A DNA stretch of 64,000 nucleotides from Diaporthe sp. PMI_573 (Eukaryota > Ascomycota > Sordariomycetes > Diaporthales > Diaporthaceae). The stretch covers positions 310,001-374,000 of the forward strand of contig JAJTUP010000005.1 in the NCBI GenBank assembly GCA_021399435.1. The letters run 5' to 3'. A model generated the notes under the pieces. It did no database searches. It worked only from the letters and a program-made list of their open reading frames with translations, and was not told where the DNA came from. Below are positions 1 through 64,000 of this stretch, one piece after another; within the stretch, counting starts at the first letter, position 1, and every line of letters starts with the position of its first letter. Both the position numbers and the translations under genes were made by a program.

Positions 1-158
1 GCTGAGATTGGGTGCACATCCAGACGTGGTGCGCCGTCAGAAATCACTTTCCACATGTGCCGGTTCTCTTGAGTTTCTATTTAATCTCCCCTCCCCGGGG
101 GGAAGCTGCTCCGTGTCAAAGGTCATTCGGCAACGCAGCGTCTCGCCTTCTGGTCAAT

Positions 159-3100
159 ATGGCGCCCCGGCCCAATGAACTGGGAACCGAAACTGGTGTC
201 TCGAAATCAACAACTCAAGATGAATTGTTAGCTACGACCAGCACGGAGAAGGGGGAACTTGTACGCCAGAGCATTGCTTGTATGTGTCTGTGCTTCGCGT
301 GCTAACGAATACCGAAGTTTCCCACCGATTCAGAACTAGAGGAACATTCCAAGGCGTTAGAACAGTAAGAGTGTTTGGACCCCTTTCAAAGTTGTAGAAC
401 AAGCAGCACGTATAGTTGACACATGCTCCAGGGATCTGAACGTCACCGAGGATGACCTGATTGAGGCCAGGGAGCTCGCAGCTCAGATGAGCACCGAGGA
501 TGTCCGCAAGGTAACCTCACCAACTCTCTACATTCGCGGCGCCAGTCCCATGCTCACACAACATTAACCCAGCTGATGGCCAACGTGCTCCGGATCCACG
601 AGCGCGACCCCAACTTCCCGCACATCATCCTGGAGCGGATCCAGGCCTTCCTCGAGGACGACGACGTCTTCGACAACCCGGAGAAGCACGAGACGCTCAT
701 CACGGAGATGAAGCTCGAGGCGGCCCTCATCACCAACAACAGCCCCTACGCCGAGGTCCGCGCCGTCGTCGACAACAAGGACGACCCCTCCACCCCGTGC
801 TCGACCGTGCGCGCCTGGACCATCGGCGTCATCTTCTCCGTCTTCCTGGCCTTCATCAACCAGCTCTTCAGCATCCGCCTGCCAAGCATCCTCATCAGCG
901 CCAATGTTGCGCAGTTGTTGGCGTTCCCGCTGGGTAAGGCTTGGGAGAGGTGGGTGCCCACCTGGGAGTTTAAGATCATGGGGCAGACCCATAACATCAA
1001 CCCGGGAAGGTTCAACAGTACGTATTGGCAGCTCCCCGTGAGGATTGCTTTGGTCATATACTAACAGCCGCTCAGAGAAGGAACACATGTTGATCGCTAT
1101 CATGGCAAATACTGCGCAGAGTCTCCCCTACACGCAGTACATCGTGTGGACACAGGTCCTGCCGCAGTATTTCAACCAACAATACGCTCGTAGCTTTGCC
1201 TATCAATTCCTAATCGCACTGTCGACCAACTTCATAGGGTATGGACTGGCCGGGCTTACCCGACGCTTCATTGGTGAGTGCTGGCTCCGCATCTTCCGGC
1301 CACCGGTCTTGCATTACTGTGTGTTGATTGCGCTAATTGCATCCAAGTCTACCCATCGTACTGCGTCTGGCCTCACTCACTGGTCACCATCGCGCTCAAC
1401 TCAGCGCTCCACAATGACAACAATATTACTGTGCCCGGCCCCTTCAAGAGGCTCTACAGCATGAGTCGATACAAGTTCTTCCTCTGGGCTTTCGGGGCAA
1501 TGTTCATCTACTTCTGGTTCCCCAATTATCTCTTTGAGGCGCTCACGTTCTTCAGCTGGATGACGTGGATCGCGCCTGACAACCATAATCTCGAGATTCT
1601 GACTGGCTTCAGAAACGGTCTGGGAGTAAGACGCCTCAATGGGCCCCTCCATTTACCCAACGTCATTAGCAATGGCTGACAATCTTTCTTCAGCTTTTCA
1701 ATCCGTTTCCCACGTTTGATTGGAATGTTCTTCTCTTTGACAATGTTGATCCGTTGGTAAGTGCCAGAGCCGCTATCTTCCAATAACGCTGTGGCGGTCC
1801 CTAGGCACAAGCTGACTCTTGATTCGACAGATGGTGCCAGCGTTTTCCACCCTGAACAAGTGTCTCGGCATGTTCCTCTGGGGCATTGTGATTCTGGGCA
1901 TTTACTATTCCAACACATGGGCCACTGGCTATCTCCCCATCAACTCCAACCGGGTGTTCGACCACTTCGGCGAATTGTACAATGTCAGCCGTGCCCTGGA
2001 CGAACGAGGACTGTATGACCACGAGAAATACATGGACTACTCGGCTGCTTACCTCGGCGCTGCCAATACCATGGTATACTGTGCCTTCTTTGGCATTTAT
2101 ACCAGCGCAATCACTCACGTCATCTTGTTCCATCGCTACGAAATCACCATGGGATTCAAGGGCTTCTGGGCGAGCATCCGTGGGAAGAAAGCCCAGGACG
2201 GCGTCGAGGGCGGGGAGTACAAGGATGTGCACAACCGCCTTATGGCTGCTTACCCCGAAGGTCAGTTGATTTGCCCCTGTCTCACGGGCTGAGCTTCACT
2301 AATGGTTGGGGGGTCGTAGTGTCGGAGTGGTGGTACCTGGGAACACTCCTCGTTGCCTCAGCATTCGGATTCGCCGGCGTGGCTGGCTGGCCGACATATA
2401 CCACACCAGGAGTTGTTCCATACGGTATAGCTCTGGCCCTTGTCTTTGTGTATGTATTTCTCTATCCTTTTTCCTTTCCTTCCCCATTCGACTCCCTTGT
2501 ATTACAATCCTGAGAGGCAGCACACATGGATAGAGATGTGGCCACTTTGTCCCACAATGGACTGCGGACTGACTAAAGTACAGAATCCCAGTCGGAATTA
2601 TCAAATCCATGACCGGAATCGAAGTGACGCTCAATGTGCTGGCCGAGTTCATCGGTGGCATTTGGGTGCAAGGAAACGCGGTATGCTTCATTGGCCATAC
2701 CCAAAGTGCGAATAAGCAATACTGACTACGATAACAGCTTGCCATGAACTACTTCAAATCTTTCGGCTATGTAACCTGTGCCCATGCTATCTCCTTTGCC
2801 AATGATTTGAAGATCGCCCACTATGTCAAGGTCAGCAGCCAACCTCAGCTATGTGCTCATGCTCATCTAACAATGTTTGATCAGATCCCTCCGAGGCACA
2901 CCTTTTCCGCACAGATGGTGGCGACTTTGATATCAACGCTTGTCTGCACAGGCGTCATGAATTTTCAGGTCAGTCATACTGAAGACAAATGTGGCAACCC
3001 ATATCTGACACAACGACCGGCAGATAAACATCCCCGACGTCTGCTCCCCAACAAACCCACCCATGCGCTTCTTCTGCCCGGGCCCAAATACCTTCTTCAC

Positions 3101-3623
3101 AGCCTCAGTACTCTGGGGGACGATCGGCCCCCTCAAAGTCTTCGGCGTAAACGGCCAGTACGCAGCGACCCTCCTGGGCTTCCCCATCGGCGTCGGCGTC
3201 ACCGTCGTCATCTGGCTGATGGTCAAGTACGTGCGCAACCGCCGCATCTCGCGCTTCGTGAGGCAGCTGCACCCCGTGGCCATCTTCTACGGCGGCGTCA
3301 ACTTCGCGCCCTACTCGTTCTCGTACGCGTTCCCCGCCGTGCCCATCGCGTGGCTCAGCTGGATCTACGTGCGCAAGAGGTACCTGGCCTTCTGGTCCAA
3401 GTACAACTTCGTGCTGTCCGCTGCCTTTAGTGCGGGTATCGCCATCGCGGGTATCGTCATGCTGTTTAGTGTTCAGTGGGCGGCGATTGAGGTCCCGTGG
3501 TGGGGCAACAATCAGCCTTATGAAGGGTGTGAGGCGAGCGGTGCGCCGTGCCGGTTGAAGACGCTGGCGGAAGGGGAGAGGTTCTTTCCTTGGTGGGACG
3601 GGACCAAGACGCCCGCTCCCTAG
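159..3623 (+). CDS. OPT-family small oligopeptide transporter, multi-exon
   Basis: Proton-coupled peptide transporter of the OPT superfamily, an integral plasma-membrane protein. Clear exons are 573-1017, 1076-1273, 1348-1625, 1694-1756, 1831-2260, 2320-2449, 2584-2680, 2738-2830, 2885-2968 and 3024-3623 (stop TAG). All ten join in frame and give about 805 residues. Family signatures seen are NSPYAEVRAVV, NPGRFNKKEH, KIPPRHTF (across the 2830/2885 junction) and PTNPPMRFFCPGPNTFF, with many hydrophobic segments. A further coding stretch ends at 510 and reads in frame into 573 (DLNVTEDDLIEARELAAQM). The extreme 5' end is uncertain. ATG 159 opens a good exon ending near 279, but neither AG at 333 nor 339 restores the frame, and TTAGAACAG near 364 runs into TAA. 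Translation might instead begin lower down, at ATG 486, or the N-terminus may be damaged. The transporter assignment is secure and the first 100 residues are not. Confidence 0.88.
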
Positions 3624-3860
3624 AGTAGTATCGGTGGCAGATTTGATTTTTCATGTTTAATGATGACGTGCGCAGACTCAGCTGTTTTCAACATCGTTCC
3701 GTATGCTAATCAACCGGTGAGAGTCTAGTCATCTCTACTCTTGTGCGATGGGGGACCATGTCGGCATGCATTGATGTCCATGTGCGAAATGGGGAGATGA
3801 AAGATGTGCAGAAGATATTATAATTCGAAGACACACTCGTAGTACCTTGGATATTCCCAC

Positions 3861-4697
3861 TCAGCCACCGGAAATTCTCTGCCTATTTTGGCCCTCGTGG
3901 TCCTCTCTGATATGACGGGCGACGAAGTCTTTTCGCTCGTATTTATTCCCACAAATGTCACATTCGCCTCCTATGGGAGGATACTCGGTTTTTATTGCCC
4001 ACTTTCTGTGCGCACTCCATACATGTCGACCTTTCTGCTTTTCATTCTTGAACTCCTCTACACAGCTACCTGCCGGACATTTTCTGTGACACAGTACGTG
4101 CTCTCTAACGATACGGAGGTGTTAGTGTGGTATACACCCCAGTACGAAGGGGCTAGACGGCGGAATAGAGAGAACTACTCACTCCATGCCATCCACGCTC
4201 GGAGCTTTGTATGTGCATCCTTTCCAGTTGCAACGAGTTCGTTTTCTTGCTTTCCCAGTTGACGATGACGACTTGGCAGAAGGCAGAGGTGGGACCCTGT
4301 CGGGTGTCGGACCTGGGCTTGTAGGAGGACAGCTAGACAGTGTAGTGATCTCTAGGGACACCTGGAAAGGAAGTTGGATTGTAGAGCTTCTCAACACCGT
4401 ATGCTCCGCTTTCTCACCATGTAACAGGGTTTCTTGGTGAAGCGGTGGCAACTCACCAGCTTCTCAAGAAAACTGGGAGGGTGTTGGAAGCTCGAAGCCA
4501 AGAGAGGACAACGGGCTGGAAAAGTCGAACGGTGGCTTAAAGGCTGAGTCAGTCTCGACGAGGAGATCGGGTGGCTCTACTGCATCTGTGTCCGTCGAGC
4601 TTGAGGGGTCGTATGGGACAGGGTCGTCGTCATTCCAGAGCAGAGGATCTTGTGCTCCAGGGCGAAATGCTGAGTTGACGGCTAAGCTCGCAGCCAT
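3861..4697 (-). CDS. C2H2-type zinc-finger protein, first exon frame uncertain
   Basis: Likely nuclear DNA-binding protein. Exon 2 (4361-4183) and exon 3 (4083-3861, stop TGA at 3863-3861) join cleanly at GTGAGT/CACAG and encode three Cys/His clusters. The first begins CNWKGC. The second begins CPAGSC and closes with HVWSAH. The third reads CDICGNKYERKDF followed by ARHIREDH, a textbook Cx2C-Hx4H finger. Upstream, ATG 4697 opens an acidic Ser/Asp/Pro-rich stretch typical of fungal transcription-factor N-termini. In that frame TGA is met at 4466-4464, before the good donor GTGAGT at 4456. The exon only joins exon 2 in phase if read in the +1 frame. This suggests a one-base insertion, a weak alternative donor such as GTAGAG further up, or a missed exon. 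It is divergently arranged with the deaminase gene at 5325. Confidence 0.62.
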
Positions 4698-5324
4698 GCT
4701 ATGATCGTTGTCATTGAGGCAACCAGTCCCTTTCTAACTCCTTGCTGAAGACTTGCGGTCACCAAAAGGATTTTTCAAAGGCCAGAACAAGGCAAAGGTG
4801 AATTACGGGAGGATCAGAGTTCTGACATCGAGAGGTATCCCAAATTGCAATGAGGGCCTGTCACTGTGTCTTTTGTATTCTTTTTCGAATGGACTTGCAT
4901 TACTCCCCAACAGCTTCTTCCCAACAGCTTTTCGATTTTGAAACCGTTCATCTAGTCGGCTCATGCGATAGTCGCTCCTAGGGAATTTATGACGTGTTTG
5001 GGGGGGATACCTTTTCTTTTTTTGTTGCCTTAGGGAGGGAAATGGTGGGGACATTATTGGTCTGCATTGTCGGTCTGCATTGAACTGCAGATCCCCCTCC
5101 TCTGTGCTACAGTACAGTATCACATGCGTCTTCCTGGACCTATCAAAGTTGGGTGGCCTCCCGCAGCAAGCTAGACCCCTAAGACCATTCACGCTGGCCG
5201 AGATAATGTCTTCAGAAAAGAAATACGAAGCACCAGTCTTCAAAATATTCTCATTTTGCAACCTCCAGAGAGACTCAGTCTTTTCTTACCCTCGTCTCTG
5301 CAACATCTTAGTTCTCTTGTAGCC
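4698..5324. promoter_or_regulatory. Divergent intergenic region
   Basis: This interval of about 630 bases separates the minus-strand zinc-finger gene from the plus-strand deaminase gene, so it should hold both promoters. Open frames here are short, lack splice support and look like chance. No specific regulator site is recognised. Confidence 0.4.
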
Positions 5325-6920
5325 ATGGTCACCAAAATCATCCCAATAGTGTCAGGGCCGGTCGTTGGCCGTGTCACTCCCAAATATGATGCAGTTCCAT
5401 CCAAAGACGCAGAACCTCCAGCACAGCTTGAGACTGTGGCTCAAGTTCCGCTGGCCCAAGTCTCTGGCGAGGCTCACAGTCGTTTCGTTATCGTCACGAC
5501 GTTGCTCAGTCTGATTGACCCGGTGCGCGGTGAGCCGACAACCCACAGTCTCGATAGACACCCCCACGACGATTCCTGGAGGCATGATCAACTTCAGAAG
5601 AAGTTCCTGGACTCCTTTGCCCTGATATCATCAACCTCAGGAAAGGGCGGTGATACTGCCTCCGCAGTCTGTTTGGAGCAGGGCCATCCCAGCGGGACTG
5701 TTCTGCGACTTGCTCGAAATCGTGGCATTCCGGTGGGCCTCGTCAATCAGCTTCAGGAAGTTCTGAAAGATCTCACCACGGTTGCTCTGAGAGGTATAGT
5801 CTTTCCCAGAGGCACACGACATGATAGATGAGACGCTGATCCAAGTCGTTTTCCAGACAAGAAACCCAAAGATATGGAGAACGAGATCTTGCGCAAAGTT
5901 ATCACCTTGACCAAGGACAAGATTGGGTCTCTTTTGGAGAAGCTTGACCGCCCGGGAATTCACACCACCATTCGCCTTGCGACTTCTGATATGTCGGAGG
6001 AGGATTCGTTTCTGGATGACTCTGAAGACGTGGACTTCAAGAAGTGGATCCGAAACCTACCTTTGCTGGCATCTCTCCACTCCAAATCCGATTCTGCTGA
6101 GCTCGTCTCCCATATCGTATGGGCATCTCAAGCCAGATGGGTATACTCGGAACAGCTGGAGAAATTGTTTGGTTCCGTGGATGGGGAACTCCCGGCCTGG
6201 CTCAAGTACATCTACAAGCTTGGGCGATATTATGCAGCAACGAAGGCAATGCTGAAGCTGGCTGTAAAGCTACCGCACATATTCACCGGCATCCACATTA
6301 TGCCTGTGAATGCCCCCGAGTCGCAACAATTCTCTCTTAAGACACAGAAAACCCCTCTGTTAACGGTGTTGAAGAAGATCACCAAGGCTGACCCCGATCG
6401 CCTTATGGTGAAGCTGGGACAGACCTGGCTCACGGACGACCCTGAGACACGCCTACGTCGAGCATGCCGCATGACACTCACCGTCCATGCCGAGATGCAG
6501 CTCCTCAGCTTTTACGATCACAATCCCCATCTGACACCTAGGCTCTTATTCATGGGCTCCAGCAAGAAAGCATGCTACCTCTGCCACGAGTTCATGTCCC
6601 GTCATCCCCTCACCATTGGTGTGTCAGCAAGCCACCAGAAGCTGTACCCGAGTTGGATGCCAGCCCCATGCTCTTCGACCGTGCGGAAGAAGCATAAAGT
6701 CCTCCTCTGGGAGTTTAGTCGGCACCTCGAAGAAACGACTGCGCGCGATCTTGAGACCAGGCTGGGGATTCAGCGGCGGCCATCGACCTGGGATTCTACG
6801 GCTGGTCCGTCACTAACAACTACTGGGACGGTCTCCACGGAATTCTGGTTCAAGGAGTTGTCCTTGAGTGTTTGCGATGAGAGCGAGAAAGCTACCTTTG
6901 AAGAGTCTGACAGGGAGTAG
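5325..6920 (+). CDS. OTT_1508-like putative nucleic-acid/nucleotide deaminase
   Basis: Exons 5325-5793 and 5857-6920 join at GTATAG/TTCCAG to give 510 residues. ATG 5325 sits in a good context (AGCCATGG). The C-terminal part carries the zinc-binding deaminase signature: HAE at residues 367-369 and PCxxC-like CYLC at 396-399, preceded by LLFMGSSKK and followed by GVSASHQKLYPSWMPAP. That pattern matches the fungal OTT_1508-like branch of the cytidine-deaminase superfamily. His and two Cys should bind zinc and Glu acts in proton transfer. The N-terminal 350 residues are helical and unassigned. Members of this family are expanded in filamentous fungi and their substrates are mostly unknown; a role in nucleic-acid editing, defence or RIP-like processes would be inference. 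The gene looks intact. Confidence 0.85.
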
Positions 6921-7492
6921 GATCAAGTGATACAGGAGACTACATAATTTCCGGCACGGTCTGGAGTCAGCTGCAACTCTAACTTCAATTTTCCTTTGTT
7001 CAAGTACAATCCTAAATCTTGGTTTCTCATGGTTTCGGGGTCTGTATTCCATTTCAAGCAATGCCAAGTGTGTTCGAGAACACTGCCCCCAAAGGCTGAC
7101 TACCCAAGCTGCCAAGGTAGCTGGGCTCGAGGCAGTGGTCTATCGGCCAGGGGGAACGGGGCGCGCCGCACAGAATTCCACGTGGATGTCTCCCAAAGCA
7201 ATCGATCCCTTTTGGTCGAGGCCTCTTGTGCGCAGCTTAATTCTCAATTTGATCACCTGAACATGTCGGTACGGTAATGGTACATAGATTTATAAAATTC
7301 ACGACAGAAAAAGTTGAACCGCTTTTCTATTGTCCGCCTCTAACTAATGACACAGCCGAACCGCTCGTACTGGTATGCAGTTTGACCTTCCCTACCGCCT
7401 CTCCATCAGCACAACCATTTCCCTGAGCATTTTGAGAACGCCAACCATACATCTGCAACCCATCCCTTGTATCAGGCTTCTCTCGTCTCATT
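6921..7492. other. Intergenic, convergent gene ends
   Basis: This stretch lies between the 3' ends of the deaminase gene and the broken HET gene on the other strand. No coding exon, tRNA or repeat is recognised, so it probably holds the two 3' untranslated regions. Confidence 0.4.
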
Positions 7493-9751
7493 TCATCGTA
7501 TTTCACAAGTAGTCATAACACTCTGACCTTCAAAAATGCTCTCAAACCCATCTTGAGGCAAGACGCCCTCACCTTGTTCATCCGCACCCACTTCATTGAG
7601 AAACACAGTTGCCTTCCCCGCTCGCGTGTATACAAAATGATCCGGGTCCTCACAGCGTAAGAGAAGGAAGAGCCAGCTCCCGGTTGATCTTGATATTTCC
7701 AGAAAATCAATATCTTGGTGGGAAGGAATGTTCTGAAACCCGTCCTGGGTCCTGATCCATGTCTATGGCCAGGCCGTCACCGGCTTGCTTGGGCCCTAAC
7801 GGGTTGCTGAACACTCTCCATGCATCTCCATTGCGCAAGTAGATAGAAACAGCGGCATCGGTCCATTTCAGCAGAGAATGCAGTACCCTGCCTCGCAAGA
7901 CCAACTTGCTGCTCTGAAGAACACCAGACGTCGTGTTCCCCAGATAGCTGCAGTTCGCCTCAAGAACCTTTGCCCTAGGAACAGTAACGCCGTTATGCAC
8001 GTAGGCAATATTGCTACCGATATTCAGGGATGCCCACGACCATGTGGGCAGAGAAAACGGCCTTTCAAGCCTCTCCTTGCTCTTTGGAGACCCATGCGAT
8101 AGGCTATTGGATATCGAAAGTGGATCATCAAGCAGGGACCCTGACCACAGCCCGGCGAGATAGGTCTCCCCTACGCGAACGCGCTAGAATTTTTCAGCGA
8201 TAGCTCCAAGAGCCGGTAGTCTGTCTCGTGGCATCGTGACTGCCAGTGCCGAATACTCAAAAACGACTATGCGCCTCCAAGTGTCTGCGGCCTGCCGAAC
8301 TGTACTATCCTTGGCCTGGGTATCATCTCTGGAACGTACAGGAAGGAAATTCTCCTCCTTTATTCTTGGTCCAGAGACTGATCTCTTCTGTACGCTCATG
8401 CTACCCAATGATATATCCTCTTCAGAAGAGCCTTCCGCTGGAGAGCCAATTCTGGTCTTTAGGAAAATATCTGTCTTGTCCAAGTTGACCTCGGCGGGTT
8501 CTCCTGGGCAGTAGTCTGGGGTGGCGCCACACTCGCACTTAGCGTTGTTAAGGCATTGGAAGATCATCTCGCTCTCGGTGAAGAATATTACACGGGGCGA
8601 AATGGTGCGCTCTTGATAAGCCCATGCTCGACTGAGGGGTGGGTAACGGCGACACGTATCGGCGAAAGACCCCTTGATTTTGCCTGCATCCACGCCGTCG
8701 AGGTAATGATTCCGCCGCAGATACAGGGGATAAATGGCTTGATCAATGCGCAACTTAGCTAATAGGACCGATTCTTGCCTTATGGATATGTTGCGGAGTC
8801 CAGAGGTGCTGTCGCGCCCAGTAAGAGCCGCTAATGTTAGGTACGAGTTTTTATAGACGGCGTACATTTTGCCCGCTTCCTGCTGCCAGTCCTTTTCGTC
8901 TTCTTGGATGACGCAGATACTATCGATCCAAAGGTACTGTACTCCGAGACTGAGAGTAAAAGCAGCCGCATCTTGGAATGTGAGTGGCAGTGCGTCCCAT
9001 GGTATTCTCGTTTTATTCCGAGCCAAAGTCTCGACAGTTGTGATGCAGGCAGGCCTGTGGTGGCCCCAGCAATAGCTCAGCGCGACATACAACGATCCCG
9101 ACCGTACAGAATGGGAGTCTTCGAGTCGAACGTCTAATCCCTTCCAGCCCGGCTGAAGGTTTATCAGCCTGGTAGGCAAGAAAGAGTCGCCGCTCTGTGA
9201 CTGGCAGAGCTGATGTGAACACGCGCATTCTGCAAGACGGTCTTGTGCCCACTTTGATGAGCTTCCACATAGCATTTCATCGCTCGACATCAACTGCCTG
9301 CCCACGTTGTAGCGGTCAATATCTGAGTCTGGGGTATCGGAAGAAATAGAGATAGACTGCCAGATGTGATTCAGCCCATCCAAGGTAACCGAGGAATAGG
9401 TGTGTGCGCCAAGACTGAGCTTCTCTCTGCCACTGACCTGCGCTCGATTTCAGCTGTCTTGAAAAGTGTGCACCGGAGAATCTCACACGAAGCGCACTTG
9501 AAGGGCTCTTGTGTACAGTCTTTGCCAGTGAGCCTGTGATATGGCGGGCCAGCGAACAAATCCTCGGGGTCACCGGTCCACTCGCAGAGAGGACATTCGA
9601 GGGGTGAGGTTTCTGGAACTAGTCTCCCATTCTCGTCCCATCGGTGGGGCAAGTCGATGAAGGGAACTGCGGCAAGGGGCTTCCCCTGTCCTTCCGGGCA
9701 CTTGGCTTCGTCTAGGCCGTTCGATGATGATGAATGAGCAGAAGTCATCAT
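7493..9751 (-). pseudogene. HET-domain protein gene, disrupted
   Basis: Heterokaryon-incompatibility (HET) gene. HET proteins act in fungal allorecognition and can trigger cell death when activated. Exon 1 starts at ATG 9751 and contains a Cys-rich lead (CPLCEWTG, CASCEILRC). The next exon, from about 9356, holds the HET core: YVALSYCWGHH, the block around LWIDSICVIQEDEKDW, then SRAWAYQERTISPR. Two lesions break the frame. An in-frame TAG at 8186-8184 follows PALGAIAEKF, yet the same frame continues with the family motifs TYLAGLWSG and LPTWSWASLN. A 7-base-period near-duplication at 7741-7754 shifts the frame, after which the coding continues to a stop at 7495-7493. The intron after exon 1 is in phase only with a weaker GTGGCA donor; the better GTCAGT donor is off by one base. 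It is most likely a pseudogene. A truncated product ending at 8184 is the alternative. Confidence 0.82.
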
Positions 9752-10839
9752 TTTGGCCACGGGAACGAGGTGTCTTGGATAAGACTTCAACGGTCAGATA
9801 GAAGAGTTAATTCGAGGTTGGAACAAAAGTTTGCAGCGGAGCTAAGTAGACACAGAGACGGGTACGCCCAGGTGGGCAAGGCTATGCAAGGCTTCCACGT
9901 CAGCTCATGTGATCATTTTTAATAATACATCACCGCACTCGAAAAATAAATAAACCAAATAGAAGGCAAAGAAAAAAGGGAAGGAAAACCACAGCGGACC
10001 AACAGGCGGGCCATGAGAGCGGACTGTTGTGGTAAAGGTTCTCTCAAGCATGCATCACTATGTCTATGATCACTCTCGATTTATTTTAGCAGTGAAATCC
10101 TGATTAATGGCTTGCAACATTGTCCTTAATACCTGAGAACTATTCATGAGATTGACATAGAAGAGGGAGCAAGGATGGTCCCCATGATTTGGTCTTCTCA
10201 AGATGGTCAGGTGGCCAGGTTTAAGGCGAATGCTGATGCTCAAGGGTGCTCGACTTGAGTTTGGCAGAATTCCAATCGATGCAAGATGCTGCTTAAGACC
10301 GACAGTACGTTCATGAGATGAGTCCTGAAGCTTTTCAGGAGAATCTCGAGGAACATTTAGCAGGTTTATGAACCTGTAACAAAGATCCACGCCTCCGCTA
10401 ATACGTGGGCATCGCGTCAACATTATGGTCTAGTCGCTACGATAGCATACTTTTGTTGATAGCCGTTACCCATTCTGTTTCTATCTGATAGGACTAGCTG
10501 CAGATTCATCAACTCTACAGGGGCCTAGGATATGTGAACACTTAAAGCTGTCACAATATTATCTAATTACAGTGTTAGGACGGTATCAATCATCTTGGCT
10601 TAAGTTTCCCTTGAACACATGGTAAGTCGAAGACCCCGTCAGGGGAGCACATATCTTTCCATGTTGTTGTTAGTTTTACCATCTAGGTGCGGTCCAGGTT
10701 TACCTCTTCATGTTAGAACTCTTTGTATTTACGCGGCGATTCTTTTAATCCGCCTCGAGTTGGTCGTAAATGAATGTTAAATATAAAACTCTCAATCATA
10801 ATCTGAGTCATTTCTGTGGAAAGGGTCATTTCTTTTCTC
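9752..10839. other. AT-rich intergenic region
   Basis: About 1.1 kb between two minus-strand genes. It contains an open frame of 117 codons on the minus strand (10423-10070) with no recognisable family, discussed under rejected items. The part near 9925-9990 is A-rich. No other element is seen. Confidence 0.35.
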
Positions 10840-11607
10840 CTAATAATCCTCCAGGCGGTCCTTTCTCTCCTGCACCCTCGATAACATGTTCACAAAATTA
10901 TAGTAGTCATCCCGATATTCCAATTTGATTATGCTCGCATCATGATACCAGGTATCCATGAAGCGCTCTTGTCTTGTGACTTCAACAGCCCATCCATAAC
11001 TGCGCATTCTTATCACGCTATCGCGTATATCAACCTCACCATAGATCTCAACACGGACCTTGATCTCCTTCGGCGATAGAATGTCTCTGATCGTCCTATC
11101 TATTGAATCCAGTGTCTCCGGCGAGACTGTTTCTTCGAGAATCTCAATTTGGGTCGTGTCTAATGATAATTCGAGGACCCTAATATCTTGGCAACTGGCC
11201 CGAACAAGTTCCAGATCTCGGATTTGTTCTGGCCGGAAGCTTGTTGCGTGAGGGTGGCCAAAGTCCCAGTGAGGGAAGTCGATGCAGATTTGGCGAATGA
11301 GACTTGCTTGACGACCGATCTGAGTGAGGAACAGGGCGATTTGACTGGTCTCGGGAAATGTAAGACCAGGTATAGCGTAGTAGGGTATTTCGAACCGATT
11401 CTTTGAATAGAGCAGTGGGCTAGCTTCACAGTACGTCTTCTTATTAACGCGAAGGATTGCAGGGCAGAGCCTGCGTCTTCGTGACCACCGAGGCGGGCAC
11501 GGGTTGCCGTCGTCCGGTTCAAGGGGTATAGGGACTGCGACAACGAGGAGCTCGAAATATATGTTTTCTCGCAACTCCAAAGGGAGATCGAAGAAACACG
11601 GCGCCAT
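10840..11607 (-). CDS. Small fungal protein of the F-box-like/2EXR-DUF7730 type
   Basis: A single exon of 255 codons from ATG 11607. The N-terminus FFDLPLELRENIYFELL is the classic F-box-like or 2EXR opening found in large families of ascomycete proteins. It is followed by AILRVNKKTYCEASPLLYSKNRFEI, another hallmark of these families (reduced to the pattern L-x-V-N-K-x-x-x-x-E-A-x-x-x-L-Y). The remainder has alternating helix and strand character (RDLELVRASCQDIRVLEL, IKVRVEIYGEVDI) and no catalytic motif. Such proteins are usually of unknown function; a substrate-adaptor role in ubiquitin ligation is only inferred from the F-box resemblance. The frame is intact and the start is well supported because the motif begins within eight residues of the ATG. 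Confidence 0.75.
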   Translation of the reverse strand: MAPCFFDLPLELRENIYFELLVVAVPIPLEPDDGNPCPPRWSRRRRLCPAILRVNKKTYCEASPLLYSKNRFEIPYYAIPGLTFPETSQIALFLTQIGRQASLIRQICIDFPHWDFGHPHATSFRPEQIRDLELVRASCQDIRVLELSLDTTQIEILEETVSPETLDSIDRTIRDILSPKEIKVRVEIYGEVDIRDSVIRMRSYGWAVEVTRQERFMDTWYHDASIIKLEYRDDYYNFVNMLSRVQERKDRLEDY

Positions 11608-13316
11608 GGTGGTAACGAGGGTGTCAGGTTCATGGGAAGGCCATCATTGTAGCGACTCTGCTGGACTGGCTGGAGAAAGAAGCGGGGTAAACGCACGGAA
11701 AGGATATATAATCTCGGTGGCTTCTTCACAGTGACGTAGTTCTTACGTATCGTGTGTAACCTGTGCTTGAGTCCGCAATCGGCTGCGGTCGTACGAGCTT
11801 GTCCTCGGACCTCAGAAGTCATTCCTTTGCTCACCGAGTATGGGCCCGTGCCCGGGCAGAGCAGTGAGAACCTCGATTATGCGGCCGGAGCCCAGGAAGA
11901 ATTCAAAAAGGGTCGCTACCTTGTGAGCTGTCAAATTGTAGAAATTACATATTATGAGACATGGACCATATTGGCGCTATCTCTCTTGAACTCTTTTTGT
12001 TTTATTTGGGCTACCCTCAACGAAAAGCCACTATTCTTTGAAGTTGACGACCAAGCCATGACGTCTTGAAGACCATCTCAGTAGAGGTACGAGTATGTGT
12101 TTGTGATAAGACATTCGGCGTAGGATTCAATAATTATGTCAGCATGTTGGTTTCGTGGGTCATTTTTCCGTGTATTTGCCCGATCCACGATGTGGGCCTC
12201 TTAGGAACTTCAAGTGGGGGTTAATCTCTGTTATCCCCAGAAACAGTGCGATATTGCCAGATTTGATTTCCGAAACTGAATTCCATGGAACTCTCGAACC
12301 GTCCCCAACGTTGGCTAACTCGGACCTCGCCCAATTATCTTCTGAGCAGTATCATGAAGCCTGTGCTTCACTGACTACAGCGCGGGAATGATTCAGCCAA
12401 CGTATGTGTACATGGGGTCCGATTGCCGTCTTCATTCAACGGCTTCCAAGTCTCCCGTGCTTGCTGGAATCCGTTCGTAGCCCAGAGTATATCTCCAAAT
12501 AGCCCATGAATTATCTCAAAACTAATCGGCAATGAACAGGCGTGAAGTCCGTCTTTACTAGACATTTCATTCTGGTCCTCGAGCGGATGGTATTGCGCGG
12601 GTACTGCAGTCGAGCGCACCACTTCGTATTCAACGTTGAAGTGCCGAATAGCATGCTCTCAATGGGCTTCTATAACCCTGGATCCCGGCCACTCAACGGG
12701 CAACCGGCACAGTGCACAGGGATGCTAGAGTTTAACGAAGATCGCCCCAACGCCCCTCCGCAAATGACCTGTCAGGACTCAGCACGGCCAGATGGCCCCC
12801 AAAGGTGGGCACGGCAGTGCGAGAACCCAGCGCCCAGTCACAGGCTCCAGGCCCTGTCTGTCAATCTATTCTAGGTGGAGCTTGGCCACGGCCCCACGCC
12901 CTCTGGCAGCGCGTAGCGCCTGTGGGGGCTCAGGAATCGCGGAGCTTCTGTCGCCCACACAAGGTGATTGGCTGCCTGCTGGTAGGATTATTGGACGGAT
13001 CTTGCCATTCAGCATCCTTGGATCGCTTAGGAGGCCGCTTTGCGCGGTGGCCCGCCACGATAGGAGAGGAGATTGTCCAACATCAGAAATTAGAAGTGAC
13101 TTTTTTAGGGGGTCATTGACCACAGTGAATTTGTTCCTATGGGGCGGCGTGGTTGGTATACAAATGCAATGGTTTCCCATTTTTACTGCCTGCCCCTGAG
13201 GCTTTGGGCATGCCACGCCGTCCATCAGGTCTGCTCGCCTCAGCCTGTCACTCTTAGACTCAGTGTCGAAGGGTATAGCCAATTTCTGGACCGGATCGTC
13301 CACCGAATTCGCCATC
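11608..13316. other. Intergenic region upstream of the cutinase gene
   Basis: About 1.7 kb between the divergent F-box-like gene and the cutinase gene. Open frames overlap on several strands without splice signals or family motifs. It should include both promoters. No specific site is recognised. Confidence 0.4.
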
Positions 13317-14200
13317 ATGAAGCTCACCACCAGCCTGCTTCCGGCTCTCGCCCTGACGGCACAAGCACTCACAGTCCATTTTGATCTTCAGCCCCGTTTC
13401 GATGTAAACGACATCCTCGCCCTCGTAGCCAAGATCTTCCCCTTCGACGTCACCCTCGAGGCTGCTCAGAAATTGAGCATTGCCGCCGAAGAGACACTTG
13501 CTTTTGTCCAGGGGTTCAAGACAACGCGGCAGGATCTGGATGATGGGAAGTGCAGTGACCTGCTTGTGATCTTCGCAAGAGGAACTCAGGAACCGGGCAA
13601 TGTCGGCGCGCTGGTTGGACCGCCTTTCTTCAAGGCCTTGGAGGGAGCCTTGGGCAGTTCCCACACACTTTCGGTCCAGGGAGTCGACTACGAGGCGACT
13701 GTGGCTGATTACCTGGAAGGCGGTGATCCGGAGGGGAGTCAGGAGATGTGAGTGAACAAGGGGTTCGACGGCGCAGAAATGACAAGGCAATCCAGCTGAG
13801 CTAACATGAATAGGGCCTCGCTCATGACAGAGGCTTTGAGCTCATGTCCCAGCTCAAAGATCGTGCTAAGCGGGTACTCCCAAGGCGGGCAGCTGGTACA
13901 CAACGCAGCCAAGTTATTGCCAGCAGAGACAATGAAGACGGTCAGCTCGGTGGTTATCTTTGGAGATCCAGGTTTGTCAAATTGCGTCTGAAATAAGCTG
14001 AGCATGTCCGCAGGTCAGCTGACTTACAAACAGACAGCAGTCAAAGCGTGGACAATGTAGATCCGGAGAAGGTTTTGGTGGTCTGCCACAAGGGAGATGA
14101 TATCTGCCAATTCGGAGACTTGGTACTCCTCGATCATCTGACTTACGCTCAAGACGCAGACACAGCGGCGGACTTTGTGGTGTCAAAAGCTGGGTTTTGA
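13317..14200 (+). CDS. Secreted cutinase-family serine esterase
   Basis: Exons 13317-13747, 13814-13971 and 14034-14200 give 251 residues. The N-terminus MKLTTSLLPALALTAQALT is a clear signal peptide. The cutinase fold signatures are all present: LVIFARGTQEPGNVG for the oxyanion region, the nucleophile elbow GYSQGGQ with Ser166, the acidic residue Asp218 in CHKGDDIC, and His231 in DHLTY. Cys pairs around 155/214/221 fit family disulfides. The enzyme should cleave cutin or related polyesters outside the cell. The protein has about 40 residues more before the catalytic core than classical cutinases, including a Phe/Asp-rich helix (DVNDILALVAKIFPFDV). Introns are 66 and 62 bases; the second begins GTTTGT, a less usual donor. 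The frame is intact and the gene looks functional. Confidence 0.9.
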
Positions 14201-14693
14201 AATGTAGAGGCCGCTGCTGAGTAACTTGAAAAGCAGCTTGTTTTTAGGAGTCCCGTGCCTCATAGAGAGGACATCAATCTTCTCACAAATTCCAGCATCT
14301 ACGTGTTCAAGTCTTTGATGCGTTCGTGGTGATATTTAGTAGTCGACGGCAATCAAAATGCCTGGGATACATGAATTCTTTCCGACAAGACTCAAGATGC
14401 CATAAAGCGTGGCCCGCGGATCTGTTGCCTACCATCTATACTCCCGCAAGAAAGCTATTTGATTCATAGAAAGATATCCCTCGAGTATACCACAGTTACT
14501 GTGCAATCCATCGCACCAGAACCTCATCGCTTTCGCCCTCACAAATATCAGACGGAGCGGTCCTGCTTTCATAATAATCTGGTTCCTCATCTGGGTGAAA
14601 CTTGCTGAGCCGTTATCATTCGATGGGGACTCGAAGTCGTAGTTGGTAGTGGGAAGGGATAGGGTGGTATGTATAGTTGCGTGTTTTGAGGGC
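14201..14693. other. Intergenic region after the cutinase gene
   Basis: About 490 bases downstream of the cutinase stop. The rest of the P450 gene would be expected here if it had been intact, but no frame resembling the P450 core (I-helix, ExxR or the Cys-ligand loop) was found. Confidence 0.4.
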
Positions 14694-15092
14694 TCAATCC
14701 CCTTTCCCATATCTGTCGACGCGTTCGGTGCTCCGCCCAGCCCAGGACCCGGACAGATTTGATTTGCCGAAGATCTGCATGTTCTCATATACTATATCCC
14801 TGGAATATTTGGCGCTATGCATTTCGGACAGCACGTCGACGTCGCATACCATAACTTCATTTGGCCCCGTTCGAACAATGTCTCCGTATCGGTAGAGAAG
14901 CTTTTTATGCTCTTGGTGCATTGTCATGTTGCGATTCAGCCAGGGCCCCGCATACAATTTTGTCATATTCGCGATGCAGGGGCCTGGTATGTGGCGCGTC
15001 CGGTGGACAAGGGCTCGATAAATAATTATAGTACCGAACAGGCCAAAAGTGTATTGGAACGACAAAAGGGCTGCGACAGAGACTCCGAAAAG
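14694..15092 (-). pseudogene. Cytochrome P450 N-terminal remnant
   Basis: Minus-strand frame encoding the start of a fungal cytochrome P450: a membrane-anchor-like hydrophobic stretch, then HIPGPCIANMTKLYAG, KKLLYRYGDIVRTGPNEV and a segment ending KYSRDIVYENMQIFGKS. RxGPNEV is the typical early P450 motif. Only about 95 recognisable residues remain before the frame ends at 14694. No ATG lies in frame ahead of the conserved part, since an in-frame TGA is met first upstream. The oxygen-binding helix, ExxR motif and heme-binding cysteine loop are all absent downstream. It is therefore a relic, not a gene. It lies head-to-head with the terpene cyclase gene about 0.7 kb away, which suggests a formerly divergent pair in a terpenoid pathway. 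Confidence 0.75.
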
Positions 15093-15811
15093 AAATCATA
15101 GAGCGTTTATATGCGAGAGCAGCAATCCAAACTCGAGCATGATATAAGTAAGCATAATTTGTGCCGACTAACAGCTATGCTATCTCATGACCAAAGTAGA
15201 AGATATGCGATAGTACCCCAATAGAAAGCGCAATATACTCCAGAAAATAAGGGTGGGGAAAAGAACGCGTCGTGGTAGGTATTTTTCCTATCAATTGATA
15301 GCACGAGGTTAAGGAAAGTAGTTAACTAGAACGGTGTTGTATCGTGAAGGAGCGGTGTAAGGTCGATGGCACGTATTGGACAAAATTGCAGTGCAAGCTA
15401 TACAGGGGTCAAAACTGTCTTATCCGCTCCCTTGCTGGACTGGGGTCAAAACCTTTGACTGGCCGCGGAGCTGAATGGTTGATTCTTTGTCTCGAGTGGT
15501 TGTACAGGGAGGTGACTACGGGTGACTATATGCATGTAAAGCGGCACGGAAAGTGCGTGATTCCGACGGCTCAGAATATCTTGTGGAACACTTTCCGAGA
15601 CATCCCTTGGGATGTCTCGGCGAAAACGGAAACCCCGCTTAACTCTTCAAGCTGCCAAAATGGAGTCGATCCCAGCTTGCGATCGAAATTCCCGTCCATG
15701 CTCAGCATCACAGGTTGTCAGGAATGTTTGTGCCAAGGGAGAATAGCGGGTATATAGTGGGGTTCCCATAGCGAGGGCGCTCAGAGAGGGAGACTTCTTC
15801 CTTAGGCTTCA
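15093..15811. promoter_or_regulatory. Promoter region of the terpene cyclase gene
   Basis: About 0.7 kb between the P450 remnant and the terpene cyclase start. It contains a strong inverted repeat at 15595-15620 (listed separately). Otherwise it is AT-rich without a coding exon. Confidence 0.5.
15595..15620. promoter_or_regulatory. 12-base perfect inverted repeat in promoter
   Basis: CCGAGACATCCC, a two-base TT spacer, then GGGATGTCTCGG. The arms are exact reverse complements. It lies about 190 bases before the terpene cyclase ATG. The symmetry suits a dimeric regulator such as a Zn2Cys6 protein, whose half-sites are often CGG/CCG, here at both ends. Function is inferred; a chance or hairpin role cannot be excluded. 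Confidence 0.5.
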
Positions 15812-17277
15812 ATGGATTCCTACCCTTACCCCCTTATCTGGCCCTGTCACTCTGCCCGTGACCTTATTTCTGACACAGGTATTGGTATTCCTTTACCTAA
15901 TTCCGCCGGTATGGTTGTCGTCGACGAAGCCGCAGCCTTGTTGGCGATGTTCCGGGGCCAAGTCCTCCGAGTGTCAGGAGAAGATGAGTTATTTGGACAG
16001 TGGTGCCGAGGAATCAGTCCGATGTACGACTGCCTTGTCGTGGAAGTCAACCAAACTTTGCGCGCCGTCATCAGAGATGACAAACTTTTTCGAAAGGTTG
16101 AGGCTGCGGATCCTGCTCTCTTCGCTGCTTTGTAAGTGCATTTAAATTCAAACTGAGAATGGCAAAGGAAACGGGGCACGTCTGGGCCGCTCTAATCTGT
16201 GAAATTCGTACAGGTGCTATCTAAAATCAGGATCGAATCAGTTGAAGACCATGGCGTTTGTAGGGGCCGCTATGATTCTATGGGATGATGTCTTGGATCA
16301 AGAGTTCCCTCCAGAACATCCCAACCTCGAAACAAAACTAGCGGAGATTGATGAGTTTCGGCAAATCTCTATTTCCTACGTGGAAGACTCATTCTTCCCG
16401 CGAACGTCACAGGAGTTGGGCAGCCCTCCTAACGATGGCTGTGCGGTTTTCAGGGAGGCTGTTCCATCGCTTTTGGAAGCAGGCGAGACTCAGTTCCAAA
16501 GAGAGTGTTTTGTGGAAGAGATGCGCAAGTTTCTGGGCAGTTCAGACTACGAACAGAAGCAGAGAGCGTCAGGAAAGCTTCCTAGCATCGAAGAGTTCTG
16601 GAGATACCGTCACGACACAGAGGCTACCGGTGTTTTTTGCTCTATGCACCAGTAAGATATCTCACGTGTTCGGTCTTCACATCGTCACCGCAAGTTCTCA
16701 TAAGACTGATGAGGACTCGAAGGTACATGGCAGGCACTTGTCTGTCACCGGATCTTGCAATTTCGGAGGAAGTAATTGTCATGGGACGTGAGGCGAGCAC
16801 ACAGGCTGCCATGTCAGTTGGCGCTGAGTGCCTTTCACATGTAGCGACACTTGTCTCACCGCAGCTGACTCGATGAACAGATCGAATGACCTCCTATCCT
16901 TGAGAAAGGAGATGGTAAGAGTCTTGGACACGGGCGCTTCTACTGTCCACTTTACTTACGAGACCACATATTAGGCATCGGGCTCAACCTCCAATGTCTG
17001 TATCATAATGGCTCACATCATAGGTACATCTCTGGACGAAGTTACAGGACACCTCCTGAGTCAGATACTGGAGTCGCATGTTCGTTTTGACGAAGCCGCT
17101 TGCAAGCTGAAGATCAAGGCGAACAGCGATGCTTTGGCGATGCAGAAGGAAGTTGATCGCCTTATCCAGGCATTCGAGAACTATCAGACTGGATTGTTCA
17201 CGTGGTGTAGTCGAAGTAAGAGATATGGCATTGCTGGGTGCAGACAATCCGACGGCTCTCTTGAGATTTTATTATAG
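15812..17277 (+). CDS. Class I terpene cyclase (sesquiterpene-synthase-like)
   Basis: Five exons, 15812-16131, 16214-16651, 16705-16812, 16881-16914 and 16975-17277, give 400 residues. The metal-binding motifs that define class I terpene synthases are both seen: the Asp-rich motif DDVLDQE at residues 131-137 and the NSE/DTE motif NDLLSLRKE at 291-299. It should ionise a prenyl diphosphate with Mg2+ and cyclise it; length and motif spacing fit a fungal sesquiterpene cyclase, but the substrate and product cannot be read from sequence. The third exon ends at the GTCAGT donor after GCCAT, which is what brings the NSE motif into frame. Ends are intact. Neighbours are a P450 relic on one side and a short-chain dehydrogenase on the other, so it may be the surviving core of a reduced terpenoid cluster. 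Confidence 0.87.
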
Positions 17278-18096
17278 GGGGTTTGCCTGTGTGGGAGCTT
17301 TGTGTATTTGATTTTGCTAATGAAACAAATCGCAAGTAGAGCAAGATAATTTCTCGACTCATATGCTGAGATAAACTTCCGATATATTAACGAGGGTATA
17401 ACGATGAGTAGATTCGAGGTTGCTTTTTGGAAGTTCCTTTGAAAAAGCTGGACTGAGGGTAGCAGCACTTGCCAGTGTATCGTAGGCTAAGCCCGGGTGC
17501 CCCGCAGACCATTATCAATATTGATGTTTGTATATCTAAAACTCCGTTACCATTCTTAATATTGTAAAGTGTCGGCTCTTTTTTGTGGTCCAGTGATGAG
17601 CGGCGTTGCTGGTATTGAGCAACCGGAGCTTTTCCTCCTATAGGTCTAGGCCGAGTGCTGTTTGATTTCGTCATTAGCACTTCACCCTGACGACCCTTCG
17701 TCATCGGCTCACTAGACGATGTACATTGCGTCTGTGTAATGTATATTTTTCATATTTCTTTTGAATGACATTGGTTCCTGTATTTTCCCTCCAGAGTAGC
17801 CAGTCCTGTCCGTAGGAATATAGTTGTTTCTTTTTGTCTGCGTTTGTTCTGGTGCAGGTCCAACGTCATGATTCTCTCACCTCATCGACGGCACGCCTGC
17901 CCCTCCGCCAGGCCAGACCGTTTATTAAGGGGCTGTCCCAAGCATCACCGCGCTTCTTGACTTCTCTTGGACCATTTTCAAGCACACAATCTCACACTCC
18001 ATCAACCAAACCTCACACAACAACGGACCCCATTTTCCACCACTGTCTCGTCTCCTTCGAACCATCCCCTTGATAAACACAACACAAACATCCACA
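17278..18096. other. Intergenic region
   Basis: About 0.8 kb between the terpene cyclase stop and the dehydrogenase start. The final 200 bases are CA-rich with few G residues (CACACTCCATCAACC and similar), typical of a fungal 5' untranslated leader. No coding exon is seen. Confidence 0.45.
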
Positions 18097-19119
18097 ATGG
18101 CAACCCAGAGTGTCGCAGCAGCCAGCCATGGCGAACTCAATCGCAATAACCTGTTCAACCTGAAGGGACGCGTCGCACTTGTCACTGGCGGTGGCAGCGG
18201 CATTGGTCTGATGATCACGCAGGCCCTGGCTGTCAATGGTGCAAAGGTCAGCAATAAAAACCGCAGATCCCTGCGTCCACTTCATCAGAGTTATACTGAA
18301 ATTTCATAGGTCTACATCACAGGCCGTAGTGAGGACAAGCTCGAGAAAGTCGTGGATACTTACGGAAAGGACATTGAAGGCGAGATCATCCCGCTCAGCG
18401 GGTTCGACGTCACGAGCAAGGACCATATCACCAAGCTGGTGAAGGAGGTCGAGTCCCGCGAGGAATGTCTGTGCATCCTGGTCAACAACGCCGGCATCAG
18501 CAGCAATACCGTCGCCACCGAGACCGATTCGACGCCACAGCTCAAGAAGAACCTGTTCGACGCTGATGGCGTCGACTTCCAGGACTGGATCAACCCGTAC
18601 AGCACCAATGTCGCGGCCGTGTACTTCACATCTGGTAAGTGATCTCCCATCACACCTGCTTCAGTTCACAGCTACTGACAACTATTCGCAGCTGCCTTCC
18701 TCCCCCTCCTGCAGAAATCCTCGGACCTCCACGAGGGCTGGTCCGGCACCATCCTGAACATCACGTCCATCTCAGGCATGATCCAAAAGGCGCAGCACCA
18801 CTTCTCCTACAACGCCTCGAAGGGCGCAGCCATCCACCTCACGCGCATGCTCGCCTCCGAGGTCACGTCCAACGGCCACAAGATCCGCATCAACAGCCTG
18901 GCCCCCGGTGTCTTCCCCTCCGAGATGACCGCGGGCGAGTCCGACGAGTACCAGAAGAGCCACATCCCCAAGGAGAAGTACGAGGGCAAGTTCCCCGCCT
19001 CCCGGCCCGGCAAGGACGTCGACATGGCACAGGCGGTGCTGTTTGCTGTTACGAATCAGTACCTTAATGGTCAGAATTTTGCTGTTGATGGTGGTTATAC
19101 TATTGCCGCTGGTTTGTGA
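18097..19119 (+). CDS. Short-chain dehydrogenase/reductase (classical SDR)
   Basis: Exons 18097-18246, 18310-18634 and 18692-19119 give 300 residues. The Rossmann cofactor motif TGGGSGIG is at 30-37, the structural motif NNAG at 109-112, and the catalytic YNASK with Tyr198 and Lys202, preceded by Ser residues of ITSISG. Arg56 after the second strand (ITGRSEDK) suggests NADP(H) preference, an inference. The C-terminus ends NFAVDGGYTIAAGL, the usual SDR tail. Substrate is unknown. Closely related fungal SDRs include gluconate- and acetoacetyl-type reductases, as well as cluster-associated ones. It follows the terpene cyclase on the same strand and might act on its product, but equally may be an ordinary metabolic enzyme. 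The frame is clean. Confidence 0.9.
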
Positions 19120-19406
19120 GGGAGCATTCAGTCAGGAAGCCCAAGGGACGGCTTAATCTTTTCACTGGGAAATTAAAAGCGTAGCATTACTGAACCGTGG
19201 AGGAATTCCATTCGGAACCTTCCAAAATCGAGAATCATTCCCAGGCATTTCAAAGGTCGCTCCCTGCCTTGCTCACTTCTCGTTCTAATGTCGACAGTAA
19301 TACACTCAATCACCATAACTAAGGGCGAGGTGAGTCAAAACGATGCGCAGTGTGAGTTTCATCTTGCTCCGATCTATCTGAGCCTCAGCAAATGTTGGCG
19401 TGGCTC

Positions 19407-22400
19407 CTAGTTGATTTCAAGTTCCCACTGAGCGGCCAAACCCTCCTTCCACTCCTGAACCGTAATCTTCTTTCCCTTTCCATTCTGCTCATAGATGGCC
19501 TCGAAAATCCTCTCATCACTTCGCATGGGTCTCACCTCACTGGGAATATTCACAGTCTTGGCCTCAGGTCCAACATACATGTCATGACCAAATGGTGGCA
19601 TCCTCAACCACCTGTGCTTAGCGCTGCAAGCTATGATCCTCACAGCGTCCTTGGGATCGCGCAGTCGTTCGAGACAACCTCCACAAAAGTCTATCTTCGA
19701 ACAGTAGAGGCAGTGGAAGAAACCCTGCTCGAAACCGAAGTCAAGGTTGCATCGTCTCCCATCTGGTAGGAGGCCATCACATGACAGTACACGCTGAAGA
19801 CGCCCCTCGTCCAACTCGGGTGTGTGCCATAGTTGCAGGTCAGAAAGGGTGTCTCGGAGGTGGCCCTGCGCGACTAGAGTGGTCGCAGGAACCGGGTCAG
19901 TACGATATTCTTCTCCAGAGCCTTCTGCTCCGCCTGAATTCATCTCTTGTGTTGCCAGACGAGATTCAAATATGTCGTTCGCGACCTTTATGCGTGGGAT
20001 CTGCTGCGAGGTCTCTGGAACTTGTTCCTTGACGGCGAGCACGATTTCTTCCGACATTGTCGCGATTGTTTCCAATACTCGTTCTTTGTCCGCGTCATCG
20101 CAATCGAAAACGTCCTCGTCGTCGAAGGACAGTGCCTCGGTCACGAGGTCAGGCTGGCCTTGAAGGGCAATAGCCATGGCCGCGTTCTTGAGGTCACCGG
20201 AATTCGCCAGGACACAGAACATGTCGTATAATCCGACTGGATCGTTGTCGGCAATATCATCCGTGAGATCCTGTAAGGCGTTTCTCATACGAGACTTGAG
20301 CGTCGCCCTGGAACTCTTTTGATCGCCATTGAGCGCGTACAATATGCCCAACAGTGCCGGCGGGTCAGCGCGGAGGTCGGAATCACCATCGTCGAGTTTG
20401 GATAAGGCGTCGACGTTTTTGAGGTGTTTCCCGTCCACCATGATCTGAAAGTAGTGTTTGGCCAGTTCCGCGGTAGCGGTCTCTTGCACGACAGAGGCGT
20501 TAGAGCCTCCGACGTCGGACAATTGCTCACGACATTCCCTCCATAGCCTCACAGCCTCGCTGATGGGTTCTGTAGCCTCGGTTGACACCTGGTTGTACTT
20601 GTATGCCGCGATACCAAGGTAGTAAAGCAGCACGCCGCGGGATTCGTCTTCAGGGAATCGAATCTCGCTCAGCGATCCAGATGTTCGGTTCTCCATCGGC
20701 ACAGCATTGGTTGTGGCCCTGGCCATAGCCTGCACGATAGCTCTCGAGAGATCCACGTCACCCATTGACACCGCGAACATTTACGATACAATGGTGTCAC
20801 AATCTTCGTCCCGAGCAGTCATTCTCAACATGTCGATTATCACCACCTCTTCATTTCCTTCGGCCAGTAAACCCCGCAAGAAATCCCTTTTCACCTCTGT
20901 GTCTGCGAGATTGAACGTCGATTTGAATTGTCCAAATTTACCTCTCCGCACCTGATCCTCATCTCCGCTCAAGCATGCCTGCGAATAATGGTCTGCGGCT
21001 TTCTGTGCATCATCTGCCTCGTGGGAATATTCACCCAGGAGCAGATGCAAACTTGCAACGTCCATCGGCGTGGCACCATTCTGGTTCGCTTCGCTAAGTG
21101 CCAGTTCCACCTGCTTAATTGCCTCTGAGGTTTTCCCGAGGCGAAAGTAGGTTCGCCCCATGCTGCGGTAGCAAAGCCAGCTGGGGCTGCCTTGATCCAC
21201 GGCCTTTCGGCACAGCCGCAAGATGGTCTCGGCCTCACTTCCCTCCTGCGACGAGGCAACCTCGGCGAGGCGCTCGTACCAAAGGGAATTAAGTTCGGAA
21301 TCGGGCAGTCCCAGGTATTCCTGGCACCACCTGCTCATTTGGTCCCAGTCGATCTCGCTTGAAGAGCTGGACGAAGAGCTCGCATCATCGGTATTGGCGT
21401 TGCGAGTTTCCGGAAGTCCTTGAGTGTCCTATATTAGGAAAATGGTCAGCATTGTCCCGGTCCCAGAAGGGAGGCCCGCGGCGTGGATTTGGAAGTTTGG
21501 GATACGACCAGTGAGGAAACTCACCGCTTCCATGAATTCTTTGATCCAAGCATAAGCATAGCTCACGTCCCAGCTCCTATCCCTCAACAGACCCTCCAAA
21601 ACAGTTCCTACTAGCTCTTTCAAGAAGCCTCTCACCGGGTTGACGGCTCTCTGTATCTCATTGAGCCACTTTGGCTCCAGCTTTCGCACTATTCCAGAGT
21701 CCATCAACCAGACCTTCACCTGTCCCATCTCCTTCGCGGTCCAGTAACTCGGCTTGAAGCTTTCTAAATGACGAGCGAACGTTTCTCTATTTTTGAACAG
21801 CTCGTATAGATTGCGCCCAAGCCTGAGTTTCTCGCTGGGCATCAAGGTCCCCTTATCCTCATTCTCGAGTTGGCGGAGTCGGTCTAGGTGGTACGGCAGC
21901 CAGAAGACAAGGTGTGACCCAATATGCTGAGTCTGCACTGTAGACTGCTGGTCCAAGTAGTCGAAGGCCCGTGTCACGATGGTGTGGTGTGCAGTGAACT
22001 CGTCCACGGCGATAGTATGACGGCTGGTATCCAGCGTGTTAGAGGCTGTGTCGAAATTGAACGACTTAAAGTTTTGCCGAATCGTTTGCTGGGCCAAGTC
22101 CCAGAAGAAGTGCCCGCAGAGCTCTTGGTCGACGTTGTCGATCTTGATGGTCATACTGATCGTGGGCCGCTCGGGAGACTGCAGTGCCTTGGCAGAATCG
22201 TTTGTCCTCTTTTTGAGGTAGCTTGCGACATCATCCTGGGCATAGACATAGCCATCCTCGAGCTTGAGGATCGCGGAGTATTTGTTCGTGATAATGTACT
22301 CCAGAGACGCCAGAGGAGAATCCACGCTTGAGTACAGGAACTTCAAGGTCATCATTTAGCACATGTAATGGGGATATTTCTCTATGAGCGGAACATACCA

Positions 22401-24325
22401 TAGCAGCTTCAAGTTGCTCTACCTTCAAACGCTCTTCACTGTAGAGAATCCACTTCAGCAGCTCATTGAGCTCACCGACATCCTCCGCCGACAACGAGCG
22501 TTGCAGCTCGTTGATGGCTAGTTCATGGCTGTTGACAGATTCTGTCAGTATCCGATGCAACTCCTGAGCTGCCGTCCGTGTGTTCAAAGTACGAGTTGTT
22601 TTGTCCATGGCAAACTTCAACAGGAGATAGCTGCCGTTTACGTTCTGCGGCAGCTTTTCGATGATATCCTCCCTTGCCTTGTAGCGATCCGAGCCGGGTT
22701 TTGTATCCTGTAGCAACCCTCGAGTGTTGAGGCTTTCTTCGATAACGTCGCGCATATCTTGGCTATTATGATGATCCATTTCGATCCTCGACGCGTTCTT
22801 GGCGCCTGGGATGTTAGCAAATATCTCAGCCGTACCGCTTAGTAGTATGCGCGCGCCCCCCGCGCTACCCTCACCCTGGTTTGAGCTAAAGACCCAAGTG
22901 AGCAGCATTCTAGACTGTTTTTCTCGCAGATTCTCGATACCATCGAATATGAGGTAGTATCTGGCGCCCCTTCCATTCACTCCAATTTTCAGTTCCGCCC
23001 ATATGTCGTCAAGACTCCCCGACCCCTTGAGCGCAGTGGGGCCCGCGTCGCATGCTTTGCTCAGAGCATTACGTACGCTGTCGTCAACTCTGGCGATCTG
23101 GAAGGCCATATATTTCAGGGCAGATCTAACGGTGTCCTTGTCCCCTTCAGACGTTTTTGCACTGGCTGAGAAGAAGTAGTGCGCGACGTATGTGCGGTCT
23201 TGTTTCCCTTCCAGGTGCTTCGTAATTACGGCGGTGGCTGTGGTCTTGCCAGAAGACGCAGGACCCAACACGAGAAGCACACGAGGGGTTTCCTCGTCCT
23301 CGGGTCCTGTCCAAGAGCAATATTCCGGGTGTTTTGTGATCCATGGTACCGTGTTCTCGCAGCGTTTCACATAGATATTTGTGCAAGTCTGCGTGGATCT
23401 TGTGTCCAAAAGTACTGTTGGCGGCACATCCAGGTTGTCACGGATCTTTTCGAGGACTTCCTCCGATCAGAATCCACTTTGTACGTCTGCCACTGCTTTT
23501 GTGTCTCTTCAAAAGACTTGCTGAAGACAATGAGGTTCTCGAGAACCTGCATTATGCCGTCCCTTGCTTGTTCCACCATGGCGAGCGTGATGGTTCCCTC
23601 GATGGAGTGTGTCCTTTGGAGAGCTTGCTCAAACTTTGATATCTCCTCATTCAGTTCGACATCTCCCTCAAAGACTGACTTGAAGTTCCCTTTGAATCGA
23701 TACCAGCGGGTGCCCTGACGATACTTGACCACATGCGCACAAAGCTTGACGAAGCTCTCCATGACGCTCTTGATCTCAGGGACGAGAGGGCCCAGCTCGT
23801 TGCCGTCGAGGTTCCGCATTGACTGATATATTGAAAACTGGGACAGAGCTGTCGAGATCTTGCCGAAAACCTCGTTTATGCGTCATGGTAGCGCTTGATG
23901 GACAGGGATGTCGAATACGAAGCACAGCGCATTACTGGTAATGTCGGCCACCCCGCCAGGAACGAGTCCCTAGACGCATCCTCAGGTCAGCAAGTCTTCG
24001 GCCAAGGAGAATGCACAATGCAACATACGAGCGATGAGGCTTGAGAAGCGAGGCCGACAATCACTTTCAGCCACTTGAGTGACGTGAGGCCGACTCTTTT
24101 CACCTCATCCCAATCACCCTTCTGCTCTGGACTGTCAACCCGCTTTCCCTGGTTGATATTCTGAATTATTTTCTCCACGTCGTCGAAAGACTTCACATCG
24201 CCTCTAGTAAGCAATGACTTGCCACAGATCTTTTCAAAACTCTTCGCCGCGTCGTGCCAGATTCCCATCATGACTGTTTCTCCTCCGAGTGGTCTGGTCT
24301 CCATCGTTTCGGATGACTGTTTCAT
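19407..24325 (-). pseudogene. STAND/NACHT NTPase with Goodbye-like N-terminus and ZZ-like C-terminus, disrupted
   Basis: Fungal NLR-type protein. Exon 1 (24325-24029) and the next exon resemble the fungal STAND Goodbye domain (IWHDAAKSFEKICGKSL). The NACHT core has Walker A GPASSGKTT near 23264-23239 and Walker B-like YYLIFDGIENL. Introns at 22398-22341 and 21524-21429 are clean. TPR-like helices follow (ASLHLLLGEYSHEADDAQKAADHY). The C-terminus has a Cys/His cluster (FHCLYCSKIDFCGGCLERL, then KHRWLRMPPF) like a ZZ-type zinc finger. Three lesions are seen: in-frame TGA at 23885-23883, a one-base-deletion-like frameshift near 23461, and in-frame TAA at 20783-20781. The protein frame and motifs continue beyond each. 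NLR proteins of this kind sense non-self and trigger incompatibility or defence. It is most likely a decayed copy, but unrecognised introns or assembly errors could explain one of the lesions. Confidence 0.82.
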
Positions 24326-26271
24326 AGCTAAGCAAGAAGATGAAGTAACGTTATGCTGGTACGATAAGTAGACAAGATAAGCGAAACAGGCGTATCACAT
24401 GTCGTCCGGGGGCTAGGCACGGCCACGAGAATTCAGCGTGAAGAGCAAGCGTGCTGGTTCAGGCTGGAGGGTAGCAATACGACTGTAGGGTGTGATGCAA
24501 CGACTGTTTTCTGTAGAACGCAGGATTTTCCCAGTAGGCCTCATGGCACGATCTTTTCTTCTTGTAGCCTGCTGGCTCACGAGCACTTTCGGGAAGAAGG
24601 AAATATCAATTAATTCCGATCTGATACGTGATCCCCTGCGAGGTGAGGCTGCCGCCGAGACCTTGGCGCCGCCGCGAAAAAGCCGTATTTTTGCGGGAAG
24701 CAAGGCTGTATGTGGAACACGTCGACAGTGGCGTTTCTCAAAAGATGCTACGTGCAGAGTAACAGTAAGATCATATTGCATGATCACGCTCTGGTCGCCG
24801 ATATTAGAGTCAGCCGATTGGGTCCTTAGGCAGGTTCGCGCAGATGGCGCTTACTCATATCATGCCAACATCATCCGCGCCGAGACTATCGACGAGGACG
24901 ATCTGACCGACGTTCCACCACTCTGTGATCGCAATGATTTAATAAAGACTGGTCTTGGTATGGCAACAGTCCTGTGGTGGTCACAAGACCTCGACTGTGG
25001 GTGCGTCTGGATATAAACGAGCCTATATTTCCTTATATCTCACCAGATTCACAGATGAGATGGTGACGGTCTCACAGGTCCCATTTGGAAATTACCACAG
25101 TCAGTATTTCACATATCCCCACCAGGAGAAGCTTTCGCAAACTTCAGCCCCATCCCACGTTCCCCTCCCCGCCCCCACACCTGATGTGCATTAGTCCTCA
25201 TGCTGTGCGACAATGGTGACGAATTTACAGCATCTGCAAAAGGCAGATCAAGGAGAAGAAATGTGTTCTTTGATTATTGAACGTTCGGGAGCGAGGCTCG
25301 GTACTATCAAGCATTCCTGCATGTAGTTACGCCCCATCTCTCCTAACAGACTCTTGGCAGGATTTCGTGTCAATCCATTTATTCAAGTCAGAGTGGCTCA
25401 CTATATCTATCCATCGGTATTATCATCAGCGTTATCCTCCCTGGATAATTGATACAATGGTAAGATATGCTAGAAAACAATGATGGGCGCAGGGTGCAGC
25501 TGAAACCACGGCATGTTCTGGGGCACTGCATAAAATCAGTTTCCAACTTCGATTTGGCTTACGTGCTTCACCGTATTTTGAAGTTGCACAAATCGGGCTT
25601 CACGGTGGTATTACTGTGAGGCTGGCCACTCCGCAAGGATCACTGTGGGCAAGCTCACGGCCAGAGCGAATGGCAGAGCCGCCAGAGTTCCTACTGCCGG
25701 GCGGCCGGACCACCCACTTGCCTCTGCCCAGGCTCCTCTCGATGTTAAAGAGCAGAAACACATCCTTGGCAAGTAGTGGCTCGAACTGTCTCGGGCTCGG
25801 GCCGGGGAGACGTCCCCACCGCTTGGTCGGGTGGCCGCGGCGATCTTGAGCAGGTAAGTGCGTCAATGAAATCGCATGGGCGCCTATATTGGCCTAGCAC
25901 AAGAGCACCTTGATGCCTTCAAATCGAAATTTAGCCTCGCAAAGCTATACCCTCTGTCTGGAACATTTCAAGCGCCCGGGAATGCATAAGACTATGCTGG
26001 CAAGGCTAGATATTTGAAGGATCTTCCTAGAGATGGCATTGTCTCACACATGCTCCGTCAATGACAAAATCCTTGAGTGTAGTACACGCTTGACACCACC
26101 ATCCCAATGTGAGATCACTGCGACGAGGCAAAGCTATGGGAAGTCAACCACAGTCCAGGGCTCAACGTAATGCTGAATTTCCCCGGCTGGCGCTAGGAGT
26201 TGCATTTGCGAGCTGTCTTATCCGCGCCGTTTTTGGTTCCTGCCAGAGTACCGAGCCACCAGCAATCGGTG
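24326..26271. other. Intergenic region between STAND and HET genes
   Basis: Nearly 2 kb without a convincing gene. A 174-codon plus-strand frame at 24492-25016 has no motif or splice context. The interval should contain the STAND promoter and the 3' end of the HET gene. No repeat or transposon end is recognised. Confidence 0.4.
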
Positions 26272-28935
26272 TCATTCCAATGTGATAGACTCCCATTCCA
26301 CATCAGGCTTCACAGCATGTTCGCCAAACATGATACCATGGACGTAAGCCTCCCCAATCAAATTATACCTCCCACCAGAGCTGTGCCGCAAAAGAAAAGG
26401 GATAGAAGATCCAGCGATAACAACTATCAAATCGCCAACAGAAAGCCTGGAATCTCCACAGCCAACATGGCCCGTGTCAGCCATAAAAAGTCTACGTTTA
26501 TCCATGGTAGCCCCTATCCGATCCCTAAACTTTTGAGTCTCATCGGTCTCGATATCCATTTGACTAACGGAGGATCGAGCTGAAAGATCCTGCAGTCTCC
26601 CCATGTCCCACATAGCCGTCATAGTCCCAACAAAATCCGAGTTATCAACGTTGCCGACCGCCATATCATCAAACACCTGTCCAAAAGCTTCCATGTACAA
26701 CCTTTCGAACTCGGCGGCGTACTTGGGAGAAGCTGGCGAGATACCGTCTATCACGTCAGCTATGACCGTTCTCCAAAGGACTTCAAACCGGCTTTGGCCT
26801 TCTGGGTGGCTGAGATAGGTAGGTGGAAGCAGCTTTGAGAATTCCAGAAACTGCCTAAAGTTCGCTTTGAGAGGCTCATCGCTAGTATATTCAGGCTCTT
26901 CGTGATCTGTGTCCTTTATCTTGCCAACGACGCTGACTTGAACGCCCAGATGTCGCCCGTACCGCATGGCTGGTGGTGGAATTTCCCGGCGCGCCCCGCC
27001 GTTAGCGAGCCAGCCGATCCCAGGGTTTTCCTTCTGGTGGCCTTTCAAAGAAAGGAAGCGAGGTGATTGGGATAGGTCAGGAACCCACGATGGTAAGTCG
27101 TGCTCATTATCAAGGGAAATGTGCCCAGCCATTGACAACAAATCCAAGCTGGCATGAGTTAAAACTGTAAACCAGGCCGCTTCGCAGTAAACCTCGCACA
27201 CAGACTTCCTGTAGTCCGGCTCAAGCACCCTGCGGTCCTGAACAGTGTTTGGGGTCCTGTATATGTCTCTATTGACCAACGATGCCAATGCATATACTTT
27301 ATCTCTCAAGTTACCACAGAGGGTGTTCCGGCTGAGTTTCCAGAGGTCCAGTAACTCAGAAACCTTATCCACCGGCACAGCGTTGTTGGTGAAGGAATTC
27401 TTGTCGTTGGCGAGGATGTCGGGATCCAGCACCTTGATTCTCATGACCTGAGCAATCACCCCTGTGAAGTCGGCCACTATGCCGTCCCGGCAAGGATGAT
27501 ATCTCAAGTCTGATGGCTCCTTGCTAGACCTTTTAAGTGCAGCGCGTCTTTTGGAAGGGTGATTCACCATCCTCAGCTCGAATTGTGTTGACCCCATCTC
27601 GTGCATGCCGACGTTACTGATTGTTTTACTCAAAAAGTCGAATTGCCGAATATTGATAATGGCATGGATGATAAACCCACCGGGCACAACTACTGAGCCA
27701 CACTGAAAGACAATGTGTGACGAAAGCGTCGCTTCCTGCACTACCCACGACCGCCGAAACCACTGTCGTTGGAAGAGGGCGAAGACAGCGAACCACTTCC
27801 ATGAGTTCATGTCTGGCAGGCCCAACCTGGCAAAGATTTTGTCTCTCTCGAACTTTTCGGAGATGTCGATACCTGCACCACCGCATTGGGTGTTCATGGT
27901 TTGCAGAACGCTGAACGCCTCTCGAGAAAACTGGTCGTTTTCCCCTAGCCATACCCAGGTTGTCACGCTGTTGGTGTATATATCACCCATAATCGATACC
28001 TGCTGGTTCCTCTCCTCGAGATCCTCCTGATTGATGCATATCGCGTCGATCCAGAGCTCTGCAGGGGGCCTGGATTCCTCTACCTCATCGGGCATGCCGT
28101 TCTCTCGCTTGATCTCGTCAAACTTGGCGAGCGCCTGCCGCCATCTCCAGAGAAATCTGTACAGGTTCTCGCCAATCTCTAAAAGCTTTCCGTCACATAC
28201 GATTGGTATGTTTGTACGCGGGGCAGCGTCGCGGTCCATCTCAGAACAAAATACACCAAAGGGGTTTCCCCAGGTGTACGACAGTGTTGCGTAGGGAACC
28301 TTGTCTTCAAGACAAATCGTTCTTGTCGTTATATGTATTGGCGTCTCGGGTGATGCCGAAGTCGATTCCATTCGTACCAGACGGATGGTGTTCTTTGGTG
28401 ATTCCAACTTTGCGTACTTGAACATTTCCCACGGCGTGGTGCCAGACCCTAGTGATGAAGGTGCAATGATCTCAGGAATTGTGACGCTGGGCACCCGCGG
28501 GATATTCCACCGGGCTTCCAGTAGCCTTTTACACATTGACTTCAGCTTGCTGTTCCTGGCTGAATGTCGGATTTCATCTGTGTCCACCTTATCCCAGCGT
28601 GAGTCCAGTGCTTTGACTTCCTTGAGTTTGACCTCAAAATGCTCAGTCACCTCACGGAATGACTTCTGTGCCGACTTGACTGTGGCCCATAGGATTGACA
28701 ACATGGCCTCTTGACCCTGAGTGGAATGCTGGAGAACCAAACTCCTGACATAACCGAGTCGGAGGCTGCTAACGATGGCCTCTGGTGCGGGGTCATTCGC
28801 CTTTCCAGTGTCATCGACAAGCCCTTCTGTTGCTCTACGGTAGTAGTCGGTGATATCACCTATGCTACTTGAGACTTCGAGGGTGATGCCAAGACTGTCT
28901 GAAGGTATTTTGGAGGAGTCCGAGTTGGGCATCAT
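26272..28935 (-). CDS. Large intact HET-domain protein
   Basis: A single exon of 887 codons from ATG 28935. The HET domain is complete: VPYATLSYTWGNP (residues 213-225), LWIDAICINQEDLEERNQQ (294-312) and TTWVWLGEND (325-334). These are the three canonical HET blocks. Later come FRRSWVVQEATLSSHIVFQCG and a C-terminal region ending in short strands typical of this family (GDLIVVIAGSSIPFLLR, NLIGEAYVHGIMFGE). The first 190 residues precede the usual HET start and are helical (LWATVKSAQKSFREVTEHF); they may act as a partner- or sensor-binding module, which is inference. HET proteins work in heterokaryon incompatibility or related death responses. There are no stops or frameshifts, in contrast with the broken relatives at 7.5, 19.4 and 48.9 kb. 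Confidence 0.92.
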   Translation of the reverse strand: MMPNSDSSKIPSDSLGITLEVSSSIGDITDYYRRATEGLVDDTGKANDPAPEAIVSSLRLGYVRSLVLQHSTQGQEAMLSILWATVKSAQKSFREVTEHFEVKLKEVKALDSRWDKVDTDEIRHSARNSKLKSMCKRLLEARWNIPRVPSVTIPEIIAPSSLGSGTTPWEMFKYAKLESPKNTIRLVRMESTSASPETPIHITTRTICLEDKVPYATLSYTWGNPFGVFCSEMDRDAAPRTNIPIVCDGKLLEIGENLYRFLWRWRQALAKFDEIKRENGMPDEVEESRPPAELWIDAICINQEDLEERNQQVSIMGDIYTNSVTTWVWLGENDQFSREAFSVLQTMNTQCGGAGIDISEKFERDKIFARLGLPDMNSWKWFAVFALFQRQWFRRSWVVQEATLSSHIVFQCGSVVVPGGFIIHAIINIRQFDFLSKTISNVGMHEMGSTQFELRMVNHPSKRRAALKRSSKEPSDLRYHPCRDGIVADFTGVIAQVMRIKVLDPDILANDKNSFTNNAVPVDKVSELLDLWKLSRNTLCGNLRDKVYALASLVNRDIYRTPNTVQDRRVLEPDYRKSVCEVYCEAAWFTVLTHASLDLLSMAGHISLDNEHDLPSWVPDLSQSPRFLSLKGHQKENPGIGWLANGGARREIPPPAMRYGRHLGVQVSVVGKIKDTDHEEPEYTSDEPLKANFRQFLEFSKLLPPTYLSHPEGQSRFEVLWRTVIADVIDGISPASPKYAAEFERLYMEAFGQVFDDMAVGNVDNSDFVGTMTAMWDMGRLQDLSARSSVSQMDIETDETQKFRDRIGATMDKRRLFMADTGHVGCGDSRLSVGDLIVVIAGSSIPFLLRHSSGGRYNLIGEAYVHGIMFGEHAVKPDVEWESITLE

Positions 28936-29895
28936 GGTAGTCAGGAGATCCGATAGAGTTCTGCGGTGACTCGTTTTAACCTATCTAGTTTAAAGGGTTG
29001 GGTGATGGGCGTAAGACCTATCTAGTTGATACGAGTGGGTTTAGAGAACCGGCTATGCAGGAAGATGATGCCGAAGTTGAGCATAGGGAGCAGAATTGGG
29101 ACTTGGAAGACAGAATCTGTGCCAAAGCCAACTTGGCATCATACAAGGATGGAATGAGGGGAAGGATGGCAGTGAGTGATTTTGTCAGCAATCCTGCTCC
29201 GTTACAGGTCGTACTACAACATGGCTGTGTATTATTAAGACCAATGAAATGGATTGTCCGCCAGCACTGCCAGCAGGGGTTCTCATAGATTGGCAGATCC
29301 CGCTCGATTGATATATTTGTGTCACATCAGCAGGCAGAACCAAGCGCATTGATAATGATCTGCAGGAGCAGGAGACTTCCCACACGCCTCTCCCTCCAGG
29401 AATTTGGCTAAAATAGCCAGTTCTTGTTCAATAAACAATGTCGATCCGTGTGTACTGTAATTATCTAGCATAAACGTTGTGTCTCGACACGACAAGTCAG
29501 ACCCAATACTCGGCATACATGCTGTTATTTTCGGCACTCGGAACTTTAAGACCCCGTCATGGTTACTGGACAACACACATGTATATAAGAAGAATTCTAA
29601 CTCTACTAATGGCGCAATGCTCAGGTTTCTCATATTCCAGAGTACTCTTCAGATAAGTAGGACTTGACGACTGCTAGCAAGTAAACCACCTAGCCAAAAG
29701 ACCAGTAATTTCCAATCCCTTGGAAATACACCTAGTAGTACACAAGTGCCGTACTGTCACAGTCCGTGCAGTAATATAGATAACACCCGGAGACCCCGGG
29801 AATCCAGACCACATCAATCTCAAACAAGTGTTCAACACAGGTATCTCGCTCTTAAATAAAGGAAAAGAAAATATCACAGTCAGTCCACCAACGCA
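28936..29895. other. Intergenic region
   Basis: About 0.95 kb from the HET start to the end of the small Gly/His-rich gene. Only short unrelated open frames are present. The half next to the HET gene should hold its promoter. Confidence 0.4.
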
Positions 29896-30090
29896 TTAGC
29901 ACCTCCTCCGTCCCATACCGAACCCACCACCGCCCATCCTTGGCCGTCCGTAGCCATGCCCACGTGGTGGCCCGCAGTGTCCCCGGTGTCCTCCGTAGTG
30001 GTGTCTGTTCTCAACAAAGACTGGGCGTGCGCCGTAAGATGGCGCACAGTGGGCCGCGCGCCGGCGGGATCCTCCGAATCCAAAGCACAT
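29896..30090 (-). CDS. Tiny Gly/Arg/His-rich protein
   Basis: ATG 30090 opens 64 codons: an MCFGFGG start, then RHHYGGHRGHCGPPRGHGYG and a GGGGFGMGRRRC end. Many filamentous fungi have small proteins beginning MCFG, with a Cys at position 2 that could be lipid-modified; no function is established. Codon use is G/C-rich at third positions, unlike the flanking AT-rich DNA, and a long leader with pyrimidine and TTTG-rich tracts precedes it, both of which support a real gene. The alternative overlapping frame (ATG-less, Asp/Thr-rich) looks like a shadow. The call rests on composition and the family-like start only. Confidence 0.55.
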   Translation of the reverse strand: MCFGFGGSRRRAAHCAPSYGARPVFVENRHHYGGHRGHCGPPRGHGYGRPRMGGGGFGMGRRRC

Positions 30091-33000
30091 GTTTGGTTTG
30101 TGGGAGTTGATGGGAATGTTTTGTTGGTTCTGTGCGTTTGTTGACTACCGTGTGAAGAGCTGTCTAGACTGTTGTCAGCGGATTGACATCAAACTGTAGG
30201 CGAGTGATAGGACGAGCGAACCTTTGCTGCAGTAATCTCTTAGTGCGATTTGTTAGGGTGGTTGAAGTGATTGGGTGGTTTTTTGTTTTGCGAATTTGTA
30301 GTGACAGACTTGTTTGTCGTTCTGAACCTCAAGTTTATATGAACAAGAGATGAGGCTGTTAGATGTGAGATGATTTGATCCCAATCATTTCGATAATATG
30401 AAAGGATCATGGTGATTTATATACATCCCCAAGTCATACAAAGAACTCATGTTTACATAGCCTCAGCCGCGCACGCTAGTTCCAGAGGCGTACCCCTACG
30501 TCATTCCGGCCCTGGCACCCGTCATGGCGGCGATTTTGCCAGGGACGCCGAGCCTGGCCCGATGAGGCTTGGCCGGCGAGTCGGCGCCGTCTGCCCAGGG
30601 AGCCCGCCTGCTCGGCACTGGACGTCCCCCTACTGATTAGAGTTTTGGGACCCTGATTATGTCGTCAACCGCCTAGTCTATCTAGTCCCGTGGTTGTGGT
30701 TGGGATTGGGCTAGGTTGGAATCGGTCTGGCCGGTCGCGGCTCAGCCCTCAAAGGGAACATGCTTGGCACGCGAGGATTATCCTGGAGTTCGATTGACGG
30801 CGTGGAGTGATTTCTCTGCTTTGGCAAACATGGTATGACGGCGTCCCCTCCAAGATGGTACCCACCACGCAACAGAGTCGGATAACCGTGCCGGCTGGGT
30901 CGAAGGCTACGCACCACACAACGCACGACAGAACGCATTCACTCTGGCAAAAGAATCTTGATTCGAGCCATTGTTCTCCCGCCCGAAATCCGTCAGCCCA
31001 GCAAAACCAACAAGCCTAGACCCTTTCGCGCGCCCGCACCCCAAGACGCCATCAAGAACCGGACCCAGACCGGCTTGCGCAAATATCTCCTGGTCCCCGC
31101 CATATGCCCATCATGCCAGACCATCGCCCCAAGAAGCGCGTCTTCTCTGGACTTATTAGACCCAGCCCCGTTCCCGCGTGGCGACCGCATCACCATGCGC
31201 AGCACTAAGTGTCCAAGCAAAGCGGGGCCGGGATGAAAAAGGGCCGCCACTTCGAGACGGCGGCTCCGACTCCGAAGCGCCTCATGATGGACTGCCCGTC
31301 TCCGTCGGCGCATGTGCCGTCGCGGCGTGGCTGTGCCCGCACGCACGCACGCGCGTCCCTTTTCCGTGTTCATCCATCCAACCAAACGGATTTAAGTTCC
31401 AGAGCCGAAGGCCGAGAACCATTCTGTGAAATCAAAAGTTCCTCCCTCGACCGAACCCAGAGGAATGCTTTTTGGTGCACACACATAGCTGTACTTATGC
31501 TGCTCCGGCACATATACCCGGTGGTCCCCCAAAAGTGGCCAGCCCTGCCTCAAGTCCCAGGATCTGGGCGGGCCCGCATGGGGTTAGCCAGCGGAGCTCT
31601 CCCCGGTTCCCTCTCCCTAGTGAAGAAAAGGACGCGTGTGTGATCTACCATGCAGATGGGACTTTTGCACCGTAAAAAAACCAACATCCAAGAATAAAAA
31701 AAAGACGCAGCTGAAAATCCCAGGGGATGTCAAAACGCAGCAAAAGAACTCAAAAGTCCCAAGAATAGAAGAAAGTAAATCCCACACCGGTAAAAGGAAA
31801 AAGAAGAATCAGAAACCGCGAGGGAGGGTTTTGGGGGGACGGGCGGGCGGGCGGACATCCGCCCCCTCCCCGGGCCCAGCCCACTCTGCATGCTTTGCTT
31901 GGTTTGGCTTCTACGGGGGGAGAAAAACCAGACGAAACCCTGACGGGCTAGGCGCGGTGGGCTGCCGGCGGGGGGCCTAGAACGCGAAAAAGAATAAACG
32001 GGTAGCAGCAACAAGAACTGAAAAAAAGCCACCTAAAAAAATTAAACTACAGTAGCGAGATTACATCCCGCAGCGGGTTCCTGGGGGGGTTGCCGGGGGG
32101 CCGGCAGCACCACTACACACCCGCGGGGAACCCTTGGAAGGCGGGAAGGGGGCCGCAGCGGCAGATCATCAATCTGACCCTTCCAATCCCGCAAGGGGGA
32201 AAGATCTGTTTTGACAGGTCATAGGGCTGATCCCTCGCGACACATCTTGCATGGGGTTTGGTTTTCTGGAGTCACGAGCGTTTTCGTTCACACGGGGTGG
32301 GGTGGGGTGTAAAACCAACACCCATCCGCGCGTACACGTGAAAATCTCTGCTCGATGAAACAAAGTTACGATCACGCGCATGTCACACGCATAGCATCAT
32401 ATGATGGGGTTCTCGAACTCTCACATTTCTCGCTTTCCCGCTTCGAGGAGCGGCTATGAACTGAGTGGCTGGGTAGCTAAATCTTCCAGCACATTTCCGT
32501 CAGATCCAATGTCAATCTCGCGCTCTCCCCCGTCGCTGAAGTCCAAGTTCGAAAACCCCCTGTGCATATCAATCCCATCAGGCATGTTGCCAGCTCAGCT
32601 CAGCTCAGCTCAGCTCGCTGCAGATGGGATCACCCTGCTCTCTTCATGAGAAGCATGATACCGCCACGACTATCCTCGCCAAAAACCATCCATCTATGAG
32701 CAAAAGTCGACAGACTGATGGACAAAGGGAAAAGGGGCATTCAAAAAAGTGGATGCCAGGAACTGACGTTGGTCTAGTCCTATGTGGCTTGAAATGAAGA
32801 TGTAAACAAACTCAAGGGGGTATATTGGGGGTATAACATGACGATGACAGTAGTCTTGATGGTGGGTGTCCAAACAGTTCCATCAATCTCTTCCGTGTAA
32901 ACACTCTCTGTAAGGACTCCCCGCCGTAAACCACACAGGAAACAAAAAGAAAAACCCAGAGACAGCTGAGGCGGTTTACCAGAGCGCTCGGAGAACGCCA

Positions 33001-33600
33001 CAGTCATATGCAAAGACCAGTCTGATGAAGCGAGGGGTATGTCCTCCGCGCAAGCGTGGGGACCCAGGATCAACCATTAACCATAAAGCAGAACTCCTCG
33101 CGTAGACCGTGACCGTAACCAACCGCGAAGCTGTCCGCGACCGTGAAAAATATGCAAAGTGGAGACCCGAGAAAACGTGGAGAGGAGTGGTGAGACGGAA
33201 CTCGAGCAAGATGTTGTGATCTTGCTGTGTTGTTTGTGATGTGTTGTGACGTCGGCGTGTTGTGGTCTCGTGCTCCGGGTATCTTGTGTAGTTGTCTCGT
33301 GTGCCGTGTTGTGTATATCGCGTGTATGGGAGCCCAACAGAGCAGGACCGCATCGCATGCTGACAAAATTGTGTCGTCCAAAAAGAAAACCCAGATAAAA
33401 CTGCAAGCGCCGGACACATCGTCCTCTAACAAATGACATCGCACCTAAGCGATCCAACAAAGGAAACTGTGGCCGAGGTCTCTGCCTCGAGTCAAGGAAA
33501 GCGGGTGGGATTCCATACATGATCGACTCGGTAGCAGGGTGAGCAAAGCCGAGCTAGCCACCGTAGGAGTCGTTGAGGTGTACATTGTTGGTTCGGTCGT
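30091..33600. other. 3.5-kb gene-poor region
   Basis: No frame here shows a known motif or coding-like splice pattern. It includes A-rich tracts (31674-31800), a run of GGGC repeats (31838-31858), CGCA repeats (31347-31363) and five CAGCT units (32591-32615). Part should be the 3' untranslated region of the SWIRM gene and the promoter of the tiny Gly/His-rich gene. Confidence 0.4.
32591..32615. repeat. (CAGCT)5 pentanucleotide repeat
   Basis: Five tandem CAGCT units, followed directly by CGCTGCAG. It lies in the gene-poor interval and has no evident coding role. Confidence 0.9.
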
Positions 33601-34848
33601 TTAGCGGGCAGCAGGAGCGGGTAGGTCCTGCATCCACCTCTTGTCAAGCCAGCCAGCCCTCTCGTACGCAGTGTGCAGCTTTGAGGCCTTGTTGACATCA
33701 ATCTTGCAAGCCTGCTGAGCATGGGTCTTGCGGAACTCCTTGCCCTTGTGGTAATAGTCCAGGCGGGCCTCGAAGATGCGGCGCTTGCTGGTGAGGTAGG
33801 TAGCACAGTCCAGTCTCAAGCCGGCCGCCAGCTGAAGCTCATCCGGATGGAGGAGATGCCTGTGCGGGTCCTTGCTCAGGTCCAAGGGAGCACCCTTCCA
33901 GTCGACTCTCATGAGATTTGACTTCTCCCGCAGCGAATTGAGTGGTGGGCAGTAGTCAGGGATGGAGTTGAAATCCTTGTCCTCCCGGTTAGGGGGCACC
34001 AGCCGGCTGCGAGGCTCAGGCGTAGAACTGATGCGCCTGGCGGCTTTGGTTGTCTGGGCACGAACTGGTCTGGGTCCTGTCGATGGCTTGGTGACCTTGG
34101 TGGTGTTTCGGTGAGGAGACGTGTGCTTCGGAGCGGTCGCTTTGGCAATAATGGCATTTGAAGGACGCGCCATCAGAGGTTTGGCATGAATGATTGGGTG
34201 TGAAGGTTTCGCATATCCAGAACCACGGCCAGCACGAGCTCTGGCATCTTCACGCAGTTGCTCACGATTCCTCCTCAGCCAGGCACGAGGGTTTCGCTGG
34301 TATAGCGGGAATACGTTCTCTGTGAAGCAGAGAAAATCCTCGTAGTCCTGCGGTTTCGGGGGCGCAACATGGCGAGGGAGGGAAGCGGCTCTCCTTGCAG
34401 CGATGTGCTCGAACACGACGTTGTGCACTTCGGCGGGACTGAGCTTTCGCTGGTCGAAGAGGGGCGAAGAAGGACTTGCGGGTGCCTCGGGGTAGAGTAT
34501 GGGGTCCTTGACACCCGAAGCGATCAAAGTGGCGTTGACGTGGTTGTCTGTCTTGGTCCATGGCGAGATCGGGGGCGAGGGAGGTTGCTGTGGGTTGGCT
34601 TGCTTGGGCCTTGTCGGCGGCTGCATGTTGAAGGGCTGGAAGTGCTCGGAGACTTGCCGAAAGCTGTCGAGAGGTGCCTGCTCGGGAGGAGATATCATGC
34701 TGCTAATTGCCAATGGATTCTTCTGTTGCATCTTGGAAGATACCAGTGAGACGGATGAGCTCTGGCTAGCGACGCCTTCGGCAGGACTCATTGATGCAAC
34801 TTGGTGGTTTTGTGTCGAAACCTCGTCAGGTTGGTGTCGACTTGCCAT
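33601..34848 (-). CDS. SWIRM-domain DNA-binding protein (Fun19-like)
   Basis: One exon of 415 codons from ATG 34848. Residues 322-407 form a SWIRM domain: KDPHRHLLHPDELQLAAGL, LTSKRRIFEARLDYYHKGK, then DVNKASKLHTAYERAGWLD, the helical pattern seen in chromatin-associated SWIRM proteins and in yeast Fun19. The middle has a conserved-looking block (YEDFLCFTENVFPLYQRNP). The rest is disordered and rich in Pro, Ser and Lys, with SPP and TP sites that could be phosphorylated. The protein probably acts at chromatin as a transcription factor or co-regulator. It is notable for the exceptionally long gene-free DNA upstream (34849-45555), which may contain its regulatory region. Confidence 0.88.
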   Translation of the reverse strand: MASRHQPDEVSTQNHQVASMSPAEGVASQSSSVSLVSSKMQQKNPLAISSMISPPEQAPLDSFRQVSEHFQPFNMQPPTRPKQANPQQPPSPPISPWTKTDNHVNATLIASGVKDPILYPEAPASPSSPLFDQRKLSPAEVHNVVFEHIAARRAASLPRHVAPPKPQDYEDFLCFTENVFPLYQRNPRAWLRRNREQLREDARARAGRGSGYAKPSHPIIHAKPLMARPSNAIIAKATAPKHTSPHRNTTKVTKPSTGPRPVRAQTTKAARRISSTPEPRSRLVPPNREDKDFNSIPDYCPPLNSLREKSNLMRVDWKGAPLDLSKDPHRHLLHPDELQLAAGLRLDCATYLTSKRRIFEARLDYYHKGKEFRKTHAQQACKIDVNKASKLHTAYERAGWLDKRWMQDLPAPAAR

Positions 34849-37800
34849 TTCGTACGAAAAGGCGGCTCCCCAGCTAATTGATGGCGACGTTATCTGTCCA
34901 GGACCGAGGTGGCGAATTGTTGCAGGCAGCAGTCAAAATTGAATTCGGCACCAGGGTGTTGCACGTGAGAGAAAAGTCGAATTCCACACAGGCGCTGTGG
35001 TGTTGCCAGACGAGCCGTCGATTTGACTGAGTAGGTTGAAGTGGTGGTCGTCGGTGTTAGGTGGGTGTGGTGTTAGACAGCCAAGCGGGTGCGCTGATCG
35101 TGAGTCTTGGCGGAAGTGGGATGGACGGATTTGTGAACTGCGTTACGTGAAGACACGTTGTGGTCGTTCTCTCGATAATTGACAGCAGGACCAGTGCGAT
35201 ATTTCACTGGGACAAGACGAATTGAATATGGCAGGTTTGAGTACTGCGCATTGGCAAAGGAAGGAAAGACAATCCAAGGCAGGCGAAGTTGAGACCGGGG
35301 GGTGTGCCAGCGTTTTGTAGTATGCTGGTAGTGTGGCAGAAGCCGCAGGTCCGGTTGTGGCGAATTGGGCTTGGGTGTCTCGCAGAAAGTGGGCGCTTGT
35401 TAGTGCAGGAAGGACTGAATTGGTCAGCTGGACAAAGTAATGGTAATCGGAAAAGAATCAATCGCAAAGTAAAAAGGGCTTGAGAAGAGGAAAGTAGAAG
35501 AATGTTGATGGAAATGGGAGAGGCGGCCTGAGAGTGAGTTGGGTTGGGGGGGGTGTCAAGAAATCGAGCCAACGCACTTGGGTCGACCTAAATTCAGCAT
35601 CTGCGATGGCCGCGGCCTAGTACAGGTACTTTGGATTCTGCTATATGCCCGCAGGAAAGGCTCACTTCAGGACATTCGGCAGCGACTCCTGTTGTTTATG
35701 GTTGGTCGTAATGGTGGGTGTCGCAAAAGAGTCACACTCTTGACACTAGAAGCACGCCCCGTCGTGTCATCGTACTATCCCTGTCATCCCACGCTTGTCG
35801 CCGGTACTTGCGCTGTACTTGTCGCAAGGATGTGTCAGTCGACCAGAAGTAGGGTCATCTGCTCCTACTGGTCCGTCCCTAACTGTCCATGGGCCGCTGG
35901 GCCAGGCAACAATTAGCTGGAGCATCAGCTCCCCCCCCCTCCTGCCGTTCAGCCCGTGTGGAATTGACCTGAGGCATGTGAACCTCGAGAACAAGTTTCT
36001 GGTGTCCACAATGGTACCCAACCATGCGTGCCACCGTAACAAGCAAAGAAGGCGACCAACAACATGCTATGCACTCACGTAAAGTGTGTAGCGCAAGGTC
36101 CAAGGGAACCAAGGGATTTAAGTCGTTGTCTTTTTGGCTTTTTCGTAGGCATCCTATAATTGCTGGGACTAGACGGCCAGACCATTCAATCAGCTGCCTG
36201 AGCACACCGGCCTATTGACTCGTTCTGCCACTGGCAGCGGAGGCTGTACCCAATTGCAGGGCAGCGGGTGGTGCAGGTACCTGAAAAGTAAAGAAACTTT
36301 GCGCGTGAAACAACCCAAGCTCGCGGTAGCTTTCCGGTTCCTGCCTGCGGTGCACGTACCTTGGTAGGGACTTAGGGGGGCCAAAGGTTGCGGAACAGCG
36401 CCCGTCTGTCTCCCTTGCGATGGCCCCAGGCCCCAGGCGGACTGCACTTGCAGATTAACATTCAGTACAATTTCAGCAACATAGGACCTCGTGTTGGGTC
36501 ACGCCAGAGTGGCTGAATTTTTTCAGACTTTTTTTGTCACCCCAAAGTGCTCTGTTAGTTGATGGAGTCCCCGGTGGGTAAACGTTGACAAAGAAAGGTA
36601 GGGATGTCACCCCAACTGGCGAGGCCCAGGCAGTAAGGGAAAGGTTGCCCAATGCAGATACTTCCAGCCTTCCGCATGCACAATGAGCAAAACTTGACCA
36701 GATGCGAACCAAGCCCTGACAGCCACGATTACATGACACGTATATTGGGCACAACCGTGTGGGTTGGTCATGACAGAGTGGGAGAAGAAACGGACGGAAT
36801 TCTAGGCAGATGTCTGAAGCGGATGACGCGGGCTACTCGGGAGAGAATGCAGTTCAGCAGGCAGCGTACTTCGCCGGGCACAATGGGAATTCGAGAGGGA
36901 GGGGGGACGCGTATGTGGCTCTACTTGGAGCTGGTCCAAGGCAGTGCGCCAGGTTGAAGCGCATCAATGGCAAAACCCGAGGGATGAAGGTGTGTGTAGC
37001 ATCACGACTGTCTCAAGGACTGTTGCGATGCCTCTTGCGCTGGGCTGCTACTTCTGAGTAGGGCATACCGGGTAGTATGCCGGGAAGGCTCACGTCCTCA
37101 GAGCACCACGCACCAGTTCGAGCCTGGAATGGGTCGGGTATCAGCTCGAGGCTGGCATGATGGCTGGTGCATGCGGAGAGGCACAATCTGATCGGTGGTC
37201 CGACTTGGGAGTCTGGGAGCCTGATGGCGTTGTCAGGCATGGATGGGCAAGGCACGATGAAGCGGGAATTATCCATCTCTCCCCCACTGCCTCCTCGATG
37301 GCCAAGAGCCTGGGCTCCATGAGCTTCAGGAGGTGGGCGGGGACGAGGTCTCTGCCAACCTATACCGTGTAGTTTAGCTGATGACATGACATCAATAGCA
37401 CGGCGCGCATCAGTGACAGCTCTGGCATGCAAGCAACGAACTCACCCAATTGACAAACACCAGCGCGGTTTATGCGAGACTCCCGAAAGCCAATTGGTGC
37501 CAGGTGGCCCGTAATCTCTAAGGCATGAACGACATCCCAAGGGTTGAGCTCGGGTCGCGAGGGTGTAAATGCTATGATGCGGGATCAATTGAGTGTGTCC
37601 CGCGCGGTGGAGACGGGTGCAACAACACAGGCAGGTCTAGGCCGCCCGGGCCCTGTGGACAGTCCACGCTCAGTGGTGCAGTGCCCCTGGCAGGCTTCGA
37701 AACAGGTGCGTCCAATGGCAGAATGGCTTGGACCGTGAGCTCGTGCCGTGTGTGTGTGCGTGTTTGTGTGTGTCCGTGTCGCAAGCCCTTCACTGACAAC

Positions 37801-40800
37801 CATGCAGCCATGCAGCAGCCAGGTTTGTTAGGCCTGCCAGGTCTGCCGAGGGAAGGTTTGCATTGCCACCATCGGGGACCTCTTGACTTTCGCACGAGCA
37901 AGAAACATGGAGCCGTCGGGACGATGGAATTGGCCAATGGCTAGGGCTGACGTGGAGCATTAGGTGGCTGTTTTCGATGGGGACGGTCGCCTGCTGCTGG
38001 TGCCATAATAATGTTGTTGCATAATAGTTGTTGTTGGTGTGAATTCTCAGCTCCAGTAAGGAGGAGACTACGATGGGTGTGAGTCATACCGGCCAGAGAG
38101 TCGAAGATCAATCAATCTTGGGACACGTTGTTGAGAAATCAATCGATGAGGGGCAGGGCAGACCAGACAGCAAAACGGAGGAGGCAGCCCACGGAGAGAG
38201 GGCACCATTGAAAACGCAGGACCCAGATCTTGCCAGAGCATCAAGCAGGAAGGCGGGACACAAGAACGGGAACAGGAACAGGCTTGGGGAAACGGAGCGA
38301 CGGGGGCCTGTCGTTTCGCAGGAGCCCCGCCTCATTGAAACGGCAGCAGCGCTCGGTTGGGCTCAGGGCCGGTTTGGTCTAGTTGACGTTATCGATACCC
38401 GGCGTAATCGATAATGATTGATAATGCACCCTCCATCATGCTGGGATGCAATGCCCACCCGGAAACAAGCGCAGGAAGGAAGAGAGAGAGAGAGAGAGGC
38501 AGGCAACAGACAGTCAGACCGACAGAGGGAGGGAAGTCACGGCCCTGTGAACGGCAGTGACAAAAGTCTCGACCATGTACCGTCTGACATGTCACAGTCG
38601 GCGGGTACGTGTTGCCAGTGGGCCTGGAACTGGAGACGGCACTTAAGAGGGGGTGTACGTATCACTTCAAGGCCAGCCCGCATCACAAATCCAATCCAGC
38701 CTGATGGATTCTCTCCCATTCCATCTGTCTCTACCTGCCTACCTGTGCCTCTCTGCCTCTGCCTCTGCCTCTGCCTGTCCTTTTCCCTCGCCCACGCTGG
38801 TCCTTGGCTGCCCTGGTTTCTCGCCCATTGCCCAATCCAGTTGATTGATGCCCACTTCTTGTGCCAATTCTCGCTGCTTTTCTCCCTCGTCATCATTCAG
38901 CTCCCAAGTGCTGCCGTCAGCAATGCCATCATCCCTTGGTGGGATTATTGCCGACTAACTCCTTGCTCGGCTGCAATGGGCTTGGGCTCGCCTCAAAGCC
39001 GTCGGCCTAGTACACAGTATTACACCGGAGAGAAGGGCGCCATATGGCCGCCATGTCCATTGCCTGGCCCACTCCCAGACACGGAGTTTAACCTGTCCAC
39101 AGCGCACACGGCGCCCGCGATGCATCGATTAACCTGCGCCGCGCAAGGGCACCGTGTTGTTTTTTGTCAGCCATCTTTTGTAACGAGAACTTGCTGCTGA
39201 CCCAGTGCGATCGCGTCAATTGCAGTCGCATGAATAATAACAATCAGGGCAGACCACTTTGCCAGTTCGGGTGCAAGGACCGCCCGAACTCTGTCTGGTT
39301 GCCAATACAGCAGAGGGCACGCCCGCCCGCAAAGCTAGATCCAGGCGTACTCTGCGCCGCCGCCGTTGCGGAACAGTCACAGCAATGCTTGTCGCGACCT
39401 GGGGCCAAAAGGTGCTACTCACCGACCGGCGATTCGTATTACTACAACAGCCAAATGGACCCGTCGTCGAGTCAACTCGGGTGCCATTGATGAATCATTG
39501 CACTCAATTGCCTTTCCGGGCTCTGAAGGGCGTGGGGCCATGTCACGATTGATGGCAGCCTCCGTGTGTGTGTTACGCGTAAACACCTTCTGCCTAGTAC
39601 GCCTCATCAGCCACGCCACATGCACCGCAGTCCGTCGGTCCTCCAGGCTGTCACTACGCTCTAACTATACGGTGCTATGTGCAGTCAAGGCTGGCGATTT
39701 GTAACGCGACACCCTGCCCTGCGCCACCTACCCCTCGCCTTGCTCGTCGTCACCCTTCTGTTATTGCACGCACAAGCTCGCGAGTAACCCAACTCCTTCC
39801 GAAGACGCCGAGGTTGGTCCACGCAACAAAGACTCTCCTCCTGCCCACCCGGCTGTGGCTCAGAGTATGTGCGTGTGTGTGCGTGCGAGGTGACACACGC
39901 ACCAGAACCTGATCAAGCAGGTAGCCGAAGAAGCAATGGCCCATCCCACACTCCCACACACTCGCGACTCATGAGGGTCCTCGGATCACGAACACCCTTA
40001 CCCAATACGCCAATGGCAATCGCGACAGCGCTAGGCGTCCAAGGGAAGAGGCGGCACTGTCGCCAATATCGCCACACACCCCCAACGCGACGTGCCCCAG
40101 CAGCCACATGACCAGTCTCCCACACTAAGGGCCTCATCCGGTGATCCCTCCCCAAACGTGTGGGATATCAACGGTATGCGTGCTAGCGGGCACCTGCGAT
40201 GATGGCCTCAGGAGTGCGCGAGTCCGTAGTAGGGTCGCTTGGTCGTCAAAGTCGCAAAGTCGCAGTACTTTGCACGTCTTTCTGACCAGGTGGCATCTTA
40301 TCTCCGCTGATCTGATATCATCTCATCATCTGCCGCAACCACGGAGAATATCTCGTGATGTCCTGTCCGAGACAAGCGACAGTCACGACACCCGTGCCGC
40401 CGTTATCTGGTGGTGGGTGGGTCCACCTTCACATGGCCCTCAATGTCTCGCAATATATGTAGATCTTGGGGGTCCTGGTCTTGGTATTTTGCAGCAGGCG
40501 CGCCTAGACATCAAATTAACACCGTTTCTCCATCCCGCGATAGCCTCTGTAAACCGCCCCCCCCCCAGGCCGCGCAGCCAGTCAGCCGGGCCAATCTATC
40601 ATTCATGGAGCAGTCAATGTAATGGCCAGTGCCAATGCTAATGCCAATGCGATTCTTAATTGCTTCTTGTCAGGGCAGGCAAACAGCCCGTATCCAGACT
40701 GCACCAGACCAGACCAGACCAGGCCAGTTGGGCTTATCTTATCACCCCTCCTTTCGAGTGCGGTTGGAAGGAGGGGTCAGTCGTATTGACCGGCCCAGCT

Positions 40801-43800
40801 CATGCCACCTCTCACTCTATCCGTCTCTGCCGCCAGACTGGCCCTCATTGAGGAAGGACGGTGGGCTGAATGACGGATTGACTGCTCGACCACACACTTT
40901 AGACTCTACTGACTGCAGACTGTCTGCCAATTGAGATCCAATGCCTCTCTCTTCGTCCAATCTCCCCGACCAACAGGCGGCATATCATCATCTACTCCAT
41001 CACAAGTGTCACATATCATGGTTTCAATGTCCAATCTCGTCGCAATGTGCACAGGCAGGCCGGGCGGGCGCGTGCGATTCAATGCAAAGCAGGGCGCTTG
41101 ATGCGACTGCGAAATGTCGCTCCTCACTCGCTGACAAGGCCGGCTCTGCCCTCTGCCATCCAGCTCCTGTCGGGCAATCGCACTTCATCGATGCAGCCTG
41201 CTTTGGGCAGGGCAAACATCCCAGAGACCTGTCACATCCATCTCTTGCTCTGGTCTGTTGTTTCGGTTGCTGCGCCATCGTCCCGTTGGAAGCAGTGCTG
41301 CAGTGCAGTGCAGGTCAGGTCTCACAAGTGGCCCGCCCGTCTCACGATGCAAGGCGATGGATGCGGAAAGGGAGGGACGGATCTAATTGCCCATGCTCGC
41401 CCATGCTGATGCAGCTGCTTCTCAGCCTCCAAATTTGGAAAACGCTGCGACCCCCTGTCGTGCAGCCAACAACGCTCGACGACGCCGCCAACAGCGTCGA
41501 GATCCTCCACGATCCTTTGTCCGGGCCCCGCTGCAATGCAGGGCGCCAATGCTGCGATCCTCGTTCCTCATTCCACAGCCTTGGGCCCCTCCCAGTAATT
41601 GGGCAGCCACGTCTTGGGTCCAACATTCGTCACCTACCGCCAGCAACGGCAAAGGCACGCCGAACTTCTCAATTGGGCTTTGTGTTTGCGTCAAGGGTGC
41701 ACAATGTGTTCCCGCCATAGGTCAGCGCCTCCCAATTCCTTCCACCAATTGGCCAATTCGTCCAGAGTATCACCTCTCTGGCTTGGTACCGGTCGCCGGA
41801 TCTGGCCGCCCACCGCCCACCGCCCAGCGGCCAGCAACGGGCCCGGCTGGCTTGACCAACTTGACGAGTTGGGGCATCGGTTCATCAAGGGTTACGTTTC
41901 ACATTGCTTCGTTGCGCTGGTTCAGAAATGACCAACTGATTTGACTGAGCCGCAGCAATCATAGCTGCAGCCTCGTCTCGATCGCCAAACAAGCATGTGA
42001 AGACGAGGTCTTTGGAGAAAGTGCCCACATGCAGCGGGAAAATCCACTCCCCGCCACGCGGCAGCCAAAGTTCATCCCAATCATGGAAGCAATATAGCGC
42101 GGTGACATTCAGGGCTCAAAGCGTGGTGCCATCGCCTGATCGCTGTTCAATTGACTTCGGGACACCACGCTGACAGCCCCACCCCCTCGCAGCAGAACAT
42201 ATCAACCCAATCTTTGCTTTGCCCTCATCGACGCCCACCTCCGAACGGGAGCCGATGGATACAACCTTGAGTCTCAGGTACCGATCAAGGTTTTCTCCTG
42301 GCCCGAGCCCGGTATCCGGACAAACCCAGAACGCGCTGGTGCACGAGCTTGAGGCAGGGAGCAATGCTGCCTCGGGCCTTTGCGGTCTCGAATCATCGAG
42401 CGACACGATTCGGCTGACATGATGTCATGGCCCGGAGCGCCGCCCGTGTCGAAGCTGCGCGTTCGACGGGTCTTGCCCTGAAGGACCTGTCGCCTGCACA
42501 AACATGTTTCGTCGCAGCTTGATGAACTGGTCAATTGGAGCCCTTCCCGGCGAGAACTTTGACACCTGGGCAGAGTCAATTCGTCCAAAAAAGCGCTCGC
42601 CTCTGCATCGCCGGTCAACCTTGCTCTCGCCAGCCTCCCAACAGCTTTAGCACCAATTCGCCCTGCGGCGGTGGGGCACCAAGGGAAACAACAGGCCGAG
42701 CCAGCCAGCAGCCCTGCAAGCCCGTCGGGAGGGCGGGTTCTGGGCTGCCGCATGGCCCGCTAAACCCAAAGTGAGGCTGCAGGACGACGCCCCGGGTAAC
42801 CCCAGCGGTCGCGCCAGGGTCGAAGATCTGCCGGGCCAGGGATCGAGCAGTGATCGACCCGGTGCGACTGTATTGTCCGCATCCATTTCACCTGCGCGCA
42901 CCTGCAGGCCAGACAGGCAGGTGCCCTGCTAGGCCGAGCGGTCCGAAACGGGGCCCCCAGCGCTGGGAAGCGCTACGTAATTGGGTTTCTCGGAAGGGCG
43001 GACAGGTTGACGAGACGCAGCAACCGTAGGATTTGGCTAGGTTACATGGCAGTCTTCCTAACACTGCTGCTACCCATTTGCTCGCCCGCCCAATTGCCAA
43101 GTGGTTTCCACCCTCAACAATGCTCTTGATAGACTTCTCGATGCGTGAACCTTGCGGCAACTTACTCGCCGCCCAAGTGATGGTCAAGTAGGGATCGTCG
43201 AGGGCCAGACCGGTCCATTGAGGCCGGGAGACGATCCGTATCATTCCGTGGTGGGTTGTTTCGCCCTTCAGGCACGTGGTTTACGCCAAGTACATATGTA
43301 TGACCCCGAGAGTTTATCTAGCCGTTGTAATAACGAAATAAATTGTTCCCGAGCGTAACAATCGAGCATGGGAAATGTCTGCTCCCGCGAAGGTTGTTGC
43401 TTCTGGTCCTGCCTCTATTTTTCAACGACATCGGGGGCGGATCTCTGCGAGAGCGTCGTTGAGTGAGCGTCACGGTCTAGCTCCGTCGATGAGTAGAACG
43501 AGCTTGTTCGTTCAAGCCAAAGCGCATACTTCGGGGTCAGCAGTGCGCCACGCAGCAGAGCCTGCTGGGCGGCCGTACTGACCCCGAGTGATATTGCCAT
43601 CAACTAATAGTAGCAGCACACATTGAACATTGGAAAACCTTCGGCGGGATTTTTCTGTGCCACTGGACGCTTCTTCCCGCTAGCCGGCAATATGATTGAA
43701 ACATCCCACATGCCACCGGTGTGCCGTCAGCATGCCATTGACCAAGAAGAAACAAAAGAAAAATGCAAAGCCACAGGAGCAAACGTAACCGCAACATCGA

Positions 43801-45555
43801 AGCTTTCGGCCCTCTGGACGGCCCGGCGTGGGGGACGAACTGAGAAGGCAGACATGCCCCCCAAACTAAGTCGGAAGGGCGAGACGAGCGTACCTGCAGC
43901 CGGCGCGAAAGTCTAACTTATGCCTCACTCGCCAGCCCAGTCGGCGGTGATCCCCTATCCAAGGTCGCCCGCCATTCGGAACCTTGCGGGGAATAATGTA
44001 CAGTTCGGGTTGTATTTTCGGATGATGAGGGGGTGTGAAGGTTGGGCTCTGTGACTCTGGGAAGTTTCTTTTCTTGAAATGCAAATGGACACTTTGTGTG
44101 TTCTAGAACAGCTTGTTGGGGAGGCTTTTTCTGTAGCCACCCGCCACCCGCCACTCGAGCCTCGTCGGCCTTGTGATCCGGGGGCAGGGAGGCATGTGCT
44201 CTGGCGGGGGAAACTGTGTAGGTCTTGGTAGGTGGCCGGTGTCAGGGTGTGTGAGGCTACGTACGAAGGAACTCGGATCAAGCGACCCGGAGTGCATTTT
44301 CCTTTATGGAGGGCAATGCTCACTCGCGTAATCACTTGGTTCTTTCACTTCTTCGTTGAGTCTATACGTAAGCATTAAACGTGGCACGCCACATCTCATC
44401 ACGATCTTAATGGGGCCTGGAGCAAATTGCGCATGAAAACTGAAGCCTGTGTCTCTGCAGTGTAGCAGTGGCAAGACTGGCTTCTGATGAAACTCACATG
44501 CTATCCCCGTGGCACTCCAACTGGAATCTACCGGCAGTAACGGATCCTCGACTCGAGATGTGTGTCTGTTATCTAACGAGGACATCTCTGGTGCTGCTAG
44601 GGCTGGACCTTTCATTTCAGCTTGGCCGGGGTCTCGATATAAATGTAATGCAAGTGAGGCGTCTACATAGTTAGTTGTTGTCGCTAGGGGAAGACGTGAA
44701 AAGACGCTGTGATTCGCATGTGTTTATTTGAACCCTTTGCCAACTCTGCATCGTTAGGAGACAAACTCCCGAGCAAAGCCATAATTTGTGGCTGTACTGA
44801 ACTGACTTTTATTCCCCAATCTGCCTGGTTTCATGACAGCTATTGGGAATGTGGTATCTGCTTTGACCAAGATTCAGAGGGAAGAAGAAGAAAAACACAG
44901 CTTGAATGTGTTGACCTCTAAGGCATTTTCACGGTCTCCATCCGCTGTCTCCATCACAGCTCGGTTTCAATCGATTTTCTTGACACGATAACTTCTCGAT
45001 CATCCCATCCGGAAGCCATGAAAAGACTACCGCGATGTTCCCCTACGGTCCCTAAGATTCATCCATTCATGTGAGCACGCCAGTGGGCCAGCCATCTAGG
45101 CATCTATTCTCAAGGGCCAGCCAGTGTTTGCTGCACGGCCCCTAGGCGTCTCGAGAATAAACATGACCTAGAACATCCCCTTGCTCGTCTGTCTGTGGCC
45201 GATCGTTCTGAACTGTCCTTCCTCGAACGACAGACAAACGTGGTTGCTGCCGCCGCTTCAGTGGCGGGCATGGGCCAGTTCAAGTTGTCTTATGTCGCCT
45301 GCCGAGACAGGAAGGCTGGCCCGTCCGAGAAAGCAGAGCCGCCTGCATGCAGGCCAGAGTATACCGAGGACGAGACAAATCCTGGAACGCGCGGCATATG
45401 AATGAGTAGCTCAGGGAACGATAGAGGACGATTGCTTCTACTACTCTATCCTGCCGGGGTATGCGTATATATATATATGGCCGCAGTGATCAAATCCAGA
45501 GCATCTATCCAAAGGTCCTAACCAAATGGAAGTACCATATCACGGCAGAATCCGT
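34849..45555. other. 10.7-kb gene desert upstream of the SWIRM gene
   Basis: Between the SWIRM gene's start and the 3' end of the F-box/WD gene no credible gene was found. Many overlapping open frames occur on all strands, but they have random composition, no domains and no splice pattern. Simple repeats are present: (GA)n 38480-38498, CTCTGC-type repeats 38749-38778, GT-rich 37748-37778, ACCAG repeats near 40702-40722 and (TA)n near 45465. Twelve CAATTG hexamers fall between 36251 and 43096. Unspliced regulatory DNA or unannotated non-coding RNA are possible. Confidence 0.5.
38480..38498. repeat. (GA)n microsatellite
   Basis: An uninterrupted run of GA dinucleotides in the gene desert, followed by GGCAGGCAACAGAC. 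Confidence 0.85.
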
Positions 45556-47589
45556 CTATGTAAAATCATAAACCAAAAGGCTCTCCCTCCCACCCCTCGC
45601 CTCCTTGAGGACAATGACCATCTCGTCATCGAAACCAACCCAGTTCCTCCTCTCCTCCCAGTCCCCGCCCCTCATGACCTCGTCTCCACCACTACCCGCC
45701 TTCTCCTCTTCCCCCATCACATCGCCGCCATGAGGAGTCTCGAGGGCAGCAGCAGCAGCACGAACCTGAACGCTCCTGCTGCGCACCCCGCTGGGCCTCC
45801 CCTCGAGCTCCCAGACGCGCATCTCATCCCCGCGGCTGCTGACGCTGACAGCCTTCCCGCGGGCCGTGATCTCGGCGCCGCTTATGCCCGAGGTGTGGCC
45901 CCAGAGGCGGATCCCCGGGGAGATGGAGAGGGCGGCGGCGGTGGAGGTGCAGAGGTGCAGGGTCAGGGTGTTGTCCGGGAGGGTGGCGAGGAGGTAGGGG
46001 TGGCTGTAGCAGAGGGTTGTTGGGCCTTGGTTTCGTTGGTGCTGGTGGTGGTCACTGTGTGGTGGCTCGGGCGGAGGGCGATGGTTTGGACGGATGATTA
46101 GATCGGTGGTCGGGTAAGACGGTGCTCCTAGGTATGGTGGGCCAGGCCATGCTCCGAGGCCTTGCCCAGGCGTGCTGACGGTGGTCGGGGTCGTGTAGGC
46201 CAGCCGCGTGGTGATGACAGGGGCACTCTTCAATGCTTCGTCGGGGGTGATGTGGAGATCCTGGATGCCGATGGACCAGCCGTGCCGGGTGAAGAAGGTA
46301 TATGCTATCGACGCAACAGTCGCGCTGGCCGTCTTCCTTATTGACAGCGCCAAAGGCGGGCTGGAGCTGTACGACTTGAGCGATGTCATGAGGTACGGCG
46401 CGGGGAGTTGAGCCTGGTCGGTGGCTGTGTCCTCATCCGTGTACTCGCTCAGGGCATTCGTCAGCTTGGACGAGAACCCATGCGGAATGGCGTCTCGTGC
46501 CTCCTGCTCAACGTCTCCATCTATACTTTTAGGTGGCACGTCGAATGTATAGAGTGATATAAGCACGGCCCGCGTGGCTGTCAGCAGGTAAGGGTGGGAG
46601 TATGCCATGCCAATCAACTCGCCATTGCTGGACTTCTCGTGCCGGTATCTCCGGGATATGGCCTTGGCCTGGGTGTCCAGCGCCCAGACCCCGAAGCTGC
46701 CGTCGACGAAGCCAACCGAGACATGCAGTGTGCCCTGGTCCAGGCTTCGGTCGTCAATGGCGATGCAACTCGGCTGGGCGGGTTCGGTTTCCGCCTCATC
46801 GTCGCCGCCGAGACTAGCCTGCGCCAGAACCTCCCTTGTCTTGAGGTCCCAGGCTCGTAAGCCGGATGTCCGATCCACCGTAACAGCCAGCCCTTCCACG
46901 ACCTTGACCAGCATTTTGCTCTTGTCTGCGCCGTCGGCGTCGTCGATAGGATCATCGCTCGCGATGCCCCCTTGGTCCTCAGACCCCGGACCCAGCCTCA
47001 ATTCCTCGACGGCGCACTTGCCCCTAGCCCAGTTGTGGCGTATCTTGAACTGCCTCATCCAGTTGACACTGTCGCTCTTCCTACCGATCCCCTCCGCCTC
47101 CTCGGTGAGCCGTATCTTCCACCCGTCAGGCTGCACCGCATCCCTGACCAGGCCGCCGGACCGGCCGCTCGCCCACACGGCCCAATTGCCCTTGTAGTGC
47201 AGCTTGTGGTCCCCGCGCCTCTCGGCGAGCTTGCCCTCCCGGAACCCGGGGATGCGCATGGCGCGCGGCAGGACGAAGCGCGCGTAGTAGAGGGCCTTCC
47301 ATAGCTGGTTGTCGTGGGCGAGGCGGCGGAAGCGGGCGCTCACGGGGGCGACGGACAGCAGGTGCGGTAGGGATAGGTGGCTGAGGATGCGGATTAGGAT
47401 CTCGGAGGGCAGCTGGGAGAGAAGGTCTGCGCGATGTTTCCCTGACGCTGGCGTTGGGTTGTTACGGGACGAGAGGGCGGGTTGGACGGTGCGCTGCCGT
47501 TTTGGGGGTCGCGGTTGTGGTTGCGATTGTGCTGCGGATACGACGGTGTCGTCGCCATCATCGTCCGCGCGTGGGCGTTTAGGATGCAT
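45556..47589 (-). CDS. F-box protein with WD/beta-propeller-like C-terminal part
   Basis: One exon; from ATG 47589 it gives 677 residues. The F-box lies at residues 57-100 (LSQLPSEILIRILSHLSLPHLL, then ARFRRLAHDNQLWKALYY). The rest has repeated WD-like strands: LAVTVDRTSGLRAWDLKTREVL, HVSVGFVDGSFGVWALD, then IRLWGHTSGISGAEI and GDEMRVWELEG. This fits an SCF ubiquitin-ligase substrate receptor in the cytosol or nucleus. A longer frame opens at ATG 47838 and would add 83 residues, but those are Arg/Pro-rich and not family-like, so I prefer the internal ATG (context CAAAGATGC), which begins MHPKRPRADDDG just ahead of a basic nuclear-localisation-like stretch (RPPKRQR). The gene is intact. Confidence 0.82.
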   Translation of the reverse strand: MHPKRPRADDDGDDTVVSAAQSQPQPRPPKRQRTVQPALSSRNNPTPASGKHRADLLSQLPSEILIRILSHLSLPHLLSVAPVSARFRRLAHDNQLWKALYYARFVLPRAMRIPGFREGKLAERRGDHKLHYKGNWAVWASGRSGGLVRDAVQPDGWKIRLTEEAEGIGRKSDSVNWMRQFKIRHNWARGKCAVEELRLGPGSEDQGGIASDDPIDDADGADKSKMLVKVVEGLAVTVDRTSGLRAWDLKTREVLAQASLGGDDEAETEPAQPSCIAIDDRSLDQGTLHVSVGFVDGSFGVWALDTQAKAISRRYRHEKSSNGELIGMAYSHPYLLTATRAVLISLYTFDVPPKSIDGDVEQEARDAIPHGFSSKLTNALSEYTDEDTATDQAQLPAPYLMTSLKSYSSSPPLALSIRKTASATVASIAYTFFTRHGWSIGIQDLHITPDEALKSAPVITTRLAYTTPTTVSTPGQGLGAWPGPPYLGAPSYPTTDLIIRPNHRPPPEPPHSDHHQHQRNQGPTTLCYSHPYLLATLPDNTLTLHLCTSTAAALSISPGIRLWGHTSGISGAEITARGKAVSVSSRGDEMRVWELEGRPSGVRSRSVQVRAAAAALETPHGGDVMGEEEKAGSGGDEVMRGGDWEERRNWVGFDDEMVIVLKEARGGRESLLVYDFT

Positions 47590-48864
47590 CTTTGCGTGTG
47601 CATGCGCGTCTCTCCTGTCCTTTCCTTTCCTCTTGTGTCTTGCACGGAGCAACCTCGTGGCTCTAGCCTGGCCCGCTTGATACCAGGTCGAGGAACGAGA
47701 TGCAATGCAGCGCACTATGCTTTGTTGTCGTCGCCGACAAAGAGCTGGTGAGGAGGTCGAGGTTGCGGGCAGGGCTGCCCAGAGACAAGGAAATAATTGG
47801 TCTACCCGGCCGGGGTCGCGTGGAGGGGCATGGGGCATGGGGTGTGTTGTGCGACGGCCTCCAATTTACCCGCCAATACGCCAGGCTGCAGGGTTAAGCT
47901 ACCACAGCCACCATCCAGCTGCTGATAGAAGCCTTGACTAGCAGCTTGTCGCAGTACTGCAATCTGCTCACCTGAAGCATCTTTGTCAACTCTCAGCTTA
48001 TGCCCCGTCATCACATAGTCTACTTGCGCAACAACCGGATTGGCCCACTAAGTGAGGGTCAATGCATCAGCTTATAATAGCAGTGGGGCCATTTGAGGCC
48101 TCTCGGCATGTAAATATCTATCAAGATATTATACTTCTTCCCTCTCACGCAGAACAAATGTAATTGTTGTTCGATTCAACGTTCAAGTAGTTTCCATAAT
48201 CTTCATCATCTGACAAACCAAAGTGGCCACAATTCGGTGCTCACCAGTACCGTGTTCTGCGACCGTCTCAGGCCTCTAATCCATCTACCAAGGCCAGGTA
48301 ATATCGTGGCATTCACTTCGCCTGCCGATAATGAGAACCTCGCAGTAGTGTTGACAATTTGAAACGTGGAGAATACCAAAAGAAATCATCTCAGTGAGGT
48401 ATTCTAGTGGTGTCTAGCGCTATAAAGAACTTCCCAAAGGTAGATTGCTGTCTTATGTTTTGGAAGCACTTCAGTGGTCCCAGTTAGCAGAGAGTGGCTG
48501 GATATGGATGCATGTGGTGTTCATTCTAAGCGCTTCCTTAAGCGCTTCCTCCGCCACTGCCTGCCTTCGCTGGCCCAGGGTGGTTGGTCGTACAGGGTGA
48601 AAGTGAGCTGCTCAAAGATTTCGGTCATTTGTCCACTAATTAGATAGTTGTGTAACCCACCAAGACTGGCCCTCTCGAAATCTTGATTGGTTCCCGGTCT
48701 ATTAAATCTTCGCGGCTCCTCCACAAGCCTTGACTTTTGTGCTTGCTTCTTTTACACGCGACTTCTGCCAAAGTCTGAAACGTTGCGAATCGTTATCACC
48801 CGTCAAATGCAACGTTGCTGCCATACACTGATCTTTTCTCATCAATCGCGCTCAGCACCACAAT
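47590..48864. promoter_or_regulatory. Divergent intergenic region
   Basis: About 1.3 kb between the F-box gene (-) and the first of the tandem HET genes (+). It contains a direct repeat near 48527-48550 (AAGCGCTTCCT twice, 12 bases apart). No coding exon is identified. Confidence 0.4.
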
Positions 48865-51530
48865 ATGGCGGGCGGGCAAGGCACAAAGCGCATTGACATT
48901 GCGGCCGCTGTAGAGACATCCGATGCCGCACCCAGATTCAAGGAATCGTCTGAGGATGGTGGTAAGCTCCCATGCCCGATACCAAATGTTCATTGGGGCA
49001 ACACCCAGTCTCCCTTTATGCCTTCCGCAGATCACAAAACGGGGCTGGAAGATCTGCCGGGACAGGAAGAACCTCCATCTCCTGTTGCGGCCCCACAGGA
49101 TCCGTCAGACACCGCACACCATGAAATCGAACAGCCAGGAACGGTGAGAGAAAGCGATATGGTAATTCGAACCGTCAAACAAGTAAAGAAAGAAATGCTT
49201 GAAGAAGGCTGGTGTCCACATCAGATTAATTATCTTTCGCGAAGGTGTACGAGGACAGAAAATCACTCAGGCCGGAAGACCATGATCTATGCTCCAGAAG
49301 GCAAGGCTGCATCGCATACAATGCCGCGCCACCGGAGCTCTACCAGACCAAACACGCCGCAGAATGTCCAGGAAGCGGCTGCTATATGGTCAAGGTTCCC
49401 TATGGAAACTTGGTTCAGGTTATCCAAGGCGGCGGCGTGCCTCTTCTCTCCATTCAAGTGCACTCGGATACAGAAGTCTCGCTGCACGTCCATGAAAGAC
49501 AGTTCAGGAGTGACTACGCAACATTCAGTCACGTTTGGGCTGACGGACTTGGCAATCCAAAGGAGAATGCTCTCCCCTTCTGTCAGATCAAAGTCCTCCA
49601 ATTCCTCCTAGACCACGACACGGCAAACGAAGCAAACACTTGGATAAAGTATGTGGACAACACGATGTGCGGATGGCCGGGCATTAAAATGTTCTGGATT
49701 GATACCCTCTGCATTCCAACCCAGGACTCTATATTGAGGTCACAATGTATTGACGCGATGTCGTCTATTTATGCGGGATCGTCAAGGGTGTTTGTTCTTG
49801 ATAAAGAACTCATGGAGACCCCGATGCGCAGGGAATTCGGAGTCATAGACATTTCCTACTGCCTTATCCGAATCGCCTGCAGCGTCTGGATGTGCCGGAG
49901 TTGGACCCTGCAGGAAGCGATACTACCGGAACGGTGCCTCTTTTTGTTCGCTGATGGGGCTGTCTTTCAGCCGGCATCAGGTAAGTTCACTCCTCTCCTG
50001 TCACGGATCCCCGTCTTTCATGTTTTGTGATGTTCTGGATTGCAACACCTTAGGATCCGTAGCAGGACTAACGTCATACTTAAATAGTGACCCATTCTGA
50101 CTCAAATATGTCAAAGGAGGCTATCGAAAAGACGACCTTGAGGATTATCTCGGCCGATAGGGAACCATCCCCTCAAGATGTCCATAGCTTTACTTCAATA
50201 TGGAACAACCTCGCTGGCCGTTCTACTACGCAACCCGAGGATCTCCACATAGTGCTCGCCAGCTGTCTTGGCTTCAAGCTCCGGCAGTTTCAGGCCATTC
50301 CTAACCTCGAGGGAAAGGTAAAACGCATCATCTTCAGCTATCCTAAACTGCCCCTGTCGCTATTTTTCAACCCTGGCCCAAGACTGCGCCCGACCAGCAA
50401 TCACAACAACAGATGGGCGCCAACCCAGGTGAGCCGCCACCTCCTCCCCGATGACTGCTGTGCATTCGCCTTCCCCACCCAAAGTCGAAACAAACACTGC
50501 GACCAGGAAGCTTTCCTCGAGCTGCGGCCGTGCGAGGAACACGACATCATTCTGATCGATGAGGTTGTCTCCGTGCGGACGATGTACACCATCACCACAA
50601 CTAATGGAAACTGCTACAACATAAGCACACTTGGCCAAGAGAACGATACTTTCCAAACGACTGGGTATGCTGCAACTTGCTTCATATTCTCTAGCCAACC
50701 TTGCTTGGATTGCTCAGTGACGTGGGGTGCGTCTTTCCTTGTATCTGCCCCCCAAGTGCCAGGAACCGTCGACCACAAACAGTCCGTCTTCGAGATGGTT
50801 TATTTCAACCCCGCCATCCTAACGCCGAGGACGGTGGACAGACACAGCGGTCATGGCAATGATGGCCAGGGGAATGATTGCTAGGGGAAGGATCACCAGT
50901 GCAAGAATTGTCATGGCAAGCATCGTCAATGGCCTGTTTCCGTTCATACGATTGAAGGCACACGGAGCTTCCGGGTCAAATTCGGTGAGAATACCTGCAG
51001 CTTTCACAATTACAACACACGCTGAGTATACAACTAATTCCTTCCCACATAACACAGACCCCATCCCGGGTTTCAAACCGCTCAAGAGGTAAAGACTGCA
51101 AAAGCAATTCCACTCACGCTTGGGCGACGCTATAATGATGCTGTACTCGGTTTTGATCAGCAAGGTGTGGCTTTTTGACATGCCTGTCATGTTGCCGTAT
51201 CTCAGCACATTAGTCTGGCCCAGTGAGTCTGGTGATAGGGGTTGGCTCATTGGTGTTGGTATTCCATTCGCGTTCCTGACACTGGTCGCTTTTTGGATGG
51301 TTGCCAACCTGCCCTCAGCTTTTGTGGTCTACCTCATGGTACGGGCGAGGGACTATGCTCTGCTATATCAATCGTACGATGACAACACTCTCATCGACAA
51401 GGTCTCGCGGTTACTCACTGCAGTTGGAAGGGCTACCTATAACTTTCCGGCTGACATTTTTGCCCTTTTCCGTAGAGGTCGGAGATTTACACACCCTCAG
51501 ATGGAGGGTACACACCCTCACGCTGACTAA
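48865..51530 (+). pseudogene. HET-domain gene with C-terminal membrane segments, disrupted
   Basis: ATG 48865 opens an exon with WCPHQINYLSR, typical of the pre-HET region of this subgroup. The continuation, including EDHDLCSRRQGCIAYNA, lies in another frame, so a one-base-deletion-like shift sits near 49240-49250. The HET core then reads DYATFSHVWADGLGNP, FWIDTLCIPTQDS and WTLQEAILPERC. An intron is at 49981-50087. At 50882-50884 an in-frame TAG interrupts the frame, but coding-like sequence continues (CKNCHGKHRQWPV, TRSFRVKF) to a good GTGAGA donor, then exons 51058-51088 and 51161-51530. The final exon has hydrophobic segments (LIGVGIPFAFLTLVAFWMVA, SAFVVYLMV), suggesting membrane anchoring of the original protein. 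It sits immediately before another HET gene on the same strand. Two independent lesions make it probably non-functional. Confidence 0.78.
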
Positions 51531-52314
51531 ACTGCAACCATGAGGTTGTGCATGTGTATGTGTCCACGGTTGTTTTCCAAACCTCTCCTTCAGCATACTC
51601 GAATACGCTTTCGTGATGATAGCTCTTAGATTTTATGTGGTTTCATTTTCAATCCATTACATACTCATATCGACCTGTAGGCGGTCCCTTCACACAGCGG
51701 TGAACGCCCAAAGACACAGCGTTGTATAACATTGGGATACAATGCCGACCTTGGCCTTTATGACGCTTCTAAGTGACATTAACGAACATAAGATGGACTT
51801 TATCCATTCACTGAGATTCCAGATGTCATTTAAACGGCCATCCGCATACTCAAAAACAACGCCTTTACTAAGAATGTACAGATATTTATGCTTCAGGTAA
51901 CATGGTGACAAGAATGCACATCGTGTTCATTCAAGGGCCCTCCCTAACTTGATCAAATTGCGTCGATGGTGGGAGTCAACACCTGCATCTGCATGAATAT
52001 AGAACTTGGCGTAAAGATAGGGTGATGTGACATGTGGGAGCTACCCTGCCCAGACACTGCCCATCTATGTGCAAAACGTATGCCGAAGTGGTTGATGACT
52101 TTCTCTACTTCCAGGAAACACGTGATCTGAAGGGCTTTAACCACTTCGAGGTATTGTGCGGAGCTTGTGTTACCGGTTGACCGTCAGCAGCCAGTGCTTC
52201 GCCGCATTTTTCGCGTGAGATTCACATTTTCCATCCACTGTTGATGCCCAGGAGTCTACAAAGCGTACTCACTGTCTCAAACTGTTTTTAGCCAACAATA
52301 TAAACCCCGCCCAG
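51531..52314. other. Intergenic region between tandem HET genes
   Basis: About 0.8 kb. It carries the end of the disrupted HET gene and the promoter of the intact one. TATAAACC lies about 20 bases before the intact gene's ATG. Nothing else is recognised. Confidence 0.45.
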
Positions 52315-54162
52315 ATGGCATCACCAGCAGCGTACCATTTCCCCCCGCTGGCGGAGAAGAGCATCCGGCTCCTGAAACTCCACCCAGGGCTCAGGAACGG
52401 CCTCGTTGCTTGCACTCTGACCCAATACGATGAGCATTTCCCACCGTATGATGCTCTCTCGTACTACTGGGGTGATCCAAAACCGACCAGACAGATCTAT
52501 GTTAACGACTTCGTCGTTGACATTCACGAGGCGCTCTGGGAGTTCTTGGATCAAATGCAGCTATCGCAACAGACCGAGAGCTGGATTTGGACCGACTTTC
52601 TATGCCTCAATCAGAGCGACCACAGAGAAATAGGCCATCAAATACCTCGTATGGGATATATTTACTCGGAGGCAAAGACGACTATCTCTTGGCTTGGTTG
52701 TAGCCGCTCCTCTTGGATATCAGGTCCTGCTAGCTTGTCTATGCTAGCCTCATCAGACTTTGAAGGAGACCTCATGCTCATTTCCGACAAAGTGACGGAA
52801 AAAAGGACACCCGTGCAAAACTTCTTTGCACAGCCAAAGTTGTTGTGCTGGACATATGTCAAGAGATTGATGCTTCGGGAGGAGAGTTGGCTTGTTGCTC
52901 CCGAGTCATCAAAGCCAGATCCGATCTTTGCTCTCAAAGATCTCCCCAGAGCTATCAAGGAAGTCGTGCAGTTGAGCCAAGGGCACATGGTACAACCGAT
53001 TCTGAATACTCTTTCCCTGCCTTACTGGACACGTGCCTGGATCACTCAGGAAGTAGCACTGGCAAAGAAAGTGACACTGATGTTCGGCGGCGTCAGCCTG
53101 GACTTCGACAACTTCTTGCTCGCCTACAAGTCTTACTTTTACTACATGTTCCGGGTATCGCCAGAGGAACTTAGCAAACTTCGAGTTCCAATTGAGGCAC
53201 GGGCAGCTGTACATGACAACAAAATCTCGTTTCAGCAGGTTGTGAGATGGGGACAGGACTGCAGTGCTTCGAAGCCTGTTGACCGCATATATGGCTTACT
53301 AGGGCTCCTAGCGCGTTGTGGTGAAGGTACCTATACACTGCCCTCGACCTTGACTGGGACTATCGACTACACCAGAGACTTGAGGGAGATCTACTGGGAC
53401 ATTGCTTTTACGCGCCCCTTCTCGATGGACCCCTCTATCATTGACGAAAATGACCGCATGGAAGTCATCGAACACTGGGTGGACCTCCTTCCTACCACGG
53501 CAGGAGTCTTGAGCTGTCCGTTCACTCCTGAGAGTTTACGGTACGCTGACAACGAGCGAATGACACCTTTGTTCAGGAAGAAGGCCCGCCTTGCTCTATC
53601 CCTTGTTGATATGTGCAGAGAGGCCGTCATGATCGACAGCAGCATCCTCATATATTTGAAATTTACCTCTTCGAGCAATTCCTGGGGCACCTGGCCGACC
53701 AAGCGCTGTGCGCGTCGACTTTGGCATCCTGAAAACAAATCGAATTACAAAATAGTTCCATTCCGGCGTCTTCTTGGCAGCTTGTCACTTGAGACTGCAA
53801 ACAACCAATATATAGACGAGGACGATGAATACCAGGCTTTAATGATTGGCCTGCACTTTTCAAGAACGAAACGGGGCGGAGGAGGGTGGAAGTGCGTCTC
53901 TAGTTGGGGTATTTGGGACAGCATTTGGAGTTCGCTGGGATATGGAGTCGACTTGAGCTTTGATTGTGCAATTGGACCAGCTTCTTCACAGCTCCCATGC
54001 TCATGCAGCAATTGGCCGTGGCAACATTCTCATAAATGCCGAACACCAGACCGACATCTTGTAGTTACAGGAAAAGGCTGGAAGGTAAGCTTGAAAGATC
54101 TTCGCTTCAGGGAGGAAACGAGGTCATGGAGGGGAACTATTAACGTCAAATATATCTCATGA
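52315..54162 (+). CDS. Intact HET-domain protein
   Basis: One uninterrupted exon of 615 codons from ATG 52315 (context CCCAGATGG). The HET blocks are early in the protein: YDALSYYWGDP at residues 45-55, WTDFLCLNQSDHREIGHQ at 92-109 and TTISWLG at 122-128. Later, LPYWTRAWITQEVALAKKV and KPVDRIYGLLGLL are also HET-family landmarks. The HET domain starts almost at the N-terminus, as in classic small HET proteins, and the tail (DEDDEYQALMIGLHF and after) is unassigned. Such proteins act in incompatibility and cell-death responses. It is arranged in tandem after the broken HET gene at 48.9 kb but is not closely similar to it, so they are neighbours rather than recent copies. Confidence 0.9.
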   Translation: MASPAAYHFPPLAEKSIRLLKLHPGLRNGLVACTLTQYDEHFPPYDALSYYWGDPKPTRQIYVNDFVVDIHEALWEFLDQMQLSQQTESWIWTDFLCLNQSDHREIGHQIPRMGYIYSEAKTTISWLGCSRSSWISGPASLSMLASSDFEGDLMLISDKVTEKRTPVQNFFAQPKLLCWTYVKRLMLREESWLVAPESSKPDPIFALKDLPRAIKEVVQLSQGHMVQPILNTLSLPYWTRAWITQEVALAKKVTLMFGGVSLDFDNFLLAYKSYFYYMFRVSPEELSKLRVPIEARAAVHDNKISFQQVVRWGQDCSASKPVDRIYGLLGLLARCGEGTYTLPSTLTGTIDYTRDLREIYWDIAFTRPFSMDPSIIDENDRMEVIEHWVDLLPTTAGVLSCPFTPESLRYADNERMTPLFRKKARLALSLVDMCREAVMIDSSILIYLKFTSSSNSWGTWPTKRCARRLWHPENKSNYKIVPFRRLLGSLSLETANNQYIDEDDEYQALMIGLHFSRTKRGGGGWKCVSSWGIWDSIWSSLGYGVDLSFDCAIGPASSQLPCSCSNWPWQHSHKCRTPDRHLVVTGKGWKVSLKDLRFREETRSWRGTINVKYIS

Positions 54163-54837
54163 TCTGGTCAATCATCATAGAGAATAGCGATCAGAAAGTC
54201 ACATGGACTTCATAAACCTCATGCCGTACATCATCGCTTTCGCATATGCAGTTATGTATGGGTTGAAACTCGGACACTCAAACCTCCCAAACTCCGATAG
54301 CATGGCCCCGAATTCTAACCCCCCGAATGAATTCATTATTCAAGCAGGAAGGATCCCAGTGATACACACCCGGTTATGAGCAGGGTTCGACACAGAGACA
54401 CGGATTGCTACGTTTAATTACCACGTATAATTGCTACGTGTTCGCGGCTTCGTTTTGGAAATCTCGTCAGACGTCTCTGAATTGCCTCATGGGACTTTGG
54501 TGGGGGTTTGCGATCTTGACCATTCAAGGTTCCGGGCGTCAACTTTGACAATTTAGTGAGCCAGCAATTAGTGAATTGGAACAGTATCATTCAACAGCAT
54601 ATCCTCTGACACTAAATCGCCATGCATGCAACCCTCTTGTTTGCAGTCCTGTTCCCGCAATCAGAGAACATAGCTGTATCTATATTACAATGTTCTGTAG
54701 TAGTGTTTGGCTTTGCCATCTACATCTCGCAAGATGGAGCGCCACCTGTGAAGTAAGGACCAGCGCACTGGTCAATCAAGGTGTAGGACACAGATGTGTC
54801 CTGATGATATACACTTTCTGTCCGCACCACTCCTCAC
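54163..54837. other. Intergenic, convergent gene ends
   Basis: About 0.7 kb between the 3' ends of the HET gene (+) and the rhodopsin-domain gene (-). No coding exon or repeat is recognised. Confidence 0.4.
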
Positions 54838-56308
54838 TCATCCCCCAAATGTATTCCCCCTCAGGTTCGCAGTGCTCGAGCTATCGGCTGGCCCGATAGT
54901 CTGTTGTATCGTGGTCTGCTTGACAATGTCCTTGCCCTCCGGCGACGTCGACCCGCCCACTGTCCGATTTTGGTCGTACATGGTCAGCTCGAGCTCGTCG
55001 AGCTCCTCGTACGGCGGCTTCCGGTTGCTGTACTTGAGGCTGTGCTTCATGGCGCCCACGCGGCCCGAGGACCCGTACTCGTAGTCCGACGTGCCGGTAG
55101 CCGCGGGCTTGGGGAAGAAGTGCGACCAGATGGGACGCAGGGTCGGCAGGCAGGCGCACACGATGGCCAGGGACAGCTCGATGTTGGTCCAGAAGAAGAC
55201 CGGGGCGGTGTAGTCTGTGGGCTGGCGGTTAGGAGGTGGTCGCGCCCTAGGTGTGTGCAGACGGGAGATACGGCTGCCCGGAAATGATACTCACATATGT
55301 TGTCGTTCGGGTGCTTGATGTATTCTTCTGCGATTGCGAATGTCGCGATTACTCTCGTGACGCTGACGGCGCATACGCTGTTGTGCGTCAGCTAAGCCCA
55401 TGAACACCGCTGCCTATCTCCTGCCAACACAGGGACGCGGACAGAATAGTACTTACGCAGCGCCCAATCCCAGCATGCCCAGAACTGCAAGCTTCTTTTT
55501 GAGAGGTAGTTGCACCTTGAGAACCATCGGAATTGGGAGTAACAGTATTGCCCAGTCGGCAATCACATCGGTAAACAGTACCGCGAGAAACATGGGCACC
55601 GTTTGCACGCACGAGTTGTTATAGTAAGGCTCGATGAACACGGTGATGGGGAAGCAGGTAAACAGGTGCGAGAAGAAGAAGCTGATGGTCCACCCGATCA
55701 CAAAGGCGAGGACGCCCCAGACGGCGTAGCGGAACTTCCTGCTTGGGAACAGGTTGTAGTACAGGACGAGAATGGAGGACTTGACGAGGCCAAGGCCCAG
55801 GATGGATATCATGTTGATGGCGAACTTGGTCTGCGCTCTTGTCAGCTTGCACCCTGTGGACAAGTTAGATACTACTCATCCAGGACCACTCACCTCCAAG
55901 AAGAAGATCAACCCGGGGTCGTCCAAGATTGCCGAGCCATCGGGATTTTGAGGCTGATGCTGGCCAAGATAGCCGTGGAACGCAGCTGTTCAAAGACGGT
56001 TATTCTCACGCTCCCGGAACAGAAATTGGTGATATACGCACTGGCTAGCTGTAGTGAACAGCACGTGATGGATACCAGCTGCGAATTTCTTGTTCAGCTA
56101 TCTACTCGCTGCCTCTCGTATGACGGGGGAAAAGGGTGCCAAAGAAACTTACGAGCGCTGCCCCCGTGAGATAATCATCCCAGGCAAATCGCTTGACGAG
56201 CAGTTTCGCCCACAAGCGAAGCCCGTAGAAGACCGTAGGAATTATCATGAAAACAATGGCCAGACTGATCATCTGGCCTTTGGTGTATTCATGATTCATG
56301 GTCACCAT
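54838..56308 (-). CDS. Fungal rhodopsin-domain integral membrane protein (PTH11/SAT4-like)
   Basis: Six exons, 56308-56153, 56078-56042, 55985-55894, 55845-55457, 55377-55295 and 55214-54838, give 377 residues in frame. Seven hydrophobic segments are expected: the first exon has SLAIVFMIIPTVFYGLRLWA and later exons have MISILGLGLVKSSILVLYYN, VLAFVIGWTISFFFSHLF and FTDVIADWAILLLPIPMVL. Motifs of the fungal rhodopsin domain are AWDDYLTGAAL, HQPQNPDGSAILDDPGLIFF and the Asp-rich loop ends. The cytosolic tail is Ser/Tyr/Glu-rich (KPPYEELDELELTMYD). The family is large in filamentous fungi and includes PTH11-like sensors; ligands are mostly unknown. The 5' leader has a GT-rich microsatellite near 56323-56351. 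One splice choice, the 55846 acceptor (GCAAG), is less certain than the others. Confidence 0.85.
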
Positions 56309-58660
56309 GGTGGGCGACGTGTGTGGGTGTGTGTGTTTGTGTGAGTGTGTTTAGTTGGCAGCCGGCGGATCTAGGAGGAGCACGTCGCCTGCGGCAAAGT
56401 CCGAGGGATGGGTCCTGTCCTGTGGATAACGGAAAGCATGGGGAAGCGGGAAGGGAAAATCGCCGCAAATAAAGTTCTCTTGTCGATGGAGATGCGATGG
56501 TGGATTCTATATGTGGCCCCTATGTTCGTGGCTATCCCAAGTGATTAGTACGGGCGCCGGAAGGCCGTTATGTCGCATACGACACAACGTCTCTTGCCAC
56601 GCAGTGTGTTTCAAAAGTGAGACCCTTTACCTGCTTGCCTGCAGCCAGCGATATGGTCAACACTGCTTGGATACAACCTGATTATCTTAGTGGCGTCCCG
56701 AAGTCGTGAAGCCTAAAGACTCGCCATATTTCTTCGAGGACAAGCCGCCAGCCCAACCAACCTCTTGTGTTTTGGACCGCATTTGCCGGGCCCACACCTC
56801 CTTAAGCTGTCGAAGTTGAGGCATTGTCCTCTGTAACGGACTTCTAACAATGCCGCCCATGTCCTTGGCCCGTTGCCACGAACAGGTTTTGATCCCCGGG
56901 GGTTTCGGGTGTCCTGACTCAGGGCGGCACACCCGCCCTTTACCCGACGAAGCTCATCTAATAAATATTGGGCGCCCCCACTGTCAGTCGGCCGTGCGAG
57001 GGGTCCCACGATGCCGTCCCCTTCTCGAAGCTCGGCAAGTGCCAGATAACGGTGATCCTCTGCTAGTGCGCGCCAGGGCGCTGCAAGACCGCAAACCTTA
57101 AATGGCCTGCCTCTCGGCTGGTGATTCCAGAAGAGGATCCGGTAGAGAACGAGACAAGATCCTCGTGGGAGAACTGATGCTGGTGGGCGATGAGGGATCT
57201 AACCGATCTCTTGTGGGAGATGGATGGGCGTTGCTTATTTACGCGCATAGACATCACCAGGGCAGCGTGGATCCGGCCGAATCTGAACGAATGTGACCTG
57301 GACAGAGGGGCAGAGTTGCACTGGAAATGGTTCTTCTCATGATGAACGCGCATGCGCAATACGGACTCGACTCCCAGATGCAGAAGAGTGCGGGAAATAG
57401 TTCACATGATAGCGTGATCGCGTTCATGGGCAAAAAGGAGTAACTTCCGACGGTATCGTGAGAAGCACTTCGAGAAAGAGGGGTCAGAATTGATTCTCAC
57501 TATCCTGCCCCCTTTTTGACTCCCGGCAAGGTCTTGGTACCAGGTCTAATCCAGATTGACTTCGCAAGGGTAGACGCGCGCTCAGATACCTTGCTTTTTT
57601 TGCAGGCTCGGATGGTTATGCGAAGAATGACATGGTCGTGATCAAATATGAGTGAGCATTGACGAAATAATAAGGACAGAGTCAGACTCTCTGAGGAATG
57701 AAAAACTAGAAATAAGCATAGTCGACCTGCACGCACATACATACACATCCATCTCGAAGTCACATAGTAGAGCACGCGCCAAGCACTCGCCTAACAAGGT
57801 AACATCGGCATAAATGGACCCCTTGCAACCGACAGGCCAAGTCTAGGCTTTGGTAAGAGAAAATGTCAACTTGCTATCCGAGCTTGGAGCTTACAAGCAA
57901 TGGTATATGGCATGCCCAGTGCTTGAGTTGTTGCGACGAGGAGGTGTCTGCCCACGGCAGTGTCTGAACGGAATTCCTTTCCGGGGCTCTGAAATCTGCT
58001 CTTCCGGTGGTTGGCTGTAGGATCGCCGTTTAATGTCGTATATCTTACGAGACAAGCCCATGGGCTGAGCAGAGCCTGAGGGTTCCGCATAGCCACGCAT
58101 ACCCACGCGGGGTACTACTGCGTATGCTGGGCGGCCCTTGTCCGGCAAGATATCGCAATTTCGGACACCACAGGCAGGGTCTGCAAGGCCTGCTGCTCTA
58201 CACTAGCATCCGAAGGGTCTTCCAGCCCCCAGCCCCGAGATCAATTATGTGCGCGAAGAGGCTTTATCGTCTGCAAGCCTTCGAGTGCTTGTGGGTCCTA
58301 ATGACCCAAGCCATCAGCAGCCACGGAAGACGGACCACCCTTGCTTACCGATACATGACGAGACTAAAGAACCTTGGAGTCAACTATTAGCAAACCCCTT
58401 GCAGGAGCTGCGCGAATAAGCATCGCCAAGGCAACCGCACGCCAAGGTTACAATATGAAGGGTTCTCCTTTCCGGCGAACAGGTCAGGTGAGGTGGGAGT
58501 CAAGGACTCCACATCGCTGACAGGAGGAGGCTCGCGAAGCCTTCGACAGATCCTTAAATACAATAAAGTCCTGACGCACACGGGCTTCTTGGCTACGCAC
58601 ATACCGTGTCAGGGAACCTGGAACCTGTTGAAGAAGCTCCTCGCCACTGCAACCTCAGCC
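56309..58660. other. Intergenic region
   Basis: About 2.35 kb between the divergent rhodopsin-domain gene and the oxidoreductase gene. Overlapping minor frames occur without motifs. The GT-rich tract at 56323-56351 belongs to the rhodopsin gene's leader. No other feature is recognised. Confidence 0.4.
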
Positions 58661-60270
58661 ATGCATCCCCTCCGGTTCCTGCTTGTCGGTCTGCAGACCG
58701 CGACCATGGCTGCTGCAGCCTGTGTCGACATTGCTACACGATCCGTGGCGGCCGACCTGCAGAGCCTGGCCCCGGCCTCGTCCGTCGCTGTCCAGGTCCG
58801 GGAGCGATGGAGCGAGGTTGACGCGCCTGTGGCGACTGTTGTGTTCAACGCGACCAGCGAGAAGGATATAAGTGAAGTGGTATGTCGGCCGGCCTCTTGT
58901 CACTCATCATGATTCAACTTCGCCTATCCATATATTCATCGTCATAAGCTTACATTATCGACTCACAACCATAGGTCAAGTACTGCGTCAAGAAGAACAT
59001 CCGTTTCGTCGCTCAGAATGGCGGCAACGGGTGGGCAACAGGCCAGTTCAACCTGGGCAGCACGGGTGTGCTCATCAACCTGGCGGGCCTGAACCAGGTC
59101 AGCATCAGCGCCGACAAGAAGACGGCCACGATCGGCGGCGGCGCCATCATCAGCGATGTCATCACGGCCGCCGACGCTGCCGGCGTCCTGGTCCAGACGG
59201 GCAACTGCAACTGCGTCGGCGCCCTCGGGGCGGCCCTGGGCGGCGGGTATGGGAACCTTCTCGGCGAGCACGGGTTCGCGATCGACAACATCCTCGAGCT
59301 GCGGGTCATCACTGCCACGGGGGAGGCTCTCACGGCCTCGAGCACGACCAACCCGGACCTGTACTGGGCCCTCCGCGGCGCGGGCCCCAACTTCGGCATC
59401 GTCACCTCGGCCAAGGTGAACGCCTTCCCGACCGACGACCGCAACGCCCTGATCGTGAACTTCACCTTCGACCCGTCCAAGGTCGCCGCCGTCGCCCAGG
59501 CAATCCAGGACCTGCCCCTCCTCCCGCAGCAGGTCGTCTACCTGGTCCTGTCAAACTCGGCCGACGGCACTAACACGCCCACGGTGGTCGTGACGGGGTT
59601 CCTCCGCGGCGGCACGGTGGAGAGCGGCCGCACCGCCTATGGCCCGCTGTACGACCTCGGCCCTCTCACAAACTCGAGCGTCGTGACCCCCTACCAGGGG
59701 TGGAACGCGGCCAACGACGGCTTCTGCACGCGCGGAGGCCGCAAGCCCGCCTTCAGCACCACCATCGACAACATGAAGGCCGACACGTGGCCGCAGATCT
59801 GGGACCTGTACAAGGGGTTCCAGGCGCAGCCCGGGGCCGCGAACTCGGCCGTCCTGATCGAGCGGTACAACCTGACCACGGCGCAGGCGGTTCCCGCTGG
59901 GTCCACGGCGTTTGCGGAGGAGAAGCGTCACGAGGCGTTCGCGCAGGCTATCGTCATCCCTTGGTATGAAGATGCGGCGCTAGACGCGCAGGCTGAGGCG
60001 TTTGGGGCGCAGGTCAGGGATATCTGGAGTTTCTCGTCGAGCGCGGTTGCGAACCCCACGTAAGTCATCTATCCGCTCAGAGTGGCGATCGACAGTATTT
60101 GTGCATGCATGTCATCGAGATGAGACTGACGAATGAACAGGTATATCAACTTTGCCCACGGAGACGAGGAGCTACAGGCCATCTACGGCTCCGCCCTGGA
60201 CCGCCTGAGGACGCTTAAGCAGCAGTTCGATCCTTCTGGTGTCTTTAATCAGTGGTTCCAGATCAAGTGA
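58661..60270 (+). CDS. FAD-linked oxidoreductase, berberine-bridge-enzyme-like
   Basis: Exons 58661-58879, 58975-60059 and 60141-60270 give 477 residues. The protein has an N-terminal hydrophobic lead, then the FAD-binding part: FVAQNGGNGWATGQF, KKTATIGGGAIISDV and QTGNCNCVGALGAALGGGYGN, followed by DLYWALRGAGPNFGIVT. The C-terminus has the BBE landmark YINFAHGDEELQAIYG and FDPSGVFNQW. In bicovalent family members a His in the RxGGH motif and a Cys in the CxxVG motif link to FAD. Here the His position is Asn91, while Cys151 is kept, so at most one covalent bond is expected. Substrate is unknown. The family serves alkaloid, terpenoid and sugar oxidation. The gene is intact and G/C-rich at third positions. 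Confidence 0.9.
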
Positions 60271-61154
60271 TTGGTTGAGGAGGAGCTTGACTGCAGTATA
60301 TAGGAGGCTATCACGCTTATGGTTATTAATTACTATACCTATATACAGTAAAAGGCGAAATGGGCTTCGCTAAAATCTTTAGTTAACATTTTTAGTAGTG
60401 GTGGTGTGGGTCCGTGGCTTAGAGGGGTTGGCAGACAATGCTTGTAGTGTCGAAGTACTCAGGGAGAAATCGCTAACAGAGCCAGAACTGGCTTACAGAT
60501 AATCTGTCAGGGACAACTTTTCCAAAAGCTGCTTCATCTCCCTCCTTATCTCTCTCCGCCACAGCTACCGTACTGTATCAACCATCTAGTGTCACAGCAA
60601 TACAAACTGACAGAGGGACTAGTATATATGTATTTAAGCAAGAGTCTCTAAGCATTCAGTATCTATTACAGTGCACCAGATTGTTAAAGTGTAATAGATA
60701 ACCCCGCTCTGTTTTCCTGACTCCTCATGGCCTAAGCCGTCAAAAGGAGCAATCAGTCCAATGATGCACAGCTATTGCCTGCTGTGTTACCTCATGTCAG
60801 CCGCCATGATTTCATAAGGCATCCAGCTGCCTAGAGGATATCAGTCTACCCCTCTCATGTGCGGAGGCGGCCGAAACTTACATCTGTCACGTCATCGTTG
60901 AGCAGCTGGCGTACATCCCCATATCACCAGTGACCATTCAACCCGCTGGATAGCTTTGCCTTCGTCTGCCTATAAGCAAGAGCTTGGCATCTATGGACCT
61001 CACTCATGTAGGCTACTTACTTGCGATTCTGAGCCTTGTCATTTATCGCCGAATTCTAATTGCGTCGCAGCAAGCAGGAACCAGTATGCCACAGTGAGAT
61101 ACCGAAGTAAGCTGGGCTAATACTAGACACATAAGCCAGGAGATAATAGACAAG
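60271..61154. other. Intergenic region upstream of the microexon HET gene
   Basis: About 0.9 kb, AT-rich. It contains the leader of the downstream HET gene. No coding exon or repeat copy of the intron-like unit is seen here. Confidence 0.4.
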
Positions 61155-64000
61155 ATGGGGCACAATGGGAGAGATAACGGAAAGTACGAAGCGGTAGGTT
61201 AATCTACACAGAAGATAGGCTGGAGGTTCTTATAAACAAGTCATAATCTCTGACCTAGGTGTTTTTGGTGATGATATAGGAGGTAAGTATTACTCCCTGC
61301 CTCCCATGCCTCCCCTGCCTCTCAAGGCTTGTTTCTAATCTGGGTGTTTTTGGTGGTAATATAGCGTGTAAGTATTACTCCCTGCCTCCCCTGCCTCTTA
61401 AGGCTTGTTTCTAACCTGGGTGTTTTTGGTGGTAATATAGGAGGTAAGTATTACTGCCTGCCTCCCCTGCCTCTTAAGGCTTGTTTCTAACCTGGGTGTT
61501 TTTGGTGGTAATATAGGAGGTAAGTATTACTGCCTGCCTCCTCTGCCTTTCCTGCCTTTTAAGGCTTATTTTTAATCTGGGTGTTTTTTTTGGTAATATA
61601 GTTAGTAAGTATTACTCTCTGCCTCCCTTACCTCTTAAGGCTTGTTTCTAACCTGGGTGTTTTTGGTGGTAATATAGCCTGTAAGTATTACTCTCTGCCT
61701 CCCTTACCTCTTAAGGCTTGTTTCTAACCTGGGTGTTTTTGGTGGTAATATAGCCTGTAAGTATTACTGCCTGCCTCCCCTGCCTCTTAAGGCTTATTTC
61801 TAACCTAGGTGTTTTTTTTGGTAATATAGGGAGTAAGTATTACTGCCTGCCTTCCCTGCCTCCCCTGCCTCCCCTGCCTCTTAAGGCTTGTTTCTAACCT
61901 AGGTGTTTTTGGTGGTAATATAGTGGGTAAGTATTACTCCCTGCCTCCTCTGCCTCTAAAGGCTTGTTTCTAACCTAGGTGTTTTTGGTGGTAATATAGG
62001 AGGTAAGTATTACTACCTGCCTCCCCTGCCTCCCCTGCCTCTTAAGGCTTGTTTCTAACCTAGGTGTTTTTAGTGGTAATATAGTGGGTAAGTATTACTT
62101 CCTGCCTCCTCTGCCTCTAAAGGCTTGTTTCTAACCTGGGTGTTTTTGGTGGTAATATAGGAGGTAAGTATTACTCCCTGCCTTCCCTGCCTCTTAAGGC
62201 TTGTTTCTAACCTGGGTGTTTTTGGTGGTAATATAGCGTGTAAGTATTACTCTCTGCCTCCCCTGCCTCTAAAGGCTTGTTTCTAACCTGGGTGTTTTTG
62301 GTGGTAATATAGTTAGTAAGTATTACTCTCTGCCTCCCCTGCCTCTAAAGGCTTGTTTCTAACCTGGGTGTTTTTGGTGGTGATATAGCCTGTAAGTATT
62401 ACTACCTTCTCAGGCAATCTTTAAGGATACATCTATAACGAAGAATCCTGGGAATGTATAGTGGGTAAGTTCTTGTTTTAATCCTGATCATCTTAACCTG
62501 CTAAACATCCCTAGCTTGCTCAAGATCAATGGATACGTCAACATGATCTTGCTCTCAAATTCAAAGCTACTTGGCCTCGTGATTGTCTTTCCTTGGACGA
62601 CTTTCCAGACCACTGCCAAGGAGTACGCCAATCTACCATCTCGTCTTCCTCTGGTTCTCCATGTGGTTCATGCACCCTTTGTCAAGCTCTTGAGACCTCT
62701 AGTCTCAGGTTTGGTGCTAATAAGAGTATGTTGGATCAACCTTTTAACTTTTAAACAGCTTGTACCAATTCTAATTGGTTCTAGACCTTCGCCACCTCTA
62801 TTACGGCTTGCCATTACCTCTTCAAGCGGGGTCTCCTGATCATTTCAAGCTGGTGAAGGAGTGGCTGCACCTTTGTGACCGGGGGAAATGCGGAGCAGAA
62901 ACTGCTCAGTGCTTCTCCAAATCGCCACCGGGTGTGTTTCCCACCAGACTCATTGACCTCGGCTATACTCTCAAACTAGGCCGATTCCAATTGGGTAACT
63001 TCAGTTGGGTCAAGATTCGTCTTTCTCCCAAAGAGCACCTACCTTACATCGCGCTTTCGCATTGCTGGGGCGATTTATCTACTGATCTGAAGGGGAAATG
63101 GAGTACAACACGCGAAAACTTAGAATCTCGCACCAAGACTGGGTTTCATATCAATATTCTTCCAGCCACCTTTCGCGACGCAGTCACAGTCACACGAAAA
63201 CTTGGCATACGATATCTCTGGATTGACTCACTCTGCATCCTACAAGGCGACAAAGATGACTGGGCATCTGAAGCAGGAAAAATGCAAGATGTCTTCCGCG
63301 GAGCCTATTGCACCATCGCTGCTACCTCAGCTCAAGACTCTACTAAAGGGTTTCTAGCCCGTCCTGCGCCAGAGCCTGGCAAATGGGTCTGTACTACTCA
63401 AGCCGGCAATCCATCGACATTCACTACTACCTTCATGGACAACTTTCAAGTTGATGTGCTGGGAGGGATCCTGAACACGCGAGCCTGGGTCTTACAAGAA
63501 CGGGCCTTGTCAAGGCGAACACTTCACTTTACAGATCGACAGACCTACTGGGAATGTGGTGGTGGTGTGCGATGTGAAACTCTCACATATATGCGCAAGT
63601 AAGTGAAGTACCCTCCCTATTAATAGGTTGTGCTTTTTGATCTATATAACAGCAGTGGGTTCCTAACTCTCTATAGTTATGGAAGCATTCTGAGTGATCC
63701 AGAGTTTCCTAGGTCTCTGGAAGATGCAAACCTGCAGAAAAAGTTTGAGATACCTCACAAACTCATCACTCGCTATTGTGAATTAGGCCTTACGAACGAC
63801 ACAGATAGGGGTACAGCTATCAGGTCACTGATAACTGCTATGGCCAAAACACTCAATACACCAGTTGACTTTGGTGTATTTCATAAGTTCACTCATCGAT
63901 CTCTTCTGTGGCGCAGAAACCAAGAGGGTCCCATGGTACAAATTCAATATCGTGAACAGGTGCCTCCTCCGTCTTGGTCGTGGGAGTCATACATGGGTAA
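61155..64000 (+). CDS. HET-domain protein with sixteen 3-base exons at its 5' end, runs off the window
   Basis: ATG 61155 opens a 13-codon exon (61155-61193, MGHNGRDNGKYEA). It is followed by sixteen triplets: 61280, 61365, 61441, 61517, 61602, 61678, 61754, 61830, 61924, 62000, 62085, 62161, 62237, 62313, 62389 and 62462 (first base of each). They read EREELPPGWEWERLPW. The body continues at 62515-62725, 62785-63598 and 63677 onward. All joins are in phase. The body shows YIALSHCWGDL, IRYLWIDSLCILQGDKDDW, CTIAATSAQDSTKGFLARP and WSWESYMG, the standard HET motifs, plus an N-terminal region rich in Cys (CGSCTLCQ). It should be an incompatibility-type HET protein and is otherwise undamaged. The downstream end is not in the window. 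The microexon reading is from splice-site logic and frame continuity and needs RNA evidence. Confidence 0.8.
61194..62514 (+). repeat. Tandem array of near-identical introns separated by 3-base exons
   Basis: Seventeen candidate introns in a row. Fourteen (61283 to 62388) are near copies: ten are 73 bases, three are 82 and one is 91. Each starts GTAAGTATTACT, has a C/T-rich CTGCCTCCCCTGCCTC tract, then TTAAGGCTTGTTTCTAAC with a branch-like CTAAC, and ends GGTGGTAATATAG. The steps of 9 bases come from extra TGCCTCCCC-like units. The flanking introns (61194-61279, 62392-62461 and 62465-62514) are diverged. The unit resembles introner-like elements reported in some fungi, but here they sit in a direct tandem row exactly one codon apart. 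A plain minisatellite that happens to carry splice sites is the alternative. Confidence 0.85.

Follow-up and report, generated by a model that had tools for sequence, protein, structure and literature searches.

Sixteen consecutive exons of a single codon each are predicted to be spliced one by one at the start of a HET-domain gene of Diaporthe sp. PMI_573, and the N-terminal stretch encoded by them is, on balance, likely to be the hypervariable segment used for recognition by a cell-death protein of allorecognition or immunity. The gene lies at the end of the window, the whole 64,000-nt stretch of DNA analysed here. The contig of the window is labelled C163; paralogue labels such as C183, C8 and C28 denote other contigs of the same genome.

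Organization of the predicted HET gene

A motif read of the window revealed a strict alternation of 16 [AG]TATAG acceptors and 16 GTAAGT donors between 61280 and 62464. The acceptors end at 61279 to 62461, the donors start at 61283 to 62465, and the gap from an acceptor to the next donor is exactly 3 nt. The alternation had been described in an earlier note on this DNA, and the triplets read here are identical to those given there. The boundary of exon 1 required a small correction: exon 1 occupies 61155-61193 and intron 1 starts at 61194.

Features of the predicted gene. Coordinates are those of the window, with the strand in brackets.

61155..61193 (+): exon 1, MGHNGRDNGKYEA, 13 codons; the ATG and the 39-nt length are identical across the five intact genes compared
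61194..61279 (+): intron 1, GTAGGT...ATATAG; sequence differs from the array introns, but the 3' end resembles them
61280..61282 (+): microexon 1, GAG (E)
61283..62388 (+): fourteen near-identical introns, between microexons 1-15; 5' end GTAAGTATTACT, CTAAC-like branch site, 3' end ATATAG
61365..61367 (+): microexon 2, CGT (R)
61441..61443 (+): microexon 3, GAG (E)
61517..61519 (+): microexon 4, GAG (E)
61602..61604 (+): microexon 5, TTA (L)
61678..61680 (+): microexon 6, CCT (P)
61754..61756 (+): microexon 7, CCT (P)
61830..61832 (+): microexon 8, GGA (G)
61924..61926 (+): microexon 9, TGG (W)
62000..62002 (+): microexon 10, GAG (E)
62085..62087 (+): microexon 11, TGG (W)
62161..62163 (+): microexon 12, GAG (E)
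62237..62239 (+): microexon 13, CGT (R)
62313..62315 (+): microexon 14, TTA (L)
62389..62391 (+): microexon 15, CCT (P)
62392..62461 (+): terminal inner intron, 70 nt, of differing sequence; more similar to the corresponding intron of other genes than to the array introns
62462..62464 (+): microexon 16, TGG (W), beyond the homogenised array; C183, C8 and C28 likewise have TGG, C153 has TTA
62465..62514 (+): outer intron GTAAGT...CCCTAG, sequence unlike the array introns
62515..62725 (+): exon LAQDQWIRQHD..., start of the conserved body
62726..62784 (+): ordinary intron GTATGT...TTCTAG
62785..63598 (+): exon with the HET domain (PF06985 at about 63045-63500)
63599..63676 (+): ordinary intron GTAAGT...CTATAG
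63677..64000 (+): last exon, continuing beyond the window; stop near 64439

The joined triplets read EREELPPGWEWERLPW. The introns were earlier described as near-identical; this holds for 14 of the 15 inner introns, which are 73, 82 or 91 nt long (steps of 9 nt), and not for the fifteenth or for the two outer introns. Elsewhere in the window, the pattern [CT]AG-NNN-GTRAGY has no match on the plus strand and one on the minus strand. A second HET match is present at 8529-9233 on the minus strand (36% identity to query residues 104-336); with that one strict 3-nt gap on the minus strand outside the array, no such array accompanies it.

When exon 1, the 16 triplets and the HET body are joined, the predicted spliced gene forms an intact frame of 624 aa, and the in-frame link from exon 1 to the HET body through the triplets is as originally proposed. 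The HET domain (PF06985) occupies residues 187-338 with an E value of 4.2e-30 and a score of 105.5 bits, against a curated cut-off of 22.5. It was the sole domain found in the domain search of the 624-aa protein, which gave no NACHT or NLR domain. Unspliced read-through from the ATG meets a stop after 15 codons, and the frame is truncated if any single intron among the 17 that precede 62515 is retained. Omission of all sixteen microexons leaves the frame open at 608 aa. In this frame the exon-1 ATG is followed by no other until residue 266. As that residue lies inside the HET domain, initiation beyond the array would remove about half of the domain; this reading was considered and rejected.

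The triplets as predicted exons

The length of the putative exons was examined in ten array regions. The gap in [CT]AG-N(k)-GTRAGY was 3 nt in 148 cases, and gaps of 0-2 and 4-10 nt occurred once in total. In the same regions 93 gaps of 11-30 nt were counted, the commonest being 21 nt (49, all in C34) and 24 nt (18); these are provisionally read as a second TAG within the same units. Intron length in six arrays varies from 59 to 91 nt and takes all residues modulo 3, while the exon is constant at 3 nt. None of the 148 triplets is a stop (P 5e-6 and 2e-4 under two nulls drawn from array DNA; P 2e-4 with positional base frequencies for 125 triplets), P values which assume independent triplets, duplicated units being not fully independent. 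Five intact genes with 16, 16, 11, 8 and 23 triplets give full spliced frames of 624-703 aa.

The first 1.5 kb of 13 further HET paralogues was scanned with a looser donor, GTRNGY. The 3-nt gap was found 34 times and any other gap of 0-30 nt at most 5 times, with 3 on the opposite strand. At least three upstream 3-nt gaps are present in 8 of these 13 paralogues and none in three. At L050, L053, L057, L059 and L061 the introns between 3-nt exons are about as alike as shuffled sequences (0.49-0.71 versus 0.48-0.67 for 16 pairs, with one shuffle per pair). The single intron pair of L063 is more alike than its shuffled control (0.75 versus 0.58), and introns are still alike at L052 (0.89) and C161 (0.93-0.99). 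The occurrence of 3-nt exons between dissimilar introns in diverged paralogues indicates that the 3-nt size outlasts the tandem likeness. In a still looser scan of the diverged paralogues one matched triplet was a stop (TAA, weak donor, L058). The short 3-nt-exon runs of L050, L053, L057, L058, L059, L061 and L063 often have an early tyrosine codon and a proline codon as the last.

The gap spectrum, the absence of stops, the five intact frames and the diverged paralogues thus support the earlier reading of the triplets as a series of 3-nt microexons near the 5' end of a HET gene, splicing being predicted from the DNA.

Array loci across the genome

A pattern of two successive 3-nt exons between GTAAGT...TAG introns was searched in the 83.7-Mb genome. 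It gave 91 matches and its reversed control 0; the window array is far beyond chance. The matches fall in 11 loci on ten contigs, and 9 of the 11 adjoin a HET match; the two exceptions are a C139 relic and a truncated array near 521 kb of C153. In all, 150 HET matches were scored among 470 candidates in the genome. The triplets read directly in each array, counts that depend on the genome assembly, number 16 in the window, 16 in C183, 11 in C8, 23 in C28, 8 in C153, 9 in C136, 7 in C161, 52 in C34, 3 in C206 and 3 in C139. The introns of the C34 and C161 arrays differ in sequence from the C163 type. The 3' end of the window introns, with at most three mismatches, has 54 matches in the genome, all of them within five HET-linked arrays and two small relics.

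Several of these loci are decayed or incomplete. The array-bearing HET copies at C136:840757-843012 (L033, L044) and C206:27946-31770 (L045) carry many stops, and their TpA/ApT values of 1.23 and 1.38, versus 0.54-0.81 in seven other copies, resemble a repeat-induced-mutation composition. An orphan of about 2.5 array units lies on the minus strand at C20:29566-29823 (L035), as if a piece of an array had moved; no C20 entry is among the HET matches listed. The C139 relic (690784-690929, minus strand, L070) has three 3-nt exons, and among the matches listed its nearest HET is 19 kb away. A complete array-less copy was sought among close HET copies; the copies on C172, C12 and C200 align with C163 only in the part that follows exon 1 and the array, and so are uninformative here.

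Homogenised introns and variable triplets

Differences between units were compared within six arrays, one strongly diverged intron having been removed beforehand from each of five. Introns differ on average by 0.039-0.111 per site and triplets by 0.53-0.73, the triplet to intron ratio being 6-14. Among 23 pairs of identical introns, the next triplet is identical in 9 and different in 14. When nearest relatives were determined for the array introns of the five intact genes, 60 of 64 (ties counted) had theirs in their own array, while the terminal introns had theirs in another gene in 5 of 5 cases. In the decayed copy C136 the nearest relative is in the same array for 4 of 6 introns, and its last intron is also closest to its own array. 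The introns evolve in concert within arrays. The earlier note had held that different triplets between near-identical introns argue against a simple duplication of one unit. Tandem duplication is involved, introns being closest within their own array; it is the triplet that escapes homogenisation.

The window gene was also compared with C183. At a dS of 0.048 over 582 codons, the two genes differ at 2 of 39 nt in exon 1 and at 0-6% of sites in the four non-array introns, yet at 15 of the 16 triplets. The dN/dS of the body is 0.86 for this pair and 0.33-0.72 in the other four comparisons. Purifying selection on fixed codons combined with intron-only conversion was rejected, as these near-identical paralogues share just one of the 16 codons. 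Repeated codon words, expected if blocks of units duplicate together with their triplets, exceed shuffles in C28 only (3-codon words, uncorrected P 0.014 in 12 tests). Linkage between triplet and intron is likewise strong in C28 only and weak in C163, C183 and C34 (uncorrected P 0.03-0.04, on one side).

Public protein models and homologues

Public models at four array loci (P0001, P0002, P0038, P0045) either begin beyond the array (two carry the label partial) or translate intron ends into repeated peptides; the C161 model, P0045, has the peptide LLTLVVFGDI at the array position. Similar features were seen in homologue models of other fungi. An exon-1-like stretch is present in Fusarium oxysporum and Dactylonectria (EKDHGEY, EKGEY), and peptides resembling read-through intron ends are present in Fusarium solani (LLTLVVPGDV, LLTMVIFGDI) and Dactylonectria (DMIADPVVFGGDV). 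Taken by themselves, these protein models suggest that arrays may also occur in the Fusarium and Dactylonectria homologues.

Two N-terminal searches returned four proteins and one, the latter being the window locus's own model. Among the best 120 of 3849 matches, whose N-termini were scanned (30 were viewed in full), no clear case of a transcript-derived protein with the spliced peptide was seen. Homologues with nothing like the peptide had been proposed as a refutation; such absence is not a valid one, because the peptide is hypervariable between paralogues.

Discussion

The ordinary spliceosome would remove each intron of the array in turn. Since two spliceosomes do not fit together on an exon of 3 nt, the introns would leave one after another, and each turn of this ratchet would leave a single codon behind. 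Among introns that are interchangeable, unequal exchange and conversion could insert, delete and reshuffle codons with the frame never broken; exchange would do the frame no harm, given that the introns resemble one another and the exons are complete codons. Diversifying selection would then retain changed codons, while the introns would be continually re-homogenised and the array would so be kept competent for recombination. The varied peptide may set the specificity of HET-domain release leading to cell death. HET genes form a highly expanded family in filamentous fungi; their domain is able to induce cell death and often occurs on allorecognition determinants (PMC10197012). A specificity segment appears to be the most economical role, since the peptide lies just before the conserved N-terminal part of the HET body and HET domains are tied to cell death and allorecognition. 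According to the same source, few HET genes act in allorecognition (in P. anserina, 5 of 125), so the window gene may serve another recognition role and the non-self which is sensed may be another species.

The fuller reading has an even chance of being right: in these HET death proteins the N-terminal specificity segment would be built of single codons set as cassettes between interchangeable introns, so that recombination adds, drops or reorders residues without harm to the frame, introns are re-homogenised and codons are driven apart. As parts of this reading, such arrays are likely to be widespread in Pezizomycotina and would have been missed so far because gene finders cannot place 3-nt exons.

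The main rival, compatible with the same DNA, is alternative splicing: the microexons would generate many in-frame N-termini per individual, with germline hypervariability secondary. Each triplet is a whole codon followed by the same GTAAGT donor, so any subset can be skipped in frame, down to the 608-aa form, and the Tuber NACHT-ANK family is a precedent as reported in PMC4986451, PMC3689799 and PMC9815663. This explanation is considered unlikely, for by itself it leaves unexplained the great excess of triplet over intron difference, both between and within arrays. Of similarly low probability is a spliced-in spacer whose sequence is indifferent. The bias of the triplets to R, E, D, W and L (102 of 148), the spread in length from 8 to 52 codons across arrays and the fast-changing gene body of the C163/C183 pair all agree with such a linker. 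Exons free of constraint would, however, change at the rate of the introns and not 6-14 times faster, and would not yield 15 of 16 codon differences at so low a dS; stop-free triplets held at exactly 3 nt also speak for some constraint.

The recombining, selected array is set against two further explanations that treat the repeat as non-coding or as mobile. TRF scores the window array as a tandem repeat, the joint from exon 1 to 62515 is also in frame, and the public models at four array loci omit the array or take introns as exons; all this would fit a minisatellite inside one large intron (61194-62514), with triplets that are never exonic. Such an arrangement is very improbable, as a repeat evolving neutrally would not vary most at the triplet, hold 148 gaps to a length of 3 nt, be free of stop triplets, or retain exons of 3 nt where the paralogue introns are dissimilar. 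Least probable of all is the repeated insertion of a mobile intron into one coding stretch. Introner-like elements are known in fungi (PMC4457414), and the near-identical introns of this fungus and the small C20 orphan could be attributed to them; the 54 matches to the intron 3' end are, however, confined to HET-linked arrays and relics and are not scattered across other genes, and the array introns group by array.

The earlier note knew of no description of a run of sixteen 3-nt microexons. Sixteen is not the longest run: the C34 paralogue has 52, and tens of codon-sized (3-bp) microexons together with alternative splicing are reported for the expanded NACHT-ANK family of Tuber melanosporum (Iotti et al. 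2012, as cited in PMC4986451, PMC3689799, PMC9815663 and PMC10197012). Arrays of 3-bp exons are thus already known, and the HET array of the window is a new variant. Going by these citing accounts, both systems have many consecutive 3-bp exons (here 16, and up to 52 in paralogues, as judged from sequence alone) in an expanded family of putative non-self receptors of a filamentous ascomycete, for which diversification of the recognition segment is proposed. In Tuber the C-terminal recognition domains of NLRs are concerned and alternative splicing is reported, whereas here the segment is N-terminal in HET-domain proteins with no NACHT found, splicing is predicted and the variation is seen between paralogues in DNA.

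In the Podospora NWD genes het-d and het-e, near-identical WD40 repeats undergo concerted evolution and carry hypervariable codons under diversifying selection (PMC1805685, PMC12222747). As those sources describe these HIC repeats, the likeness lies in homogenised repeats, paralleled here by introns nearest to their own array, and in a few hypervariable codons within conserved repeats, which set recognition in Podospora and are paralleled here by the triplet to intron ratio. The Podospora repeat encodes a WD40 blade of an NLR, whereas here an intron is repeated and the variable codon is the sole coding part; no WD40, ANK or TPR module per unit was found in the window array, each unit encoding one codon, and no NLR domain was found. 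The window array combines features of Tuber and Podospora, in that homogenisation affects the intron and hypervariability takes up the entire exon.

Series of very small exons that yield variable proteins are also a feature of the micro-exon genes of Schistosoma mansoni, which have exons of 3-81 bp and introns of up to 5 kb and encode secreted proteins (PMC10526429); the abstract of that paper is silent on homogenised tandem introns. In the filamentous ascomycete Trichoderma, Xlr2 is described as having a single regulated, functional microexon (PMC11121469) and no array, unlike the window gene. In the open-licence literature, searched by titles and the starts of abstracts, no earlier account of a HET gene with arrays of 3-nt exons was found.

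The present finding points to a variable segment that is absent from the public models seen. The arrays would provide a frame-safe route to changing a protein one residue at a time. With up to 52 consecutive 3-nt exons they would also be a hard test for splicing, and through RNA reads and the comparison of isolates the origin of fungal recognition diversity may be made testable.
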